From assembly GCF_003781945.1 (NCBI RefSeq), contig NZ_RJJW01000003.1, forward strand, positions 406,366 to 470,365: a stretch of DNA of 64,000 bases, given 5' to 3'. The stretch comes from Halorubrum sp. CSM-61 (GTDB lineage Archaea > Halobacteriota > Halobacteria > Halobacteriales > Haloferacaceae). Each line of letters starts with the position of its first letter. Within the stretch, counting starts at the first letter, position 1. Made by a program: the position numbers and the translations under genes. This document shows positions 1 to 64,000 of this stretch, piece after piece. The notes below the pieces were generated by a model. That model ran no database searches, was not told the DNA's origin, and saw only the letters and a list, made by a program, of their open reading frames with translations.

Positions 1-2388
1 CTCGTTCGCGTTTCCGCAGTGGGGCGACTGGACGCACGCGGGACAGCCGCCCTCGCAGTCGCAGGTTTCGATCAGGCGGGCCGTGCGAGCCATCAGCTCC
101 TCGATCCGCTCGTGACCGCGCCGCGTGAGCCCGACGCCGCCGGGGTGGCCGTCGTAGACGAACACCGCCGGAGCGTCGGTGTGGGGGTGGTACGGCGTCG
201 AGATGCCGCCAACGTCGGCGCGGTCACAGAGCAGGTGGAAGGGGAAAAGCGAGATGAGCCCGTGCTCGGCCGCGTGGATCCCGCCGTTGAAAGCGTGTTC
301 GCCGCCCGGGAGGCCCTCGCCGCCGTCGGTCGTCGCTTCCCCGTCGCCACCGTCAGTCGCCGTCTCCCCGTCGGCGACCGCCTCGCTCGCGCCGCCGTCG
401 TTCCCGCCGGGCCCCTCGAGCGCGCGCATCTCCGACTCGATATCCGCCGGCACCGGGAAGTACAGCGCCTTCGTCCGCAACGTCGTCTCCGGGAGGTCCA
501 GCGTCGACTCCCCGAGCGACTCGCCCGTCTTGGCGTCCTTCCGGACGAACCCCGTAATCCGCTCCGTCACGGTCACGTCCGCGAACCGGACCGGAACGTC
601 CGGGCGGGCCGACAGCTCGCGCTCGCCGAGGTCCGCGTTCACGACGATGTCCTTCTCGGTGAGCGGCCGAGTGTAGTAGTCGGCCCACGAGGACTGCAAC
701 TCGGCGACGTCGCGGTCGAGGTCGAGCTCCGTCACCTCGTAGGTCCGGCCCTGCTGGTGGTAGATCGCGCCGGGATGCGCGTCGCGTAAGGCGTCGCCGA
801 ACCCGAGCGAGGCGACCGTCTCGTTGCGCGACGAGTCGATCAGATCCACCTCGCGGTCGCCGGCGGTCCGCAGGCTCACCGACTGCTGCGGGCTCGACGA
901 GCCGGCGTACGTCCATCGGATCCCGTCGGCGACCTCCCGCCTCTCCAGAGTTCCCTCGTCGGTCAGGTCCGCGACGACGTTCGGGAACGACTCGCCGAAA
1001 AAGCGCTCGTCGGCGGGCGAGAGCCAGCTCTCGTCGGCGGCGCAGGCGACGTGCCCCGGGAGCAGTTGGTCGTTCTCGGGGTCGCAGATCGCGTCCTCCG
1101 GCGGCGCCTCGAAGAAGTCGCTCGGGTTGCGCATGAGGTACTGGTCGAGCTGGTCCTCGCCGCCGACCATCACCACGAGCGCCGGGTCGTCGCCGCGGCC
1201 CGCCCGCCCCGCGCGCTGGTGCGCCGACATCCGCGTCCCGGGGTAGCCGTCCAGGATGACGGCGTCGAGCCCGCCCACGTCGACGCCGAGCTCGAGGGCG
1301 CTCGTCGACCAGACGCCCCGGAGTTCCCCGGAGTGGAGGTCCGCCTCGATCTCGCGGCGCCGGTCGTCGGTTAAGGCCGCCTGATACGCGCCGACCGCCC
1401 CGGCGAGGTCGCGCTCGCCGCGCTCTCGGAGGTCGCTCGCGCTGTCGGTCGCGTACTGCTCCGCGGTCTGTCTGGCCCGCGTGAACGCCAGAGTCTGTGC
1501 GCCCGCGGTCACGAGATCGCAGAAGAGCCGCTTGCTCTCGGCGTGGCTCGACTTCCGCCGGCCGCTCCCGCGCTCCTGCCAGTCGTCGTCGTACTCCGGC
1601 GGGTTCCACAGCACCCAGTCGCGCGGGCCGCGGCCGGAGGTGTCCTCGTCGATCAGAGTTATCCCCTCCGGGTCGCGTCCGGTCACGGTCGCGACGTGCT
1701 CGACCGGGTTGTTGATCGTCGCCGAACAGCAGACGAACTGCGGGCTCGACTCGAACCGCTCGCAGGTCCGCGCGAGTCGTCGGAGGGTCAGCGCGACCTG
1801 CGAGCCGAACACCCCGCGGTAGCTGTGGACCTCGTCGATCACGACGTACTCCAGCGACGAGAAGAACCAGTCCCACAGGCGCCCCGCGTACGGGAGCAGG
1901 GCGTAGTGGAGCATGTCCGGGTTCGAGAGGAGGACGGTCGGCTCGCGGTCGCGCACCTCCCGCTTCTCCGACCGCGAGAGCCGCCCCGTGTAGGACTCGA
2001 CGGAGACGCCGCTGCCGAACCCGAGCCCGTGGGCGAGGTCGCTCAGGCTCTCCTCTTGGTCCGCGATCAGCGCGTTCTGGGGGCCGACGTAGAGGGTTCG
2101 ACCCCCGTGGTCCATCGCCGCCTCGAAGGCCGGCACGGTGTACGCGAGCGACTTCCCGCTCGCGGTCTCGGTGGCGAGCACGGCGTCGTCGCCGTCGCGG
2201 ACCGCCTCGATCGCCTCGGCCTGGTGGCGGTAGAGCCGGTCGATCCCGTCTTTCGCGAGCGCGTCGGCCATCCGGGGCGCGAGATCGACGTCGCGAAATT
2301 CGGGCTCGCGGGCGGGCAGGCGGCGGTGCTCCGCGATCTGTCCCTCGTAGAACGGTCGGTTCCGCAGCCACTCGATGGCGTCCTCCAC
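1..2388 (-). CDS. MrfA/Hrq1-like DEAD/DEAH-box helicase with C-terminal DUF1998-type cysteine cluster (3' end outside window)
   Basis: ATP-dependent superfamily 2 DNA helicase, probably in DNA repair. The frame is open from about 2388 to base 1. Motif I (TASGKS) lies near residue 73, motif II (DEVH) near 181 and motif III (CCSATINNP) near 220. A conserved C-terminal helicase half follows (HQRAGRAGRGDDPA). Near residues 771-791 is the cysteine cluster CDCEGGCPACVQSPHCGN, typical of the DUF1998/MZB domain of the MrfA (bacterial) and Hrq1 (yeast) families. There is no in-frame ATG; GTG at 2388 (VEDAIEWL) is the best start, and the frame stays open upstream, so the start is uncertain. The shift-frame protein on the same strand is arginine-rich and is not real. 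The family is firm; the repair role is inferred from relatives. Confidence 0.85.
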   Translation of the reverse strand, partial: MEDAIEWLRNRPFYEGQIAEHRRLPAREPEFRDVDLAPRMADALAKDGIDRLYRHQAEAIEAVRDGDDAVLATETASGKSLAYTVPAFEAAMDHGGRTLYVGPQNALIADQEESLSDLAHGLGFGSGVSVESYTGRLSRSEKREVRDREPTVLLSNPDMLHYALLPYAGRLWDWFFSSLEYVVIDEVHSYRGVFGSQVALTLRRLARTCERFESSPQFVCCSATINNPVEHVATVTGRDPEGITLIDEDTSGRGPRDWVLWNPPEYDDDWQERGSGRRKSSHAESKRLFCDLVTAGAQTLAFTRARQTAEQYATDSASDLRERGERDLAGAVGAYQAALTDDRRREIEADLHSGELRGVWSTSALELGVDVGGLDAVILDGYPGTRMSAHQRAGRAGRGDDPALVVMVGGEDQLDQYLMRNPSDFFEAPPEDAICDPENDQLLPGHVACAADESWLSPADERFFGESFPNVVADLTDEGTLERREVADGIRWTYAGSSSPQQSVSLRTAGDREVDLIDSSRNETVASLGFGDALRDAHPGAIYHQQGRTYEVTELDLDRDVAELQSSWADYYTRPLTEKDIVVNADLGERELSARPDVPVRFADVTVTERITGFVRKDAKTGESLGESTLDLPETTLRTKALYFPVPADIESEMRALEGPGGNDGGASEAVADGETATDGGDGEATTDGGEGLPGGEHAFNGGIHAAEHGLISLFPFHLLCDRADVGGISTPYHPHTDAPAVFVYDGHPGGVGLTRRGHERIEELMARTARLIETCDCEGGCPACVQSPHCGNANE

Positions 2389-2483
2389 GGCTACGGTATC
2401 GTGGGGTCGGTCGGCCCTAATCGTTGCGGTCGGTACGGAGTCCGTTCGGAACGAAAACGCTGAGCGTCGAAGGTGGTCTCGGT

Positions 2484-2927
2484 CGATTACGGGAGTAGGT
2501 ATTGCAGATCGGTGGTGGCGAATCAGTATTTAAAGGATCCGTGAGCGGCGGCGACGATCGCTTATAAAGAACAACGCGGTGGCGCGCCCCAGTGAGCGGC
2601 CGCCATCGGCGGCCGCGAACCGACGGTGCGAGGGAGTCGCTGGCGGCGACAGCCGCCAGCGACGAGGCTGGGGAGGCGGGAGGCTGTGCGGTCGGGTGGG
2701 ACTCAAAGGGGCAGCCGCTGTGGGCGGCGCAGGCGACGTAAGCACCGCAACGAGGGAGCGAAGCGACTGAGTGAGGAGCGCAACGAGCGTGCGCCGCCCA
2801 CAGCGGCTGGGGCTTTGGAGGTCGTCACCGCAGTGTCGCCGATCGCTTAAAAACAGCCGCCAGCAACACCGCTCGATCACGTATAAACAACCACTCTACA
2901 AGCGTGCTATACCCACTCCCGCAATTG
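2484..2927 (+). repeat. Dispersed element, copy A: MITE-like unit with imperfect terminal inverted repeats
   Basis: The left end at 2484-2502 and the reverse complement of the right end at 2909-2927 match at 16 of 19 positions (core CGGGAGTxGGTAT). Just inside the left end is a box GTATTGCAGATCGG shared with copies D and E. TATA-like boxes follow at about 2527-2534 (TATTTAAA) and 2561-2567 (TTATAAA), then the structured core, then two more at about 2847-2853 and 2882-2888. No transposase gene and no clear target duplication are visible. The unit fills the gap between the helicase and the GNAT gene. Confidence 0.7.
2576..2830 (+). ncRNA. Candidate structured RNA, copy A of five
   Basis: Three hairpins are separated by linkers conserved in all five copies. 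Hairpin 1 has an inner stem GCGGCCGCC/GGCGGCCGC. Hairpin 2 is a perfect 12-bp stem (2636-2647 with 2652-2663). Hairpin 3 is a perfect 19-bp stem (2713-2731 with 2790-2808). Conserved linkers are GAGGCTGGGGAGGCGGGAGG, GGTGGGACTCAAAGGGGCAG and CTGGGGCTTTGGAGG. The stem sequences differ from the other copies but the pairing is kept. It is not recognisable as RNase P RNA, SRP RNA, tRNA or rRNA. The boundaries are approximate and no transcript has been shown; a TTATAAA box lies just upstream. Confidence 0.65.
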
Positions 2928-2954
2928 CTCGCTCTTGTCTGCCTCGACCGCTCT

Positions 2955-3623
2955 CTAGTCGTCGGCGCCGGCGACCCGCCTCCCACCGACCTCCATCGGG
3001 ATCGGCTCCCGCGGGAGCGGGTCGTCCGGTCCATCGCGGGCGAGCGGCGGCCAGCGCACCTCGGTCGCGACCGGGTCGTCGAGGTCGAGCGTCATCCGGA
3101 TGTCCCCTCTCCGGTCGGCGAGTTCGAAGCCGACCGTCCGGTAGACGCTCCGCGCGACCCGGTTCCCGCTCTCGACGTGGAGTTCGAGCCCCTCGCGCCC
3201 CCCGGCGGCGGCGTCGGCGATGACGTGGCGGCAGAGCTCCGTCCCCACGCCGCGCCCCTGCGTCTCGGGGTGGACGAAGACGGCGAGTTCGGGGCGGGGC
3301 GCGTCGCTCGGCGTGTACACCGCGTGGCCGAAGACTTCGCCGTCGCGCTCGGCGACGACGTTGCTCCCCTCGTCGAGCATCGTCTCGATCCAGTCGGCCC
3401 GGCGACTCCGGGTCACCGGCGGGAGCCCCTGCGCGCGGTCCGGCGTCTCGAACCCCTCGTACATCTCCGCGAGGGCCGCGGCGTCCGCCCCGACCGCGGG
3501 GCGAATCGTCCACCGGGCACCCCGCTTGTCGACGAAGCGCGGACAGCGCGGCGGACAGTGGACCGTCCCCTCGCACTCGCTGCCGTCCCAGCCGTCGCAG
3601 GCGACGGTGGCGTCGTGGCTCAT
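2955..3623 (-). CDS. GNAT family N-acetyltransferase with N-terminal cysteine motif
   Basis: Predicted acetyl-CoA-dependent N-acetyltransferase of unknown substrate, 222 residues. The GNAT core starts near residue 38 (WTIRPAVGADAAALAEMY). The acetyl-CoA pyrophosphate loop is QGRGVGTELCRHV near 122-134, and the C-terminal SGNRVARSVYRTVGFE motif is typical of the fold. Residues 1-30 carry four cysteines (ACDGWDGSECEGTVHCPPRC) that could bind zinc, an accessory feature of several haloarchaeal GNATs. The ATG start is supported by a TATA-like GATATAAC on the minus strand at 3647-3655. Transcribed alone; repeat copy A lies beyond its 3' end. Confidence 0.85.
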   Translation of the reverse strand: MSHDATVACDGWDGSECEGTVHCPPRCPRFVDKRGARWTIRPAVGADAAALAEMYEGFETPDRAQGLPPVTRSRRADWIETMLDEGSNVVAERDGEVFGHAVYTPSDAPRPELAVFVHPETQGRGVGTELCRHVIADAAAGGREGLELHVESGNRVARSVYRTVGFELADRRGDIRMTLDLDDPVATEVRWPPLARDGPDDPLPREPIPMEVGGRRVAGADD

Positions 3624-3719
3624 ACCTGACGGTCGGTCCCCCGCGGAGTTATATCGTGACAGCTGGTCCCACTGCGTGGGAACGGGGCGGGCGCCGCAAC
3701 GGGGTGTTCCGGTCGGACG

Positions 3720-4508
3720 CTACTCCCGAATCAGCACGATCCCGTCCCGGAACACCGAGTGGTTCGGCACCACGTGCTCCTCGCCGTCGGCCTCGATGCG
3801 GGTGACGAACAGGTCGACCTCCTGGACGATCCCGCGCTCGCCGGCGACCCGCACCTCGTCGCCGATCCCGTACGGCTGCCGGAGCAGGAGGAACACCCCG
3901 GCGGCCGCGCTGGCGACGAGGTCCTTCGTCGCCAGCGCGGCGAACAGCACGACCGCGAGCGCGAACGCCGCCAGCAACACGACAAGCGCGATGGTCTGTA
4001 CGCCGACCTGTCCGAGCGCGATCAGGACGGCGACGTAGACGACGCTGTACTTCACGAGCGGCGGTAACACGCCGAGCTCGGGGAGCTTGATCCCGCGGAG
4101 CCGCTCGGCGACCAGCAGCTCCGCCTTGTCGCCGACGACGATCCCGACGATGAGAACGATGACGGCGACGAACAGCCGCGGGAGGAACGCGGCGACGTCC
4201 GACCAGAACCGTTGGAGGTAGTTGACGTCGGCGACGGTCAGCGCGACGATGATAGTGACGGCGACGATGAAGTAGCTCGACAGCTGGGCCAGGATCCGCA
4301 CCGTCGAGGTGTCGAACTCGCGAGCGGTGCGCTCGAAGGCGGTCCCCTCGATCACCTCCGGGACGCCCGCGCGAGTCAGCAGGCGGCGATTGATCACGCC
4401 CACGAGGTACGCCGCGAACAGTCCGAACAGCAGCACGAACAGGGCGAGCCAGATCCGGTCCGGGACCGCTGCGACGAACTCGGAGAGGGGTGTCGGTACC
4501 GCGGACAT
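3720..4508 (-). CDS. Small MscS-type mechanosensitive ion channel domain protein
   Basis: Predicted cytoplasmic-membrane protein of 262 residues. Hydrophobic segments lie near residues 19-40, 70-92, 100-122 and 144-195. The last leads into the MscS-type soluble beta domain (QPYGIGDEVRVAGERGIVQ, then HVVPNHSVFRDG). It is short for the family and lacks the large C-terminal vestibule. Its ATG lies 5 bases after the dacZ stop codon, so the two are almost certainly cotranscribed. The neighbourhood suggests a channel linked to c-di-AMP-dependent osmotic control; that link is inferred, while the channel assignment rests on the sequence. Confidence 0.85.
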   Translation of the reverse strand: MSAVPTPLSEFVAAVPDRIWLALFVLLFGLFAAYLVGVINRRLLTRAGVPEVIEGTAFERTAREFDTSTVRILAQLSSYFIVAVTIIVALTVADVNYLQRFWSDVAAFLPRLFVAVIVLIVGIVVGDKAELLVAERLRGIKLPELGVLPPLVKYSVVYVAVLIALGQVGVQTIALVVLLAAFALAVVLFAALATKDLVASAAAGVFLLLRQPYGIGDEVRVAGERGIVQEVDLFVTRIEADGEEHVVPNHSVFRDGIVLIRE

Positions 4509-4513
4509 GGCGA

Positions 4514-5323
4514 TCAGTACTCCTCCGGATCGATCTCCAAGACGAGTTCTCCCGCCTTAAACGCCCGCACGAGCCCGTCCGACTCGGAGAGCACGATCGC
4601 CGTCGCGTTCGTGTCGCGGGTGATCGCCCCGCCGGCCATGTGGCGCGCGCTGAGCCCCTTCGGGATGTCGACGCCCTCCGCGCCGGGTTCGAGGTAGCGG
4701 TACGCGGAGACGATCTTCCCGGAGTCGGAGACGACGAACGCGCCGTCGAGCCGCGAGAACTCCTTGAGCATTACGTTGACGATGGGGTCGCCGACGTGGA
4801 CGTGCGACTTCTCGAAGGGGTTGTACGACAGCGGGCGGGACTTGTTCATCACCTTCCCCGCGTCGCCGACGACGAACAGCGCGCCCACCGGCTTCCCCTT
4901 CTGCCCCTTCTGTCCGAGCTCGATCGCGACCTCGAACACGTCGCGGATCACGCTCGGCTCCGCCCGGGAGTTGACGAAGAGGTCGTATATCCCGGTGTGG
5001 ACCGTCTCGTCGACGGTGACGCGGACCACCGCGTCCGACCCGCCGTCGAAGACGGACGCGATGCAGGCCACCTCGTCGCCCTCGGAGACGAGGCCGGCGT
5101 CCATCGCTCCCTCGATGCCGAACCGGATCCGGTCTTTGACGTTGTCGAAGGGGAGGGGAAGCTCGACGAACACCTCCGCGTCGACGTCGTTGTCGGGGGC
5201 GATGACGACGATCTCCGTGTCGCCGTCCTCGAACCGGTTGTAGAACGAGCTGGTCGGCGAGAACAGCAACACGGCGTCCGCGTCCTCGACGAGATCGGAC
5301 AGGTGATCGGTGAGCGAGGCCAT
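4514..5323 (-). CDS. dacZ: Diadenylate cyclase DacZ (c-di-AMP synthase)
   Basis: Makes cyclic di-AMP from two ATP in the cytosol. The C-terminal DisA_N catalytic domain shows the DGA motif (LDGAFVVSDSG, about residues 192-202) and the RHxxG motif (SARHMAGG, about 226-233). The N-terminal half matches the archaeal DacZ accessory region. The protein is 269 residues from ATG 5323; a GTG three codons upstream (5332) is an alternative, but the ATG gives the usual MASLTDHL beginning. It lies 75 bp downstream of the DUF502 gene and 5 bp upstream of the MscS-type channel on the same strand. Haloferax DacZ is the characterised archaeal example. Confidence 0.92.
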   Translation of the reverse strand: MASLTDHLSDLVEDADAVLLFSPTSSFYNRFEDGDTEIVVIAPDNDVDAEVFVELPLPFDNVKDRIRFGIEGAMDAGLVSEGDEVACIASVFDGGSDAVVRVTVDETVHTGIYDLFVNSRAEPSVIRDVFEVAIELGQKGQKGKPVGALFVVGDAGKVMNKSRPLSYNPFEKSHVHVGDPIVNVMLKEFSRLDGAFVVSDSGKIVSAYRYLEPGAEGVDIPKGLSARHMAGGAITRDTNATAIVLSESDGLVRAFKAGELVLEIDPEEY

Positions 5324-5398
5324 TACTCTCACGGACTCTCGGCCGACGTATAGTCGTTGTGTCGGCGTCGTGCGCGCGTCAGACGAGCGGTGAGAGCG

Positions 5399-6313
5399 TC
5401 ACCGACCCCCGCCGCTTTCGTCGTGGTCGGAAGAGCCGGCCGAACCGGTGTCGGAGGGGCCGACCGAGCCGGTGTCGGAGGGGCCGACCGAATCAGCGTC
5501 GACGGAGCCGAGCAGGTCGCCGAGGACCGACGGATCCGCTGCCGTCCCGACCGATTCGAATTCCGAAGCGGCGGCGCCGATCCCGGGAGAGGGGTTGTCG
5601 GTCGTCAGAGCCGATCCGAACTGATCCGCCTCTTCGGTGGCGAGTCCGCTGGTGAGAATCGCTCTGACGGCGTCGTCGACGGTGAGGTCCACGTCGAAGA
5701 CCCGGTCGCGCGGAACGTACACTAAGAATCCCCCGGTGACCGGGTTCGGAGCCATCGGGACGAAGAGGGTTATCATCTCTTCGGAGCCGGTCGCCTCGTC
5801 GACTGCGTCGGGCGGCGCGGCCGTTTGAAAGGCGATGAGGTAGGTGTCCTCGGAGAGCATCTCGACGAGCTTCACCGCCTCGAAGTTGTCGACGTCGTCG
5901 CCCAAGACGAGGTTACCGACCCGACGGAGCGTCTGGTACACCGTCCCGATCCCGGGGATCGACGCGATCAGATAATCGAGCACGTTGACGAGGGCTTCGC
6001 CGTACCGGTACCGCGCGACGGCACCGACGGCGACGATCAGGAACAGGAACAGGAGGATGGCGATGATCTCGCTCAGGAAACCGATCACGTCGGTGTACAC
6101 GCCCGTCTCGAGGAGGAAGGCGATGAGCGCGCGCCGCCGGAAGAACCCGATGACTCCCGCGGTCTCGAGCATTCCGACGACGGGGCCGAGGCTCTGCCGG
6201 ATCCGCCCGATCACGAACCAGATGAAGTAGAGCGTTAAGAGGAGAGGAATGACTATCGCGAGTCCGGTGAGAATGATTTTCTCGAGCGTCTGAATCGCTC
6301 CCTTTCCGTACAT
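5399..6313 (-). CDS. DUF502 family membrane protein
   Basis: Integral membrane protein of 304 residues and unknown function. Two strong transmembrane segments lie near residues 13-37 and 77-103. The DUF502 core follows, with the characteristic PGIGTVYQTLRRVGNLVLG and FVPMAPNPVTGGFLVYVPRDR stretches. The last 70 residues are hydrophilic Ser/Gly/Asp-rich and include a tandem GSVGPSDT repeat, encoded by two 24-bp units at 5447-5494. First gene of a likely operon with dacZ and the channel gene. A minus-strand promoter TTTATAATTA sits at 6341-6350, about 30 bases before the ATG. Confidence 0.85.
   Translation of the reverse strand: MYGKGAIQTLEKIILTGLAIVIPLLLTLYFIWFVIGRIRQSLGPVVGMLETAGVIGFFRRRALIAFLLETGVYTDVIGFLSEIIAILLFLFLIVAVGAVARYRYGEALVNVLDYLIASIPGIGTVYQTLRRVGNLVLGDDVDNFEAVKLVEMLSEDTYLIAFQTAAPPDAVDEATGSEEMITLFVPMAPNPVTGGFLVYVPRDRVFDVDLTVDDAVRAILTSGLATEEADQFGSALTTDNPSPGIGAAASEFESVGTAADPSVLGDLLGSVDADSVGPSDTGSVGPSDTGSAGSSDHDESGGGR
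5447..5494 (-). repeat. Two tandem 24-bp units in the tail of the DUF502 gene
   Basis: The units at 5447-5470 and 5471-5494 are nearly identical and encode the repeated GSVGPSDT tail. Being in frame and a multiple of three, they probably vary in copy number between strains. Confidence 0.8.
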
Positions 6314-6339
6314 TGTTCCACTGTGGAGGGAGCGGTCTT

Positions 6340-6350
6340 GTAATTATAAA
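6340..6350 (-). promoter_or_regulatory. TATA box of the DUF502-dacZ-channel operon
   Basis: The minus strand reads TTTATAATTA, centred about 30 bases before the ATG at 6313, the normal spacing for a near-leaderless haloarchaeal transcript. Confidence 0.6.
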
Positions 6351-6453
6351 CGGGTTAACCGAACGGACCGGCGTCTCTCGACGATCGTCCGGTCGACGGG
6401 CATCGGACGACCTCCCGCGCGACTTTTAGCCCCGAGGCGACTACCGGACGCAC

Positions 6454-7578
6454 ATGGCGACCCGCGAGGCCCTCTGGGACTACCGCGACGAGTTCGGCGA
6501 CGCCTTCGGGCGCACCTACTTCCGCCGGTTCGGCCCCGGCGTGGTCTCCAGCGTCGGGATCGGCACCTACCTCGGCGATCCCACCGCCGCCGTCGACGAC
6601 GCGTACCGCGAGGCGATCGGCCTCGCGCTGCGCTCCGGCGTGAACCACGTCGACACCGCCGTCAACTACCGGTGCGGGCGCGCCGAGCGCGTCGTCGGCG
6701 AGGCGGTTCGGAACTCCCCGATCGACCGCGACGCGGTCGTCGTGGCGACGAAGGGGGGGTTCCTCCCGTTCGACGGCGAGCGCCCCGACGATCCCGCCGC
6801 GTTCGTCCGAGAGCAATTTGTAGAACCGGGGATCGTCGCACCCGACGACCTCGCGAACGGGGCGCACGCGATCGCACCCGACTACCTGGAGTGGTCGCTC
6901 GATCGCTCGCTGGACCGGCTCGGCCTCGACGCGGTCGACTGCTACTACGTCCACAACCCGGAGACGCAGCTGGCGACGCGGTCTCGCGAGGCGGTGTACG
7001 ACCGGCTGGAGGCCGCCTTCGAGGCCCTAGAGCGCCGACGCGCCGCGGACGATATCGGGGCCTACGGCGTCGCGACGTGGGACGCGTTCCGGGTCCCCGA
7101 GGGCGACGAGCGGTACCTCTCGCTCGCCGCGGTGCTCTCCCGGGCCGAGGCCGCCGGCGAGGCGGTCGGCCCCGACGACAACCACGGGTTCGAGGCGATC
7201 CAACTCCCCTTCAACGTCGCCATGGCGGACGCGTTCACGCGGCGGAACCACCGCGCGCCCGAGGGCGACGCCGACCGCGACACCGGCGCGGAGCCGGTCT
7301 CCGCGCTGGAGTTCGCCCACGAGGCCGGGCTCTCCGTGGTGACGAGCGCGAGCATCGGGCAGGGCGAACTCGCCGTCGAGGACGCGATCCCGGACGACGT
7401 CGACGCGACGCTCGCGGGCGAGACGCCGGCCCAGCGCGCGCTCAACTTCGCGCGGAGCGCGCCGGGCGTCACCTCCTCTCTCGTCGGCGCGAGCGACCTC
7501 GACCACCTCCGCGAGAACGTCGCCGCCGGAACCTTCGACCCACTCGGCGCGTCGGCGTTCGACGCGGTGTTCGAGTAG
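6454..7578 (+). CDS. Aldo/keto reductase family oxidoreductase
   Basis: Predicted NADPH-dependent oxidoreductase with a TIM-barrel fold, 374 residues; substrate unknown. The family tetrad is visible: Asp and Tyr in NHVDTAVNYRCGRAE (about 66-80), Lys in VVVATKGGF (about 98-106) and His in DCYYVHNPE (about 163-171). The C-terminal part carries PAQRALNFARSAPGVTSSLVGAS, the usual cofactor-side helix. Somewhat longer than typical 320-residue members because of acidic insertions. A monocistronic + strand gene whose ATG fits the conserved N-terminus. Confidence 0.85.
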   Translation: MATREALWDYRDEFGDAFGRTYFRRFGPGVVSSVGIGTYLGDPTAAVDDAYREAIGLALRSGVNHVDTAVNYRCGRAERVVGEAVRNSPIDRDAVVVATKGGFLPFDGERPDDPAAFVREQFVEPGIVAPDDLANGAHAIAPDYLEWSLDRSLDRLGLDAVDCYYVHNPETQLATRSREAVYDRLEAAFEALERRRAADDIGAYGVATWDAFRVPEGDERYLSLAAVLSRAEAAGEAVGPDDNHGFEAIQLPFNVAMADAFTRRNHRAPEGDADRDTGAEPVSALEFAHEAGLSVVTSASIGQGELAVEDAIPDDVDATLAGETPAQRALNFARSAPGVTSSLVGASDLDHLRENVAAGTFDPLGASAFDAVFE

Positions 7579-7672
7579 CGGAGAAAGACGCGAGGAGGAG
7601 GGGAGAGACAACACGAGAGGGACGCGATGCGATCGGTTTCGGTGACGCTTCGGGAGCAGGCGGGAGAACGGG

Positions 7673-7843
7673 TCAGCGCAGCTCTTTGAACGTGGCTTCG
7701 CACTCGGGGCAGACGCGGACGGAGAACACCTCGTCCGGGTCGTTCTGCTTTTTCAGCACCTTCTCGCAGTCGGCGCAGTTCAGCCGCTCGTAGGTGTCCT
7801 TGAACAGGTCGCCGTCGCGAAGCCCCTTCCGCGTCGATTTCAT
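7673..7843 (-). CDS. HVO_0758-type small zinc-finger protein
   Basis: A 56-residue protein with two CxxC pairs (NCADCEKVL and VCPECEATFKELR) that should form one zinc finger. Length, both motifs and the MKSTRKGLRDG start closely fit the haloarchaeal micro-protein family named after Haloferax HVO_0758. The start is set by ATG 7843, with a strong minus-strand TATA TTTTTATACG at 7866-7875. An upstream extension in the same frame lacks any similarity and is not used. Function unknown; the family name is from memory of its sequence. Confidence 0.85.
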   Translation of the reverse strand: MKSTRKGLRDGDLFKDTYERLNCADCEKVLKKQNDPDEVFSVRVCPECEATFKELR

Positions 7844-7865
7844 GGCTCGAAGTTGATCGCGTGAC

Positions 7866-7875
7866 CGTATAAAAA
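7866..7875 (-). promoter_or_regulatory. TATA box of the zinc micro-protein gene
   Basis: TTTTTATACG on the minus strand, about 23-32 bases before the ATG at 7843. Confidence 0.6.
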
Positions 7876-7961
7876 CCCCGTACGACGCCGGTCGGACGCG
7901 GCGGGTCGAGCGCCGCGGCCGCTTTCGCAACCCTTGTCTCCCGCCGCCGACAACGACGTCC

Positions 7962-9146
7962 GTGTCACGGAGCCGGCTGTTCGGATCGCTGTGTGCGATC
8001 GTCTTCCTCGTCAACTTCGCGCGGGTCGTGTTCGCGCCCCTCGTGGGCGAGTTCATCGCCGAGTTCGCGATCGGCGAGGGGACCGCCGGGCTGATCGTCA
8101 CGCTCGCGTGGCTCGGCTCGGCGGCCCCGCGACTCCCGGCGGGCTGGGCGCTGACGCGCTTCTCTCGGCGGTTCGTGATCCTCGTCTCCGGCGCGATGCT
8201 GACCCTCGGCGCGCTCGGCGTCGCGCTGGCCCCGGGCGTCCCGACGCTGATGACCGCCGCGTTCGCGATCGGTCTGGCGTCCGGCGTTTACTTCGTCGCC
8301 GCCAACCCCTTCATCGCGGAGCTGTTCCCGACCCGCGTCGGGCGCGTGATGGGCGTTCACGGGATGTCGAGCCAGCTCGCCGCCGTCGCCGCCGCGCCGG
8401 TCGTCACGGTCGCGCTCTGGTACGACTGGCGGCTCGCCTTCTACGGGCTCGCGCTCGCCGCCGCCGCCTCCACCGTCGTCTTCGTCGTCTTCGCCCGGCA
8501 GGCCGACCTCCCGGACGCCGGCGCGGGCGACACCGACTTCGTCGCCGGCGCGCTCTCCGAGTGGAAGCTCATCCTCGCGGGCGTCGTCCTGATGGGGCTC
8601 ACGAGCTTCGTCTGGCAGGGGCTGTTCAACTTCTACGAGCTGTACATGATCGACAAGGGGATCGCGGAGGCGACCGCGCGAAACCTGCTGACGGTGATCT
8701 TCGCCGCGGGCGTCCCGGCGTTCCTCGTCTCCGGCGACCTCGCCGACCGGCTCCCGCACGTCCCGTACCTCCTCGGGATCGTGTCGACGTTCCTCGTCGG
8801 AGTCGTCCTCGTGATCGTCTCCTCCGGGCTGGTCGCGGTCGTCGCCGCCAGCGTCGTCGTCGGTTTCGCGATCCACATGCTGTTCCCCGCCGGCGACACC
8901 TACCTGCTCGCGTCGCTGCCGGACGAGTCGCGGGCGTCGGCGTACGCGGTCTTCTCCGCCGGGATGATGACGACGCAGGCGGCCGGCTCGTGGGTCGTCG
9001 GCGAGGCGATCGAGGCCGGCGCCGGCTACGACGCGGTGTTCCTCACGCTCGCCGGCGGGCTCGCGCTCGTCGTCGTCGCGTACGCGGTGCTCGAGTACGC
9101 CGGACGCGTTCCCGGCGGCGCCGCGGGCGCGGAGCCGGCGCGCTGA
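7962..9146 (+). CDS. Major facilitator superfamily (MFS) transporter
   Basis: A 394-residue cytoplasmic-membrane secondary transporter with about 12 hydrophobic segments. The first begins at residue 8 and the two halves are split by a short loop near 185-195. The loop between TM2 and TM3 carries WALTRFSRR, a degenerate form of the MFS GxxxDRxGRR motif. FPTRVGRVMGVHG after TM4 resembles nitrate/oxalate-type members, but the substrate cannot be told. The start is GTG 7962 (encoding MSRSRLFGSLC), which directly precedes TM1. Monocistronic. Confidence 0.85.
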   Translation: MSRSRLFGSLCAIVFLVNFARVVFAPLVGEFIAEFAIGEGTAGLIVTLAWLGSAAPRLPAGWALTRFSRRFVILVSGAMLTLGALGVALAPGVPTLMTAAFAIGLASGVYFVAANPFIAELFPTRVGRVMGVHGMSSQLAAVAAAPVVTVALWYDWRLAFYGLALAAAASTVVFVVFARQADLPDAGAGDTDFVAGALSEWKLILAGVVLMGLTSFVWQGLFNFYELYMIDKGIAEATARNLLTVIFAAGVPAFLVSGDLADRLPHVPYLLGIVSTFLVGVVLVIVSSGLVAVVAASVVVGFAIHMLFPAGDTYLLASLPDESRASAYAVFSAGMMTTQAAGSWVVGEAIEAGAGYDAVFLTLAGGLALVVVAYAVLEYAGRVPGGAAGAEPAR

Positions 9147-9235
9147 GGGCGGTCGGCAGTCCGCTGCCGACCGAGACCGGCACGGGAGCACGGGTATCGC
9201 ACCTATTTAGGGCGTCCCGTCCGTGTACCGGATAG

Positions 9236-10429
9236 ATGGAGTACGTCCAAGAGCGCGTGACCACGCTGCACGCGTTGACCGACCACCGACCCGACGCGCC
9301 GACCGGCCGGGCGGCGGTCGTCGTGCCGATGACGGAACGCGAGTACGGGACGCTCGCGGCCGATCGGGTCCTGACGGCGCTGGAGTCGGTCGACCCCGCC
9401 CGCGTCGTCGTTCCCCTCCGCGCGCCCGCCGAGCGCGTCGGGCCCTTCGCCGACTGGCTCGACGGCTTCGACGTGAACGTGGAACCGCTCTGGTGCGGCG
9501 GCCCGCGACTCACGGAGCTGCTCGCGGCGCGCGGGCTCGACGGGGACCGCGGGAAGGGCCGAGACGTGTGGCTCGGGCTCGGCCGCGCCTTGGAGGAGGA
9601 GTTCGTCGTCGTCCACGACGCCGACACGAAGACGTACTCGCCCGCGTTCGTGAACCGGCTGCTGTTCCCGCTCTCACGCGGCCACGAGTTCTCGAAGGGG
9701 TACTACGCCCGCGTCGAGGACGGGTCGCTGTACGGGCGGCTGTTCCGGCTGTTCTTCAGGCCCTTGGTCCGCGCGCTCGCCGACGCCACCGAGCGGCGCG
9801 AGGCCGGGGTTCTGGAGTACCTCGACGCGTTCCGCTACGCGCTCGCCGGGGAGTTCGCGGCGACGAGCGACCTCGTCTCGCGGCTCCGCGTCCAGCGCGG
9901 CTGGGGGTTAGAGGTCGGGACGCTCGGCGAGGCGTTCGCGCACGCCGGCTTCGCCGAGAGCGCGCAGGTCGACCTGGGCCGGTACGAGCACGACCACCGC
10001 TCCGTCGACGGCCCGACCGGGCTCGCCGACATGAGCCGGGCGGTCGGCGAGGCGACCCTCCGAGCGGTCGAGAACGCCGGCGTCGAGGTGGAGTACGGCG
10101 CGCTCGCCGAGCGGTACCGGGAGGCGGCCGACGGGCTGATCCGCGGCTACGAGACCGACGCCGCGTTCAACGGCCTCGACTACGACCGCGCCGACGAGCG
10201 CGAGCAGGTCGCGACCTACACCGACGCCCTCGGCGAGCCGGGGCCCGACACCCGCCTGCCGGCGTGGCGCGACGCGCCCGTCACGCCCGCCGAGGTCGCC
10301 GACGCGGCGCGGGCCGACCTCGCGGTGGTACGGAGGAAGGGGTCGAGTCGGACGAACCGGAAGCCGAGAGAGGCCGACGATCGGCGACCCGCGGACCCGA
10401 GCGCCGACGCCGCGCCGGGGGAGGACTGA
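9236..10429 (+). CDS. Glycosyltransferase related to glucosyl/mannosyl-3-phosphoglycerate synthases
   Basis: Predicted cytosolic GT-A fold nucleotide-sugar transferase, 397 residues. The metal-binding DxD motif is VVHDADTKTYSP near residues 123-134. It is followed by EFSKGYYARVEDGSLYGRLFRLFFRPL, the pattern of GT81-type glucosyl-3-phosphoglycerate synthases, and later EVGTLGEAF and DLGRYEHDHR. If that function holds it would make a compatible-solute or glycolipid precursor. The acceptor is inferred by family only. The last 60 residues are a charged tail. Its stop is 3 bases before the next ATG, so the pair is likely one operon. Confidence 0.75.
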   Translation: MEYVQERVTTLHALTDHRPDAPTGRAAVVVPMTEREYGTLAADRVLTALESVDPARVVVPLRAPAERVGPFADWLDGFDVNVEPLWCGGPRLTELLAARGLDGDRGKGRDVWLGLGRALEEEFVVVHDADTKTYSPAFVNRLLFPLSRGHEFSKGYYARVEDGSLYGRLFRLFFRPLVRALADATERREAGVLEYLDAFRYALAGEFAATSDLVSRLRVQRGWGLEVGTLGEAFAHAGFAESAQVDLGRYEHDHRSVDGPTGLADMSRAVGEATLRAVENAGVEVEYGALAERYREAADGLIRGYETDAAFNGLDYDRADEREQVATYTDALGEPGPDTRLPAWRDAPVTPAEVADAARADLAVVRRKGSSRTNRKPREADDRRPADPSADAAPGED

Positions 10430-10432
10430 CCG

Positions 10433-11008
10433 ATGGGGGACGGAGGCGGACTCGGCGGTAACGCCCCCAGCGTCGCCGCCCGAGACGACCTCGCCGGCGT
10501 CGTCGACCTGTTCGAGTGGCTCACCCGCGAGGAGCTGTCGGAGGCGCTCTCGGAGCTCGCCTTCAAACAGCGCGCCGAGGTCGACGACGAGGCCATCGCC
10601 GCCGCCATCGACGTCGCGGTCGCGGAGTACGCGCTCGTCCCCGCGCCGCCTCGGGCGCTCTCGGAGGTTGGAGGAGGGAGCGAACCGGACGCGGTGGCGG
10701 ACCCCGGAGACGCAGACGACGCCGCGGACGCGGTCGCCCTCGCGGTCGGCCCGGCGGCGTTCCCCTCGCTGCCGGCGGACGCTGAGGACCTCCCGCACAT
10801 CCTCGACGTATCCGAGCGCGACGTGGACCGGGAGACGCTCTCGGAGGCGGTGTTGGCTCGGCTGTCCGAGGACGCGGTGGCCGCGATCGAGTCGGGCGAC
10901 GCGGACCGGCTGGAGGTCCTCGCCGACGTGACCTACGACATCGAGGCGTGGGCGCCCGTCGACGCCGGGGACGTCCGCGAGCGGATCGTGGCCGAGTTGG
11001 ACGGGTAG
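10433..11008 (+). CDS. Conserved haloarchaeal hypothetical protein
   Basis: 191 residues, acidic, mainly helical and without membrane segments. The N-terminal part (DDLAGVVDLFEWLTREELSEAL) and C-terminal part (EDLPHILDVSERDVDRETLSEAV) look like related helical units, joined by an Ala/Asp-rich linker. I do not recognise an enzyme motif. It may belong to one of the haloarchaeal DUF7109-like families, but that name is a guess. It starts 3 bases after the glycosyltransferase stop, which suggests translational coupling and a related role. Confidence 0.75.
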   Translation: MGDGGGLGGNAPSVAARDDLAGVVDLFEWLTREELSEALSELAFKQRAEVDDEAIAAAIDVAVAEYALVPAPPRALSEVGGGSEPDAVADPGDADDAADAVALAVGPAAFPSLPADAEDLPHILDVSERDVDRETLSEAVLARLSEDAVAAIESGDADRLEVLADVTYDIEAWAPVDAGDVRERIVAELDG

Positions 11009-11094
11009 TCGGCTTCGCGGTGACCCTCCCGCCGCGGACCGCGGGCTCTCGGAGGGTATCTTTAATGGCGCAGAGAGTGTCATTGACGTTGATT

Positions 11095-12096
11095 ATGAAG
11101 AAGCTGATCAACGATCCGGACGACGTCGTCGACGAGATGCTCGACGGGATGACCGCGGCGTATCCGGACCGGATCCGACGGCTCCCGGACACGCAGGTGA
11201 TGGTCCGGGACGACGCACCGGTCGAGGGGAAGGTGGCGCTGGTGACGGGCGGCGGGAGCGGCCACGAGCCGACCCACGCCGGCTACATCGGCGACGGCAT
11301 GCTCGACGGTGCCGCCGCGGGCGGCGTGTTCTCCTCGCCGACGGCCGACGAGTTCGAGGCGCTCATCGACGCCTGCGACGCGGGCGACGGCGTCCTCGCG
11401 ATCATCAAGAACTACGAGGGCGACGTGATGAACTTCGACACCGCCATCGAGCTCGTCGAGATGGAGGGCGTCGAAGTCGAGAGCGTCGTCGTCGACGACG
11501 ATGTCGCCGTCGAGGACTCGCTGTACACCTCCGGCCGTCGGGGGGTCTGCGGGACGATCCTCGTCCATAAGGCCGCCGGCGCGAAGGCCGCGCAGGGCGC
11601 CGATCTCTCGGAGGTCAAACGCGTCGCGGAGAAGGTGATCGACAACGTCGGCACGATGGGCACGGCGCTCACCTCCTGTGTGACCCCCGAGAAGGGCGAG
11701 CCGACCTTCGATCTGGGAGACGACGAGATCGAGCTGGGGATCGGGATCCACGGCGAGCCGGGCACCGAGCGCACCGAGGTGATGAGCGCCGACGAGATCA
11801 CGACGGAGCTGACGGAGGCCGTCCTCGACGACCTCGACCTCGACTCCGGCCAAGAGGTGCTCACGATAGTCAACGGGATGGGCGGGACCCCGCAGATGGA
11901 GCTGTTCGTCGTCAACCGTCGGCTACAGGAGCTGCTCGGCGAGCGCGGCCTGGAGACGTGGGACGCGTGGGTCGGCGACTACATGACCTCGCTCGACATG
12001 GCGGGCGCGTCGGTCACCGTCTGCGCCGTCGACGACGAGCTGAAGGAACTGCTCGGCGCGCCGGCCGACACCCCCGCGCTCACTCGGACGCGATGA
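11095..12096 (+). CDS. dhaK: Dihydroxyacetone kinase subunit DhaK
   Basis: Substrate-binding subunit of the PTS-dependent dihydroxyacetone kinase, 333 residues. It binds Dha covalently through a histidine hemiaminal; the matching residue is in GIGIHGEPG near residue 218. The N-terminal DAK1 motif GGGSGHEPTHAGYIGDGM lies near 51-68. Start chosen at ATG 11095 (MKKLINDPDDVVDEML), the family-typical beginning, with a TATA-like TCTTTAATG about 35 bases upstream; an in-frame extension upstream is unlikely. First gene of dhaK-dhaL-dhaM, overlapping dhaL by 4 bases (ATGA). The product DhaP enters triose-phosphate metabolism. Confidence 0.93.
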   Translation: MKKLINDPDDVVDEMLDGMTAAYPDRIRRLPDTQVMVRDDAPVEGKVALVTGGGSGHEPTHAGYIGDGMLDGAAAGGVFSSPTADEFEALIDACDAGDGVLAIIKNYEGDVMNFDTAIELVEMEGVEVESVVVDDDVAVEDSLYTSGRRGVCGTILVHKAAGAKAAQGADLSEVKRVAEKVIDNVGTMGTALTSCVTPEKGEPTFDLGDDEIELGIGIHGEPGTERTEVMSADEITTELTEAVLDDLDLDSGQEVLTIVNGMGGTPQMELFVVNRRLQELLGERGLETWDAWVGDYMTSLDMAGASVTVCAVDDELKELLGAPADTPALTRTR

Positions 12097-12851
12097 GCGG
12101 GAACGAGTCGGGCGTGAGCGACTCCGACGGCGCCGCCGTCGTCGCGGCGGTCGAGGCGGTCGCCGAGCGCATCGAAGCCGAGCGCGACTACCTCACCGAA
12201 CTCGACTCCGCCATCGGCGACGCGGACCACGGCGGCAACATGGCGCGGGGCTGGGCGGCCGCCGCCGAGGCGGGCCGCGAGCTCGACGACCCGGATCCGC
12301 AGACGGTCTGTAAGACGGTCGGAAAGACGCTCATGGCCGAGGTCGGCGGCGCCTCCGGACCCCTGTTCGGCGGCTCGCTCGTGTTCGCGGGCGCCGAGCT
12401 CGACGACGGGGTCACCGCCGAGAGCGCCGTGGCGTTCGCCGAGACCTACTTGGAGAAGGTCGAGGACCGCGGCGACGCCCGAGTCGGCGACCAGACGGTG
12501 GTCGACGCGCTCACCCCGGCCGTCCACACGTTCAAGAAATCGGTCGAGACGGACGGCCTCCCGCCGCTGGATGCCCTCGCGAAGGCGGTGGACGCCGCCG
12601 AACGCGGCGTCGCGTTCACGGTCCCGATCCGGGCTCGGAAGGGCCGGGCCTCCTACCTCGGCTGGCGGTCCGTCGGCCATCAGGACCCCGGCGCGACGAG
12701 CGCGCTGTACATCCTCGAAGAGCTGCTCGCGGTCGCCGCCGACGCGCTCGGCGAGGAGGTGCCCGACGTCGACGCGACCTCGCCGACGATCCCGGACGAA
12801 TCGGCGGCCGAGGCCGCGGACGGCGACGCGGCGTCAGGGGACGGCGACTGA
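12093..12851 (+). CDS. dhaL: Dihydroxyacetone kinase ADP-binding subunit DhaL
   Basis: Nucleotide-binding subunit that holds ADP/ATP and passes phosphate from DhaM to DhaK-bound Dha; 252 residues. The DAK2 metal/nucleotide motif SAIGDADHGGNM (about 37-48) carries the aspartates that hold magnesium and the nucleotide. Later motifs are GGASGPLFGGS, DARVGDQTVVDAL and GRASYLGWRSVGHQDPGA, all standard for DhaL. The C-terminal 30 residues are a haloarchaeal acidic tail. It overlaps dhaK by 4 bases and the dhaM start by 1 base (TGATG), so the operon is translationally coupled. Confidence 0.93.
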   Translation: MSGNESGVSDSDGAAVVAAVEAVAERIEAERDYLTELDSAIGDADHGGNMARGWAAAAEAGRELDDPDPQTVCKTVGKTLMAEVGGASGPLFGGSLVFAGAELDDGVTAESAVAFAETYLEKVEDRGDARVGDQTVVDALTPAVHTFKKSVETDGLPPLDALAKAVDAAERGVAFTVPIRARKGRASYLGWRSVGHQDPGATSALYILEELLAVAADALGEEVPDVDATSPTIPDESAAEAADGDAASGDGD

Positions 12852-13231
12852 TGGTCGGCCTCGTCGTCGTCTCCCACAGCGAGCGGGCGGCCGAGGGAAT
12901 CGTCGAGATCGCCGCCGAGATGGCCGGTGACACCCGCATCGAGCCCGTCGGCGGCGACGGGCAGGGGGGGATCGGCACCGTCCCGGACGCGATCCGAGAG
13001 GCCGTCGACGCCGCCGACGACGACGAGGGCGTCGTCGTCCTCGTCGATCTGGGCAGCGCGGTGATGAACGCCGACGTGGCGATCGAGCTGAGCGACGCGG
13101 AGGCCGTCATCGCCGACGCGCCCGTGCTCGAGGGCGCGGTCAACGCCGCCGTCGCCGCCACCGACCCGTCCGCCACGCTCGACTCGGTCCGCGAGCAGGC
13201 CGAGGCGGCCCGCGGGATGGAGAAGCTATAG
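12851..13231 (+). CDS. dhaM: PTS-type phosphotransfer subunit DhaM
   Basis: EIIA(Man)-like domain that accepts phosphate from HPr and rephosphorylates DhaL-bound ADP; 126 residues. The phosphorylated histidine is His9 (VVVSHSERAAEG), the expected position. GGDGQGGIGT and DLGSAVMNADVAIEL are family signatures. Unlike the Escherichia coli protein, which fuses EIIA, HPr and EI domains, this one is a single EIIA domain. HPr and EI are therefore needed from separate genes, and these are the convergent neighbours just downstream. Confidence 0.93.
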   Translation: MVGLVVVSHSERAAEGIVEIAAEMAGDTRIEPVGGDGQGGIGTVPDAIREAVDAADDDEGVVVLVDLGSAVMNADVAIELSDAEAVIADAPVLEGAVNAAVAATDPSATLDSVREQAEAARGMEKL

Positions 13232-13249
13232 CGGGAGGACGGCGAGCGC

Positions 13250-14983
13250 TCACTCCCCGTCGAGGCCGAGCACGTCCCGCACCTCGGCCCGCGTCTCGCA
13301 GGCGAGCGCCTCGTCGGCGAGCGCGCTCGCTTCCGCGGAATCGATCTCGCGGACCCGCTCTTTCACCGCCGGCGCGGTCACCGCGCTCATGCTGAGCTCG
13401 TCGAGCCCGAGCCCGACGAGCAGTTCGGTAAGCTCCGGATCGCCGGCCATCTCGCCGCACATCCCGACCCACGCGTCGGTCCCCGCCGCGTCGGTTCCCT
13501 CCGTAGCCGACGCGGTGCGGTCGATCGCGCGCAACACCGCCGGGTGGAGCGGGTCGTGGTAGGCGGCGACGCCGTCGTTCTCGCGGTCGGCCGCCATCAC
13601 GTACTGCGCGAGGTCGTTCGTCCCGATACTCAGGAAGTCGAGCCGGTCGACGAGCCGGTCCGCGAGGAAGGCCGCGGCCGGCGTCTCGACCATCGCGCCG
13701 AGCTCGGGAACCGCGTGCTCGACCCCCTCACCGTCGAGATCGGCGGCGACCGATTCGACCGCCGAGACCGCGGCCTCCACCTCCTCGATCCGGGAGACGA
13801 GCGGGAACATCACCGCGAGGCCCTCGCCGCCCTCGGTCGCGGCCGCACGCAGCAGCGCCCGGAGCTGCGTCTCGAACAGGTCGCGGTGCTCGTCGAGCGA
13901 GAGCCGGATCCCCCGCCGGCCGAGGAACGGGTTCGTCTCCTCGGGGAGATCGAGGTACGGGACCCGCTTGTCGCCGCCTATGTCGAGGGTCCTGACGACG
14001 ACCCGGTCGTCGGGGAACGCCGAGAGGGCGGCGGTCACGGCCTCGTGCTGCTCCTCCTCGGTCGGTGGCGCCTCGCGGTCGTAGAAGAGGAACTCCGTCC
14101 GGAACAGCCCGATCCCGTCGGCGCCGCGATCGGCCGCGGGTGCGATCTCCGCCTCGCTCCCGACGTTCGCGGCCACCTCGATCGGTCGGCCGTCGGCGGT
14201 CGAGACGCGCTCGGTCACCGCCGGCGGCGCGTCCGTGTCGGCCCCTTCGCGGGTCGCCGCGTCCGGGTCGACGACGACCCGCCCGTCCGCCCCGTCGACG
14301 AGCAGTTCGGTTCCGTCCGCGATCTCGCGGAGGCGTTCGCCGACGCCGACGACCGCCGGGATCGACAGCGACCGCGCGATGATCGCCGCATGCGCGGTCC
14401 GCCCCCCGGCGACGGTGGCGATTCCGGCGACCGCGTCCGGGTCCAGTTCCGCGGTATCGCTCGGGGTGAGTCGCTCGGCGAGCAGCACGGTTCCGGCCGG
14501 GAGATCACCGATTGCGTCGGGTCGGTCGGCGACGGCTCCGGCATCGGCACTTAAAAGAACGCGAAGCAGGCGGTCCCGCACGTCCCGGAGGTCGTCGGCG
14601 CGTTCGGCCATCGGGCCCTCCAGCGCCTCGAACTGCTCGACCGCGGCCGCGAAGCGGTCGCTCACCGCGTGTTCCGCCGGCGTCCCGTCGCCGATGGTCG
14701 CCTCGATGTCCTCGACGAGTTCGGGGTCGTCGAGGAACTGCTCGTGGGCCTCGAACACCGCCGCCTCCTCCCCGCCGACGCGCTCGGCCGCCCAGTCGCG
14801 GGCGTCTCGGATCGCCTCGCGGGCCGCGTCGCGGGCGTCCCCGAACCGCGCCAGTTCGGCCTCGGCGTCGACCGCGGACGGGTCGGGGCGGTCGGGGAGC
14901 GTCAGGTCGGCCTCCGGGCGGTACCAGCGCGCCGCGCCGACGCCCGAAAGCGGCGTGCTCCCGACGCCGGTGAGGACCCTCAC
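13250..14983 (-). CDS. ptsI: Phosphoenolpyruvate-protein phosphotransferase (PTS enzyme I)
   Basis: Takes phosphate from PEP and passes it to HPr; 577 residues, normal for EI. The phosphohistidine is in GGRTAHAAIIARSL, about residue 196. PEP-site motifs are RTLDIGGDKRVPYL, GTNDLAQYVMAADREN and the active-site cysteine in VGMCGEMAGDP near 508. It starts with GTG 14983, which overlaps the HPr stop by 4 bases (GTGA). Convergent with dhaKLM, 18 bp apart. No sugar EII genes are visible in the window, so the immediate client appears to be DhaM. Confidence 0.95.
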   Translation of the reverse strand: MRVLTGVGSTPLSGVGAARWYRPEADLTLPDRPDPSAVDAEAELARFGDARDAAREAIRDARDWAAERVGGEEAAVFEAHEQFLDDPELVEDIEATIGDGTPAEHAVSDRFAAAVEQFEALEGPMAERADDLRDVRDRLLRVLLSADAGAVADRPDAIGDLPAGTVLLAERLTPSDTAELDPDAVAGIATVAGGRTAHAAIIARSLSIPAVVGVGERLREIADGTELLVDGADGRVVVDPDAATREGADTDAPPAVTERVSTADGRPIEVAANVGSEAEIAPAADRGADGIGLFRTEFLFYDREAPPTEEEQHEAVTAALSAFPDDRVVVRTLDIGGDKRVPYLDLPEETNPFLGRRGIRLSLDEHRDLFETQLRALLRAAATEGGEGLAVMFPLVSRIEEVEAAVSAVESVAADLDGEGVEHAVPELGAMVETPAAAFLADRLVDRLDFLSIGTNDLAQYVMAADRENDGVAAYHDPLHPAVLRAIDRTASATEGTDAAGTDAWVGMCGEMAGDPELTELLVGLGLDELSMSAVTAPAVKERVREIDSAEASALADEALACETRAEVRDVLGLDGE

Positions 14984-15306
14984 GTCGGGTCACCGCCGTC
15001 GGCGGCGCTCTCGGCGTCGTCCTCTCCGTTCGCGTCCCCGTCGACCTCGCTCGTCAGGAGGTCGCAGACCGCGTCGAGCGCGTCGGCCGCGTCCGGCCCC
15101 TCGGCGACGACGCGGACCGACTCGCCGTGGGCGACGTTCAGCCCGCTCACCGAGAGCATGCTGTCGGCGCGGACGAGCCCCTCGTCGCCGTCGTCCGCGC
15201 GACCGATCGACACGTCGGCGTCGAACCGGTTCGCCGCCTGCACCAGCTTCGAGGCCGGCCGCGCGTGCAGGCCCGCCTCCGGCACCACCGTCACGGTACG
15301 TTCCAT
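14980..15306 (-). CDS. ptsH: Phosphocarrier protein HPr
   Basis: Histidine phosphocarrier between EI and EIIA-type proteins, 108 residues. The active His14 lies in PEAGLHARPASKLV. The region around the usual regulatory serine reads RADSMLSVSGLNVAHGE. A C-terminal acidic tail of about 20 residues is additional to the usual 88-residue fold. Start at ATG 15306, with a strong minus-strand TATA TACTTATAAG at 15331-15340. First gene of the ptsH-ptsI operon; the overlap with ptsI indicates coupled translation. Confidence 0.95.
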   Translation of the reverse strand: MERTVTVVPEAGLHARPASKLVQAANRFDADVSIGRADDGDEGLVRADSMLSVSGLNVAHGESVRVVAEGPDAADALDAVCDLLTSEVDGDANGEDDAESAADGGDPT

Positions 15307-15330
15307 AGGCCTCGATGGGCGCGGAACGGT

Positions 15331-15340
15331 CTTATAAGTA
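15331..15340 (-). promoter_or_regulatory. TATA box of ptsH-ptsI
   Basis: TACTTATAAG on the minus strand, 25-34 bases before the HPr ATG. Confidence 0.6.
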
Positions 15341-15371
15341 GTGCGCGCCGAGATCCGAGGCGCCGACCGAC

Positions 15372-16574
15372 CTACGGCGCCGCCTGCTTCGTCGACACCA
15401 GTTCGATCACGTCGCGGTGGGAGAGCTCGCGGTCGGTTCCGACCTGCCGGCCGCTCCGGCAGTCGGTGCCGTGGAGGAGCCCCTCGCCGATGTCCGAGTG
15501 GATGTGGAACGCGAAGTCCTCGGTCGTCGACCCCTCGGGGAGGATGAAGCAGTCCCGGAAGACGCCCTTCTCGTCTTTGCTCCCGTTCGCGGAGCCGGGG
15601 AAGACCGCGATACAGCCGAGCACGTCGAAGACGGCCTCCTCCAGCGCGCCCTGCACGCCGGTCCCGTCGTACTCGGCGGCGAACTCGCCGATCTGCTCTA
15701 AGCCCGCCTCCTGCTCGTCGGAGACGTCGCCGACGATCTCGAAGTCGCTCTCGCCGGGCGCGTAGTCGACGACGCCGGCGTCGTCGGCGTTCTTCAGGGC
15801 CTTCTCGGCGTGGGCGCTCGCGGGGACGAAGGAGAGGTGGTCGTAGTCGGGATCCGCCGTGATCTCCTCCCAGTTCGCCTGCGCCTCGGAGGTGTCCATC
15901 TTGTTCGCGGCGACGACCATCGGCTTCGTGCGCTTGCGGATCTCGCGGGCCAGGTCGGCCTTGTCGGTCTCGTCCCACGTCTCGGGGTCGAGATCGAGCC
16001 CCTCGGCTAAGATCACCCGCTTCATCCGGTCCTTGTCGATGCCGAACGCGGACATCTGGTCGGCGAGCTCCGCCTCGATGGCGGCGTCCGCGCCGTGGTA
16101 GCGCGTCTCGAACTTCTCGAGGCCCTTCTCCAACACGTCGAGGTACCACGCGTCGAGCTCCTTCTCTAAGAAGTCGATGTCCTCGCGCGGGTCGTGGCCC
16201 TCGGTGGCCTCGCCCTCGATGTCGGTCTTGCCGGAGAAGTCGACGACGTGGATCAGCACGTCGGTCTCGTTGAGGTCGGTGAGGAACTGGTTGCCGAGCC
16301 CGCGCCCCTCGTGGGCGCCGGGGACGAGGCCGGCGACGTCGACCAGCTTGACGGGGACGAAGCGGGTGCCGTCGCGGCAGACGCCGACGCTCGGCGTGCA
16401 GGTCTCGTCGAACTCGGGGGCGGCGCAGTCGACGCGGACGTACGCCTCGCCGACGGTCGGGTCGATCGTGGTGAACGGGTACGCGCCCTCGGGCACGTCG
16501 TTCATCGTCGCGGCGTTGAAGAACGTCGACTTCCCCACGGAAGGCTTGCCGACGAGACCGATCCGGTAACTCAT
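15372..16574 (-). CDS. ychF: YchF/OBG-family translation-associated GTPase
   Basis: Ribosome-associated P-loop NTPase of the YchF subfamily, 400 residues. G1 is GLVGKPSVGKST (about 5-16). G3 is DVAGLVPGAHEGRGLGNQFL, with the OBG glycine-rich loop. G4 is the canonical NKMD (AANKMD) rather than the NxxE of ATP-preferring bacterial YchF, so GTP is the likelier substrate. The C-terminal TGS domain includes VFRDCFILPEGSTTEDFAFHIHSDIG. Start chosen at ATG 16574 (MSYRIGLVG), seven codons inside the longest frame, because the family begins right before the P-loop. Confidence 0.92.
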   Translation of the reverse strand: MSYRIGLVGKPSVGKSTFFNAATMNDVPEGAYPFTTIDPTVGEAYVRVDCAAPEFDETCTPSVGVCRDGTRFVPVKLVDVAGLVPGAHEGRGLGNQFLTDLNETDVLIHVVDFSGKTDIEGEATEGHDPREDIDFLEKELDAWYLDVLEKGLEKFETRYHGADAAIEAELADQMSAFGIDKDRMKRVILAEGLDLDPETWDETDKADLAREIRKRTKPMVVAANKMDTSEAQANWEEITADPDYDHLSFVPASAHAEKALKNADDAGVVDYAPGESDFEIVGDVSDEQEAGLEQIGEFAAEYDGTGVQGALEEAVFDVLGCIAVFPGSANGSKDEKGVFRDCFILPEGSTTEDFAFHIHSDIGEGLLHGTDCRSGRQVGTDRELSHRDVIELVSTKQAAP

Positions 16575-16664
16575 TACCACCAGTGCGCGATCCACGGTGA
16601 AAAGCGATGCGAGACGCGCCGTGGCGTGGGGACGGGTGACGAGGGGAGAGGGCTCGGGACCCGG

Positions 16665-16922
16665 TCAGGCGTCGCCCTCGGACTGCCCCGGCTCTCCGAC
16701 CGCCTCGATCGGAAGCACGTTGTGGAGCGCGGCGACCGCGTCCTCGGCGCTCTCGAACCGCTCCTGATCGACGTCGGCCACGAGGTCGCCGAGATCGGCG
16801 TCGCCGTCGGCGAACAGCACGGTCGTGCCCGCGCAGGACCCGGCGAGGTCGTCGCGGGCGATCGGGTAGGAGTAGTCCTGCAGCTCGTTTTCGAGGCGCG
16901 AGAGGTGGATCTCGGATGTCAT
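16665..16922 (-). CDS. Small conserved haloarchaeal protein (DUF5789-like)
   Basis: 85 residues, acidic and soluble. It has two short alpha/beta segments (LENELQDYSYPIARDDLAG and FESAEDAVAALHNVLP), an arrangement seen in the haloarchaeal DUF5789/DUF2795-like family; the family name is tentative. A TATA-like GCTTAAGG on the minus strand at about 16946-16953 lies some 27 bases before the ATG. Divergent from the stress-protein gene. Function unknown. Confidence 0.75.
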   Translation of the reverse strand: MTSEIHLSRLENELQDYSYPIARDDLAGSCAGTTVLFADGDADLGDLVADVDQERFESAEDAVAALHNVLPIEAVGEPGQSEGDA

Positions 16923-17050
16923 GGCTGGATATCGGGGCGTGAGACCTTAAGCGCCCCTACACGTCCGAATTCCGACATATACGACCGCGAAAGTACCGGC
17001 AAAACGCGCAAAGAGTTATGTGCCGGCAAGTCTGTGGTGTATGTGAACAT

Positions 17051-17617
17051 ATGGCCCTATACGACCGGATCCTCGTCCCGACCGACGGCTCCGCCGAGGG
17101 GAAGCGGGCGGTCGCGCACGCCCTCGAGCTCGCGTCGGCTCACGGCGCCGGCGTCCACGCGCTGTACGTGGTCGACACGGCGAGCTACGCGGGGATGCCG
17201 ATGGAGAGCTCGTGGGAGGGACTCGGGGACCTCCTGCGGGACGACGCGAGCGAGGCGGTCGCGGAGGTCGAGACCCTCGCGGCCGAGACCGACCTCGCCG
17301 TCGAGACGGCGGTCGTGGAGGGCTCCCCGAGCAAGGAGATCATCCGGTACGCCGAGGGCAACGGCTGTGATCTGATCGTGATGGGGACGCACGGACGGGG
17401 GGGAATCGATCGACTCCTCCTCGGGAGCGTCGCCGAGAAGGTGGTCCGGGGGTCGAAGGTCCCAGTGCTGACGGTGCGGCTGGACGGCGACATTCCGGAA
17501 GCGGAGGGCGTCGGGAGCGGCGCTCCGGCCGAGGGGAGTGCCCCGGCCGAAAGCGGCACGCCGGGCGAGGGGGACCCGTCGACCGACGGAGAGCCGGAAG
17601 CGACCGGCCACAGCTAG
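17051..17617 (+). CDS. Universal stress protein (UspA family)
   Basis: Cytosolic Usp-fold protein, 188 residues. RILVPTDGSAEGKRAV at the N-terminus and GTHGRGGIDRLLLGSVAEKVV (about 117-137) form the ATP-binding pattern GxxGx9GS, so it probably binds ATP. The last 45 residues are a Gly/Glu/Pro-rich acidic tail absent from most members. Start at ATG 17051 (MALYDRIL). A TATA-like GAGTTATG sits about 31-38 bases upstream, flanked by CCGGCA (about 16996) and TGCCGGCA (17021-17028), a possible small inverted repeat. Confidence 0.9.
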   Translation: MALYDRILVPTDGSAEGKRAVAHALELASAHGAGVHALYVVDTASYAGMPMESSWEGLGDLLRDDASEAVAEVETLAAETDLAVETAVVEGSPSKEIIRYAEGNGCDLIVMGTHGRGGIDRLLLGSVAEKVVRGSKVPVLTVRLDGDIPEAEGVGSGAPAEGSAPAESGTPGEGDPSTDGEPEATGHS

Positions 17618-17670
17618 CCGGAAGCCGCCGTTTTCGCGATCCGTTTCGGGTCGAGCGTGTCGACCGACCC

Positions 17671-18678
17671 TCAGTCGCCGGCGTCGCGCAGGTGTTCGCA
17701 GTCGCCGGCGTGAACCCGTCTGACTCCGTCGTCCGTCTCGATGGCGAGCGCGCCCGGCGGCTCCACGTCGACCGCGGTGCCCGTCACCGGACCGTTCGGG
17801 GTGTCGACGCGGACCCGGCGGCCGAGGGTGCTCGCGCGCTCGCGCCACGCCGGGAGGATCCGGTCCATCCGGTCGGGCGTCCCCGCGAGCGCCGCGAAGC
17901 GTTCGAGGAGGGTCGCGGCGAACCGACGCCTGTCGACGGGCTCGCCCAGCTCCTCCCGCAGGGAGGTCGCGCCCGACGGGAGCCTCTCGGCGTCGACGTT
18001 GGCGTTGACGCCGATCCCCGCGACGAGCCACGAGACGCGGTCGGCCTCGCCCTCCATCTCGGTGAGGATCCCGGCGAGCTTGCGGCCGCCGCGGTCGCCG
18101 TCGCGGTCGTCGTCCGATCCGTCCTTGCCATCGCCCTCGGCTCCGGGACCGCCGACGAGCACGTCGTTCGGCCACTTGATGTGGGCGTCGACGCCCGCCT
18201 CCCGACAGGCGTCGGCGGTCGCGACGGCGGCGGCGAGGGTGAAGAGCGGCGCGCGGGCCGGCGGCACGTCGGGTCCGACCGCGAGCGAGAGCCAGACGCC
18301 GCCGCTGGGCGCGACCCACTCGCGGTCGAGCCGCCCCCGGCCGCCGGTCTGCTCGTCTGCGACGACGGCGACGCCCCCTACTGGGATCGCGCCCTCGGCC
18401 GCTAGCTCGCGGGCGCGGTCGTTGGTCGACGGGAGCGTGTCGTGGTACTCGACCGCGTAGGGCGCGTCGAGTCCGAACTCGATGCCGGCGGCGGAGTAGC
18501 CGGGGTCCGCGGGCGCGACGTACCCCTCCGGCGTCGATTCGACCGCGAACCCCTCCTCGCGGAGCGACTCGACCGCCTTCCAGACCGCCGCCCGCGACAC
18601 GTCGAGGTCGTCGGCGAGCGCGGGCCCGGAGACGGGGCCGTCGCCGAGGGCGTCGAGCAGCGCGCGACGCGTGTCCAT
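17671..18678 (-). CDS. birA: Bifunctional biotin operon repressor / biotin-protein ligase BirA
   Basis: Attaches biotin to carrier proteins and may bind DNA; 335 residues. An N-terminal winged helix (residues 1-55, DDLDVSRAAVWKAVESLREEGF) precedes the ligase core. Core motifs are STNDRARELA, the biotinyl-AMP loop GGRGRLDREW (about 115-124) and HIKWPNDVLVGG. A small C-terminal SH3-like domain follows (RRVRVDTPNGPVTGTAVDVE). An Asp/Gly-rich insertion lies near 168-182. Start at ATG 18678; a GTG 9 codons upstream is possible. No biotin genes adjoin it. Confidence 0.92.
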   Translation of the reverse strand: MDTRRALLDALGDGPVSGPALADDLDVSRAAVWKAVESLREEGFAVESTPEGYVAPADPGYSAAGIEFGLDAPYAVEYHDTLPSTNDRARELAAEGAIPVGGVAVVADEQTGGRGRLDREWVAPSGGVWLSLAVGPDVPPARAPLFTLAAAVATADACREAGVDAHIKWPNDVLVGGPGAEGDGKDGSDDDRDGDRGGRKLAGILTEMEGEADRVSWLVAGIGVNANVDAERLPSGATSLREELGEPVDRRRFAATLLERFAALAGTPDRMDRILPAWRERASTLGRRVRVDTPNGPVTGTAVDVEPPGALAIETDDGVRRVHAGDCEHLRDAGD

Positions 18679-18906
18679 GTCGTCGGAATCGTCGCGGACG
18701 CGCAAAGCCGTTCCGGGTCGGCGACCGCGCCTCCCTCCCGCAGTCCGAACCGGGAACGGCGGGACATGGGAGACACCGGGTTTCCGGTGAAACGGCGAGC
18801 GTTACCGAATCGCACGGGACGACGGCGGGATCAACGATTTCTCCGATCGGGGGGCGAGGATCCGGCTCGGCGCAAGACACAAGGTCTCAGGGGCGAACGC
18901 TCGGGT

Positions 18907-19479
18907 ATGCAACCCTCCAAGGAGCGGGAGTCGTCCGACGGGGACCCGATGGACGACCTCGACGACCTCCTCGACGACGACCTCATGGACGGCGGGGGCG
19001 GCTCCACGGCGGGCGCCGACGATTCGTCGGACGCCGAGAGCGTGGGCCGAACGGGTTCGGAGACGGGCGGATCCGGACGCGGTCGCGTCGGTATGGACGG
19101 ACGCTGGTTCTCCGCGAAGTCGTTCGTCGTCGCGCTCGTCGCCGTCGCGATCGGGGTGTTCGCCGGCGGGGCGATCCCGATCATCGGCGGGACGATCGGC
19201 TCCGCGGCCGGGGTGTTCCTCGCCGCGTTCCTCGTCGGGCTGGTCCTCTCGGCGCGGAGGTACGTCGAGACGGGGCTCGCCGGCGCCGCGGCGGGCGCGG
19301 GGACCGCCGTGACAAGCGTCCTCGGGGTCGGCTTCCTCCCGATCGGGGTCGACTACCTCCAGCAGTGGGGACTCCCGCTGCTCGCCGTCGGCGGCGGGCT
19401 AGGGCTGGGGCTGGCGCTGCTCGGTCACTACTTCGGGCGAGACCTTCGGGCGGGACTGACGGCGGATATCGGCGGATAA
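18907..19479 (+). CDS. Hypothetical membrane protein with acidic N-terminus
   Basis: 190 residues. The first 65 are very acidic and Ser/Gly-rich (MDDLDDLLDDDLMDGGGG). Three or four glycine- and alanine-rich hydrophobic segments follow from about residue 72. I do not recognise the family; the glycine-zipper-like helices resemble small DUF456-type membrane proteins. Start taken as ATG 18907, since the upstream in-frame extension overlaps the opposite-strand birA region and has the composition of a shadow frame. The preceding 228 bases (18679-18906) hold nothing I recognise. Confidence 0.7.
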   Translation: MQPSKERESSDGDPMDDLDDLLDDDLMDGGGGSTAGADDSSDAESVGRTGSETGGSGRGRVGMDGRWFSAKSFVVALVAVAIGVFAGGAIPIIGGTIGSAAGVFLAAFLVGLVLSARRYVETGLAGAAAGAGTAVTSVLGVGFLPIGVDYLQQWGLPLLAVGGGLGLGLALLGHYFGRDLRAGLTADIGG

Positions 19480-19506
19480 GGAGTTCTCGGCGACGATCGA
19501 CCGGTC

Positions 19507-20454
19507 TCAGCGCGCCCGAAGCGCCTCTTCGACGTCGAAATCGACGTAGGCGGCGATCTCGCGGCGTTCGAGCACGACGAAGCCCGCGAGGATCGCGACG
19601 AAGCCGACCATCGCCTCCGCGTCGATCAGGCTCCCGAGCAGGACCCAGCTCCCGACCGCGGCGACGACCGGCTCGGCGTAGCCGACGAGGTGGAGCTGGG
19701 CCGGACCGACTTCGTCGAGCAGCGCGAAGTAAATCAGGAACGCGACGACGCCCGACAGCAACGTGAGGTACGACAGCGACGCGACCGAGGTCGCGTTCCA
19801 GACGATCGCCGCGGACGACTCGCCGAGCAGGGCGGCGCCGACGAACAGCATCCCGGCGCCGGAGACCATCGCCCACCCCTGCAGCGCGGCGATCGGGAGG
19901 TCGGTGCGGAGCGGGCGGAGCAGCACCGCGCCGAGCGAGAAGGCGACCGCGCCGGCGAACGCGAGCGCGACTCCGAGCAGGGCGGCGCTGCCGATCCCCG
20001 CCTCCATCGGATCGGCGATCACGATCACGCCGAGGATCCCGAGCGCGAACCCGCCGATCTCGAGGGGGCCGAGCCGCTCGTTCGGGAGGAGGACGGCCGC
20101 GAACGTGGCGGTCAACACCGGCGAGAGGCTCACGACCACGGCGGCGACCGCGCCCGTGATGTGGAGCTCGGCGACGTACAGGAGCCCGTGGTACGCGGCG
20201 ATCACGAAGGCGCCGGCGACGGCGACACCGAGCCACTCGTCGCGGCCCTCGGGGACCGTCCTGCCGGACATGACCGCGGCGACGCCCAACACGATCGCGC
20301 CGGCGACGGCGTAGCGCACGCCGGCGAACAGCAGGGGCGGGAAGTAGTGCAGTCCGGCCTCGATGGCGACGAAGGAGGTGCCCCACAGCGTCGCGAGGAG
20401 GACGAAGGCGGCGACGATCGATTCGGGAGTGGAAATGAGGGTCCGCAGATTCAT
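19507..20454 (-). CDS. EamA/DMT family transporter
   Basis: Drug/metabolite transporter superfamily permease, 315 residues. It has ten hydrophobic segments in two EamA repeats (about 12-145 and 155-295), the usual layout. Typical phrases are LWGTSFVAIEAGL after the first helix and ALLDEVGPAQLHLVGYAEPVVA in the second repeat. The substrate is unknown. Divergent from the Lrp/AsnC regulator gene, which suggests amino-acid or metabolite export under its control. Confidence 0.9.
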   Translation of the reverse strand: MNLRTLISTPESIVAAFVLLATLWGTSFVAIEAGLHYFPPLLFAGVRYAVAGAIVLGVAAVMSGRTVPEGRDEWLGVAVAGAFVIAAYHGLLYVAELHITGAVAAVVVSLSPVLTATFAAVLLPNERLGPLEIGGFALGILGVIVIADPMEAGIGSAALLGVALAFAGAVAFSLGAVLLRPLRTDLPIAALQGWAMVSGAGMLFVGAALLGESSAAIVWNATSVASLSYLTLLSGVVAFLIYFALLDEVGPAQLHLVGYAEPVVAAVGSWVLLGSLIDAEAMVGFVAILAGFVVLERREIAAYVDFDVEEALRAR

Positions 20455-20480
20455 TGGCTATCTATTCGAAATTGGCAGAG

Positions 20481-20493
20481 ATAGTTAAACTAT
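20481..20493. promoter_or_regulatory. Palindromic TATA/operator in the EamA-Lrp divergent region
   Basis: ATAGTTAAACTAT is a perfect palindrome around a central A. It contains the TTTAA box of the transporter gene on the minus strand, about 27-39 bases before its ATG. A second AT-rich stretch (TAATATATAA, about 20605-20614) probably drives the Lrp gene. A palindrome over the TATA box is where a dimeric Lrp-type regulator could block transcription. Confidence 0.45.
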
Positions 20494-20627
20494 TCTCTCG
20501 GATCGCCTCGAATTGGAAATGAACAATCACACATACGAATCTATTGCGAATCGGTCCCGAAACGAGAGCTAATTTTGAATTTGGCTTCAAGTATATCGGT
20601 CGTAATATATAACAGACCATCACTCAA

Positions 20628-21119
20628 ATGGGTCGTATGGACGAGCGCGACGTGCGGCTGTTGAAGGCGATCTCGGACCTCGGCACCGGAAGTCCCGAGC
20701 GGCTCCACGAGGAGACCGACATCCCGGTGTCGACGATCCACTACCGACTGAACAACCTCCGGGAGGACGGCGTGATCGAGAACGACCTGTACGACCTCGA
20801 CCACGAGGCGCTCGGGCTCGGCGTCACCGTGATCGTCGAGGTGCTCGCGGATTACGAGGGGCCCTACGAGGAGTTCGCCGAGGAGCTGCTCGCGGTCGAG
20901 GGCGTCACGGAGGCGTTCTTCACGATGGGCGAGACCGACTTCGTCGTCCTCGCGCGGCTCTCGTCGTCCGACACCGTCGAGCGCCTCATCAGCGACTTCG
21001 AGGCGATCCCGCAGGTCGAGCGCACGAACTCGACGTTCACGATCTCGACCCTGCGCGACGAGTCCCGCGCGCCGGCGACCTACGACCTCGACACGTTGAT
21101 CGAGGAGCTGACCGACTGA
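20628..21119 (+). CDS. Lrp/AsnC family transcriptional regulator
   Basis: 163 residues. The N-terminal winged helix-turn-helix reads MDERDVRLLKAISDLG then IPVSTIHYRLNNLREDGVIE (about 4-48). The C-terminal RAM/ligand domain follows (LGVTVIVEVLADYEGPYEEFAEEL, VEGVTEAFFTMGETDFVVLARL). It probably forms dimers or octamers that respond to an amino acid or similar small molecule. ATG 20628 is used; ATG 20637 (MDERDV) is equally plausible. Divergent from the EamA transporter, its likely target. Confidence 0.92.
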   Translation: MGRMDERDVRLLKAISDLGTGSPERLHEETDIPVSTIHYRLNNLREDGVIENDLYDLDHEALGLGVTVIVEVLADYEGPYEEFAEELLAVEGVTEAFFTMGETDFVVLARLSSSDTVERLISDFEAIPQVERTNSTFTISTLRDESRAPATYDLDTLIEELTD

Positions 21120-21197
21120 GGAAAGGCGGTCTCGCTGGGGCAACGGCGGCATTTTTAAGCATAATTGGGAGAAGGGCGGTCACTTATTAACAGAGGT

Positions 21198-21470
21198 GCG
21201 GTGGCGCGTGCCTCCGAGCGCCCCCAGGGCGCGAGGAGCACGCGCGAGGGATGCCGCGAGCGACGTGGGCGACCGGAGGGAGCCCCGAGCGAGCGGCGAG
21301 GCTGGGGAGGCGGGAGGTGCTGTGCGGTACGGGGTGGGACTCAAAGGGGCAGTCGGTGAGGCGGGCGCAGGCGACGCAAGCACTGGAAGGAGCGAGCAAC
21401 GCGAGCGACTGAAGCGCACAGCGAGCGTGCGCCCGCCTCACGGCTGGGGCTTTGGAGGTGTTCTCCGTCG
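21198..21470 (+). ncRNA. Candidate structured RNA, copy B of five
   Basis: Same conserved boxes as copy A. Hairpin 1 has the inner stem GCGCCC/GGGCGC inside GCGTGCCTCC...GGAGCACGC. Hairpin 2 is larger than in other copies, closed by GCCGC/GCGGC. Hairpin 3 has a perfect 14-bp stem (21356-21369 with 21428-21441). The linkers GAGGCTGGGGAGGCGGGAGG and GGGTGGGACTCAAAGGGGC are intact. No terminal inverted repeats are recognisable, so this may be a decayed or differently mobilised copy. It lies between the Lrp gene and gatE, with a TTATTAAC box upstream. Confidence 0.65.
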
Positions 21471-21530
21471 ATCTGTCGCCAGTCACTTATAAGCGAGCGG
21501 CTGGGGATTTGGAGGTGTTCTCCGTCGATC
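21441..21530 (+). repeat. Duplicated 3' box of copy B
   Basis: A 33-base stretch at 21441-21473 recurs at 21498-21530 with a single change (32 of 33 identical). The two are separated by a TTATAAGC box. Copy C shows a shortened trace of the same duplication after its own ATTATAAGC (about 23909-23930), so B and C share a sub-lineage. Confidence 0.8.
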
Positions 21531-21626
21531 GACAGTCATCCGCTTATAAACGACTCACAGGAACGCGTAACAGACCGAATACACACCAACTGCCTACAAA
21601 TAAACAGACGCCATACACGCCGAGAT

Positions 21627-23510
21627 CTACGACCGCTTGCCGATCTCCTCGCGCAGCACGTCGGAGACGACTTCGCCGTCGGCCTTCCCGCGGAGCGCGC
21701 CCATCGCCTCGCCCATCAACCCGGAGAAGGCGCCCATTCCTTCCTCCTCGATCTGGTCGGCGTTGCGCTCGACGACCGCCACCACGGCCTCCCGGACCTC
21801 GGCCTCGCTCACGCCCGACAGCCCGGCCTCCTCGACGGCCTCGGCCGCCGACAACTCGGGATTCTCGGCGAGCGTCGTCAGTACCTCGGGAACGCCCTCC
21901 TTCGCGAGGTCGCCGCCCTCGACGAGGTCGAAGAGGTCGAGGAACTGCTCGTCGGTGAGGTTCTCGACGGCCGCCCCCTCCCGGCGAATTTCCGTCGTCG
22001 TCGACTCCAGCGTCGAGGCCGCGAAGGTGGGGTCGACGCCGCGGTCGACCGCGGTCTCGAACAGGGGGAACCGCTGGCCGAACGCGACCTGCTCGGCGAG
22101 GCCGGCGTCGAGTCCGAACTCCTCGGCGTACCGCTCGGCCTTCTCGTCGAGGAGCTCCGGCCGGTCCACGTCGGAGGGGTCCGGCTCGACCGGCGGCACG
22201 TCCGTCTCGGGGTACATCCGCGCGGCGCCCGGCAGGGGTCGGAGGTAGCGGGTGGTGCCGTCGTCGTTCGCGCCGCGGGTCTCCTCGGGAACGCCCTCGA
22301 TCGCGGTCTCGGCGCGGTCGGCGGCGGCCTCGATCGCGAGGTCGGCGGTCTCGGGATCGGCGGCGACGATGGCGACCGCGTCCTCCTCGCCGGCACCGAC
22401 CGCGTCGCGGAGGGCAGACACTTCTTCATCGGTCACGCCGTACGCCGGCAGCTCGTCGGTGTGGAAGATGCCGCCCGCGCCGTGGCGCTTCGCGTGGTCC
22501 GAGAGCTCCGTCCCGAGCCGCCGATCCGACTGGATCTCGCGGCCGACGAGCCCGTCGAAGCCGAAGAGGGGGACCGCCGTCACCTCCCCGCCCGCGTCGA
22601 GCGCACCGCGTATGACGCCCGATTCGGTTTCGGCGAAGGTGTCGGTCACGTTCCGCACGTCACCGACGCTCGCGTCGCGCTCGCGGAGCTCGTCGCGGAT
22701 ATCGAGCAGCTCGGCCTGTCGCCCGACCTCGCCGCGGACGATGTCCTCGATCCCCTGGAGGTCCTGGACGCCCTTCACCTCGACGCGGGCGCCGTCGGCG
22801 ATGGAGACGTTCACGTCCTGTCGGATCGTACCGAGCCCGCGCTTGACCGCGCCCGTCGACCGGAGCAGCATGCCGATGCGCGCGGCGGCCTCGCGGGCGC
22901 CCTCGGGGCTCCGGATGTCCGGCCCCGTCCCGATCTCGACGAGGGGGACGCCGAGCCGGTCGAGCGAGTAGATAACCCCGTCTTCGGTCTCCTCGACGCG
23001 CTTTGCCGACTCCTCTTCGAGCATGAGGTCCGCGATCGACACGCGGCCCTCGCTGGTCTCGATCTCGCCCGCCTGCCCGAGGAGGATCGAGCGCTGGAAC
23101 CCGGAGGTGTTCGAGCCGTCGATGACGAGCTTCCGCATGACGTGGGCCTGATCGACGACGGAGATGTCGAGCAGGTCGGCGATCTGGAGCGCCACCGAGA
23201 GCGCCTCCCCGTCGACGCGGCGGGGCGGCTCGTCGTCCTCCTCGACGAGACAGGTGGTGTCGTACGCGAGGTAGGTGAACTCGCGGTCGACGCGGCTCTC
23301 CTCCATCGCGGCGTCGTCGAGCTCGCCGAGCTCGCTCTTCGTCGGGTGGAGCCGGCGGGTGATCGACCGGTCGGCCTCCTCGGGGTCGCGTTCGACGGTC
23401 GGGGAGTCGCAGAACAGCTTCGTCGCCGTGTCGAGCTGCTGGTGGATCTCCAGCCCGGCGACGAGCCCCAGCTCCTCGTAGTCGTACTCGGGGGTCGCGT
23501 CCGTACTCAT
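21627..23510 (-). CDS. gatE: Glutamyl-tRNA(Gln) amidotransferase subunit E
   Basis: Archaeal GatDE subunit that binds Glu-tRNA(Gln) and transamidates it to Gln-tRNA(Gln); 627 residues, normal length. The GatB-like cradle is seen in GLEIHQQLDTATKLFCDSP (about 19-37) and LGTIRQDVNVSI. GatE also has an inserted AspRS-like domain in the middle (about 280-420). The tail domain is YqeY-like (EVREAVVAVVERN, then MGAFSGLMGEAMGALRGKADG). GatD is not in the window. Gene-free flanks on both sides carry repeat-family copies B and C. Confidence 0.95.
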   Translation of the reverse strand: MSTDATPEYDYEELGLVAGLEIHQQLDTATKLFCDSPTVERDPEEADRSITRRLHPTKSELGELDDAAMEESRVDREFTYLAYDTTCLVEEDDEPPRRVDGEALSVALQIADLLDISVVDQAHVMRKLVIDGSNTSGFQRSILLGQAGEIETSEGRVSIADLMLEEESAKRVEETEDGVIYSLDRLGVPLVEIGTGPDIRSPEGAREAAARIGMLLRSTGAVKRGLGTIRQDVNVSIADGARVEVKGVQDLQGIEDIVRGEVGRQAELLDIRDELRERDASVGDVRNVTDTFAETESGVIRGALDAGGEVTAVPLFGFDGLVGREIQSDRRLGTELSDHAKRHGAGGIFHTDELPAYGVTDEEVSALRDAVGAGEEDAVAIVAADPETADLAIEAAADRAETAIEGVPEETRGANDDGTTRYLRPLPGAARMYPETDVPPVEPDPSDVDRPELLDEKAERYAEEFGLDAGLAEQVAFGQRFPLFETAVDRGVDPTFAASTLESTTTEIRREGAAVENLTDEQFLDLFDLVEGGDLAKEGVPEVLTTLAENPELSAAEAVEEAGLSGVSEAEVREAVVAVVERNADQIEEEGMGAFSGLMGEAMGALRGKADGEVVSDVLREEIGKRS

Positions 23511-23626
23511 TACGCCTCACTCCGACGGCGCGCGACTAAAAGGGTGGCAGTTCGCGCGAACAGCGATCGGCCGTGGGAGAGAGCGGTGGAAACCGACGCC
23601 GGCGACGTGATTTATAAGTGAACGAG

Positions 23627-23889
23627 GCGGTGGCGCGTGCCTCCGAGTGGCCGATAGGCCACAAGGAGCACGCGCGAGGGAGTCAGTCGCCGAGCGAAGC
23701 GATGGCGACTGACGAGGTTGGGGAGGTGTGAGGCTACGGTGCTGGGCGGTGCGGGGTGGGACTCAAAGGGGCAGCCGGGAGGGCGGCGCAGACGACGTAA
23801 GCACTGCAGGAAGCGAGCAACGCGAGCGACCGAAGCGCGCAACGAGTGTGCGCCGCCCTCCCGGCTGGGGCTTTGGAGGTGTTCACCGT
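23627..23889 (+). ncRNA. Candidate structured RNA, copy C of five
   Basis: Clearest hairpin 1 of the family: outer GCGCGTGCCTCC (23633-23644) with GGAGCACGCGC (23665-23675), one bulged C, and inner GTGGCC/GGCCAC (23647-23652 with 23657-23662). Hairpin 2 is a 10-bp stem (23682-23691 with 23704-23713). Hairpin 3 is a perfect 18-bp stem (23773-23790 with 23849-23866). The linker boxes match the other copies. No flanking inverted repeats. Between it and the tRNA (about 23930-24017) I see nothing else. Confidence 0.65.
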
Positions 23890-24017
23890 CGATCCGGCGT
23901 CAACGAATTATAAGCAAGCGGCTGGAGTTTCGCGAGCGTCCGATAGACGAGACGCAACAGACGCGACACGGTAGAGTCATCACTCAGCGCGTAACGTTCG
24001 AAAGGAATTGTGCGTGG

Positions 24018-24070
24018 GTGCTGTCGTGTAGACAACACCGTGCATCGTGGGGGTGTGCCCCGTGCGATGC
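24018..24070 (-). other. Two hairpins directly 3' of the tRNA-Leu gene
   Basis: GTGCTGTC/GACAACAC (24018-24025 with 24031-24038, one G-T pair) and GCATCG/CGATGC (24042-24047 with 24065-24070) with further inner GC pairing. The second overlaps the last three bases of the mature tRNA. They could act in 3' trailer processing or termination, or be chance in GC-rich DNA. Confidence 0.35.
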
Positions 24071-24152
24071 GTGGGACCGGATTTGAACCGGCGGACCTCT
24101 ACAGGACAGCGCCCTCAACGCTGCGCCGTTGGCCTGGCTTGGCTACCCACGC
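24068..24152 (-). tRNA. tRNA-Leu (anticodon GAG)
   Basis: On the minus strand the gene starts GCGTGGG and ends CCCACGC plus discriminator A, a 7-bp acceptor stem. The anticodon stem CAGCG/CGCTG encloses loop TTGAGGG, giving anticodon GAG (reads CTC/CTT). A long variable arm (TGTCCTGTAGAGGTC region) and the T-arm CCGGTTCAAATCCGG confirm a class II leucine tRNA of 85 bases. CCA is not encoded and no intron is present. A promoter-like TTTTAATTA lies about 40 bases upstream (near 24190-24200). Confidence 0.95.
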
Positions 24153-24355
24153 TCGCGGTGTTCTGTCGCGTCTCCACGTACCCTTCCCCTAATTAAAAGC
24201 CCTTCCATTCGGCGGGACCGTGCCGGAGGTTGCCACCGATCGATCGACTACACGCGCGACGAGAGGTCGCCGGATCCGGCCCGCCGGAACCCTGCCAGCC
24301 GGACCGGCGGGCCGGAACCGCCACGCGTTTGGGAGCGGCGCCCCACCGATCGCCC

Positions 24356-24916
24356 ATGTCCCAGTGGGCCCGCGAGAACGTCCCGTTTTTAACCGGCCTC
24401 CTGTCCGCCGTCGCGCTCGCCCTGGTGTTCGGCGCCGTCGGCGGCGCGATCCCGAGCGGCGTGCTGCCGCGCGCGAGCGACGCGGTCCTCGCCGCGCTCC
24501 CGCACCTCAACGCCGCGATCTCCGCGGGCGCGATCGTCACCATCCTGCTCGGCTGGCGGGCGATCGCCCGCGGAAACGTCGGTCGCCACAGGGCGCTCAT
24601 GCTCTCGTCGTTCGGCCTGTTCGTCGCGTTCCTCGCGAGCTACCTCTACCGGCTGATCCTCGTCGGGACCGTCGAGTTCCCCGGGCCGGAGACCGTGTAC
24701 ACGTACGTCTACCTCCCGTTCCTCGCGATCCACGTCCTGTTCGCGATCGTCTGTATCCCGTTCGTCTTCTACGCCCTGCTGCTCGCCGCTACCCGTCCCT
24801 ATCAAGAACTGTACCACACCCGTCACGCGCAGGTCGGCTCCGTCGCCGCGGTGCTCTGGTTGGTCTCCTTCGCCATGGGGATCGGCGTCTACCTCATGCT
24901 GTATCACGCCTTCTGA
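24356..24916 (+). CDS. DUF420 family membrane protein
   Basis: 186 residues with about five transmembrane helices. Conserved DUF420 histidines are visible in LPHLNAAISAGA, GRHRALMLSSFGLFVAFLASYL, LAIHVLFAIVCIPFVFYALLLA and LYHTRHAQVGSVA. DUF420/CtaM-type proteins are linked to haem-copper oxidase assembly. Start ATG 24356 (MSQWARENV); the upstream frame is low-quality. The neighbouring halocyanin on the opposite strand fits a respiratory context. Confidence 0.85.
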   Translation: MSQWARENVPFLTGLLSAVALALVFGAVGGAIPSGVLPRASDAVLAALPHLNAAISAGAIVTILLGWRAIARGNVGRHRALMLSSFGLFVAFLASYLYRLILVGTVEFPGPETVYTYVYLPFLAIHVLFAIVCIPFVFYALLLAATRPYQELYHTRHAQVGSVAAVLWLVSFAMGIGVYLMLYHAF

Positions 24917-24973
24917 GAAAGATCGCGGTATCGATCCGACGGGCCGACGGGGCCGAGGGGCCGACGGCTCTCG

Positions 24974-25666
24974 CTACTCCTCGTTCGCCATCTTGTGGGC
25001 GGCGTAGAACAGCGGGACGAGCAGCGCACCGGCGACGCCGAACGCGAGCGAAAGCGCGCCGATGTCGTTGGCGGTGAGGTCGCGACCGGCGGACTCGCCG
25101 TCGGTCGAATTATCGCCGTCGGTCGCGTTTCCGTCGTCAGTTTGGTTTCCGGCGGATCCGTCGTCACCGTCCCCCCCGTCGCCGGGCGTCACGAGGTCGT
25201 CGTCGACCGAGCCGACCGCGACCGAGCCCTTCATCCCGACCGCCTCGTGGGGAGTACAGAGGTAATTGAACGTGTCGCCGTCCTCGGCGTCGTCGAAGGT
25301 GTACTCGAAGGTGGTCCCCTCCTCGCTGACCGTTTCGCCGCTGTCGAACGTCCCGTCGTCGGCGACGACGTTGTGCGCGCCGCCCTCGCCGGTCCACTCC
25401 CAGACGACCGTCGTCCCGGGGTCGATCAGGATCGCCGCCGGGCCGAACTTGAGCCCGTCGACCGCGCCGACCGCGACCGTGACCTCGTCCTGCCCGGTGT
25501 AGTCGTGGGTGCCGTCGTAGTTGTCGACGTCGTCCAGCCAGCCGTCGTACTGGGCGGCCGCTCCCCCGGATCCGGCGGCGAGCCCCGTCGCGACGGCGGC
25601 CCCCGCGGCGCCGGCCCTGAACAGTCCGCGGCGAGTCATCGTCGTCTCGTCGGCGTCGGAAGTCAT
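24974..25666 (-). CDS. Halocyanin-like blue copper protein, Tat-exported and membrane-anchored
   Basis: Extracellular electron carrier, 230 residues. The N-terminal twin-arginine signal TMTRRGLFRAGAAGAAV (about 9-25) is followed by an Ala/Gly-rich hydrophobic stretch. The plastocyanin-like domain (about 45-155) shows the type-1 copper ligands: His in GGAHNVVADDG, then Cys, His and Met in YLCTPHEAVGMKG. An Asp/Asn/Gly-rich spacer leads to a C-terminal transmembrane helix (ALSLAFGVAGALLVPLFYAA). TATA at 25690-25699. Likely shuttles electrons to a terminal oxidase. Confidence 0.93.
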   Translation of the reverse strand: MTSDADETTMTRRGLFRAGAAGAAVATGLAAGSGGAAAQYDGWLDDVDNYDGTHDYTGQDEVTVAVGAVDGLKFGPAAILIDPGTTVVWEWTGEGGAHNVVADDGTFDSGETVSEEGTTFEYTFDDAEDGDTFNYLCTPHEAVGMKGSVAVGSVDDDLVTPGDGGDGDDGSAGNQTDDGNATDGDNSTDGESAGRDLTANDIGALSLAFGVAGALLVPLFYAAHKMANEE

Positions 25667-25689
25667 ACGCGTATCTCCCGGCGTCGGCG

Positions 25690-25699
25690 TATTTAAATT
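25690..25699 (-). promoter_or_regulatory. TATA box of the halocyanin gene
   Basis: AATTTAAATA on the minus strand, 24-33 bases before the ATG at 25666. Confidence 0.6.
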
Positions 25700-25781
25700 C
25701 CCGATCCCGACGCCGCGCCGTGAGAACGCGACGGCGGGGGTCCGGGACGAAACGCGGCCGAAAGGAGAGGCGACAGCCGGA

Positions 25782-27281
25782 TCAGTCGTCGGCCGGGGTC
25801 GGGCCGGGCGCGTCGCCCTCGACGTCGCGGTCGGTCTCCTCGCCCGCCACGTCGAACGGGTACTCCCCGGTGACGCACCCCAGACAGAGGTCCGCGCGGC
25901 TCTCGCCGAGCGCGTCGGCGACGGCGTCGATCGAGAGGTACGACAGCGAGTCCGCGCCCACCTCCTCCCGGATCTCCTCGGTCGAGGCGTCGGCGGCGAT
26001 CAGCTCCTCGCGGGTCGCCATGTCGATGCCGAAGTAACAGGGCGCGACGATCGCGGGCGCGCCGATCCGGAGGTGGACCTCCTCGGCGCCCGCCTCGCGG
26101 ACGAGCTCGACGAGCTGCGTCGAGGTGGTCCCCCGGACGATCGAGTCGTCGATGATGGTGACCGACTTGCCCTCGACGGTCGACTTGATCGGGTTGAGCT
26201 TCAGTCGGACCGCGCGCTCGCGCTCGTCTTGGGTCGGCATGATGAACGTCCGGCCGACGTAGCGGTTCTTCATCAGCCCCTCGGCGAACTCGATGCCGCC
26301 GTCGCCCTCGGGACGGGGCTCCCCGTCCGCGGTCGTCTCGCCGGCGGCGTCGGCGTAGCCGGAGGCGAACGCCCGCCCGGAGTCCGGAACGGGCATCACC
26401 ACGTCCGACTCGACGCCGGACTCCTCCCAGAGCTTCCGACCGAGCTTTCGACGCACCTCGTACACGAGGTTCTCGTCGATCACCGAGTCGGGGCGCGCGA
26501 AGTAGACGTGTTCGAAGAAGCAGTGGGCGGTCGACTCGCGCTCGACGAGCTGATAGGTGTCGTAGCCGGTCCCGTCGGGGTTCAGAACGACCAGCTCGCC
26601 GGGGCGCACGTCGCGGATCAGCTCCCCGTCGAGGGTGTCGATCGCGGCCGACTCGCTGGCGAGGACGTAGCCGCCGTCGATCTTCCCGAGACACAGCGGG
26701 CGGTTTCCGAGGGGGTCGCGCACGCCCAACACGGTGTCGTCGTGGGTGATCGCCAGCGAGTAGGAGCCGTGGATGCGGCTCATCGTGTGTTTGACCGCCC
26801 GCACGAGGTCCTCTTCGAGGAGGTTGCGCGCGAGGTCGTGGGCGATCACCTCGGTGTCGCCGTCGGAGGTGAACGCGTGGCCCGCCGCCGCGAGCTCCTC
26901 GCGCACCTCGTCGGCGTTGACGAGGTTCCCGTTGTGCGAGAGCCCGAGCGAGCCGGACTTAAACGAGACCGAGAAGGGCTGCGCGCAGCTCTTGTCGAGG
27001 CTGCCGGCGGTCGGATACCGGACGTGACCGATCCCGGTGCCGCCCGACAGCGACTCCAGATCGCCCTCGTCGAACGCGTCGCCGACGAGCCCGCGTTCGA
27101 CGTGGCTGTGCTGTTGGAACCCGTCGTGCGTGACGATCCCCGCGGACTCCTGTCCCCGGTGTTGGAGCGCGTACAGCGCGTAGTACAGCGGTCGCGCGGC
27201 CTCGCGGTCGGCGAGCGAGACGCCGACGACGCCGCACTTCTCTCGCGGCTCGTCAGCGGTGTTGTCCCCACCGGCTTGCAT
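25782..27281 (-). CDS. purF: Amidophosphoribosyltransferase PurF
   Basis: First committed step of purine synthesis: PRPP plus glutamine to phosphoribosylamine; 499 residues. The nucleophile after propeptide removal is Cys16 (REKCGVVGVSL). The PRPP motif is VTIIDDSIVRGTTS. Four cysteines spaced as in the iron-sulfur type are present (HCFFEHVYF, APCYFGIDM and LCLGCVTG), so it should carry a [4Fe-4S] cluster. A short haloarchaeal insertion lies in the phosphoribosyltransferase domain (GETTADGEPRPEGDGG). A minus-strand TTTTTATCG at about 27311-27319 is the likely promoter. Confidence 0.95.
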   Translation of the reverse strand: MQAGGDNTADEPREKCGVVGVSLADREAARPLYYALYALQHRGQESAGIVTHDGFQQHSHVERGLVGDAFDEGDLESLSGGTGIGHVRYPTAGSLDKSCAQPFSVSFKSGSLGLSHNGNLVNADEVREELAAAGHAFTSDGDTEVIAHDLARNLLEEDLVRAVKHTMSRIHGSYSLAITHDDTVLGVRDPLGNRPLCLGKIDGGYVLASESAAIDTLDGELIRDVRPGELVVLNPDGTGYDTYQLVERESTAHCFFEHVYFARPDSVIDENLVYEVRRKLGRKLWEESGVESDVVMPVPDSGRAFASGYADAAGETTADGEPRPEGDGGIEFAEGLMKNRYVGRTFIMPTQDERERAVRLKLNPIKSTVEGKSVTIIDDSIVRGTTSTQLVELVREAGAEEVHLRIGAPAIVAPCYFGIDMATREELIAADASTEEIREEVGADSLSYLSIDAVADALGESRADLCLGCVTGEYPFDVAGEETDRDVEGDAPGPTPADD

Positions 27282-27430
27282 ATACTCCTCGGTGGGGCGT
27301 GAGTCGATAAAAACCCTCGTGTTCGTGGCACAATAGCCCGTTTAAAACACGGAAGTATGCACGAGAATGGATCGACCCCGGAGAACTCGCCGACCCGACG
27401 ACCTTCTTTTCCCGCCGGCGGACGACCCTC

Positions 27431-27814
27431 TCACGCTCCGCCGACCAACTCGTCCAATCGCTCGAAGTACGCCTCCCGCGGCACCTGGTAGGCGGCCCGG
27501 TAGTTCACGTCGCCGGCGGCGAACCGCTCCGCGACGTCGACGGCGGCGGCCGCGCCCGCCTCGCGGCTCTCGTACGTCTCGGCGACCGCCTCGATCTCGG
27601 GCTCCAAGAAGAGGACGACGTGCCACTCGTCGGTGGCGTACTGGCCCGAGCCGGGACGAGAGTTGCGCGCGCCGTTCGTCAGGTAGATCGTCGGGAGACA
27701 CTCGGACGGGAGGTCGTCGCCGCCGAACACGTCCGGGCGGTAGACGAGGATCGCCCGGCCGCTCGGCTCCTCGTTCCACACCCGCCAGCCGTCCGGCAGC
27801 GCCTCGAATCTCAT
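27431..27814 (-). CDS. Conserved haloarchaeal protein (DUF5820-like)
   Basis: 127 residues, soluble, no catalytic motif recognised. Notable phrases are ALPDGWRVWNEEPSGRAILVYRPDVF, LPTIYLTNGARN and WHVVLFLEPEIEAVAETYESREAG. It fits my memory of the haloarchaeal DUF5820 family, but that name is tentative. Start ATG 27814 (MRFEALPDG); an upstream frame extension reaches 27961 but crosses the promoter region. Divergent from a small basic ORF. Confidence 0.75.
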   Translation of the reverse strand: MRFEALPDGWRVWNEEPSGRAILVYRPDVFGGDDLPSECLPTIYLTNGARNSRPGSGQYATDEWHVVLFLEPEIEAVAETYESREAGAAAAVDVAERFAAGDVNYRAAYQVPREAYFERLDELVGGA

Positions 27815-27951
27815 GGGCGGAATCGGGGGCGGAGGCTTGAAAGGGTCGCGCTCCGAGGCGTACCGGCGCGGGAGATAGTCAGGAAAAACGTATCCGGGAT
27901 CGAGAAAAGAGATTATATCCTGACGAGTAGAATAATATGTGGTGAAATACC

Positions 27952-28083
27952 ATGCATACAAAAACCCGCGTCCGGGCCGGACCGACGCCGAAGCGGACGT
28001 ACGCCACCTGGGACGAACACCGAGAGGCCCTCCGTCAGGAAGCGGACGCGAACCGCCGACGGCGGTCGGCCTCGCGCCGGTAG
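27952..28083 (+). CDS. Very small basic hypothetical protein (43 residues)
   Basis: ATG 27952 to TAG 28081-28083 encodes a basic peptide (MHTKTRVRAGPTPKRTYATW, then a DEHREALRQEA helix and an Arg-rich end). Upstream is an AT-rich promoter-like tract (ATTATATCC at about 27912-27920 and AATAATATG at about 27931-27939). The tract gives a haloarchaeal-style start, unlike the shadow frames around it. Unknown function; it could be a small nucleic-acid binder. The TAG is 35 bases from the convergent rqcH end. Confidence 0.45.
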   Translation: MHTKTRVRAGPTPKRTYATWDEHREALRQEADANRRRRSASRR

Positions 28084-28117
28084 CTCGGCACGCTCGACCG
28101 AGGCCGACCCGATCGCC

Positions 28118-30322
28118 TCAGTCCACGATGTCCGACCCTCCCGGCGGCAGGAACTCCTGGAGCTGATCGGCGCTCGCCACCTTCCGCACGAACGACGTGT
28201 CGGCGAAGCGTCCCTTCAGCTCGCGGTACACCATCATCGCGGCGTCGTTCTGCGCGTACATCCCCGGCTCCAGCGTGACGCTCGTCGCCGCGCGGTCGAC
28301 GATCGCCGAGGGCGGTCCGCCGATGGCGCGGGTGACGGGCTCGCACTGGACGCCGACGGCGACCCGGCAGGGCACGTCCTCGAAGTAGGTGCGGTCCCCG
28401 CGGATCACGAAGCTCCCCTTCTCGATGTACTCGCCGCTCTCGGGCGTCTTCGACACCTGATCGGGCTCGACCATGTAGGCGTCGCCCGCGCCGCGCCCGT
28501 CCTTCCAGTCCGAGGAGTAGGAGACGGCGAACTGCGCGGCCTCCCGCAGGGTCTCCTCCGAGAAGTCGACCGGATCGGCCGACTCCGAGGGCCCCGCCGC
28601 CTTCAACAGCGTCACCGGCCCGCCGTGCGCCTGCGTGTGGAAGAACCGGTCGTGTTTGCCCATGTACTTTTTCACCAGCTCCTCGTTCTGGTCGGCGTTG
28701 CGTCCGCCGATGACGAGGTACCCCGTCGAGGTGTGGAACCACCGGAAGCGGTCGTACCAGTCGTCGGGGCTCCGGATCGGGATGGAGGAACGGGAGAGCC
28801 AGTCGGTCTCGTACTCCTCCTCGTCTTCGTCGTCCCCGCCGTCGCCGCCGGCGTCGTCGCCGTCGTCGGCCGCCTCCTTCGCCTCCCACTCGGCCTTTCG
28901 CTCTCTGACCGCCTCGAGCTCCTTCCGGGTCGACTCGATCGCCTCCGTCGCGCCCTCCTTCTTCCCCTCGATCCGCTTGGCCTCCTGATAGAGTCGGTCG
29001 GCGTTGACCTCCACGCCCGCGCTCGCGTCGAGTTCCACGCGGACCGAGTCGCCCCCGTCACCGTTCTCTTCGTCGCCATCGGCGTCGAGCGCGACCGTCA
29101 CCGTGCCCTCACCGCCGTCGACGTCGACGACGGCCTCGGCCGCCGGGATGCCCCGCTCCGCGCCGGCGTCGAGGGTCTCCGCGATCTCGTCCCACGGGAC
29201 CTCGTTCTCGCGTGCCTCTCGCACCGTCGAGAGCACCTCGTCGACGAGGTCGTACTGCGCGTACAGCAGCTCCGCGCGCTCGCGCTCTTCTTCGGCCTGC
29301 TGTTCGAACCCCTCGATCGCCCCCTTCTGCTGTTCGATGATCCGCTCCTGTTTGGCGATCTCCTCCTCGAAGTCGGGGCGGGACGGACTGGCGTCTGCGG
29401 GGGCCTCGCCCGCGTCGCTCTCCTCGCCTTCGAGCCGGTAGAAGTACTCGTCGACGGCGGCGTTGAAGGAGTCGAAGCCGACGCTCGGGAGCCCCTCGTG
29501 CTCGGAGAGCGGGAAGGGCGTGACGTCGACGACGCGGGGCTCGCGGTCGTCGTCGTCGCCCTCGTTGTCCAGTGCCTCCTCGTACACCCGCGGGTCGACG
29601 TCGCCCGAGCGAAGCCGCTCGCCGATGCGCTCGAGCGCCTCGTGAAGCGCCCGGAGCTGGTCGTCGGTGGCCTCCTCGATGGGCGTCTCCTTCTCGACGC
29701 CCGCCCGAGTGCACACCTCCTCGGCGTAGAGCCCGCCGAGGTTGAGCTGCGTGGCGAGGGTCCGCACCACGTCGCTGTCGGACTCGCGCATGTGGCGTTC
29801 GAACCCGCCGAGGCTCACGTCGAGGGGGTTGAGCCGCGAGGCGGGGTACTCGTACTGGGAGCCGGGCGCGACCGTCCGGGACTTGAGTCGGACGGTCTGG
29901 AGCGCCCCGACGACCTCGCCGGTCTCGTCGAGCGCGGCGACGTTCCCCTGTCCGAACAGCTCGGCGACGAGCGTCGTGTTCTGGTCCTCGCGCTCGAACT
30001 CGAAGGTGAGGATCCGGTCGAACTCGTACTGCTCGACGCCCGCGAAGTCGGCGCCGGACATCCGGTTTCTGAGCATCTTCGCGAAGTTCGGCGGCCGACC
30101 GGGGGCGTCGGCGACGTGCTCGGGATCCGCGACGTGGGCGCGCTTGACGTCGCCCACCTCGATCATGAGCTCGACTCGGCCGCGGTCGAAATCGCGGAGC
30201 TTCAGCCGGAGCAGGTCGTCGTCGTAGAGGTACGCCTTGTCGACCTTCGCGCCCTCGTACCGATTGAGCTCGGTGACGAGCGCGCCGAGGTCGATGCTCG
30301 ACAGCTCCCGCTTCTGGTCCAT
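28118..30322 (-). CDS. rqcH: Ribosome rescue protein RqcH (NEMF/Tae2 family)
   Basis: Binds stalled 50S subunits and takes part in C-terminal tailing of stuck nascent chains; 734 residues. NFACT-N spans about residues 1-180 (SSIDLGALVTELNRYEGAKVD, NFAKMLRNRMSGA). Helix-hairpin-helix and coiled-coil parts lie near 325-380 and 460-510. The NFACT-R/DUF814 domain is near 550-660 (RFRWFHTSTGYLVIGGRNAD, FFHTQAHGGPVTLLK). An Asp/Glu/Gly linker (about 508-535) is a halophilic insertion. It is the upstream neighbour of nothing co-directional except the VapBC pair and elp3, 62 bp and more away. Confidence 0.93.
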   Translation of the reverse strand: MDQKRELSSIDLGALVTELNRYEGAKVDKAYLYDDDLLRLKLRDFDRGRVELMIEVGDVKRAHVADPEHVADAPGRPPNFAKMLRNRMSGADFAGVEQYEFDRILTFEFEREDQNTTLVAELFGQGNVAALDETGEVVGALQTVRLKSRTVAPGSQYEYPASRLNPLDVSLGGFERHMRESDSDVVRTLATQLNLGGLYAEEVCTRAGVEKETPIEEATDDQLRALHEALERIGERLRSGDVDPRVYEEALDNEGDDDDREPRVVDVTPFPLSEHEGLPSVGFDSFNAAVDEYFYRLEGEESDAGEAPADASPSRPDFEEEIAKQERIIEQQKGAIEGFEQQAEEERERAELLYAQYDLVDEVLSTVREARENEVPWDEIAETLDAGAERGIPAAEAVVDVDGGEGTVTVALDADGDEENGDGGDSVRVELDASAGVEVNADRLYQEAKRIEGKKEGATEAIESTRKELEAVRERKAEWEAKEAADDGDDAGGDGGDDEDEEEYETDWLSRSSIPIRSPDDWYDRFRWFHTSTGYLVIGGRNADQNEELVKKYMGKHDRFFHTQAHGGPVTLLKAAGPSESADPVDFSEETLREAAQFAVSYSSDWKDGRGAGDAYMVEPDQVSKTPESGEYIEKGSFVIRGDRTYFEDVPCRVAVGVQCEPVTRAIGGPPSAIVDRAATSVTLEPGMYAQNDAAMMVYRELKGRFADTSFVRKVASADQLQEFLPPGGSDIVD

Positions 30323-30384
30323 ACTCGATAGAAACCGCCGGCCCGGAAAAAGGCGTGTCGTTCGGTCGTTGCCGCAGGCCGAAC

Positions 30385-30792
30385 TCAGTTCCAGACGGTC
30401 TCGTAGCCGGCGTCAGCGATGACGCCGTCACTTGTGATGATCGCGTCCGTCTCCCGCACCCGGTGACTGGCGACTAGCAGGCCGTCGTGAATACTCAATT
30501 CGTCGATAATCTGAACGTACTCCGCCAGTTCGGCGTCGTCGATCGACGCGACCGAGATCGGTCCGTTACCGACCAGCGCCTGACGAGCGTCTTCTGGTGT
30601 CCCAGTGAGGGTGACACCTCGAACGTCTTCGTCTCGGGAGACCGCGTACAACACCTCTGCGAGCGCCGTGCTCGGGGCCTGAACGATCGTCTCCCCGGCC
30701 TCCGCCTCGCTGAAGATCCGATCAGCCGTGCGCGGGAGCGCGTCGACGAGATAAGAGAGAAGTGAAACCGCGTCGGCGGTGTACACCGACAC
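30385..30792 (-). CDS. vapC: PIN-domain toxin (VapC-type ribonuclease)
   Basis: Likely sequence-specific RNase toxin, about 135 residues. The PIN acidic residues are present: Asp near the start (SVYTADAVSLLSYL), Glu in STALAEVLYAVS, Asp in SIHDGLLVASHRV and Asp in AIITSDGVIA. The first motif is unusual (TADAV instead of DTN/DTS). GTG 30792, one base from the antitoxin stop, is preferred because it places the first Asp at the normal depth. ATG 30819, overlapping vapB by 26 bases, would add nine residues. Confidence 0.85.
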   Translation of the reverse strand: MSVYTADAVSLLSYLVDALPRTADRIFSEAEAGETIVQAPSTALAEVLYAVSRDEDVRGVTLTGTPEDARQALVGNGPISVASIDDAELAEYVQIIDELSIHDGLLVASHRVRETDAIITSDGVIADAGYETVWN

Positions 30793-30793
30793 G

Positions 30794-31054
30794 TCAGGCC
30801 TCCTCGTAGTTGCGGTCACGCCGATCTCGGACGCGCTCCGCCAACTCCTCGGCGACCGCCTCCCGCTCCTCTCGGGAAGTGTCCTCGGGAACGAGCATCC
30901 CTCGCCCGCCGGTACGCGTGCGCTTTTTCACGACGATTCCCTCGTCGGTGTCCATCCATATCACCTCGTCGCCGGGCGCCAAGTCGTACTTCTCGCGGAG
31001 AGATTTCGGGATCGTCGCCTGCCCCTTCTCCGTGATCCGTGTTGACTTGCTCAT
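30794..31054 (-). CDS. vapB: AbrB/MazE-family antitoxin (VapB-type)
   Basis: 86 residues. The swapped-hairpin AbrB DNA-binding domain is MSKSTRITEKGQATIPKSLR to DEVIWMDTDEGIVVKKR (residues 1-45). It is followed by a charged C-terminal helix (EEREAVAEELAERVRDRRDR) that would bind and block the toxin. It lies immediately upstream of the PIN gene. Two GTAATAC boxes 12 bases apart lie right before the start, a possible autoregulatory site. Confidence 0.88.
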   Translation of the reverse strand: MSKSTRITEKGQATIPKSLREKYDLAPGDEVIWMDTDEGIVVKKRTRTGGRGMLVPEDTSREEREAVAEELAERVRDRRDRNYEEA

Positions 31055-31059
31055 ACACA

Positions 31060-31078
31060 GTAATACTTCTCGTAATAC
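31060..31078 (-). promoter_or_regulatory. Direct-repeat candidate operator upstream of the antitoxin
   Basis: The + strand reads GTAATAC at 31060-31066 and again at 31072-31078, a 12-base period, within 25 bases of the antitoxin ATG. AbrB-type antitoxins usually repress their own operon from such positions; that use here is inferred. Confidence 0.4.
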
Positions 31079-31110
31079 CTTAGTTTTGGGGGGTGCTATC
31101 TAGACTCCGC

Positions 31111-32859
31111 CTACAGCCGCTTCGAGACGTACGGCCCGTCTTGGTGGTAGCCGAGCTTGTTCCGATAGTACTCGCGGGCGCCGATCCCGGAAATGATCGC
31201 CATCTTGCGGTAGCCGGCGTCGCGGGCGAGCTCCTCGGCGCGTTCGAGGAGCTTCGTCCCGTACCCCTGATGCTGCCAGTCGCCGTCGCCACCGATGGCG
31301 ACCTCGCTGCCGTACACGTGCAGTTCGCGGATCAGCGCGGCGTCCGCCAGTTCGCGACGGATGGGGTCGTCCTCGGTGCCGGGCGCGCCGGGCTGCTCGG
31401 GCGCGAACGAGGGGAACCGCAGGCGGCAGAACCCGACGAGCAGGTCGCGGACGGGGTCCTCGAACGAGATGAAGTGTTCCGTCCCGCCGCCGGCCTCGTA
31501 GGTCATCACGTCGAGCACCACGTCGTCCGGGTCCGGATCGGCGTCGTTGTGACCCACCTCGCGGGCGCGGATGTCGCGCTGGACGATCCCCTTCTCCTCG
31601 GCCCGTTGATCGGCGAGCTGCCGGAGGTTCGACTTCCAGACGCCGCCCTCGATGAAGTCGGCGGGGATGTCGCGCTGGACGCGCTGGAGCCGCGTGTACT
31701 TCGGGATGTGGTCCATCGCCTCGGCGACGACGTCGGCCGCCTCCTCGTTCGACAGCGGCTCGAAGTCGTCGCGGCGCCACCGGTCGTACACCCGGGTCCC
31801 CTCGACGACGAGGGTCGGGTAGATCTTGAGGTAGTCCGGCCGCCAGTCGGGGTTCTCGAAGATCTGTCGGAAGTCCTCGATACACATCTCGCGGGTCATC
31901 CCCGGCTGGCCCGGCATCATGTGGAAGCCGACCTTGAACGCGGCGTCGCGCAGGCGGCGGTTGGCGTTGCGACTCGCCTCGTTGCCGTGCCCGCGGTGCA
32001 TCTCGCGGTTGATCCGCTCGTAGGTGGTCTGGACGCCGACCTCCACTTTGGTCCCACCGAGATCGAGCATGCGGTCGATCTGCTCCGGATCGCACCAGTC
32101 CGGCTTCGTCTCGAAGGTGGTGCCGATGTTGCGGATCTCGTTGGTCTCGTTTTCCGCGATCACGTCCTCCAGATACTCGAACTCGGTCTCCTCGGGGGCG
32201 GGTGCAAAGGACTCCTCCTCGGCCGGTTCGGGCTCCTTCTCGAGGTCGTAGTCGTTCATCGCCTGTAAGGCGCGCTTGACGAACCACTCCTGGTAGTCGT
32301 GCGACCGCGCCGTCATCGTCCCGCCCATCAGGATGAGCTCCACCTTGTCGACCGGGTGGCCGATCTTCCGGAGCTGTTCGAGCCGGAGCGTGACCTGGCC
32401 GTACGGGTCGTAGTCGTTCTGCTCGCCGCGGGCCGCGGCGGGCTCGTGGCCCGTGTACGACTGCGCCGAGGAGAACTCCGATGCCGGCCCGCCGGGACAG
32501 TAGAGGCACTTCCCGTGCGGGCACAGCTTCGGCGAGGTCATGATCGCGACCGGCGAGACGCCGGAGGCGGTCCGGACGGGCTTCCGCTGGACGACCTCGA
32601 TCACGTCGTCGCGGGCCTCCGGGGGCGCGTGATCCAGTATTTCCGTGTTCTTCGGGACCTTCGACGAGGAGAACTCCGAGCAGGCGTCGAGCTTGGCGGA
32701 CTCCAGATCGTCGCGGTCGATCTCGCCCGCGAGGATCCGGTCGACGAGGTGCTCGCAGGCCCGGACGAACGCCTCGGGCTCGTCGCCGTCGGAATTCCCG
32801 CCCCCACCGTCGCCCCCCTCGCTTCCGGCGTCCGCGTCACTCGCCGCGTCGGTACTCAT
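31111..32859 (-). CDS. elp3: Elongator-type tRNA U34 carboxymethyltransferase Elp3 (radical SAM + GNAT)
   Basis: Modifies wobble uridine 34 of certain tRNAs to cm5U-type products; 582 residues. The radical-SAM cysteines are in CPHGKCLYCPGG (about 112-123). Core motifs are LILMGGTMTA, GGTKVEVGVQTTYE and FHMMPGQPGMT. The C-terminal GNAT domain shows HQGYGTKLLERAEELARDAGY and IGAREYYRNKLGYHQDGPY. The N-terminus is an acidic Gly/Asp-rich tail. Archaeal Elp3 works without the other Elongator subunits. Divergent from thiC, 110 bp apart. Confidence 0.95.
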   Translation of the reverse strand: MSTDAASDADAGSEGGDGGGGNSDGDEPEAFVRACEHLVDRILAGEIDRDDLESAKLDACSEFSSSKVPKNTEILDHAPPEARDDVIEVVQRKPVRTASGVSPVAIMTSPKLCPHGKCLYCPGGPASEFSSAQSYTGHEPAAARGEQNDYDPYGQVTLRLEQLRKIGHPVDKVELILMGGTMTARSHDYQEWFVKRALQAMNDYDLEKEPEPAEEESFAPAPEETEFEYLEDVIAENETNEIRNIGTTFETKPDWCDPEQIDRMLDLGGTKVEVGVQTTYERINREMHRGHGNEASRNANRRLRDAAFKVGFHMMPGQPGMTREMCIEDFRQIFENPDWRPDYLKIYPTLVVEGTRVYDRWRRDDFEPLSNEEAADVVAEAMDHIPKYTRLQRVQRDIPADFIEGGVWKSNLRQLADQRAEEKGIVQRDIRAREVGHNDADPDPDDVVLDVMTYEAGGGTEHFISFEDPVRDLLVGFCRLRFPSFAPEQPGAPGTEDDPIRRELADAALIRELHVYGSEVAIGGDGDWQHQGYGTKLLERAEELARDAGYRKMAIISGIGAREYYRNKLGYHQDGPYVSKRL

Positions 32860-32936
32860 TACGCTTCGATCGACGGGTTTCGGAGTTAAGCGTGTCGCAC
32901 GAGCCCCGATCGGGAGCGCGGAACCGTCGATCCCAG

Positions 32937-32961
32937 AGTATATTAACTAGTAGTATAACTA
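32937..32961 (+). promoter_or_regulatory. thiC promoter with direct repeat over the TATA region
   Basis: AGTATATTAACTA at 32937-32949 is repeated as AGTATAACTA at 32952-32961. It ends 8 bases before the thiC ATG and overlaps the TATA position. With so short a leader there is no room for a TPP riboswitch, so a repressor or activator binding here (for example a ThiR-type thiamine regulator known from haloarchaea) is the likely control. The binding is inferred. Confidence 0.45.
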
Positions 32962-32966
32962 AGTAA

Positions 32967-34418
<1,452 letters not shown>

Positions 34419-34493
34419 TCCGCTCTCGAACGCGCCTCCCGGTCGTCGACCGGATCCGCTCGTTTTAGGTCGACCGGACCGAACCACGAGAGC

Positions 34494-36011
34494 GTGCTAC
34501 GCAAGGACCTCCTGCGCGTCTCGCGGGCCGGCGGCGGCTACCGCCCCCGCTTCGCGACCCGCGAGCACCGCCCGCTCGCGGCGCGGGTGCTCGGGACCTT
34601 CGAGTCTCACGTCGGGGAGCGGCGCGGCGATCTCGACGACGCGCTGGCGGCGCTGGAGGCCGACGCCGCCGAGTCCGGCGGCGACTTCAAGCTCGTCCGC
34701 GGGCTCGCGGCCCTGGTCGAGCGCGAGTGCGAGTTCGAGACGCGGGCTCCCGTGCCGCCGCGTCGCGTTCGGCGGGCCGCGTTCGAGGCCGCGGAGGCGG
34801 TGGGCGTCGCGAGCGAGAGCGAGCGCGACGAGGCGGTCGACCGCGCCGCCGACGCGCTCGGGATCGGCTCCGGAGACGTGGAGGCGTCGCTGTACGCCGA
34901 CCGCGACGTCAACGAGGTCCTCGTCGACGCCGACGTGCGGTGGGACCCCGACTCCCTCCTCGAACAGTACGACCTCTCCCTGGCCCAGACCGCGCTCTTC
35001 GACGCCACCGAAGTCCGGGTACGGTCGAACGACCCGAAGCGGCTCGTCTCCGCGGTCAAGCGGCTTCGGCTGATGTACGAGATAGAGCAGACCCCCGAGG
35101 GCCGCGAACTGGTCGTCACCGGGCCCGACGCCTTGTTCTCGCGCACCCGTCGCTACGGGACCGCGTTCGCGAGACTGCTCCGGACCGTCGCGGAGTCGGC
35201 GGACTGGGAGTTGTCGGCGACGATCGACGACCGCGGGCGCGAGCGCACCATGCGCCTCTCCGACGGCGACGTGACGGTGCCGGGCGTCGAGCCGGTCGCG
35301 GAGCCCGACTTCGACAGCGGGGTCGAGGCCGACTTCGCCGGGCGGTTCCGCGGGCTCGACCTCGACTGGACGCTCGTCCGCGAGCCGGAGCCGCTCGAAA
35401 CCGGAACGCGGGTGATGATCCCCGACTTCGCGTTCGACTACGACCACGCCGATTTCCGACTGTTCTTCGAAGTCATGGGCTTTTGGACCCCAGAGTACGT
35501 CGAGAAGAAGCTCTCCCAGCTCGCGGACGTGGAGGACGTGGACCTGCTGGTCGCCGTCGACGAGAGCCTCGGCGTCGGCGAGGAGATCGCCGCGCGCGAC
35601 CACCGCGTGGTGAGCTACTCGGGGACCGTCCGCGTGAAGGAAATCGTCGACGTGTTGCGCGAGTACGAGGCCGAGTTCGTCGCCGACGCGGCCGCGGAAC
35701 TCCCGGAGTCGCTCTCGCCGGAGGCGGACGCGATCGGGCTCGACGAGCTCGCCGACGAGTACGGCGTGAGCGTCGAGGCGATCGAGGACAAGTCGTTCCC
35801 GGACCACGAGCGGATCGGTCGGACCCTCGTGCGCCCCGCGGTGTTGGAGGCGGCGGGCGAGGAACTGGAAGCGGGAATGGCACTCTCGGAAGCCGAGGCG
35901 GTCCTCGACGAGCGCGGGATCGACGACGCGAGCGCCGCGCTCTCGCGGCTCGGCTACCGCGTCGAGTGGGAGGGGCTCGGCGGCGGGACGGTGCGGGAGA
36001 AGAAGGAGTAG
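34494..36011 (+). CDS. DUF790 family nuclease, Bax1-type XPB partner
   Basis: 505 residues. DUF790 proteins such as Bax1 partner archaeal XPB helicase as a structure-specific nuclease in excision repair. The N-terminal domain begins MLRKDLLRVSRAGGGYRPRF. The nuclease-like C-terminal part contains VMIPDFAFDYDHADFRLFFEVMGFWTPEYVEKKLSQL, matching the conserved PDF...FEVxGFW acidic motif. A helical tail follows. Start is GTG 34494. In many archaea bax1 sits beside xpb; here the neighbours are thiC and an rRNA/tRNA methyltransferase pair and no XPB gene is in the window. Confidence 0.85.
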   Translation: MLRKDLLRVSRAGGGYRPRFATREHRPLAARVLGTFESHVGERRGDLDDALAALEADAAESGGDFKLVRGLAALVERECEFETRAPVPPRRVRRAAFEAAEAVGVASESERDEAVDRAADALGIGSGDVEASLYADRDVNEVLVDADVRWDPDSLLEQYDLSLAQTALFDATEVRVRSNDPKRLVSAVKRLRLMYEIEQTPEGRELVVTGPDALFSRTRRYGTAFARLLRTVAESADWELSATIDDRGRERTMRLSDGDVTVPGVEPVAEPDFDSGVEADFAGRFRGLDLDWTLVREPEPLETGTRVMIPDFAFDYDHADFRLFFEVMGFWTPEYVEKKLSQLADVEDVDLLVAVDESLGVGEEIAARDHRVVSYSGTVRVKEIVDVLREYEAEFVADAAAELPESLSPEADAIGLDELADEYGVSVEAIEDKSFPDHERIGRTLVRPAVLEAAGEELEAGMALSEAEAVLDERGIDDASAALSRLGYRVEWEGLGGGTVREKKE

Positions 36012-36031
36012 TCGGCGGTCGAACCGCGCGT

Positions 36032-36592
36032 CTACTCCACGACCGGCAGGTCCGCCCGGCTCCCCTTCGGAACCACCGATCGTAACTCGTCGTAGAGGTA
36101 CAGCCCGACCCCGATCGGTGCCGACTCGCCGGCGACCTCGTGGGTCGCGATCAGGTACCCCCAGTCGCCGTCCCACTCGGGGAGGTCCTGGTCGTCGCCG
36201 GCCACGAAGGCCACCGCCTGCTCGGGGTCGAGTTCGATCACGTTCTGCGTCGCGAGCCCCCCGAACCGGGTCGCCGCCCGAGTCGTCGGCTTCCAGTGTT
36301 CCTGTCGCGTCCGGAGGAAGGTCATCCCGATCGCCTCCACCGCGCTGGGGTCGGTCGCCTCGCCGTTGAAGATCCAGACCTTCCCCGCACCCTTCTCCCA
36401 GAAGGTGTACTCCTCGAAGGCGCTCGGGTCGATCCCGAACCGCTCCTCCCACCAGTCGATCACTTCTCGTCGGCTCGCGCGTCCCTCGACCTCGCGGTCG
36501 GCGGGGGTCTCGGGGAGGCGGTCGAACCGCTGGCCGTCGTTGGTGGCGGTCGGGGCGTCCGCCTCGCCGGCGGACTCGGCGTCGTCGCTCAT
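36032..36592 (-). CDS. Conserved partner of RsmB-type methyltransferase (DUF7122-like)
   Basis: 186 residues, soluble. ASRREVIDWWEERFGIDPSAFEEYTFWEKGAGKVWIFNGEATDP (about 42-86) and WDGDWGYLIATHEVAG resemble the RNA-binding C-terminal modules that accompany NOL1/NOP2/Sun methyltransferases. The DUF name is tentative. Its ATG overlaps the methyltransferase stop by 4 bases (ATGA), so the two are cotranslated and probably act on the same RNA. No catalytic motif of its own is seen. Confidence 0.8.
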   Translation of the reverse strand: MSDDAESAGEADAPTATNDGQRFDRLPETPADREVEGRASRREVIDWWEERFGIDPSAFEEYTFWEKGAGKVWIFNGEATDPSAVEAIGMTFLRTRQEHWKPTTRAATRFGGLATQNVIELDPEQAVAFVAGDDQDLPEWDGDWGYLIATHEVAGESAPIGVGLYLYDELRSVVPKGSRADLPVVE

Positions 36593-37539
36593 GCGCCCAC
36601 CTCTCCGTCGGCGGCCGCGGTCTCGTTGCCCTCCCCGCCGACCCGCAGCTTCGCGCAGAAGAACCCGCCCGTGTCGTTGTGGTGCGGGTAGACGCGGTGC
36701 GCGCGCGTCACCGACTCGTCGTAGGTCTCGCCGTCCCACTCCGTCACGCCGGGGACCGTGTCGAGCGGGAGGTCGAAGTCGAGTATCTCGCAGTCCTCGT
36801 TCGCGAGGACGTGGTCGAGCACCGCCTCGTTCTCCTCGGGCGCGAACGTGCAGGTGGAGTAGACCACGGTGCCGCCGGGGCGGGTCGCCTGCACGGCGCG
36901 GGCCAAGATTCCCTTCTGGATCCCGGCGACCGCGTGGACGTGATCGAGCGTCCACTGGTCGACCACGTCCGGGTTCTTGCGGCAGGTGCCCTCACACGAG
37001 CAGGGCGCGTCGACGAGGGCGCGGTCGAACTCGTCGAACGCGAGCGGCTTCGTCGAGAAGTTGCGCGCGTCCTGGTTCGTGACGATCGCGTTCGTGATCC
37101 CGAGGCGCTCGGCGTTGTGCCGGAGCGCGGAGAGCCGACCGAGGTTGTTGTCGTTGGCGACGACCGTCCCCTCGTCGCTCATCGCGTCGGCGATCTGGGT
37201 GGTCTTGCTGCCCGGCGCCGCGCAGGCGTCCCAGACGCGCTCGCCGGGTTGCGGATCGAGCGCGAGCCCTGGCAACACGGAGACCTCCTCCTGTCCGTGG
37301 GTCCAGCCGTGGACGTACGGCCAGTTCCCGCCGGGATTGCCCTCGGGGAGCCGGAAGAGGCCGTCGTGCCAGTCGACGGGCTCGTAGGCCACGCCCTCGT
37401 CGTCGAAGGCCTCGCGGACCCGGGCCGGCGAGGCCGCCATCTCGTTCACGCGGACGACCGACGGCAGCGGCCGGTCGCAGGCCGCGCGGAACGCCGCCGC
37501 GTCGTCGACGAGCGGCTCGTACCGCTCTAACGGATTCAT
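36589..37539 (-). CDS. RsmB/NOP-family RNA (cytosine-C5) methyltransferase
   Basis: SAM-dependent m5C methyltransferase acting on rRNA or tRNA; 316 residues. The SAM site is WDACAAPGSKTTQIADAM (about 123-140). Catalytic motif IV is VDAPCSCEGTCRKNP, with the Pro-Cys pair and extra cysteines. Motif VI is VVYSTCTFAPEENE, carrying the nucleophilic Cys. Start ATG 37539 (MNPLERYEPLV) after discarding a weak upstream extension. Operon with the DUF7122-like protein downstream. The exact target base cannot be told. Confidence 0.92.
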   Translation of the reverse strand: MNPLERYEPLVDDAAAFRAACDRPLPSVVRVNEMAASPARVREAFDDEGVAYEPVDWHDGLFRLPEGNPGGNWPYVHGWTHGQEEVSVLPGLALDPQPGERVWDACAAPGSKTTQIADAMSDEGTVVANDNNLGRLSALRHNAERLGITNAIVTNQDARNFSTKPLAFDEFDRALVDAPCSCEGTCRKNPDVVDQWTLDHVHAVAGIQKGILARAVQATRPGGTVVYSTCTFAPEENEAVLDHVLANEDCEILDFDLPLDTVPGVTEWDGETYDESVTRAHRVYPHHNDTGGFFCAKLRVGGEGNETAAADGEVGA

Positions 37540-37654
37540 GGCGCCCCTTGCGCGCCGGACGGTTAGTCGGTTTCGGGACGGGGGCGAGCGACCGCCCCAC
37601 GCGGTCGCCACCTCGCGCCGTACCTTTAGGTCGCTGCCCGGCGTACGCGAACGC

Positions 37655-38395
37655 ATGGCACGCATCTCCGTACTCGACGACGAGGTGTCGTTAGACGAGC
37701 CGACGCTGGTGGAGGGGTTCCCCGGCGTCGGCCTCGTCGGCAAGATCGCGACCGATCATATGATCGAGGCCCACGAGATGGTCCACTACGCGAACGTCCA
37801 CTGCGACGGGCTCCCGCGGGTGGCCGTCTACCGCGAGGACGATCGGGCGGTGACGACGCCCGTGCGGCTGTACGCCGACGAGGAGCGCGACCTCGTCGCG
37901 CTCCGCAGCGACGTACCGGTGAACCCCGGCGCCGCGACCGAGGTCGCCGGCTGCCTGGAGAGCTGGTTCGCGGAAACCGGGGTATTCCCGATCTTCCTCT
38001 CCGGGCTGGGGCGCGAGAAGGGGGAGGCGCCGCCGGCGGTTTACGGAATCGCGACCGGGAACGGCGGCGAGGCCCTCGATCGCGCCGACGTCGAGGACCC
38101 GCCCGAGGCCGGGCTCGTCTCCGGGCCGACGGGCGCGATGCTCGCGGAAGCCCTGGAGCGCGACCGCGACGCGGTCGGACTCGTCGTCGAGTCGGACCCG
38201 CAGTTCCCCGACCCCGAGGCCGCGCGGATCCTCATTCAAAAGGGGATCGACCCGATCGCGGGGACCGAAACGCCGACCGACGGGCTCGTCGACCAGGCGG
38301 GCGAGATCCGGGAGGCGAAGCAGGCGTTCGCGAAGCGGATGCAAGAGGCGACCGAGGAGAGTTCGCAGGCGGAGCCGCTGAAGATGTTCCAGTGA
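37655..38395 (+). CDS. PAC2-family proteasome-assembly-chaperone-like protein
   Basis: 246 residues, cytosolic. LVEGFPGVGLVGKIATDHMIE (about 18-38) is the PAC2 family signature; FPIFLSGLGREKGEAPPAVYGIATG follows. Archaeal homologues are thought to help assemble the 20S proteasome, though direct evidence is limited. Start ATG 37655 with a TATA-like CCTTTAGG about 31 bases upstream. The C-terminal 40 residues form a charged helix (EIREAKQAFAKRMQEATEE). Confidence 0.87.
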   Translation: MARISVLDDEVSLDEPTLVEGFPGVGLVGKIATDHMIEAHEMVHYANVHCDGLPRVAVYREDDRAVTTPVRLYADEERDLVALRSDVPVNPGAATEVAGCLESWFAETGVFPIFLSGLGREKGEAPPAVYGIATGNGGEALDRADVEDPPEAGLVSGPTGAMLAEALERDRDAVGLVVESDPQFPDPEAARILIQKGIDPIAGTETPTDGLVDQAGEIREAKQAFAKRMQEATEESSQAEPLKMFQ

Positions 38396-38428
38396 GGATC
38401 GGCCTCGATTTCGGCCGGAGGCGACCCG

Positions 38429-39781
38429 TCAGTCCCCGTCCTCGAGCTCGTCGAGGATCGGCCGGTACTTGAGCTGGACCTCGTCCCACTCGCGGTCGGG
38501 GTCGGAGTCGGCGACGAGCCCGACGCCGGCGAAAAGGGTCGCGCGGCGAGGGGTCGCCACCGCGGACCGGATCGCGACCGCGAACGCGCCGTTGCCGGCG
38601 GCGTCGATCCAGCCGACCGGCGCGGCGTACCAGCCGCGGTCGAACGGCTCCGTGTCGTGGATCGTCTCCAGCGCGCGGTCCGGCGGGAGCCCGCCGACCG
38701 CGGGGGTGGGGTGAAGCGCCTCGACGAGGTCGAGGACGTGACGGTCCGCGTTCAGCTCGGCCGTGATCGGGGTGTGGAGGTGCTGGACCGTGGCGAGCCG
38801 CCGGACGCGGCGCTCGCCCGCGGAGATAGAGGCCGCGAACGGCTCCAGCTGCTCGCGGACCGTGTCGGCGACGAGCTCGTGTTCGTGGACGTTCTTGGCG
38901 TCGTCCAGCAGCTCCTGCGCGAGCCACTCGTCCTCGGTCGGCGTCTCTCCGCGACCGGTCGTCCCCGCGAGCGCGTCGGTCTCGACGGTGCGGCCGCGCA
39001 GCGCGACCAGCCGCTCCGGAGTCGCGCCGAAGAAGGCGCTCCCACCGGCGTCGGGCTCGAAGTAGTACCGGTGACAGTCCGGGTACTTCTCCGCGAGCCG
39101 GTCGAGCGTCGCCGCGCGGGGGAATTCCGCGGCGAGGTCCGCCTCCAACGCCTGCGCGAGCACCACCTTCCGCAGGTCGCCGCCGCGGATCCGGTCGACC
39201 GCGGCCTCGACGCTCTCGCGCCACGCCTCGCGGCTCGTCGTCCGGCGGGTCGCCGCGATTCCGGGCCGCGGCGGGCGGTCTTCGGCCGAGATGCCCGACG
39301 GCCCCCCGAGTCCCACGAGCCGATCGCGTTCCTCGGCGAGACGCTCCTCGACCGCGTCGGGGGCGGCGTCGTCGCCCACCGCGTTCACCGTGAGCCACGC
39401 GCCGTTGTCCGCGAACGTGACCTGCACGCGCGGGAGCACGAATCGCGCCTCGGGGAACGGCCCCCAGGGGTCGCCGTCACAGCCTCCTTCGTGGAAGGCG
39501 AATCCGCCGAACAGGCGCGGACGGGCGGCCTCGGTCCCGGCGTGGACGTCGCCGGAGTCGAACAGGTCGTCCGCACCGGCCCGGATCTCGGCGAACCGGG
39601 CCGGGCCGCTCGCGGTCAGCGTCGCGGCTGCGCCGCTGGCGAGCACGAGCGCGTCGTCGGGGGCGTTCCACGTCGTCCGCGGCGCCGGGAGCGCGTCGAA
39701 GGCGGCCGCGAACGCGGGCCTGTCGATCCCGGTCGTCCGGCTGACGAGAGTCGCCGTCGGGGACGAACGCACCCGTTCCAT
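38429..39781 (-). CDS. menF: Isochorismate synthase MenF
   Basis: Converts chorismate to isochorismate, the entry to menaquinone; 450 residues. The chorismate-binding domain (about 190-450) shows GGDLRKVVLAQALE, the catalytic region ALAGTTGRGETP, KNVHEHELVADTVREQL, TPAVGGLPPDRAL, RGWYAAPVGWID and the metal-site AGVGLVADSDPDREWDEVQLK. The N-terminal domain holds no extra motif. A minus-strand TATA-like GATAAAGG lies about 30 bases before the ATG. The other men genes do not adjoin it, but a menE-like gene lies 7 kb away. Confidence 0.93.
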   Translation of the reverse strand: MERVRSSPTATLVSRTTGIDRPAFAAAFDALPAPRTTWNAPDDALVLASGAAATLTASGPARFAEIRAGADDLFDSGDVHAGTEAARPRLFGGFAFHEGGCDGDPWGPFPEARFVLPRVQVTFADNGAWLTVNAVGDDAAPDAVEERLAEERDRLVGLGGPSGISAEDRPPRPGIAATRRTTSREAWRESVEAAVDRIRGGDLRKVVLAQALEADLAAEFPRAATLDRLAEKYPDCHRYYFEPDAGGSAFFGATPERLVALRGRTVETDALAGTTGRGETPTEDEWLAQELLDDAKNVHEHELVADTVREQLEPFAASISAGERRVRRLATVQHLHTPITAELNADRHVLDLVEALHPTPAVGGLPPDRALETIHDTEPFDRGWYAAPVGWIDAAGNGAFAVAIRSAVATPRRATLFAGVGLVADSDPDREWDEVQLKYRPILDELEDGD

Positions 39782-39861
39782 TGCCGATCGATCGGGTCCG
39801 GGGAACCTTTATCCTGACTATCCGGAACGTTCGCGGCCGCGGGGGCGAGTGCGGGTGGGGT

Positions 39862-40479
39862 TCAGCTGTACCGCTCTTCGTTCCACGGGTTCGCGGTGTC
39901 GCTGTAGCCGCGCTTCTCCCAGTAGCCGAGCTCCTTCTCAGTGAGGAACTCGACGCCCGAGACCCACTTCGCTCCCTTGTACGCGTACTTGTGCGGCGTG
40001 ACGACGCGGATCGGGCCGCCGTGGTCGGCGGGGAGGTCGTCGCCGTCGAACCCGTACGCGAACAGCACGCCCTCGCGGGCGCACTCCTCCAGCGAGAGGT
40101 TCGTCGTGTAGCCGTCCAGCGCGTGGAAGAGGACGTGGTCGGCGTCGTCTCGGACGCCCGCGCGCTCGACGATCTCCTCGAACTCGACCCCGGTGAACGC
40201 GCAGTCGAACTTGCTCCAGCCGGTCACGCAGTGGAAGTCCTGTCGCTGGGTCACCGCGGGGAGCTCGCGGAAGGCGGAAAGCGAGTACGAGAGCGGCTCC
40301 TCGACGGCCCCCCACACCTCGAACTCGAACGTCTCCGGGTCCCACGATGGCGTTCCGCTCTTCGAAAGCACCGGGAAGCGGTCGGTCTCGCGCTGTCCCG
40401 GGGGGAGCCGATCGTCGCCGTACTCGCGGTAGAGGTCCGTGAGGTCCTCGATCGAGTCGGTCTCGGCGGCTTCGGTCAT
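39862..40479 (-). CDS. Sulfite oxidase-like molybdopterin oxidoreductase (YuiH-type)
   Basis: 205 residues comprising the Mo-cofactor-binding SUOX fold alone. The molybdenum-ligating cysteine is in DFHCVTGWSKFDCAFTGVEF (about 84-103). PIRVVTPHKYAYKGAKWVSG is the standard C-terminal cofactor segment. It lacks a haem domain and any signal peptide, so it is a cytosolic oxidoreductase of unknown substrate, possibly sulfite or sulfoxide. Monocistronic. Upstream 40480-40714 is an AT-rich spacer holding the next gene's promoter. Confidence 0.88.
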   Translation of the reverse strand: MTEAAETDSIEDLTDLYREYGDDRLPPGQRETDRFPVLSKSGTPSWDPETFEFEVWGAVEEPLSYSLSAFRELPAVTQRQDFHCVTGWSKFDCAFTGVEFEEIVERAGVRDDADHVLFHALDGYTTNLSLEECAREGVLFAYGFDGDDLPADHGGPIRVVTPHKYAYKGAKWVSGVEFLTEKELGYWEKRGYSDTANPWNEERYS

Positions 40480-40679
40480 GGTCCCCTCTACGTCTCGGCG
40501 TCACCTATGGATGTCGCTCTCGGGGCGACGAGTGACGGACGCGGTCCGGAGAGCGCCTCACAGAACTGTTAGAAGTTCTCCACGAATTTCGATATTTGAA
40601 AGTAGAGTTCTAAAAATCAAAATTAGGGTTCCAATAACGCCCGAAATCGGTTTCTAATAGCCGTAGCATCGACGCCACA

Positions 40680-40687
40680 TTTATATA
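40680..40687 (+). promoter_or_regulatory. TATA box of the RHH protein gene
   Basis: TTTATATA, 28-35 bases before the ATG at 40715. Confidence 0.6.
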
Positions 40688-40714
40688 CCCATTCCCATTA
40701 CTCCCGGACAGGAA

Positions 40715-40930
40715 ATGCCACAAGTAGAGATTACCGTGCCGGAGCATCTGGAGATGCAGATCGCTCAGATGGTCGAGCAGGGGGAGTTCCTCAACCGCGA
40801 AGAGGCGGTCGAAGAGCTCCTTTCGACGGGCATAAAGGCGTTCAAGACGAGCGGTCCGCGAGACGAGGAGGACTCCGGCGGGTTCGAAGACGAGGGCATG
40901 ATGGGCCACGAGGACGAGTACGTCTTCTGA
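40715..40930 (+). CDS. Small ribbon-helix-helix (CopG-like) protein
   Basis: 71 residues. The beta strand MPQVEITVPEHLEMQIAQMV, then a helix, then NREEAVEELLSTGIKAF form the RHH fold that binds DNA as a dimer. An acidic tail follows (DEEDSGGFEDEGMMGHEDEYVF). It is probably a transcription factor of unknown target. No toxin gene adjoins it. The 232 bases downstream (40931-41162) hold only GC-rich inverted-repeat-like sequence and the next promoter. Confidence 0.85.
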   Translation: MPQVEITVPEHLEMQIAQMVEQGEFLNREEAVEELLSTGIKAFKTSGPRDEEDSGGFEDEGMMGHEDEYVF

Positions 40931-41162
40931 GGGAACGAACCGCTCCGTTCCGGTCGGTTCCGATCGTTCCTCTGATTCCGATCGCCCGTCCGAGATCGAA
41001 CCCGCCACGGTGTTTTCGTCCGCGTCGTCCTCGCGCCGTCCCCGTATTGTCCCCGTCCCCCAATTCGTTCCGAGCGGTTCGGTCGTGCGGATCGAAACGC
41101 TGCAGAACCGTGCGTATACCCCTCAACAACGCTTAAAGGGTACACGGCCCGTAGCAAGGGGC

Positions 41163-41441
41163 ATGCACAAAGACGAGCTCCTCGAACTCCACGAGCAGAT
41201 GGTGACGATCATGGAGCACTTCCGCAACCACGAGACCGTGGACGCCTCGCTTTTCGACCCGTACGACGAGCTCGACGTCGATCCCTCCCACGTCCACAAA
41301 TCGAAGAGCGAACACAAACACGCCGTGTTCGTGCTCGGCAACGCCCTCGCGAACGCGATGAGCGAAGACGAGTTCTCCCCCGCCGGTCGCGTCGGCAAGC
41401 GGATGGAGGAGCTCGCCGACGACGCCGAAAGCAAGATCTGA
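41163..41441 (+). CDS. UPF0058 family protein
   Basis: 92 residues, helical. MHKDELLELHEQMVTIMEHFR, then DVDPSHVHKSKSEHKHAVFVLGNALANAM and RVGKRMEELADDAESKI, are the conserved UPF0058 pattern. Function unknown; the family is widespread in Euryarchaeota. Start ATG 41163, since upstream residues are not conserved in character. TATA-like GCTTAAAGGG at 41131-41140. Confidence 0.9.
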   Translation: MHKDELLELHEQMVTIMEHFRNHETVDASLFDPYDELDVDPSHVHKSKSEHKHAVFVLGNALANAMSEDEFSPAGRVGKRMEELADDAESKI

Positions 41442-41537
41442 GCCGACGGTAGCCCGGAGCCGAATCGGTCGGGGTGGGCGCGACCGAAACCGAGGTGCCC
41501 CGCGAACCCTTAAGCGCCCGGCCGCCTCCCCACCAAC

Positions 41538-43496
41538 ATGGTCGCGGAGGCGCTCTCGTCCGACACCGCTCACCTCGTCGCCGGCGGCGCTCTCGTCGCC
41601 CTCGCGCTCGCTCTCGTGTATCGGGCCGACAGGCCGCGGGGCGCGTGGACCCGAGCGCTTCGCTCCCGGTTCCTCTTCGGCGTCCCATGGGGGACGCTCG
41701 TCGCGATCGCCGCGGTCGTCGCGGTGTACCTGTTCGTGCAGAGCGGGCTGGAGAACCCGAACCGGCCCGTCGTGATCCCCTTCCGGTCGTGGTCGTACTT
41801 CTACCCGGAGGGGATGCTCTGGTCCGGGCTCGCGCACTCCGGACGCGGGCACATCACCGGCAATCTCCTGTCGACGCTCGTCGCCGGCGCGCTGGCCGAG
41901 TACGCCTACGGGCACTTCCCCGGCGGCCGCGACGTCGACGACGGGACCGATGCGAACCGCGGAACCGTGCGGTCGGTGCTCCCGTCGGTCGGCTCGCGGT
42001 CGTCGATCGAGTCGTCGGCCGCCGCCCTCTCCCTCGCCTCGCTTCGAGAGTCGCTCTCCGATCCCGCCTCGCTTCGAGAGTCGCTCTCGATCGGGAGGTT
42101 CTCCGTCGGGTCGTTCTCCCGTAAATCGGTCTCCCGCGAATCGCTCTCTCGCGGAGCGCTCTCCGCGAACCCCTACGCCCGGGCGTTCGTCGTCGTTCCG
42201 GGGGCGATGCTGGCGTTCGGCGTCCTCTCGTCGCTGTTCGCGCTCGGCCCGGTGATCGGCTTCTCGGGCGTGGTGTTCGCGCTCTGGGGGTTCGCGCTCG
42301 TCTTCTACCCGATCGGGACGCTCGCCGGGCTCGCCGGGGCGACGCTGGTTAACGTCGCCTACCGGGCGATCCGGGATCCGGTGGTGGTCTCGGAGGCCAG
42401 CGGGTCGTACGGTCCGCCGAGCTGGGCGAACATCGCGATACAGGGGCACGCTATCGGGCTGATCGGGGGGATCCTCGCCGCGGTGTGGCTCGTCCGGCGG
42501 CGGCGGAGCTCGGAGAACGCGGGGAACGCGTCCTCCGCGTCTGACGCGCTTCCCGCGTGGATCGATCCGCAGTCCGGGACGAGCGCGCTCGTCGCGTTCG
42601 GCGCGATCCTGCTGTTCGGCGCGTCTCGCCGGCTCTGGGCCGTCTACTGGTACCTCGGGGACGAGCGGTTCGAGATGTACCGCGCGATCGGACTCGGGCT
42701 GCTCGCGGTCCTCGCGGCGATCGTCGCGCTCGCGGTCGCCGGGCGCGACGAGCCGATCCGACCGGACCTCGCGGTTCCCGAACCGGAGACGATACGGGAG
42801 GGGATCCGGTCCGTGACGCCCGCCGCGGTCGGCCTCCTGTTACTCGTCGCGGCGCTGGCGGTCGTGGCCGGCCCGGGGATCGGTCCGAACCTCGTCGCCG
42901 TCGACGACGACGAGCTCCCCGGCGACCCGGTCGAGGTCGAAGGGTATCAGGTGACGTACGCCGAGAACGTCGAGAATCGGGTGGTGAGCGTCGTCGAACT
43001 GGAGGCGTTCGGCCGGACGACGAGCGTCAACACCTCCGGGGTGATCGTGGCGAACGCCGACCGGGAGATCTGGACCACGGCGGTCTCGAAGGGGAACCTC
43101 GCGTTCTGGGGGTACCGCGCGGTCGACGTGGGCGGAACCGGCTGGCGCGAGACCGTCTGGGTCCAGCGCACCGGGTGGGTGGCGGCCAACGGCGGCCCGA
43201 CCTACCGGGTCGACGCGGTGCGCGACGAGACGCGCACGACGCTGTACGCGAGCGAGTCGGTGCGGGCGGAGCCCCGGATCGACGGTCGGAACGTTACCGT
43301 GGCCGCCGTCGACGGCGGGTTCGAGCTGCGGGTAGACGGGGGCGAAGAGACCGAGACCGCACCGCTCCCGGCGGCGAACGAGTCGGTGACACTGCGTGGG
43401 GTCGCGTTCATCCGGGAGGGCGACGCGGTGTTCGCGGAGCGCGGGGAGACGCGGGTGCGGATCGCTGAGCGGGAGACGTACGAGGGGCGGCAGTGA
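41538..43496 (+). CDS. Rhomboid-family intramembrane serine protease with Ser-rich insert and C-terminal extension
   Basis: 652 residues, cytoplasmic membrane. The TM2 histidine/asparagine motif is GRGHITGNLLSTLVAGALAEYAYG (with HxxxN). The catalytic serine is in VIGFSGVVFALWGF (GxSG). The catalytic histidine is in QGHAIGLIGGILAA. Between TM2 and the serine lies a soluble insert of about 70 residues with duplicated ASLRESLS units (identical 23-mers at 42036-42058 and 42066-42088). After further helices a roughly 190-residue extracytoplasmic-looking domain (from about 460) has no recognised family. Typical rhomboids are 200-300 residues. Confidence 0.85.
   Translation: MVAEALSSDTAHLVAGGALVALALALVYRADRPRGAWTRALRSRFLFGVPWGTLVAIAAVVAVYLFVQSGLENPNRPVVIPFRSWSYFYPEGMLWSGLAHSGRGHITGNLLSTLVAGALAEYAYGHFPGGRDVDDGTDANRGTVRSVLPSVGSRSSIESSAAALSLASLRESLSDPASLRESLSIGRFSVGSFSRKSVSRESLSRGALSANPYARAFVVVPGAMLAFGVLSSLFALGPVIGFSGVVFALWGFALVFYPIGTLAGLAGATLVNVAYRAIRDPVVVSEASGSYGPPSWANIAIQGHAIGLIGGILAAVWLVRRRRSSENAGNASSASDALPAWIDPQSGTSALVAFGAILLFGASRRLWAVYWYLGDERFEMYRAIGLGLLAVLAAIVALAVAGRDEPIRPDLAVPEPETIREGIRSVTPAAVGLLLLVAALAVVAGPGIGPNLVAVDDDELPGDPVEVEGYQVTYAENVENRVVSVVELEAFGRTTSVNTSGVIVANADREIWTTAVSKGNLAFWGYRAVDVGGTGWRETVWVQRTGWVAANGGPTYRVDAVRDETRTTLYASESVRAEPRIDGRNVTVAAVDGGFELRVDGGEETETAPLPAANESVTLRGVAFIREGDAVFAERGETRVRIAERETYEGRQ
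42036..42088 (+). repeat. Direct 23-bp repeat, period 30, inside the rhomboid gene
   Basis: Identical 23-base stretches at 42036-42058 and 42066-42088 encode tandem ASLRESLS units in the loop between the rhomboid catalytic helices. More degenerate ESLS/KSVS units follow. Confidence 0.85.
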
Positions 43497-43575
43497 GGTG
43501 ACCCGGTGCTGTTTGGATCTACTTCTTCAGACGGACTCTTTCCGAAACGATTGGTCGCTGAAGGTGCTTCTTGAG

Positions 43576-44030
43576 CGATAGCGGGAGTGAGTATTGCAGA
43601 TCGGTGGGGATAGTTCGGTATTTAAACGATCGTAAGTGATGGGCGACGATCGCTTATAAATGGCGTGCGGCGGCGCGCCCCGGTGAGCGGCCGCCATCGG
43701 CGGCCGCGAACCGACGGTGCGAGGGAGTCGGCCGGCGCTTATAAGCGCCGGCCGACGAGGCTGGGGAGGCGTGAGGCTGCGGTGCTGTGCGGGGCGGGTG
43801 GGACTCAAAGGGGCAGCCGCTGCGGGCGCCGCAGGCGATGTAAGCACCGCAACGAGGGAGCGGCAGCGACCGAGTGAGGCGCGCAGCGAGCGTGCGGCGC
43901 CCGCAGCGGCTGGGGCTTTGGAAGTGTTCACCGCAGCGCCGTCGACGACTTATAAACAGCCGACAGCGACACCACTCGATCACGTATAAACAACCACTCC
44001 ACCATATCGATATACCAACTCCCGTAATCG
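43576..44030 (+). repeat. Dispersed element, copy D: MITE-like unit with terminal inverted repeats
   Basis: The left end at 43576-43594 and the reverse complement of the right end at 44012-44030 match at 15 of 19 positions. The same internal layout as copy A is present: the GTATTGCAGATCGG box, TATTTAAA (about 43619-43626), CTTATAAA (about 43653-43660), structured core, then two downstream TTATAAACAGCC- and GTATAAACAACC-type boxes. It fills the convergent gap between the rhomboid and METTL5-type genes. Confidence 0.7.
43667..43933 (+). ncRNA. Candidate structured RNA, copy D of five
   Basis: Hairpin 1 inner stem GCGGCCGCC/GGCGGCCGC is shared with copy A. Hairpin 2 is a perfect 30-base palindrome at 43727-43756 whose loop spells TTATAA. 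Hairpin 3 is a perfect 19-bp stem (43815-43833 with 43893-43911) differing in sequence from copy A at several paired positions. The linkers are as in the other copies. Confidence 0.65.
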
Positions 44031-44140
44031 ATCGTCACAGTGTCTGTACTGACCGAAATCGGGTCGAAGTGGATCACCAGCTCAGTATTTAAAAGCAATC
44101 AGCCGAGCGAGAACCGCGCCCGCGACGCGAGGCCGAGCCG

Positions 44141-44764
44141 TCACTCCCACTCGATCCGGTACACTTCGGTGTCGATCTCGCGGGCGGCGTCGGCGTGGTG
44201 GTCGAACTGCGCCTCGATCGCGAAGTCGGCGGCGAACGCGTGGGTGACGTCGCCGCCGTTGTCGGCCGCGAACGCCTCGACGAACTCGCGGCTGCCGGCG
44301 TTGTGGACCGAGTAGGAGACGGCGGCCGCGCGGCTCGCGGTCGCGAGGAACCCGCGGTCGGCGTTCCGGTTCCCGTCCTGCGCGCCGAACGGCGGATTCA
44401 TCACGACGGTCACGGGGTCCGGCACGTCGAGCGGGAGCCGCGTCGCGTCGGCCTGGATCCAGTGGACGGGGGCGCTGGCGGCGACCCGGCGCTCGTTTTC
44501 GGTCGCGGTCGAGAGCGCGCCGCGGTCGAGTTCGATCCCGAACACGCGCGCGGGACCGCGGAGGGCCGCCGCGAGCGCGAGCATCCCCGTTCCGGTGCCC
44601 AGATCGAGGACGGTCCGGCCGTCGACGTCGCCGTGGAGGTCGGCGAGGTGGACGACGTGCGCCGCCAGATCGGGGGGCGTCGGGTACTGTTCGAGCGCGG
44701 CGGTGGGCGCCTCGAAGCCGGCGACGACGCCGAGCTTGGTCGCGAGCGATCGCTTCGACGCCAT
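44141..44764 (-). CDS. METTL5-type N6-adenine RNA methyltransferase
   Basis: 207 residues. An N-terminal helix (LGVVAGFEAPTAALEQYPTPPDLAAHVV) precedes a class I SAM fold: motif I DLGTGTGMLALAAAL (about 64-78), acidic residue in FGIELDRGAL, and catalytic VVMNPPFGAQ (NPPF, typical of N6-adenine methyltransferases). The C-terminal part is HNAGSREFVEAF and IEAQFDHHAD. The human homologue modifies 18S rRNA; rRNA is the inferred target here. Start ATG 44764, 4 bases after the upstream gene's stop. Confidence 0.9.
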   Translation of the reverse strand: MASKRSLATKLGVVAGFEAPTAALEQYPTPPDLAAHVVHLADLHGDVDGRTVLDLGTGTGMLALAAALRGPARVFGIELDRGALSTATENERRVAASAPVHWIQADATRLPLDVPDPVTVVMNPPFGAQDGNRNADRGFLATASRAAAVSYSVHNAGSREFVEAFAADNGGDVTHAFAADFAIEAQFDHHADAAREIDTEVYRIEWE

Positions 44765-44768
44765 CCGC

Positions 44769-45170
44769 TCAGGGGGCGAGCGAGCCGTCGTCGACGCGGA
44801 CGAGTTCGACGCCCTCCCGGCGGGCTCGTTCTGCGAGCGCCGACAGCGCCGGCTCGGCCGCCCCTCGGTCCGCGACCTCGTCCAGCCGGACCTCGATCCG
44901 ACCGGCACCGAGGAACGACGCGGCGCGGACGTACTCGCGGAGCCGGTCGGCCTCGCGCTGGGTCGAGAGCGCGTCGTCACAGTCGAAGCAGGCCGCGACG
45001 GAGAGCGTCGCGGGCTGGTAGCCGCGGGCGGAGAATTCGGCCTTGAGATCGCGGAGGTGTTCGGGGGCGGTACTTTCGAGGTCGGCGGCGTCGATGACGA
45101 TGGGGTCGATCTCCGCCGGTCGACAGCCGCGGAGCGTGGCTTCGATCCCGTCGGACTGCGTCGTGCTCAT
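44769..45170 (-). CDS. Haloarchaeal hypothetical protein upstream of METTL5-type gene
   Basis: 133 residues, soluble. GYQPATLSVAACFDCDDALSTQREADRL and FLGAGRIEVRLDEVAD suggest an alpha/beta domain, somewhat like a half TIM barrel, but I do not recognise the family. The two cysteines (CFDC) could bind metal. It is the first gene of a two-gene operon with the methyltransferase, 4 bases apart. An AT-rich promoter region with a direct repeat lies just upstream. Confidence 0.7.
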   Translation of the reverse strand: MSTTQSDGIEATLRGCRPAEIDPIVIDAADLESTAPEHLRDLKAEFSARGYQPATLSVAACFDCDDALSTQREADRLREYVRAASFLGAGRIEVRLDEVADRGAAEPALSALAERARREGVELVRVDDGSLAP

Positions 45171-45180
45171 ACTCTGCTAT

Positions 45181-45226
45181 ATGCATTAGTAATACAAAAG
45201 CTTTGTTGAATGCTTAATAGTAATAC
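45181..45226 (-). promoter_or_regulatory. Direct-repeat candidate operator upstream of the METTL5 operon
   Basis: ATGCATTAGTAATAC (45181-45195) recurs as ATGCTTAATAGTAATAC (45210-45226), about three helical turns apart, in an otherwise AT-rich tract just before the ATG at 45170. Both end in GTAATAC, the heptamer also doubled upstream of the VapB-type antitoxin. Confidence 0.35.
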
Positions 45227-45390
45227 CTAGACGGTCACGTTTCGTGTTCAATTCGAGTTCGTGTCGGTCAAATCCCGCGGTATACTGGGAAGAATGACAG
45301 ATACAGGACACGCCGTATACGGGTTGGAGAGCCGTTTTGAACGGAGTCCTGTAGATCGGCGCGACGAGAGCAACGGTCGAGTTCAGACAA

Positions 45391-45400
45391 AGGTTTAAAT
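45391..45400 (+). promoter_or_regulatory. TATA box of the tfb gene
   Basis: AGGTTTAAAT, 25-34 bases before the ATG at 45425. Confidence 0.6.
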
Positions 45401-45424
45401 GCGGGAGTAACCAGAAACCTTATA

Positions 45425-46378
45425 ATGGAACGTCCGAGCCGCCAGCGCCAACAGGAGCGGGAAACGGAGCACGAGTCGGACGAGGAAACGCTCTCCTGCC
45501 CGGAGTGCGATTCCACTGAGATCGTCACCGACGCCGATCAAGAGCTCGTCTGTGAGGACTGTGGCCTGGTGCTGGACGAACGGAACATCGACCGCGGCCC
45601 GGAGTGGCGCGCGTTCAACCACTCGGAGCGGCAGTCGAAGTCGCGCGTCGGCGCCCCCATCACCGAGACGATGCACGACAAGGGGCTGACGACGACGATC
45701 GACTGGAAGGACAAGGACGCCTACGGGCGATCGCTCTCCTCCGAGAAGCGGTCGCAGATGCACCGCCTGCGCAAGTGGCAGGAGCGGATTCGGACCAAGG
45801 ACGCCGGCGAGCGCAACCTCCAGTTCGCGCTCTCGGAGATCGACCGCATGGCGAGCGCCCTCGGCGTCCCCCGATCGGTACGCGAGGTCGCCTCGGTCAT
45901 CTACCGACGCGCGCTCAACGAGGACCTCATCCGCGGGCGCTCGATCGAGGGCGTCTCCACCGCCGCCCTCTACGCCGCCTGTCGTCAGGAGGGGATCCCG
46001 CGCTCGCTCGACGAGGTCGCCGACGTGTCGCGCGTCCCGCAAAAGGAGATCGGACGCACGTATCGCTACATCTCCCAAGAGCTCGGCTTAGAACTGAAGC
46101 CGGTCGACCCGAAGCAGTTCGTCCCCCGGTTCGCGTCCTCGCTGGAGCTCAGCGAGGAGGTGCAGTCGAAGGCGACGGAGATAATCGACGTCTCCGCGGA
46201 GCAGGGGCTCCTCTCGGGGAAGTCGCCGACCGGATTCGCCGCCGCCGCGATCTACGCCGCCTCCCTGCTGTGTAACGAGAAGAAGACCCAGCGCGAGGTC
46301 GCCGACGTCGCGCAGGTCACCGAAGTCACCATCCGCAACCGGTATCAAGAGCAGATCGAAGCGATGGGCTTCCGTTGA
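45425..46378 (+). CDS. tfb: Transcription initiation factor IIB (TFB)
   Basis: General transcription factor that recruits RNA polymerase to TBP-bound promoters; 317 residues. The N-terminal zinc ribbon is [22 protein letters not shown] (CxxCx15-16CxxC, about 24-44). The B-reader/linker is [17 protein letters not shown]. Two cyclin folds follow: [19 protein letters not shown] to [10 protein letters not shown], and [13 protein letters not shown] to [23 protein letters not shown]. It ends [10 protein letters not shown]. The TGA stop lies at the very edge of an IS200/IS605-type relic, so the C-terminus may have been trimmed by insertion. Haloarchaea carry several tfb genes; which paralogue this is cannot be told. 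Confidence 0.96.
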
Positions 46379-46422
46379 CATCCTCTCCGCGCTGAAGTGC
46401 GAGGCTTTCTCCTCGATTCCCC
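46374..46422 (-). mobile_element. Solo end of an IS200/IS605-type (tnpB) element
   Basis: Read on the minus strand, 46385-46422 matches 34 of 38 bases with 63006-63043 next to the tnpB gene at the window's right end (GAGGAGAAAGCCTCGC is shared). It is followed by GAGGATGTCAAC, the kind of terminus seen at the right ends of haloarchaeal tnpB elements. No tnpB or tnpA is present here. The hairpin has two mismatched pairs, consistent with decay. Confidence 0.65.
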
Positions 46423-46493
46423 GTAAGGTCGGCTGCGACGAAAGTCCGCGGTGATCGGGTTTTTAATCGATACCGGGCGTATCCCGTGACGAG

Positions 46494-46928
46494 ATGTACT
46501 CTCAGATCCTCGTGCCGACCGACGGCAGTCCGGCCTCGGACGCCGCGATCGAGCACGCGATCGACCTCGCCCGACAGTACGACGCTCGCCTGCACGCCCT
46601 CTACGTCGTCGACGGAGCGGCGTACTCGACGCTCGAAGCCGGCGCCGACATCGTCGTCGAGGCGCTCGAATCCGAGGGGAAAGAGGCCACGCGCCGCGTC
46701 GCCGACGCCGCCGCGGACGCGGGCGTCGACTGCGAGACGACGGTCGTCACGGGCACCGCCTACCAGTCGATCCGCGACTACGTCGCCGAGAACGCCATCG
46801 ACGTGATCGTGATGGGAACCCACGGTCGGAAGGGGCTCGATCGGTACCTGCTCGGCAGCGTCACGGAGCGGGTCGTCCGCACGTCGGACGTACCGGTGCT
46901 GACGGTGCGCCAGCCCGCCGATGAGTAG
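46494..46928 (+). CDS. Universal stress protein (UspA family)
   Basis: 144 residues, the standard single Usp domain. The start is MYSQILVPTDGSPASDAAIEHA and the ATP-binding loop GTHGRKGLDRYLLGSVTERVV is near residues 106-126. It probably binds ATP and acts in stress survival. A TATA-like GTTTTTAATC (about 46458-46467) precedes it. It ends 15 bases before the menE-like ATG at 46944 and may share its transcript. A second Usp gene lies at 17.05 kb. Confidence 0.93.
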   Translation: MYSQILVPTDGSPASDAAIEHAIDLARQYDARLHALYVVDGAAYSTLEAGADIVVEALESEGKEATRRVADAAADAGVDCETTVVTGTAYQSIRDYVAENAIDVIVMGTHGRKGLDRYLLGSVTERVVRTSDVPVLTVRQPADE

Positions 46929-46943
46929 CCGACGGTGACGACG

Positions 46944-48980
46944 ATGCGCGACTGGCTGTCACACCGCGTCGTCTCCTCGCCGGACCATACCGCCCTGATC
47001 CGGGCCGAAGACGGCGAGGCGTGGACCTACACCGACCTCGACCGGCTCGTCTCCGAGACCGCCGGGCGGCTCGTCGCCCACGGGATCGAGGCGGACGACA
47101 GGCTGGGCGTGCTCACGCCGCCGTACGTCGGGACGGTGGGGCTCGTCCACGCGGCGATGCGGATCGGGGCGACCTTCGTCCCGCTGGGACAGGAACTCAC
47201 CGAACGCGAGCTCTCCGAGCGCGTCGAGCGGACCGATCTCGACGCGGTGGTCTGTGCGGAGCCGACGGAAGAGGCCGCGCTCGGTGCCGTCGACGGCTGT
47301 GATACGGATAGCGAGGTACCGGTGTTCTCCGTCGACGATCCAGTCGCCGAGGACGTCGCGGCGGTACACGCCGTCGATCCGGAGCCGGTCGATCCGGCGG
47401 AGTGGACGGAGTCGGACTACCTCTGTGTCCTGTTCACCTCCGGAACGACCGGCGACCCCAAGCCCGTCCCGCTCACCGCGGGCAACGTGTACAGCTCGGC
47501 GGTCGCCTCCGCGTTCCGACTCGGCGTCGACCGCGGGGACCGGTGGCTCGTGTCGCTGTCGCTTCACCACATGGGCGGGCTCGCCCCGGTGTACCGCTCC
47601 GCGCTGTACGGGACGACGCTCGTGCTCCGCGAAGGGTTCGACCCGGGCGGCACCGCGGACGACATCGACACCTACGACGTGACCGGGATCTCGTTGGTCC
47701 CGACGATGCTCAAGCGGATGCTCGACCGGCGCGGGACCCTCTCGGACACGCTCCGAGTGGTGCTTCTCGGCGGGGCGCCCGCCCCGGACGAGCTGATCGA
47801 GCGCTGTCGCGACTACTCGATCCCGGTGTACCCGACCTACGGGATGACCGAGTCCGCCTCCCAGATCGCGACCGCGACGCCCCGACAGACGAGGGACCGG
47901 CTCGGCACCGTCGGCCGCCCCCTGTTCGGGACCGACGTGACGATCGTCGACGAGGAGGGGACGCCGGTCGAGCGCGGGGAGTCCGGCGAGATCGCCGTCG
48001 ACGGGCCGACGGTGACCCCCGGGTACATCGACGCGGGAGACGGGAACGACCGAGCGGGCGAAAGCGACGGAAACGAGCCGAATACCGGTACTCTCGACCG
48101 ATCCGCGTTCGGTCCACACGGCCTCCACACCGGCGACGTGGGTCGCGTCGACGGCGGGGGGTTCCTCTACGTGCTCAACCGCCTCGACGACCGGATCGTC
48201 ACCGGCGGCGAGAACGTCGAGCCCGGCGAGGTGGTCGACGTGCTCAGGGAGTTCCCGCCGGTCGAGGACGCCGCCGTGGTGGGGCTCGACGACGACGTGT
48301 GGGGCGAGCGCGTCTCGGCGCTGCTCGCGGTCGACGACCTGCTGCGAGACGCCGGCGACGGGGAGACGGGCGGCGAGTCCGCGGGCGCGGCCGAACCGAT
48401 CGCGAGCGACGCGCCGCCGCTCGTGGACGAGGAGCGGCTCGTCTCGTTCGCGCGGGAGCGGCTCTCGGGGTTCAAGATTCCGAAGACCGTCGCGTACGTC
48501 GACGATCTCCCCCGAACCGTGTCGGGGACCGTCGACCGGGAGGCGGTGCGCCGTATCCTCCGCGAGCGCGGGCACGACCCGCGGGGCGACGCCGATCTGG
48601 AGACGGCCGGGTTCGAGCCGGCCGAGCCGACCGAACCGGCCGGAGCGGACGCGGAGACCGAAGCGGCCGAAGCGGCGGAACTGATCGAGCAGGCCGAACC
48701 GGTCGATCCGGCAGAAGCGGCGGATCCGGACGAGTCGCCGACAGCGGGAGACGCGGCGAACGACCACGCCGAAGGCGGAGACTCGGATCCCGCCGATAGC
48801 GACCGTACCGACGACGGCAATGATGAGCATGACGCCGGCGGAGAGGAGGGTAGCGAACGTGACGAAGCGGCGACTACGGGAGAGGGGGGAGACGAAACGC
48901 CGGCCAACGACGACGGCGACGAAGAGACGACTAACGACGAGGACGCCGACGAAGCGTCGAACGACCGCGACGGCGCATAA
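46944..48980 (+). CDS. menE: AMP-forming acyl-CoA ligase, probable o-succinylbenzoate-CoA ligase MenE
   Basis: Adenylate-forming enzyme, 678 residues from ATG 46944 (GTG 46935 is an alternative). Core motifs are LFTSGTTGDPKPVPL (A3), YGMTESASQIA (A5), HTGDVGRVD (A7) and GGENVEPGEV (A8). The A10 region reads LPRTVSGTVDREAV, where the usual catalytic Lys (GK) is replaced by Thr, so another lysine may serve. The last ~120 residues are an acidic low-complexity tail rich in Glu, Ala, Asp. Menaquinone assignment is inferred from similarity and the presence of menF; another acyl-CoA ligase role is possible. Confidence 0.75.
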   Translation: MRDWLSHRVVSSPDHTALIRAEDGEAWTYTDLDRLVSETAGRLVAHGIEADDRLGVLTPPYVGTVGLVHAAMRIGATFVPLGQELTERELSERVERTDLDAVVCAEPTEEAALGAVDGCDTDSEVPVFSVDDPVAEDVAAVHAVDPEPVDPAEWTESDYLCVLFTSGTTGDPKPVPLTAGNVYSSAVASAFRLGVDRGDRWLVSLSLHHMGGLAPVYRSALYGTTLVLREGFDPGGTADDIDTYDVTGISLVPTMLKRMLDRRGTLSDTLRVVLLGGAPAPDELIERCRDYSIPVYPTYGMTESASQIATATPRQTRDRLGTVGRPLFGTDVTIVDEEGTPVERGESGEIAVDGPTVTPGYIDAGDGNDRAGESDGNEPNTGTLDRSAFGPHGLHTGDVGRVDGGGFLYVLNRLDDRIVTGGENVEPGEVVDVLREFPPVEDAAVVGLDDDVWGERVSALLAVDDLLRDAGDGETGGESAGAAEPIASDAPPLVDEERLVSFARERLSGFKIPKTVAYVDDLPRTVSGTVDREAVRRILRERGHDPRGDADLETAGFEPAEPTEPAGADAETEAAEAAELIEQAEPVDPAEAADPDESPTAGDAANDHAEGGDSDPADSDRTDDGNDEHDAGGEEGSERDEAATTGEGGDETPANDDGDEETTNDEDADEASNDRDGA

Positions 48981-49041
48981 ACTGTCCCGGTGTTCTCCGT
49001 TGTTCCACGAACGTTTTGACCACGGGGTCCACACGTGACCC

Positions 49042-50190
49042 ATGGATCTACTCGACGACAGCATCGTCCCGGAGCGCGCGAGGGACGTGAAGGCGGAGGC
49101 CCGCGAGTTCGCCGACGAGCACATCGCCCCCAACGCCGAGTCGTACTACGAGTCGGGCGAGTACCCGTGGGAGATACTGGAGGCCGGGATGGACGCCGGG
49201 CTCGTCGCGCAGGACATCGGCGAGGAGTACGGCGGGAAGGGGTTCGACCTCGCGCAGGTGCTCGCGATCGCGGAGGAGTTCTACCGCGCCGACGCCGGCA
49301 TCGCGCTCACGCTCCAGCTCGCGAGCTTCGGCTGCGAGATGGTCGAGCAGTACGGCACCGACGAACAGAAGGAGGAGTACCTCCGCCCCGTCGCGGAGAA
49401 CGACCAGATCTCGGGGCTGGCCGTCTCGGAGCCCGAGACCGGATCGGACCTCGCGGGGATGACGACGAGCGCCGAGAAGGTGGAGGGCGGCTACGAGCTC
49501 ACCGGTGAGAAGTACTGGGTCGGCAACGCGGTCGAGGCCGACTGGCTCACCGTCTACGCCAAGACCGGCGACGGCGAGGACCGCTACTCGAACTACACCC
49601 TGTTCATCGTCGAGACCGACTCGGACGGGTACGAGGCGGAGCACATCCCGGAGAAGATGGGGATGCGCGCCTCCAAGCAGGGCCACATCGTCTTCGAGGA
49701 CTGCTTCGTCCCCGAGGAGAACGTCGTCGGCAGCGAGGGCGGCGGCTTCTACGTGCTCGCCGACTTCTTCAACCACGGTCGCGTGATCGTCGGCGGCCAC
49801 GGGCTCGGGCTCGCGGCCGCGGCCATCGAGGAGGCCGAGGAGTTCGTTCACGGGCGCAACGCCTTCGGCCGCACCGTCAACGAGTTCCAGGCCGTCCAGC
49901 ACACCCTCTCGGACATGCGGATCGGCTTCGAGTCGGCGCGCGCGCTCAACTGGCGCGCCTGCGAGAAGGTCGCGGACAACGACGACGCGGGGTACTGGGC
50001 CGCCCTCGCGAAGACCAAATCGACCGAGGTCGCGACCGACTGCGCCGAGAAGGGGATGAAGCTCCACGGCGGACGCTCGATCCTCACCGACCGCCGGATC
50101 GCCCGCGTCTACCGCGACGTGCGCATCCCGGTGATCTACGAGGGCGCCAACGACATCCAGCGGAACCTGATCTACCGGCAGTCGCGGTGA
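49042..50190 (+). CDS. Acyl-CoA dehydrogenase
   Basis: FAD-dependent dehydrogenase, 382 residues, normal length. Signatures are GLAVSEPETGSDLAGMTTSAEK (about 129-150), GRTVNEFQAVQHTLSDMRIGFE and GGRSILTDRRIARVYRDVRI. The catalytic glutamate is in PVIYEGANDIQRNLI at the C-terminus. It oxidises an acyl-CoA to enoyl-CoA with electron transfer flavoprotein as acceptor. Chain length is unknown. It follows the ligase gene by about 60 bases on the same strand, which could supply acyl-CoAs. Confidence 0.93.
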   Translation: MDLLDDSIVPERARDVKAEAREFADEHIAPNAESYYESGEYPWEILEAGMDAGLVAQDIGEEYGGKGFDLAQVLAIAEEFYRADAGIALTLQLASFGCEMVEQYGTDEQKEEYLRPVAENDQISGLAVSEPETGSDLAGMTTSAEKVEGGYELTGEKYWVGNAVEADWLTVYAKTGDGEDRYSNYTLFIVETDSDGYEAEHIPEKMGMRASKQGHIVFEDCFVPEENVVGSEGGGFYVLADFFNHGRVIVGGHGLGLAAAAIEEAEEFVHGRNAFGRTVNEFQAVQHTLSDMRIGFESARALNWRACEKVADNDDAGYWAALAKTKSTEVATDCAEKGMKLHGGRSILTDRRIARVYRDVRIPVIYEGANDIQRNLIYRQSR

Positions 50191-50257
50191 GGTGACAGCC
50201 TCCTCGGGATGAGGTCCCCGACGAAAACGCCAAGACGCCGGGGGGACACCACGACGT

Positions 50258-52126
50258 ATGCGACTGGAGGACTACTGGGGGATCGGCCCGAAGACGAGCG
50301 AGCGTCTCACGGAGTCGCTCGGCACCGAGCGGGCGATCGAAGCGATCGAGTCGGCCGACGTACGGGCGCTGGTCGACGCCGGGCTTCACCGCGGGCGAGC
50401 CACCCGGATCCTCCGCCGGGCGAACGGCGAGGCCGGCATGGACGTCCTCGCGACCGGCGACACGCGCTCCGTGTACGACGACCTCCTCACGCTGGCGGCG
50501 AGCCACGCGCTGACCGCCCACGCCGCCGACCGGATCCGAGTCCTGACACCGCTCACCGACCGGGACGCGGTCGAGTCCCGGCTCGACGAGGTGGTCGCCG
50601 CCCGCGACGCGTGGGCGGCGCTCGACGACGGCGAGCGAGAGCGGGTGACCGAGGCGTTCGACCAGTACGACGCCGCCGAGGGCTCGGATCTGGCGGCCGT
50701 CGAGACCGCCGTCGCGCTGCGCGAGGCCGGTCTCACGGAGACTCCCTTCGAGGAGATTGGGACGCTCGACGGGGAGCGCCTGCGCGACGCCGCCGACGCG
50801 CTCGCCGACGTGCGGGGCGCGATCGACCCGACGGGACCCGGCGGCGACGGCGAGATCGAGGTCGCGCGCGGCGCGGACGACGAGCTCGACCGTCGGCGCG
50901 ACCAGCTCGACGCGGCACGCGAGCTCTCGAACTCGGCGTTCGACGTGCTCGACGCGGTCCGGGACGGCTCCCTGCGGGACTTCGAGGCGCTGGAGGCGGC
51001 GACGATCGACCACGTCGCGAGCGAGACCGTCGTCGACCCGGCGACGGTGCGGTCGGTCGCGCCGGACGAGGCGCTCGACGCCGCCGACTTCGTCTCCGCC
51101 ACCCTCCGCGATCTGGTCGCGGAACTGGAGGGGGCGGTCGCGGAGCGCGAGGAGACCGTCGCCGCCGACATCCGCGAGCGGATCGGCGGGATGCGGGGCG
51201 GAGATGAGGGAGGCGAGGGGGGCGGGCACGAAGGAGGCGAGGGGGGCGGGCACGAAGGAGGCGCAACCACCGTCGCCGGCGCGGTCTCGGCCGTCTCCGA
51301 CGCCGCGTTCCTCCTGTCGCTCGCGCGGTTCGCGGTCGCGTACGATCTGACGCGACCCACCCTCGTCGACGACGGCGTGGCGGTGCGGAACGCCCGCAAC
51401 CTCTTCATCGACGGCGACGTGCAGCCGGTGTCGTACGCGATCGGCACGCACTCGCTGGCGGGCGATCCCGGCGTTTCGAACGCCGAAGCCCCGCCGACCG
51501 GCGACCGCGTGAGCGTCCTGACGGGGGCGAACTCCGGCGGGAAGACCACCCTGTTGGAGACGCTGTGTGCGGTCGCCCTTTTGGCCTCGATGGGGCTCCC
51601 GGTCCCGGCCGAGGAGGCGGAGGTCGGCGCGTTCGACCGGATCGTCTTCCACCGCCGGCACGCCTCCTTCAACGCCGGCGTGTTAGAGTCGACGCTGAAG
51701 TCGGTCGTGCCGCCGCTTGTCGCCGACGGCCGGACCCTCATGCTCGTCGACGAGTTCGAGGCGATCACGGAGCCGGGGCGGGCCGCGGACCTCTTGAACG
51801 GGCTCGTGACGCTCACCGTGGACCGGGGCGCGCTCGGCGTCTACGTCACCCACCTCGCGGACGATCTGAGCCCGCTCCCGGAGCCCGCCCGGATCGACGG
51901 CATCTTCGCCGAGGGGCTCACGAACGACCTGGACCTCCGCGTCGACTACCAGCCGCGGTTCGGCACGGTCGGGAAGTCGACGCCGGAGTTCATCGTCTCG
52001 CGGCTGGTGGCGAACGCGACGGACCGCGGCGTCCGCGCCGGGTTCGAACACCTCGCCGGCGCGGTCGGCGAGGAGGCGGTCCAGCGCACCCTCTCGGACG
52101 CGGAGTGGTCGAGGGGCGATGACTGA
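50258..52126 (+). CDS. HhH-MutS family DNA repair ATPase (MutS5-like)
   Basis: 622 residues. An N-terminal helix-hairpin-helix unit (DYWGIGPKTSERLTESLG and DAGLHRGRATRILRRANG, about 5-60) precedes MutS core helices and an ATPase domain. Walker A is LTGANSGGKTTLLETL (about 421-436), Walker B LMLVDEFEAIT (about 495). The mismatch-recognition and Smr domains are absent, unlike MutS1 and MutS2. In haloarchaea these are called MutS5-type; a role in recombination or repair is inferred. A Gly/Glu/His linker (about 310-335) has a tandem 24-bp repeat. It overlaps the next gene by 8 bases. Confidence 0.87.
   Translation: MRLEDYWGIGPKTSERLTESLGTERAIEAIESADVRALVDAGLHRGRATRILRRANGEAGMDVLATGDTRSVYDDLLTLAASHALTAHAADRIRVLTPLTDRDAVESRLDEVVAARDAWAALDDGERERVTEAFDQYDAAEGSDLAAVETAVALREAGLTETPFEEIGTLDGERLRDAADALADVRGAIDPTGPGGDGEIEVARGADDELDRRRDQLDAARELSNSAFDVLDAVRDGSLRDFEALEAATIDHVASETVVDPATVRSVAPDEALDAADFVSATLRDLVAELEGAVAEREETVAADIRERIGGMRGGDEGGEGGGHEGGEGGGHEGGATTVAGAVSAVSDAAFLLSLARFAVAYDLTRPTLVDDGVAVRNARNLFIDGDVQPVSYAIGTHSLAGDPGVSNAEAPPTGDRVSVLTGANSGGKTTLLETLCAVALLASMGLPVPAEEAEVGAFDRIVFHRRHASFNAGVLESTLKSVVPPLVADGRTLMLVDEFEAITEPGRAADLLNGLVTLTVDRGALGVYVTHLADDLSPLPEPARIDGIFAEGLTNDLDLRVDYQPRFGTVGKSTPEFIVSRLVANATDRGVRAGFEHLAGAVGEEAVQRTLSDAEWSRGDD
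51209..51256 (+). repeat. Two tandem 24-bp units in the MutS-like gene
   Basis: Identical units at 51209-51232 and 51233-51256, plus a partial third, encode a GGEGGGHE repeat in the linker before the ATPase core. In-frame, so copy number could vary without breaking the gene. Confidence 0.85.
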
Positions 52127-52562
52127 GGGGGACCCGTCCGGGACCGGCGGCCCCGACCGAATCCGGTCGATCGCGGTCCACCGCGACGACGTGGCGACCG
52201 CGCTGGAGGCGACCCTGCGGAGCGACCGCGAGGTCGTGCTCCGCGTGACGCCGCCCTTCTCGGGACGGATGCGCGCTCGGATCCACGCGGTCGACGGAGG
52301 CGACGAGGAGGGGTCCGGCGGCGATGGCCCTGCCCCGATCCACGTCGACCCGCGCGACCTCGTCTCGGACGTTCCCCCCTATCCGGAGGTGGACGAGACG
52401 ATGGCGGAGAACCCGGACGCGGACGTGGAAACCCGCCGGAAGCGACACACCGACGCCGTCGAGTCGTGGCGCGAGGCGGTCCGCGAATCGGTGGTCGACG
52501 GCGTCGAACTCGACGTCGGTGACGAGCGGGCCGTCGAAGTCGACGTGACCGCCCTTGGATGA
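52119..52562 (+). CDS. Small haloarchaeal hypothetical protein coupled to the MutS-like gene
   Basis: 147 residues, acidic. VHRDDVATALEATLRSDREVVLRVTPPFSGRMRARIH looks like a small beta-rich domain. The segment around DPRDLVSDVPPYPEVDETM and a helix RRKRHTDAVESWREAVRESV follow. I do not recognise the family. It starts 8 bases inside the end of the MutS-like gene, indicating coupled translation and perhaps a joint role in DNA metabolism. Confidence 0.75.
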   Translation: MTEGDPSGTGGPDRIRSIAVHRDDVATALEATLRSDREVVLRVTPPFSGRMRARIHAVDGGDEEGSGGDGPAPIHVDPRDLVSDVPPYPEVDETMAENPDADVETRRKRHTDAVESWREAVRESVVDGVELDVGDERAVEVDVTALG

Positions 52563-52573
52563 ACGATTGACGC

Positions 52574-53000
52574 CGGGAGTGGGTATTGCAGATCGGTGGT
52601 GGGTGAGGAGTATTTAAATTATCGTAAGCGACAGCGACGATCGTTTATAAGTGCGGTGGCGCGTGCCTCCGAGGCCGCTTCGCGGCCGAGGAGCACGCGC
52701 GAGGGATGCGGTGAGCGCTCGCAGAGCGCGAACCGCGAGGTTGGGGAGGCGTGAGGCGCGGTGGTGTGTGGTTGGGTGGGACTCAAAGGGGCAGTCGCTC
52801 TCGGCGAACCCCAGCGACGCAAGGACCGCAGGGAGCGGAGCGACCGAGGACCGCAGCGAGCTGTGGGAGCCGAGAGCGACTGGGGCTTTGAAGACCTTCA
52901 CCACAGTAGCGTCGATAAGTTATAAACAGCCGCCAGCAACACCACTCGATCGCTTATAAACAACCGCTCCACCGTTTTACTATACCCACTCCCGCTATCG
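52574..53000 (+). repeat. Dispersed element, copy E: MITE-like unit with terminal inverted repeats
   Basis: The left end CGGGAGTGGGTAT (52574-52586) is complementary to ATACCCACTCCCG within the right end (52982-53000). The inner box GTATTGCAGATCGG, TATTTAAA (about 52611-52618), TTTATAAG (about 52644-52651), the core, and two downstream TTATAAACA boxes (about 52920 and 52955) repeat the layout of copies A and D. It fills the convergent gap between the small hypothetical gene and the GH15 gene. Confidence 0.7.
52653..52902 (+). ncRNA. Candidate structured RNA, copy E of five
   Basis: Hairpin 1 has outer GCGTGCCTC/GAGGAGCACGC-type pairing and inner GCCGC/GCGGC. Hairpin 2 spans 52708-52736 (GCGGT/ACCGC with inner GCGCTC/GAGCGC). 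Hairpin 3 is a shorter perfect 13-bp stem (52793-52805 with 52869-52881), with a sequence unlike any other copy. The linker boxes are conserved, with small changes in the last one (CTTTGAAG instead of CTTTGGAG). Confidence 0.62.
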
Positions 53001-53089
53001 ATCGAGAATACTCCAGCGGCCAACCGGTCCGGCCGAGAATCCGTCTGAAACGGGATCGCTCACCGGAACCGGTTGAAAACCGCACTCGG

Positions 53090-56000
53090 CTACAGCCGGA
53101 GTCGCTCGACCGCGGTTCCGGCGCCGGAGAACTCGTCGAGGACCGTCTCGGCGTCGACAGTCTCGTCGTCCGCGTCATCGTCGCTGCTCCCGACTCCGCC
53201 GGTGTTCGCGGCGGCGACGACGAGCGTCTTCGCGTCGAGCGCCGGGTCGAGGCGGAACTCGTACTTGCCGTCCGCCGGCGTCGCGAGCTCAGAGCCGTCC
53301 GGCGTGTACACCGCGACGGTGTCCGCGTCGGTCTCGCCGGCGACGACGAGGGCGTCGTCGACGTACTCCACGGTCGCCGTCAGCTCCGGCGGCGCCGCCC
53401 GGTCGCGCTCGACGTAGCGGTCGCGGACGACGGTCGGCGTCTCGACCGGTTCGCCCGCGTCGACGCCGTGCGCGAGCCGGATGAAGCCGGCCATCGACCA
53501 CGCGAGGGGGGTGGCCCCCCCGGTGCCCTCGCCGAACTCCCAGCCGTAGTCGGTCGGGTGCTCGCGGTCCCACACCTGCTCGGGCAACATCCGGCCCGAG
53601 TTGCCGAACCCGGCCATCGTCTCGAGGAGGGCGTCGGGTTCGAGGGCGTCCTCGTCGGTGCCGCCGAAGGCGTCGGGGCCGTCGGCGCGGGCGCGCAGCT
53701 CGTACTCGCCGCGCTCGCCGGTGAAGATCGGCCACAGGCGCCCGCGACCGTCGCCGTTCCCGGCCCAGGGGCCGCCGGGGTCGCCGCGCGCGATCTCGCC
53801 GTACGCGTCGCCGACGTACCGGTACCAGGCGGGGCCGTACGGGGTGTCGACGCGGATCGAGTCGTCGACCACGGAGACGGAGTTCCGGACGACGGCGTCG
53901 TCCGCGGGCTTCACGCCGAGCCGGACCAGTTCGAGGAAGCCGCCGTCGACGATCTCCCGCTCGTCGTAGGTGGGGCCGTCGTTGGCGATCGTCCGGGGGC
54001 GACCGATCTCCGGGTCGCCGTCGGCGGTGACCCGCACGTAGTAGGGGGTCTCGCCGTGTCGCTCGGTGCCCGTCGCGGTCGCGCACCACTCCTCGACGCG
54101 GACCGCCCAGTCGTCGGCGAGCGCGAGCCACGCGAGGGCGTCGGCGCGGAGCGATTCGGGGTCGGTCGCCGACCCGGAGCCGGCGGTGACGCCGCCCGCC
54201 TCGATCCGGTCGGCCTCGGCGACCGCGAGCGCGGCCCCGCAGACGAGCCCCGCGATCTCGGCGGCGATGCTCGACGGCGAGAAGCCGGCCTCCTCCTCCC
54301 AGCGCTCCTGGGCCGTCTCCGGACCGTTGGCGGCGATGTAGCCGAGCGAGCGGCGGACCTGATCGTAGGTGTAGTCGGCGTCGCCGGGCGCGATCCCGTG
54401 TTCGTACAGCTGCCACGCCATCACCGACGGGAACGCGATGTTGTCCATCTGCTCGCCGCCCCACCGCGTGCGCCCGTCGATGTAGGTGTTCTGCGGGAGG
54501 AACCCGTCGTCGTCCTGCTGGGTGTTGTAGAGGTACGCGAGCGCGTCGGCGCCGCGCGTGACCTCGCCGACCTCGATCAACGCCGTGAACACCTGATAGA
54601 GGTCGCGCGACCAGACGAAGTTGTAGCCGTAGCCGCGGTCCTCGGCGGCGTACTCCGTCTCGCCCCACGGCACCGACGGGCTGGCGATCCCCGCGCCGTC
54701 GTGCCGCTTGTCCTCGACCGCCGCCAGCGTCATCAGCGCGAACCGGTACTGGGTCTCCAAGTCGGCGTCGCCGGTCACGGAGTCGGGGAACTGCCGGTCC
54801 GCGAGCCACTCGCGCCACGTCTCGACGTACGACTCGGAGACGGTCGCGAAGCCGCGGGAGACCGCGCCGCGTGCCTCGCCGAGCGCGGCCGCGGTGTCGG
54901 CGTTCTCGGCGAACCCGAGCGCGACCGCGTCCGAGACCTCGGTCCCGCTCCCGACGAGCCCGGCGAGCACGACGTTGCCGGTGGCCGACTCGGTCCCCTC
55001 GCCGCGGTCGCCGTCGGCGAACAGCGCGTCGGACGCGTCGCTCCCCGCCGCGAGCACGCTCGCCCAGTCGAAGCCGCCCGCGCTGTCGAGCGCGAGCGCG
55101 ACCTCGAAGGAGTCGCCCTCGTCGTCGACGAGCTTCCCCGTGTCGCGCTCGGCCGCGTCGTCGTTGCGCGCGAGCAGGTGGTAGCCGTCGGAGCCGCCGA
55201 CCCGGTCGCCGCGGTCGTTCGTCCCCACGTTCGTGATCGTGGTGTCGACGAGGGCGTACACGTCGTACTCGCGGCTCCCCTCGAACGACACGTCGGCGAG
55301 GACCGCGTCGCCGTCGGTGTCGACCGCGTACTCGACGGTGAGCGTCCAGCGGTGGCCGTGGCCGTCGCCGGTCTCGCGGATCGTCTGCGTGTACGCGAGG
55401 GCGTCGTCGACGGTCGGCTCCGTGCTCCGCTCGACCGTCTCCGTCGCCGTCACGTGGCTGGTCTCGTCGAAGGTTCGGACCGTGTACCCCGTCTCCGGGT
55501 CGGCGACGAGGAAGTCGAAGGTCCGGACGTTCATGACGTCGATCCGGGGGAACCGCGCCTCGGTGAGCGCGCCCTCGGTCAGCGTGAACCAGACCGGCAC
55601 GGGGTCGGCGGCCTCGTGGTCGGCGGGCGTGCCGACGCCGAACTTCCGGCCGGTCGTCCAGTGAGGCGCCTCGTCCGGTCCGCGCGGCTCGTCGTGCGGG
55701 ACCGGGAGCGCCCCGTGTCGCGCGAGCGTCACCGTCGCGTCGATCCGGAGGGCGTGCGACCACGCGATCGGGGTCGCGCCGTCGAGGTCGCCGTCGTCGA
55801 ACGCCTGCTCGGCGATGAGCCCGGCGTCGTTGACGAACGGTCCGTCGGGCTCACAGAGCGCGTAGAGGTCGCGCGCGGCGCCGAACAGGTCGCGGGCGTC
55901 CCCGTCTCGCTCGCGGACGAGCCCGCCCAGCTCGGCGGCGGCCGTCGACCCCCAAAGCGTCGCGATCGACCACACCTTCGCGGCGCCCTGCTCCGCGGTG

Positions 56001-57847
56001 CGCCAGTCGTCGCCGGTGAACCGGACGAGCCCCTCCACGTCGGCCGTCTCGCGCCGGAGATCGCCGATCGTCGTCAGCACGTGCGTCGTCACGCGGTCGA
56101 GGAAGGCGTCGAAGTCGATTTCGGCGGCGGTGGCGGTGGCGGCACCCCCGTCGGTCGCCTCGCCACGCTCGTCGCGCAGCGACGCGTACTCGGTCGCCGC
56201 GCCCGCGAGCGCGAACGTGCTGGCGTCCGGGCGGTCGTCGCGGCTCTCCGCGCTCGCGCGCTGCGGGAACCGCTCCGTGTCCGGGTTCCACCGGTCTTGC
56301 AGGCCGGCGAGTGCGGCGTCGGCCGCGTCGGCCGCGTCGGCCCGCACGTCGTCGGGGAGCGGCGCGCGCGCCACGGCGGCGAACGCGCGGAGGTACGTCG
56401 CGCCCGTGTGGGTGAACCGGCCGAGCGCGTTCTCCCAGCAGTTCTGACACCGCCGGGGGAGCCCGTCGTCCTCGGTCGTCTCGCGGAGGAACGCGAGGGC
56501 GTCCGCGAGGGTGTCGTCAACGCGCTCGCGCCACTCCGGGGGGAGGTCCTCGGTCCGGCGGAGCCGGGCGAGGAAGGCGACGACCGACGCGGGCTGGTCG
56601 AGCTGGTCGTTCGGGCCCGCGGTGCCGTTCGCGCCCTCGATCCGGGCGTTCGCCCAGCCGGGCGCGACCTTGCCGGAGTCGGCCCACACCCGGTGGGGCC
56701 ACGAGCCGTCGGCGTCCTGCGTGCGACAGAAGAAGGAGGCCGTGGCGAGCAGCTCCTCGTCGGCGTCTAAGCCGAGCTCGTCGCTCGCGCCGAGCAGGGC
56801 CAGCGACGCCTCCGCCTCGTCGCGGAACCACGTGTAGCCGTAGCCGCCGGACGTGGAGTAGAAGGGGTCGAACTCCGGGGCGGCGATCCGCGCGCCGGAC
56901 TCGGCGGTGAGCAGGTCGAGCGCGCGGAGGTCGCTGGCGACTACCGACCGGCGCGGCGTGTCGTCGGGGACGGCGGGGCCGCGGCCCTCGGCGGCCTCGC
57001 GGAGGTCGTCGGCGTCGGGGTAGGCGGTCGCGATCCGCGACAGCTCGTCGATGCGGCGCTGGCGGTCGGGGCCGTCCGAGATCGCGTCCTTGGCGTCGTC
57101 GACCGTCTCGCGGGTCTCCCGCCTGTCGAGGACTGCGCGGCTCGCGAGCGTGACGCGCTCGGTCCGGCCGTCGCGCTCGAAGGGGGCGCGGACGACCACG
57201 TCGGGGGTGAGCCGGGAGTCCTCGCGCTGGTCGATCTCGCCGCGGTGCGGGAACCCCTCGCCGCTCTCGCCGAGCAGCTCGGAGACGGTACGGAGCCGCT
57301 GGCCGTGCGCGGCCGTGAGGCCTGTCGAGGCGGTGAGGAAGTCGTGTTCGGTCCGGTGGTACACCTCGACGACGCTGCCGTCCTCGGGGCCGGCCGCCTC
57401 GTGGACGAGGTTGCCGACGCGCCCCTCGACCATGTCCGGCGAGAACGCGCAGGCCGCGACGAGCTCCGCGTCCGCCGGCGGCGCGCCGCGCAGCTCGACG
57501 TGGGTGAGGTGGGTGTCGCTGACGACCAGATCGAACTGGTGGATCGTGTAGCGCCCGGCGTCGTACTCGGTCTCGACGAGGGGCGTGTCGCCGTCGTAGT
57601 GCTGGCGGGTCGTCGTGAGGTCGTCGAACCAGCGGACGCCCCGCCCGGCCGTGATCCCCATCCGGAGGCGGTCGGCGCCGCCGACCCCGGAGAGGGAGTA
57701 CGAACAGTCGTGGACGGTCCCGTTCGGCCCGACGTGGACCAGCCGACCGTCGTCGCCCGTGAACGCGCCGGCGGTGGTGGGTCGCTCCGCCGGGTAGCGC
57801 TCGCCGCGCCGACGTTCGTGTTCAGTGAGAGCGGTTCGCAGTCGCAT
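53090..57847 (-). CDS. Double GH15 glucoamylase-type protein (two catalytic halves fused)
   Basis: 1585 residues. The N-terminal half (1 to about 720) is a GH15 protein with GYTWFRDEAEASLALLG near 335 and CQNCWENALGRFTHTGATYL near 470. It ends in ATPIAWSHALRIDATVTL. The C-terminal half (about 725-1585) starts with the super-beta-sandwich of bacterial glucoamylases (HWTTGRKFGVGTPADHE). A second GH15 barrel follows (YNFVWSRDLYQVFTALIEVG near 1065, ERWEEEAGFSPSSIAAEIAG near 1180, GGATPLAWSMAGFIRLAHG near 1455) and a small beta domain. No signal peptide, so cytosolic. Start ATG 57847 (MRLRTALTEHERRRG). Predicted to release glucose from maltodextrin or glycogen. Divergent from GH13 and malQ. Confidence 0.88.
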   Translation of the reverse strand: MRLRTALTEHERRRGERYPAERPTTAGAFTGDDGRLVHVGPNGTVHDCSYSLSGVGGADRLRMGITAGRGVRWFDDLTTTRQHYDGDTPLVETEYDAGRYTIHQFDLVVSDTHLTHVELRGAPPADAELVAACAFSPDMVEGRVGNLVHEAAGPEDGSVVEVYHRTEHDFLTASTGLTAAHGQRLRTVSELLGESGEGFPHRGEIDQREDSRLTPDVVVRAPFERDGRTERVTLASRAVLDRRETRETVDDAKDAISDGPDRQRRIDELSRIATAYPDADDLREAAEGRGPAVPDDTPRRSVVASDLRALDLLTAESGARIAAPEFDPFYSTSGGYGYTWFRDEAEASLALLGASDELGLDADEELLATASFFCRTQDADGSWPHRVWADSGKVAPGWANARIEGANGTAGPNDQLDQPASVVAFLARLRRTEDLPPEWRERVDDTLADALAFLRETTEDDGLPRRCQNCWENALGRFTHTGATYLRAFAAVARAPLPDDVRADAADAADAALAGLQDRWNPDTERFPQRASAESRDDRPDASTFALAGAATEYASLRDERGEATDGGAATATAAEIDFDAFLDRVTTHVLTTIGDLRRETADVEGLVRFTGDDWRTAEQGAAKVWSIATLWGSTAAAELGGLVRERDGDARDLFGAARDLYALCEPDGPFVNDAGLIAEQAFDDGDLDGATPIAWSHALRIDATVTLARHGALPVPHDEPRGPDEAPHWTTGRKFGVGTPADHEAADPVPVWFTLTEGALTEARFPRIDVMNVRTFDFLVADPETGYTVRTFDETSHVTATETVERSTEPTVDDALAYTQTIRETGDGHGHRWTLTVEYAVDTDGDAVLADVSFEGSREYDVYALVDTTITNVGTNDRGDRVGGSDGYHLLARNDDAAERDTGKLVDDEGDSFEVALALDSAGGFDWASVLAAGSDASDALFADGDRGEGTESATGNVVLAGLVGSGTEVSDAVALGFAENADTAAALGEARGAVSRGFATVSESYVETWREWLADRQFPDSVTGDADLETQYRFALMTLAAVEDKRHDGAGIASPSVPWGETEYAAEDRGYGYNFVWSRDLYQVFTALIEVGEVTRGADALAYLYNTQQDDDGFLPQNTYIDGRTRWGGEQMDNIAFPSVMAWQLYEHGIAPGDADYTYDQVRRSLGYIAANGPETAQERWEEEAGFSPSSIAAEIAGLVCGAALAVAEADRIEAGGVTAGSGSATDPESLRADALAWLALADDWAVRVEEWCATATGTERHGETPYYVRVTADGDPEIGRPRTIANDGPTYDEREIVDGGFLELVRLGVKPADDAVVRNSVSVVDDSIRVDTPYGPAWYRYVGDAYGEIARGDPGGPWAGNGDGRGRLWPIFTGERGEYELRARADGPDAFGGTDEDALEPDALLETMAGFGNSGRMLPEQVWDREHPTDYGWEFGEGTGGATPLAWSMAGFIRLAHGVDAGEPVETPTVVRDRYVERDRAAPPELTATVEYVDDALVVAGETDADTVAVYTPDGSELATPADGKYEFRLDPALDAKTLVVAAANTGGVGSSDDDADDETVDAETVLDEFSGAGTAVERLRL

Positions 57848-57994
57848 GGGTTCCCTGCGATTGCCGAGGTGAAAGCCTTGACGACCGAGGCCGTCTGCGC
57901 GCCCCGGCGCCGAGGGTTGCGCCGTCCCTCGCCCGGGTCGGCGACGATCCGCACAGGAGCAACACCGAAGGCCCCGGGCGCCGATGGGGGTTAC

Positions 57995-60130
57995 ATGCAC
58001 CATCCCGGACCCCCGCGATTCCTCGCGACCGGCGAGACCACGGAGCTCGCGCCGCGAGATCCGGACCCGAGCGCGTCCTACGCGTGGCGCGTCGTCGACG
58101 CGCCCCCGGACAGCGAAGCGACGGTCGGAAGCGACTCGGTGACCGAGTTCACCCCCGACGTACCCGGACGCTACCGGATCGGCCTCGACGCGCCGGACGG
58201 CGACCACCTGCTGACGGTCCGCGCGTTCCCGTCGAGCTACGAGGGCGTCGACGTGAAGGGCGGGAGCGGGACGGCGATCCGCGACCGCACCGCCGGTGAC
58301 GCCCCCGTCGACTACGCCGAAGGCCGCGCCGACGCAGGCACCGGGCGCCCGCGCGTGCGGTTAGACGCGAGCGTGGTGTCGAGCGAGGCCGGTGGCGACG
58401 GCGACGCGGGCGCCCCCGAGATCGTCGTCCGCGCGACGCCGACCCCGAACCCGCACTCCTCGCTCGGCGCGGACGACCTGCGAGTCGCGTTCGTCGTCGA
58501 CGACCGCGACGTCGCGAGCGCGGTCGCGGAGGGACGGACCAACCCGCGCGACGCCTTAGAAACGAGCGGCGACGGGCGGGAGATCCGGGTTCCCGCGGCC
58601 GCGGTCGCGGACCGCCTGCGCGTCCACGGGGTCGCCGTCGCCGCGGAGCCCGGACGGGAGCCGCGCGTCAGCGTCGCCGACGCGGTCGCGGTCGAGCGGA
58701 GCGGGGACGGCGTCGAGCGAGGGCGAGGGGACGGCGAGAGCGGGCCGATCGGCGGGCCGAACGGCTCCGACTTCGAGACTGTGCGGCTCAACGACCCGCC
58801 GGCGTGGACCCGCGACGCGTCCGTCTACGAGGTGTACGTCCGGACCTTCGCCGACGGGGATGGCGGGGGGAGCGACGGCGGCGACGACGAGCGCGGAAAG
58901 ACGTTCGACGCGATCGCAGAGCGGATCCCGGCGATCGCGGATCTCGGCGTCGACACGCTGTGGCTCACGCCAGTCCTCAAACACGACGGGAAGCCGCACG
59001 GCTACAACATTACCGACTTCTTCGACGTGGCCGAGGACCTCGGCGACCGCGACGACTACGAGGCGCTGGTCGAGACGGCCCACGACCACGGGCTGCGCGT
59101 GCTGTTCGACTTCGTCGCCAACCACACCGCGCGCGACCACGAGTGGTTCGAGGACGCCTACGGGAACCCGGACTCCCCGTACCGCGACCGCTACGAGTGG
59201 CAGGAGTCCGGCGAGCCGGGGACGTACTTCGACTGGGAGCTGATCGCGAACTTAAACCACGCGAACCTCGACGTCCGGCGGTTCCTCCTCGACGTGATCG
59301 ACGAGTGGGCCCCCCTCGTCGACGGGTTCCGTTGCGACATGGCGTGGGCGGTCCCCGACTCCTTCTGGCGCGAGCTCCGCGACCGCGTGAAGGACATCGA
59401 CCGGGAGTTCCTGCTGATGGACGAGACGATCCCGTACATCCCCGGCTTCCACGAGGGGATGTTCGACGTGCACTTCGACGCGACGCTGTACTTCCAGCTC
59501 CGGCAGATCGGGCGCGGGGTCGACCCCGCCGCGTCGCTGCTCGACGCGATCGACCAGCGCGCGGAGATCGGCTTCCCGGACCACGCCGAGTTCCTCCAGT
59601 ACATCGAGAACCACGACGAGACGCGCTACCGCGTCGAGTGCGGCGACGCCGCCGCTGCCGCGGCGGGCGCGGCGATCGTCACCCTGCCGGGCGTTCCGAT
59701 GATCTACGCCGGCCAGGAGATCGGTCAGCGCGGCCGGCGCGACGCGATCGCGTGGGAGCACGCCCGCGACGGGGTCCGCGACCGCTACGAGCGGCTGCTC
59801 GCGGTCCGCGCCGAGCACTCCGCGCTCGGGCCCGACGGCGACCTCGACCGGGTGGGGTACCACGTCGCCAGCGGCGACCTCTCCGAGCGGCCGATCGTCG
59901 CCAGCGGGGAGGTTCACCCCGACGACGTGGTGGCGTTCCGCCGGAGCGACGACGAGGAGTCGCTGGTCGTCGTCCTCAACTTCGCGCCCGAGCCGGCGAG
60001 CGTCTCGGTCGGCGTCGACCACGGCGACCGGAACCTCGTGACCGGCGAGCCCTGCGTGGTCGTCGACGGCGACGGGACCGAGCGGATCCGCGTCGACGAC
60101 GTCGCGGTCGTGCGCGAGATCGAGAACTGA
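57995..60130 (+). CDS. GH13 alpha-amylase family enzyme
   Basis: 711 residues, no signal peptide, so probably intracellular. The N-terminal 260 residues are a beta-rich accessory region. The barrel begins at about 270 (ASVYEVYVRTF). GH13 regions are GLRVLFDFVANHTARDHEWF (I), DGFRCDMAWAVP with the nucleophile Asp (II), FLLMDETIPYIPG with the acid Glu (III) and YIENHDETR with the third Asp (IV). The C-terminal beta domain ends at 711. Acts on alpha-1,4-glucans; exact specificity (amylase, maltogenic or debranching) is not clear. Start ATG 57995. malQ follows 60 bases later. Confidence 0.88.
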   Translation: MHHPGPPRFLATGETTELAPRDPDPSASYAWRVVDAPPDSEATVGSDSVTEFTPDVPGRYRIGLDAPDGDHLLTVRAFPSSYEGVDVKGGSGTAIRDRTAGDAPVDYAEGRADAGTGRPRVRLDASVVSSEAGGDGDAGAPEIVVRATPTPNPHSSLGADDLRVAFVVDDRDVASAVAEGRTNPRDALETSGDGREIRVPAAAVADRLRVHGVAVAAEPGREPRVSVADAVAVERSGDGVERGRGDGESGPIGGPNGSDFETVRLNDPPAWTRDASVYEVYVRTFADGDGGGSDGGDDERGKTFDAIAERIPAIADLGVDTLWLTPVLKHDGKPHGYNITDFFDVAEDLGDRDDYEALVETAHDHGLRVLFDFVANHTARDHEWFEDAYGNPDSPYRDRYEWQESGEPGTYFDWELIANLNHANLDVRRFLLDVIDEWAPLVDGFRCDMAWAVPDSFWRELRDRVKDIDREFLLMDETIPYIPGFHEGMFDVHFDATLYFQLRQIGRGVDPAASLLDAIDQRAEIGFPDHAEFLQYIENHDETRYRVECGDAAAAAAGAAIVTLPGVPMIYAGQEIGQRGRRDAIAWEHARDGVRDRYERLLAVRAEHSALGPDGDLDRVGYHVASGDLSERPIVASGEVHPDDVVAFRRSDDEESLVVVLNFAPEPASVSVGVDHGDRNLVTGEPCVVVDGDGTERIRVDDVAVVREIEN

Positions 60131-60190
60131 AACCGTCAGCGAGACTGAACGGACGCAACGCTTGAGTCGGTGGGGGGCGCAGGGGAACGC

Positions 60191-61681
60191 ATGCGACTCG
60201 ACCGCTCCGGCGGCGTGTTCTGTCACGTCACCTCGCTCCCGGGGAGACACGGCATCGGCGACCTGGGCGACGGCGCGGAGGCGTTCCTCTCCTTTTTGGG
60301 CGACGCCGACGTGCGCCACTGGCAGATCTGTCCGCTCGGCCCGACGATGGACGCCGCCGGGGAGTCCCCGTACCAGTCGCCCTCCGCGTTCGCCGGCAAC
60401 CCCCTCCTGATCGACCTCGACGGCCTCGTCGACGACGGCTGGCTCGACGAGTCCGACCTCGAACCGGTCCCCGACTTCCCGGACGACCGGGTCGACTACG
60501 AGGCGGTCCGCGGGTACAAGGAGCCGCTGTTGCGGACCGCGTTCGAGCGGTTCGAGGGGCGAGCGACCGCGGACGACCGCGCGGCGCTGGACGCCTTCCG
60601 CGAGCGCGAGCCGTGGCTCGACGACTACGCGCTGTTCCGCGCGATCTCGGCCGCGAGAGACGAGGACACGTGGACCGAGTGGCCGGACCCGCTCCGGACG
60701 CGGGAGCCGGACGCGCTCGCCGACGCCCGCGAGCGCCGCGCGACCGAGGTGCGGTTCCGCGAGTTCCTCCAGTGGACGTTCGACCGGCAGTGGCGCGACC
60801 TCCGGGCGGTCGCCGACGAGGAGGGCGTGTCGATCGTCGGGGACGTGCCCATCTACGTCGCGCTCGACTCCGCGGACGTGTGGGCGAACCCCGAGGCGTT
60901 CCGGCTCGACGGAGGGAACCGGCCCGCCGCGGTCGCGGGGGTGCCGCCGAACGCCGGCGACACCGGCCAGCGGTGGGGGAACCCCGTCTACGACTGGGAC
61001 CGGCTCGCGGAGCGCGGCTACGACTGGTGGATCGCCCGGTTCCGGCGGCTGTTCGAGCTCGCCGACGTGGCGCGGCTCGACCACTTCCTCGGGTTCGTCA
61101 AGTACTGGGCGATCCCGGCCGACCGCGACGACCCCGCGGCCGGCGAGTGGCGCGAGGGACCGGGTCGCGACCTGTTCGAGACCGTGGAGCGCGAGCTGGG
61201 GAAAGCGCCCTTCATCGCCGAGGACCTCGGGTTCGAGGAGCCGGAGATGGACGAGCTGATGGCGGAGTTCGGCTTCCCCGGGATGCGCGTCCCGCAGTAC
61301 GCCGACTGGTGTGCGGAGGGCGACGAGTACCAGCCGATGCACTACCCCGAGGGCGTCGTCGGCTACACGTCGACCCACGACACGGACACGTGGGTCGGGT
61401 ACTTCGAGGACCTCCCGGAGCGCCAGCGCGAGTGCTTCCGGTACAACGTCGGCGCCGAGGGCGATCGCCCGACCGAGTGGGAGATCATCGAGGAGATGTG
61501 GGCCTCGGAGGCGGTGGTGGCGATGACGACGGTCCAGGACCTGCTCGGGCTCGAGAGCGAGTCGCGGTTCAACGAGCCGGGCACCCTCGGCGGCAACTGG
61601 GAGTGGCGCGTCCGCCGCGACGCGCTCGACGACGAGATAGCCGACCGGCTGTGGGAGCTCGCGGGCGACCACGTCAGATAA
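60191..61681 (+). CDS. malQ: 4-alpha-glucanotransferase MalQ (GH77)
   Basis: Transfers maltodextrin segments between chains; 496 residues. GH77 motifs are GVFCHVTSLPGRHGIGDLG (about 8-26), PYQSPSAFAGNPLLIDL, GDVPIYVALDSADVWANP, the nucleophile Asp in VARLDHFLGFVKYW (about 296-309), acid Glu in IAEDLGFEEPEM and VGYTSTHDTDTWVGYF. Start ATG 60191 (MRLDRSGGVFCH), seven codons inside the longest frame. In an operon with the GH13 gene and the cation exchanger (3 bases downstream). Confidence 0.95.
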   Translation: MRLDRSGGVFCHVTSLPGRHGIGDLGDGAEAFLSFLGDADVRHWQICPLGPTMDAAGESPYQSPSAFAGNPLLIDLDGLVDDGWLDESDLEPVPDFPDDRVDYEAVRGYKEPLLRTAFERFEGRATADDRAALDAFREREPWLDDYALFRAISAARDEDTWTEWPDPLRTREPDALADARERRATEVRFREFLQWTFDRQWRDLRAVADEEGVSIVGDVPIYVALDSADVWANPEAFRLDGGNRPAAVAGVPPNAGDTGQRWGNPVYDWDRLAERGYDWWIARFRRLFELADVARLDHFLGFVKYWAIPADRDDPAAGEWREGPGRDLFETVERELGKAPFIAEDLGFEEPEMDELMAEFGFPGMRVPQYADWCAEGDEYQPMHYPEGVVGYTSTHDTDTWVGYFEDLPERQRECFRYNVGAEGDRPTEWEIIEEMWASEAVVAMTTVQDLLGLESESRFNEPGTLGGNWEWRVRRDALDDEIADRLWELAGDHVR

Positions 61682-61684
61682 TCG

Positions 61685-62716
61685 ATGCCCGGCTGGAGCC
61701 TCGCGGACGGCTCGGTCCTCCACGTCGCCGTGATCGCCGTCGCCACCGGCGCGATCTGGGTGGGGAGCGGCTGGTTAGAGGAGGCCGCGGAGACGCTCTC
61801 CGAGTACTACGGGCTCCCGGCGGTGGTGCAGGGGTCGATCGTCGTCGCCGTCGGGTCGAGCTTCCCGGAGTTCGCCAGCGTCGTCGTCACCGCGGCCACC
61901 GGCGTCTTCGATATGGGCGTGGGCGCGCTCGTCGGCTCCGCCATCTTCAACATCCTCGTCATCCCCGGCCTCTCCGGGTTCGGCGCCGACGGCGACCTCG
62001 AGGCCAGCCGCGCGATCGTGTACAAGGAGGCGCAGTTCTACATGATCGCGGTGTCGGCGCTTGTGGTCACGTTCTCGCTCGCGGTCATCTACTACCCCGT
62101 CTCGTCGGACCCGATCGCGGGGGAGCTCACCCGCCCGGTCGCGGCGATCCCGCTCGCGCTGTACGGGCTCTACCTGTTCATCCAGTACGAGGACGTCGGC
62201 GACGCGGCGATCGAGCGCGTGCGGGAGGGCGTGGGCGTCCGCCGCGAGTGGGGGAAGCTCGCGGCCGGCCTGCTCCTCATCGGCGTCGCAGTCGAGCGGC
62301 TGGTCGGGTCGGTCGAGTCGCTCGGGTCGGCGTTCGGCGTCCCGGAGTTCCTCGCCGGGGTCACCGTCGTCGCCGCCGCGACGAGCCTCCCGGACGCCCT
62401 CGTGAGCGTCCGGACCGCGCGCGAGGGGCGCGGCGGGACGAGCCTCGGGAACGTGCTGGGGTCGAACACCTTCGACCTGCTCGTCGCCATCCCCGTCGGG
62501 GTGTTGATCGTCGGAAGCGTCGACGTGAACTTCTCGACCGCCGTCCCGATGCTGGGCGTGCTTACCGTGGCGACCGTGTTGTTGTTCGCGACGCTCCGGA
62601 CGGACCTGTCGCTCACCGATCGGGAGTCGTCCGTCCTGTTGGTCGCGTACCTCCTGTTCGTCGCGTGGGTGGTCGCGGAGACGGTCGGGGCGACGACGGT
62701 GCTGAGAGGAGTTTAA
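61685..62716 (+). CDS. Sodium/calcium exchanger family (CaCA) membrane protein
   Basis: 343 residues with about ten transmembrane helices. The two alpha repeats that line the ion path are VAVGSSFPEFASVVVTAATG (about 54-73) and VVAAATSLPDALVSVRTA (about 229-246). The GSxxxE/TSxPE pattern holds in the first and is TSLPD in the second, where Glu is replaced by Asp. GSAIFNIL and GSNTFDLL follow each repeat, as usual for CaCA. Likely exports calcium or a similar cation against sodium or protons. It starts 3 bases after malQ, which may be mere co-transcription. Confidence 0.88.
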   Translation: MPGWSLADGSVLHVAVIAVATGAIWVGSGWLEEAAETLSEYYGLPAVVQGSIVVAVGSSFPEFASVVVTAATGVFDMGVGALVGSAIFNILVIPGLSGFGADGDLEASRAIVYKEAQFYMIAVSALVVTFSLAVIYYPVSSDPIAGELTRPVAAIPLALYGLYLFIQYEDVGDAAIERVREGVGVRREWGKLAAGLLLIGVAVERLVGSVESLGSAFGVPEFLAGVTVVAAATSLPDALVSVRTAREGRGGTSLGNVLGSNTFDLLVAIPVGVLIVGSVDVNFSTAVPMLGVLTVATVLLFATLRTDLSLTDRESSVLLVAYLLFVAWVVAETVGATTVLRGV

Positions 62717-62750
62717 AGGGTTAGTCGTCCTCCGTCGCCGGCGCCGACCC

Positions 62751-62969
62751 TCAGTACCGGTTCCGACCGAGGATCAGGTACAACACGAGCCCCAGAAGCG
62801 GCGCGAGGAACGCGACGATCGCCCACAGGAACGCGGGCTGGTCGCTGCGCTGCTGGGCGTCGGAGTAGATCCAGACGACGATGCCGAGCTGTACGAGCAG
62901 CACGAGGAGGCTGAACAGGAGGAACAGCGCGCCCGCTCCTCCCTGTAGCAGTATCGGGGACATCGTCAT
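62751..62969 (-). CDS. Small membrane protein of PLDc_N type
   Basis: 72 residues with two transmembrane helices (LFLLFSLLVLLVQLGIVVWI and FLWAIVAFLAPLLGLVLYLI). YSDAQQRSD between them and the GRNRY end match the phospholipase-D N-terminal-like (PLDc_N) signature found alone in many small prokaryotic proteins. Two in-frame ATGs (62969 and 62963). Function unknown. Confidence 0.82.
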   Translation of the reverse strand: MTMSPILLQGGAGALFLLFSLLVLLVQLGIVVWIYSDAQQRSDQPAFLWAIVAFLAPLLGLVLYLILGRNRY

Positions 62970-63005
62970 CGACGACTCAGGCGGAAAATAAGTGTCTTTG
63001 GTTAC

Positions 63006-63043
63006 GGAGAATCGAGGAGAAAGCCTCGCGCTTTAGCGCGGGG
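63006..63043 (+). mobile_element. Hairpin end of an IS200/IS605-type element upstream of tnpB
   Basis: An 8-bp stem (63024-63031 with 63036-63043, loop TTTA) in a 38-base stretch shared with the orphan relic at 46385-46422 (34 of 38). It is followed by ATGAATCCGAC instead of the GAGGATGTCA terminus. It may be the left end of the tnpB element that follows or the remnant of an earlier right end at the same site. Confidence 0.55.
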
Positions 63044-63149
63044 ATGAATCCGACACTACCCTTCACAGTCCACCGTTTGATGGCATGCGTGGATATTCCA
63101 CGCTGCGCTAATGCACACCTTCAAGTAATTTTGTCTATATAGGTTACGT

Positions 63150-63974
63150 ATGGCGAAACAGGTCGTTACTCGCACCCACACTGCTTCCATTCGGAACCAG
63201 TCACGGGTGTCGGACGACCTTGATTCGCTCGGGTTCGCAGCTTCGAAAATTTGGAACGTCGGACGGTGGACATGCAGTCGGCTCTGGGATGAAATCGGTC
63301 ACATCCCCAACCACACCGAACTCACCGCGTACCTCAAAACCCACGAACGCTACGATGACTTACATTCTCAGTCAAGTCAGCGAGTCCTTCAAGAACTCGC
63401 TGAGGCGTTCAAGGGCTGGTACAGCAACCAACAAAACGGAGATACGAAAGCGAACCCGCCCGGCTACCGCAAACACGGCGACGAACACCCGCGTTCAACG
63501 GTCACATTCAAGCAGAAAGGCTTCAAACTCGACACTCAGTACGACCGAGTCCGACTCTCAAAAGGCTCGAACCTCAAGGAGTACTGGTCGGACTTCGTCC
63601 TGTGTAAGTACCAGACCCGCCCCGACGTTGACCTTTCCACCGTGGAGAACGTTCAACAAGTCAAGATTGTCTGGACGGGCGACGAGTGGGAACTACAATT
63701 TGTCTGTAAGGTCGAAATCGACGTAGATGAAGCCCCGGGTGAGAAAACCGTGGGTGTTGATCTCGGTATCAACAACTTCGCTGCGCTCGCTTATGAAGAC
63801 GGTCACAGCGAGCTATACCCGCTGAATTGCTTGAAACAGGACGACTACTACTTCAGCAAGCGAATCGCTCGGTGTGACGATTCGAACTCCGAGCAGGCCA
63901 CGCGGCTAAACCAGAAGAAGTCAGCTCGCCGTACTCACTACTTCCACACGCTCTCAAAACACATCGTCCAGCGG
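63150..63974 (+). CDS. tnpB: RNA-guided transposon nuclease TnpB / OrfB (C-terminus missing)
   Basis: About 275 residues before the contig end. The N-terminal OrfB helix-turn-helix-like region is MAKQVVTRTHTASIRNQSRV, with KIWNVGRWTCSRLWDEIGHI. The middle has FKGWYSNQQNGDTKANPPGY and FKQKGFKLDTQYDRVRLSKG. The first RuvC motif is GEKTVGVDLGINNFAAL (about 196-212). The zinc finger and later RuvC motifs lie beyond the end. TnpB proteins are omega-RNA-guided nucleases that help their element persist. Bases after 63974 look like adapter, so the reading there is not biological. An AT-rich tract (TATATAGG, about 63136-63143) precedes the ATG. Confidence 0.93.
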
Positions 63975-64000
63975 CTGTCTCTTATACACATCTCCGAGCC
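63975..64000. other. Untrimmed Nextera transposase adapter at the contig end
   Basis: The last 26 bases begin CTGTCTCTTATACACATCTC, the Nextera mosaic end in reverse complement, and continue CGAGCC as in the read-2 adapter. This is sequencing artefact, not genome. Confidence 0.95.

Follow-up and report, generated by a model that had tools for sequence, protein, structure and literature searches.

REP sequences and BIMEs, as associated with RAYT transposases, exist as many intergenic copies of hairpins, sometimes as inverted pairs, and RAYTs in turn belong to the Y1 family. The element considered here is similar in that it too consists of many intergenic hairpin copies, some as inverted pairs. 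It differs, however, in being five to ten times longer, in carrying several hairpins upon a G-rich base, and in not being tracked by Y1 transposases. The closest described kind are the PATEs (palindrome-associated transposable elements) of Haloquadratum and Halorubrum, which are described as IS605-related and heterogeneous, with near-terminal palindromes (PMC3119063, PMC10544981). As so described, PATEs and the present element have in common being non-coding, dispersed, transposase-free, palindrome-bearing, haloarchaeal, and of similar size (PMC3119063, PMC10544981). The difference, in a comparison with these descriptions, is that the Y1 transposase does not track the present element and, as this tie is missing, the element is not filed here as a PATE.

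Five copies, all on the + strand, are found in the 64,000-nucleotide stretch of Halorubrum sp. CSM-61 DNA that was analyzed (the window). Their cores lie where the initial annotation had placed them, i.e., at 2576..2832 (copy 1), 21198..21473 (copy 2), 23627..23889 (copy 3), 43667..43933 (copy 4), and 52653..52905 (copy 5), and each holds an exact GGTGGGACTCAAAGGGGC box (5 matches versus 0.03 expected in shuffles). A full copy reads, in order, hairpin 1 (hp1), CGAGGGA, hp2, GAGGYTGGGGAGG, a G/T-rich linker, GGGTGGGACTSAAAGGGG, hp3, and GGGGCTTTSGAGGTGTTC; some copies from other genera consist of box and hp3 alone. Copy 3 occupies the interval between gatE and tRNA-Leu, the latter (24068-24152) adjoining the copy and being the sole tRNA gene that ARAGORN finds in the window. 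There hp1 (GCGCGTGC...GCACGCGC) is at 23633..23675 and hp2 at 23682..23713, both by the arm-pairing test. The marker box GGTGGGACTCAAAGGGGC follows at 23755..23772, with its CAAAG serving as the 5' side of a covarying closing helix, and then hp3 (23772..23867), which has a 19-bp stem and, beyond it, GA/GA mismatches among 2-bp steps up to a triloop. Lastly GGGGCTTTG (23867..23875) supplies a GGG that faces the GGG of the box, plus the 3' side of the closing helix. Copy 1 shows the same succession of hp1, hp2, G-rich linker, box, hp3 (2712-2809), and closing box, and in copies 2, 4, and 5 hp3 is at 21350-21446, 43814-43912, and 52792-52882, respectively. It had been claimed that hp3 is a perfect stem in every copy, of 19, 14, 18, 19, and 13 bp. 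That holds for copies 1, 3, 4, and 5, with outer stems of 20, 19, 20, and 14 bp, but is slightly too strong overall, as in copy 2, by eye, a one-base bulge separates 14 inner pairs from about five outer ones, of which one is a wobble.

Read from the closing helix inwards, hp3 consists of GGG/GGG, an outer stem, a rod of 2-bp steps parted by GA/GA, and a triloop tip. The suggestion that CTCAAAG could pair with CTTTGGAG to close hp3 is right in its core: the closing helix is CAAAG/CTTTG in Halorubrum versus GAAAG/CTTTC in other genera, with GGAAG/CTTCC, AAAAG/CTTTT, and GCAAG/CTTGC as rarer forms, i.e., its two sides covary. Amid such change the GA/GA mismatches are kept in 61 and 59 of 86 hp3 sequences, GNA tips make up 54 of 72 hp3 triloops (the triloop often lying within GCGAAGC), and the GGG/GGG tracts are near-invariant (84/86). 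Upstream of hp3, GGG-N(1-3)-GGG is present in 76 of 86, with T, GT, C, GC, A, GGT, or G as spacers, a count in which loci from L203 on were chosen by a pattern containing part of this motif. At the level of sequence, that is, four G-tracts are conserved with loop bases free, as a G-quadruplex calls for, the folding itself being a prediction.

The window's copies had been taken for a five-copy family. The family is in fact far larger, with 105 exact matches to the box GTGGGACTCAAAGGGG in the source genome (G000), 169 with one mismatch or fewer, and none to the reversed pattern. Upon scanning 293 genomes of the order, exact boxes were found in all 19 of the same genus, 3 to 105 in each, and one genome outside the genus had a single exact match that is not an element. 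The initial annotation had proposed running a covariance model on haloarchaeal genomes. One for hp3, built from 55 sequences, matched 195 of the 293 genomes and 65 of the order's 87 genera at E <= 1e-5, with 98 genomes giving no match, at most 12 candidates having been scored per genome, and it matched 0 of 85 genomes outside of the order (100 genomes of the phylum were searched). Thirty chosen genomes from other genera have 1 to 77 copies each. Genome G004 has 3 exact boxes yet 36 of its 36 scored candidates pass the hp3 model, and exact-box numbers therefore understate copy number in some species. A wider box form, with one genome taken per species, gave at least 120 matches; among the 80 of these listed, 78 have haloarchaeal names, one is 'uncultured archaeon A07HN63', and one, L263, is a Prevotella MAG that fails the hp3 model. 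Neither L263 nor L049, both single box matches, is an element. The CTCAAAG form of the box occurs on a Halorubrum salinarum plasmid and the wider form on plasmids of Halobaculum, Haloarcula, and Halorussus; viral contigs held no exact match to either box form and two copies used as blastn queries had no match among phages.

The window yields no match above the gathering threshold in Rfam 15, in agreement with the earlier statement that the copies could not be matched to RNase P RNA, SRP RNA, or any class familiar to its author. A relaxed search with copy 3 brought up two miRNA-precursor families and no others, both scoring well under threshold (28.8 of 85; 18.6 of 168), and none of four box forms turned up in the text of 5.39 million open papers. 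What can be regarded as firm is an element present across the order in high copy number, whose fold is conserved on one strand and which Rfam does not match. It represents a conserved structure that is very widespread among haloarchaea, with matches in 65 of 87 genera and copy numbers that reach dozens or more.

The fold is seen in how hp3 varies. In an alignment made by sequence alone (A1), which took only copies with an hp3 of 108-128 nt, 23 of 33 pairs have changed on both sides and 98.6% of cells are paired. A second alignment (A2) consists of 88 matches, 86 of them distinct, which a search of 93 loci at E <= 1e-6 gave at 74; two-sided change is seen here in 28 of 33 pairs, and 97.8% of cells are paired, with none of 500 shuffles as high and slid partners paired at 32-42%; being aligned to the model, A2 leans towards structure. 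Swapping arms among Halorubrum copies gives a similar picture. For hp3 (112 distinct of 120) the mean number of consecutive pairs is 14.75 with own arms versus 7.07 with swapped arms (best of 500 swaps, 7.74), for hp2 (53 distinct of 94) 7.09 versus 2.93 (best swap, 4.00), and for hp1 (89 distinct of 94) 5.62 versus 4.96 (best swap, 5.18). The claim that hp1 and hp2 behave as does hp3 is clear for hp2 but weak for hp1, as the outer arms of hp1 are mostly common to copies.

Change with retention of pairing is seen as well within single orthologous sites. Between gatE and tRNA-Leu, the 13-bp stem takes 11 different forms among 15 well-paired orthologues of hp3, and in 286 of 1365 position-by-position comparisons between them both sides differ with both paired (19 stems were extracted, of which 4 were excluded for pairing at under 16 of 18 positions). 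At a pdxS site in another genus, the stem differs among all five genomes that have the element (two of the stems agree at ten positions), and in every one all 13 outer positions pair, with a single G.T among them. Wobbles on the + strand, in addition, are G.U in 84 cases versus A.C in 8 with the outermost model pair omitted, and 55 versus 8 without the most variable pair, an excess which indicates that it is the + strand that is selected. Selection on single-strand shape is strongly supported. Of the original reading as selection on RNA shape, the shape is borne out by covariation, same-site changes, and strand asymmetry; the RNA identity is the weaker part, and several tests considered below lean against a discrete RNA gene. 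The family serves in this as a warning that covariation by itself is no proof of RNA.

Palindromes may be perfected also without selection on shape, that is, by template switching during replication that corrects imperfect ones. By eye, the interior of hp3 is turned around in L122, L130, and L143, as is hp2 in L126 and L143, meaning that arms do exchange, and the near-perfect outer stems are a further point in favor. Such correction would erase, however, the GA/GA, the GGG/GGG, and the GNA tips which instead persist amid covarying pairs, nor does it account for G.U being tenfold over A.C. Template switching, very improbable as the general explanation, is largely refuted for the inner rod, though outer stems may be renewed in this manner.

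A structured non-coding RNA is a different matter. Transcripts from many copies might act in trans or serve as the copying form, and with such RNAs covariation and strand asymmetry are equally expected, with the complex, non-canonical loops pointing in the same direction. SRP and RNase P RNAs of the same order are comparable in that they too are long, covarying folds, but those match just once or twice in a genome, use G.U two to three times as much, and carry GNRA tetraloops. Specifically, G.U makes up 3.9% and 3.6% of standard pairs in the element (30 and 60 other-genus copies), versus 11.8% in SRP RNA (27 sequences) and 8.9% in RNase P RNA (23). Tips of the element are triloops in 27 of 31 (18 GNA) and 53 of 61 cases (35 GNA), whereas triloops are 12 of 122 loops in SRP RNA (0 GNA) and 31 of 208 in RNase P RNA (8 GNA), with tetraloops there often GNRA (24/61 and 46/96, respectively). 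Three SRP loci cut by contig ends were dropped from these statistics, as were, of 30 RNase P RNAs fetched, 5 unlisted and 2 cut. One paper describes GNA loops and cites work on extraordinarily stable DNA minihairpins (PMC6479982). As there presented, the d(GCGAAGC) minihairpins and their GNA loops are like the tips of hp3, which are mostly GNA triloops, often within GCGAAGC; the minihairpins, though, are short oligonucleotides, whereas hp3 tips cap a long genomic rod. Low G.U together with GNA triloops is DNA-like, in a statistical sense that falls short of proof and with SRP and RNase P RNA the only comparators.

Not all such comparisons favor DNA. By the same pipeline, G.U:A.C ratios are lower for the element (37:10 and 49:15) than for SRP RNA (285:32) or RNase P RNA (131:16), and other mismatches are commoner (5-6% versus 1.5-2.4%), both of which count against the DNA reading. 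So too does the stronger folding z seen with RNA parameters: minimum-free-energy z-scores for the + and - strands are -5.0 and -4.8 with RNA parameters versus -3.1 and -3.8 with DNA parameters. The value of about -5 fits with RNA, but as a test of strand or molecule folding energy was set aside as uninformative, the strands being alike and RNA parameters stronger than DNA.

Promoters and gene context also bear on the RNA possibility. A TTATAA-like motif lies ahead of 24 of 31 Halorubrum copies in G000, 21 of 29 in G281, and 1 of 31 in G033, mostly 16-18 nt before the GGTGGCGCG of hp1, and its presence ahead of most copies in two of these three Halorubrum genomes is another point against the DNA reading. 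This motif may be either a promoter or a repeat of the flank. The distance from TATA to transcription start is about 27 nt, and a start at that distance would fall within hp1. In other genera a TATA-like motif is ahead of just 1 of 76 copies, versus 10 of 2826 background windows, i.e., without enrichment. With genes as called by a simple script, and loci that may overlap one another, 16 of 193 copies overlap a predicted ORF, and in the source genome 16 of 35 copies are between convergent genes. Within tandem gaps 39 copies are on the strand of the genes and 41 opposite, which is not the fixed orientation of a cis-regulatory RNA, nor a preference such as a discrete RNA gene might show. Among 70 proteins of neighboring genes that were scanned (87 listed), a given Pfam family recurs twice at most. 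Cis-regulation and a common neighbor function were accordingly rejected. In sum of its two sides, with the loss of hp3 at 7 of 30 orthologous sites weighing further against, a structured RNA is possible but doubtful.

Orthologous sites indicate both age and turnover. At the gatE site of copy 3, 30 congeners were read of 52 with a match: 27 hold the element, all in the same orientation, and 3 are without (L128, by eye, has no element). Of the 27 holders, hp3 is intact in 19, lost or cut in 7, and at a contig end in 1. At the pdxS site the element is in 5 of 13 genomes; of the remaining 8, three with the same next gene have a short, element-free gap and five have different neighbors. Sites of the window copies were also compared in five relatives, with some anchors absent. 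Those of copies 2 and 3 are occupied in 5 of 5, though G311 (L121) is without hp3 at the copy 3 site. The copy 1 site is occupied in G311, with hp3 cut; that of copy 4 is without an element in G311 and G295 and has the unit inverted in G305; and that of copy 5 holds an element in G311 and is empty in G295. None of these comparisons yielded a clean empty site or an insertion event whose target site is clean. That the gatE (27/30) and pdxS (5/13) sites are old and have held their orientation also fits a kept function. The element might be a DNA structure that serves its host, such as a chromosome-organizing or recombination site, one kept in many places by selection and spread by recombination. 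Order-wide presence, use of both strands, old orthologous sites, and a quadruplex-prone box would all be consistent with this. Copy number that ranges from 0 in those 98 genomes (up to 12 candidates scored in each) to 169 boxes is not, nor are sites lost or damaged in congeners, nor the absence of strand order along the G281 chromosome, where the strands of 64 copies succeed each other at random (runs test, z = 0.64). Such service to the host we consider unlikely. A replichore-orientation bias was similarly looked for, using full copy lists along with that runs test, and none is seen.

Mobility in some form is suggested by the source genome. There, inverted repeats flank 17 of the 35 copies examined (both ends, with four or fewer mismatches), giving units of 421-561 bp. 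Copies 1, 4, and 5 of the window are among those with such ends, the left and right repeats being at 2490..2505 (+) and 2906..2921 (-) for copy 1, 43582..43597 (+) and 44009..44024 (-) for copy 4, and 52574..52589 (+) and 52979..52994 (-) for copy 5. These inverted-repeat copies resemble each other at up to 95.9% over 440 bp, and homology stops near the repeats. In the source lineage such copies look like MITEs, and it is in this that they are like haloarchaeal MITEs and SMRs, as described in PMC3119063; the family elsewhere, however, is mostly without inverted repeats, and its conserved part is the inner fold rather than the ends. Were the family an ordinary MITE, moved by a DDE transposase acting on terminal inverted repeats, then the other 18 of 35 copies, including copies 2 and 3, would not lack a matching pair, nor would so few of the loci examined outside of G000 show even one repeat. 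Target-site duplication is not evident by eye among the inverted-repeat copies of the source genome, no parent transposon has been identified, and the core structure would go unexplained. As an account of the whole family the MITE is already refuted by the repeat-less copies, leaving it barely probable at all. A Y1 transposase was considered too, and rejected, as its presence does not track that of the element: the two are independent (129/66/57/41, p 0.20, with up to 12 element candidates scored per genome), and PF01797 is absent from 66 of 195 element genomes, including the copy-rich G026, G104, G008, and G033.

The reading preferred here, which we hold to have about an even chance of being correct, is that of a dispersed, non-coding mobile element on which selection acts in the form of folded single-stranded DNA, its base perhaps being a G-quadruplex. 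The mobile-like aspect follows from the many unrelated sites, the closely similar copies, presence, absence, or inversion at orthologous sites, the lack of strand preference relative to tandem genes, and the lack of a common neighbor family. Counting against this reading are the lack of a clean target site, the old sites of unchanged orientation, Y1 transposases not tracking the element, and the random strand order in G281. Transposons that move as single strands are expected to display replication-strand bias, and that random order gives no sign of any.

How an element of this sort might proceed can be put as follows. The + strand would become single during replication, repair, or excision, upon which hp1 and hp2 could form. 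The cytoplasm of haloarchaea is high in potassium, and there the four G-tracts may build a quadruplex, with hp3 standing as a rod upon this base. Some enzyme would then bind the folded shape of the + strand and move the element, and such reading of shape would account for stems that stay paired as their sequence varies freely. Hairpin modules would in addition be shuffled and inverted as copies recombine or undergo gene conversion with one another. Going further, all of this might constitute selfish DNA of a new class, an element spread across the order which multiplies via one folded single strand, with a quadruplex base and a GA-stepped rod, by means of a non-Y1 enzyme, and whose modules swap and invert within a fixed outline, a proposal that is tentative and has a fair amount of doubt attached. 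Either way, the family is a natural test case for selection on shape in single-stranded DNA as opposed to RNA, and a ready setting in which to study G-quadruplexes in cells rich in potassium.

Certain smaller observations concern how copies are put together. Pairs of hp3 on opposite strands, head to head with box facing box, are present at 8 of 74 loci with matches (L173, L180, L190, L193, L197, L216, L220, L229). Extra hairpin cassettes, e.g., GAGGGACCGAAGGTCCCTC and GCCGGCGGCGAAGCCGCCGGC, are found inside elements at several positions (L005, L008, L015, L041, L048, L051, L055, L121, L141, and others), and these small cassettes look as if they have been moved between copies. L003, by eye, is a 5' half like that of window copy 1 joined to an hp3 like that of L021, a chimera that suggests module exchange between copies of one genome. 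Copy 2 is of the form flanked by TTATAA and has a repeated tail (about 21498-21530). One or more tandem repeats of the 3' end box with its TTATAA, about 57 bp apart, follow many Halorubrum copies, in G281 and in G000 as well as at 21454-21530 of the window. A second dispersed motif, TTCAGACA...TGTCTGAA...TGGTCGNTGAAG, lies at about 43520-43565 of the window, by copy 4, as well as in L015, and it is present at the copy 4 site in G311, G295, and G305, whether or not the element is there.
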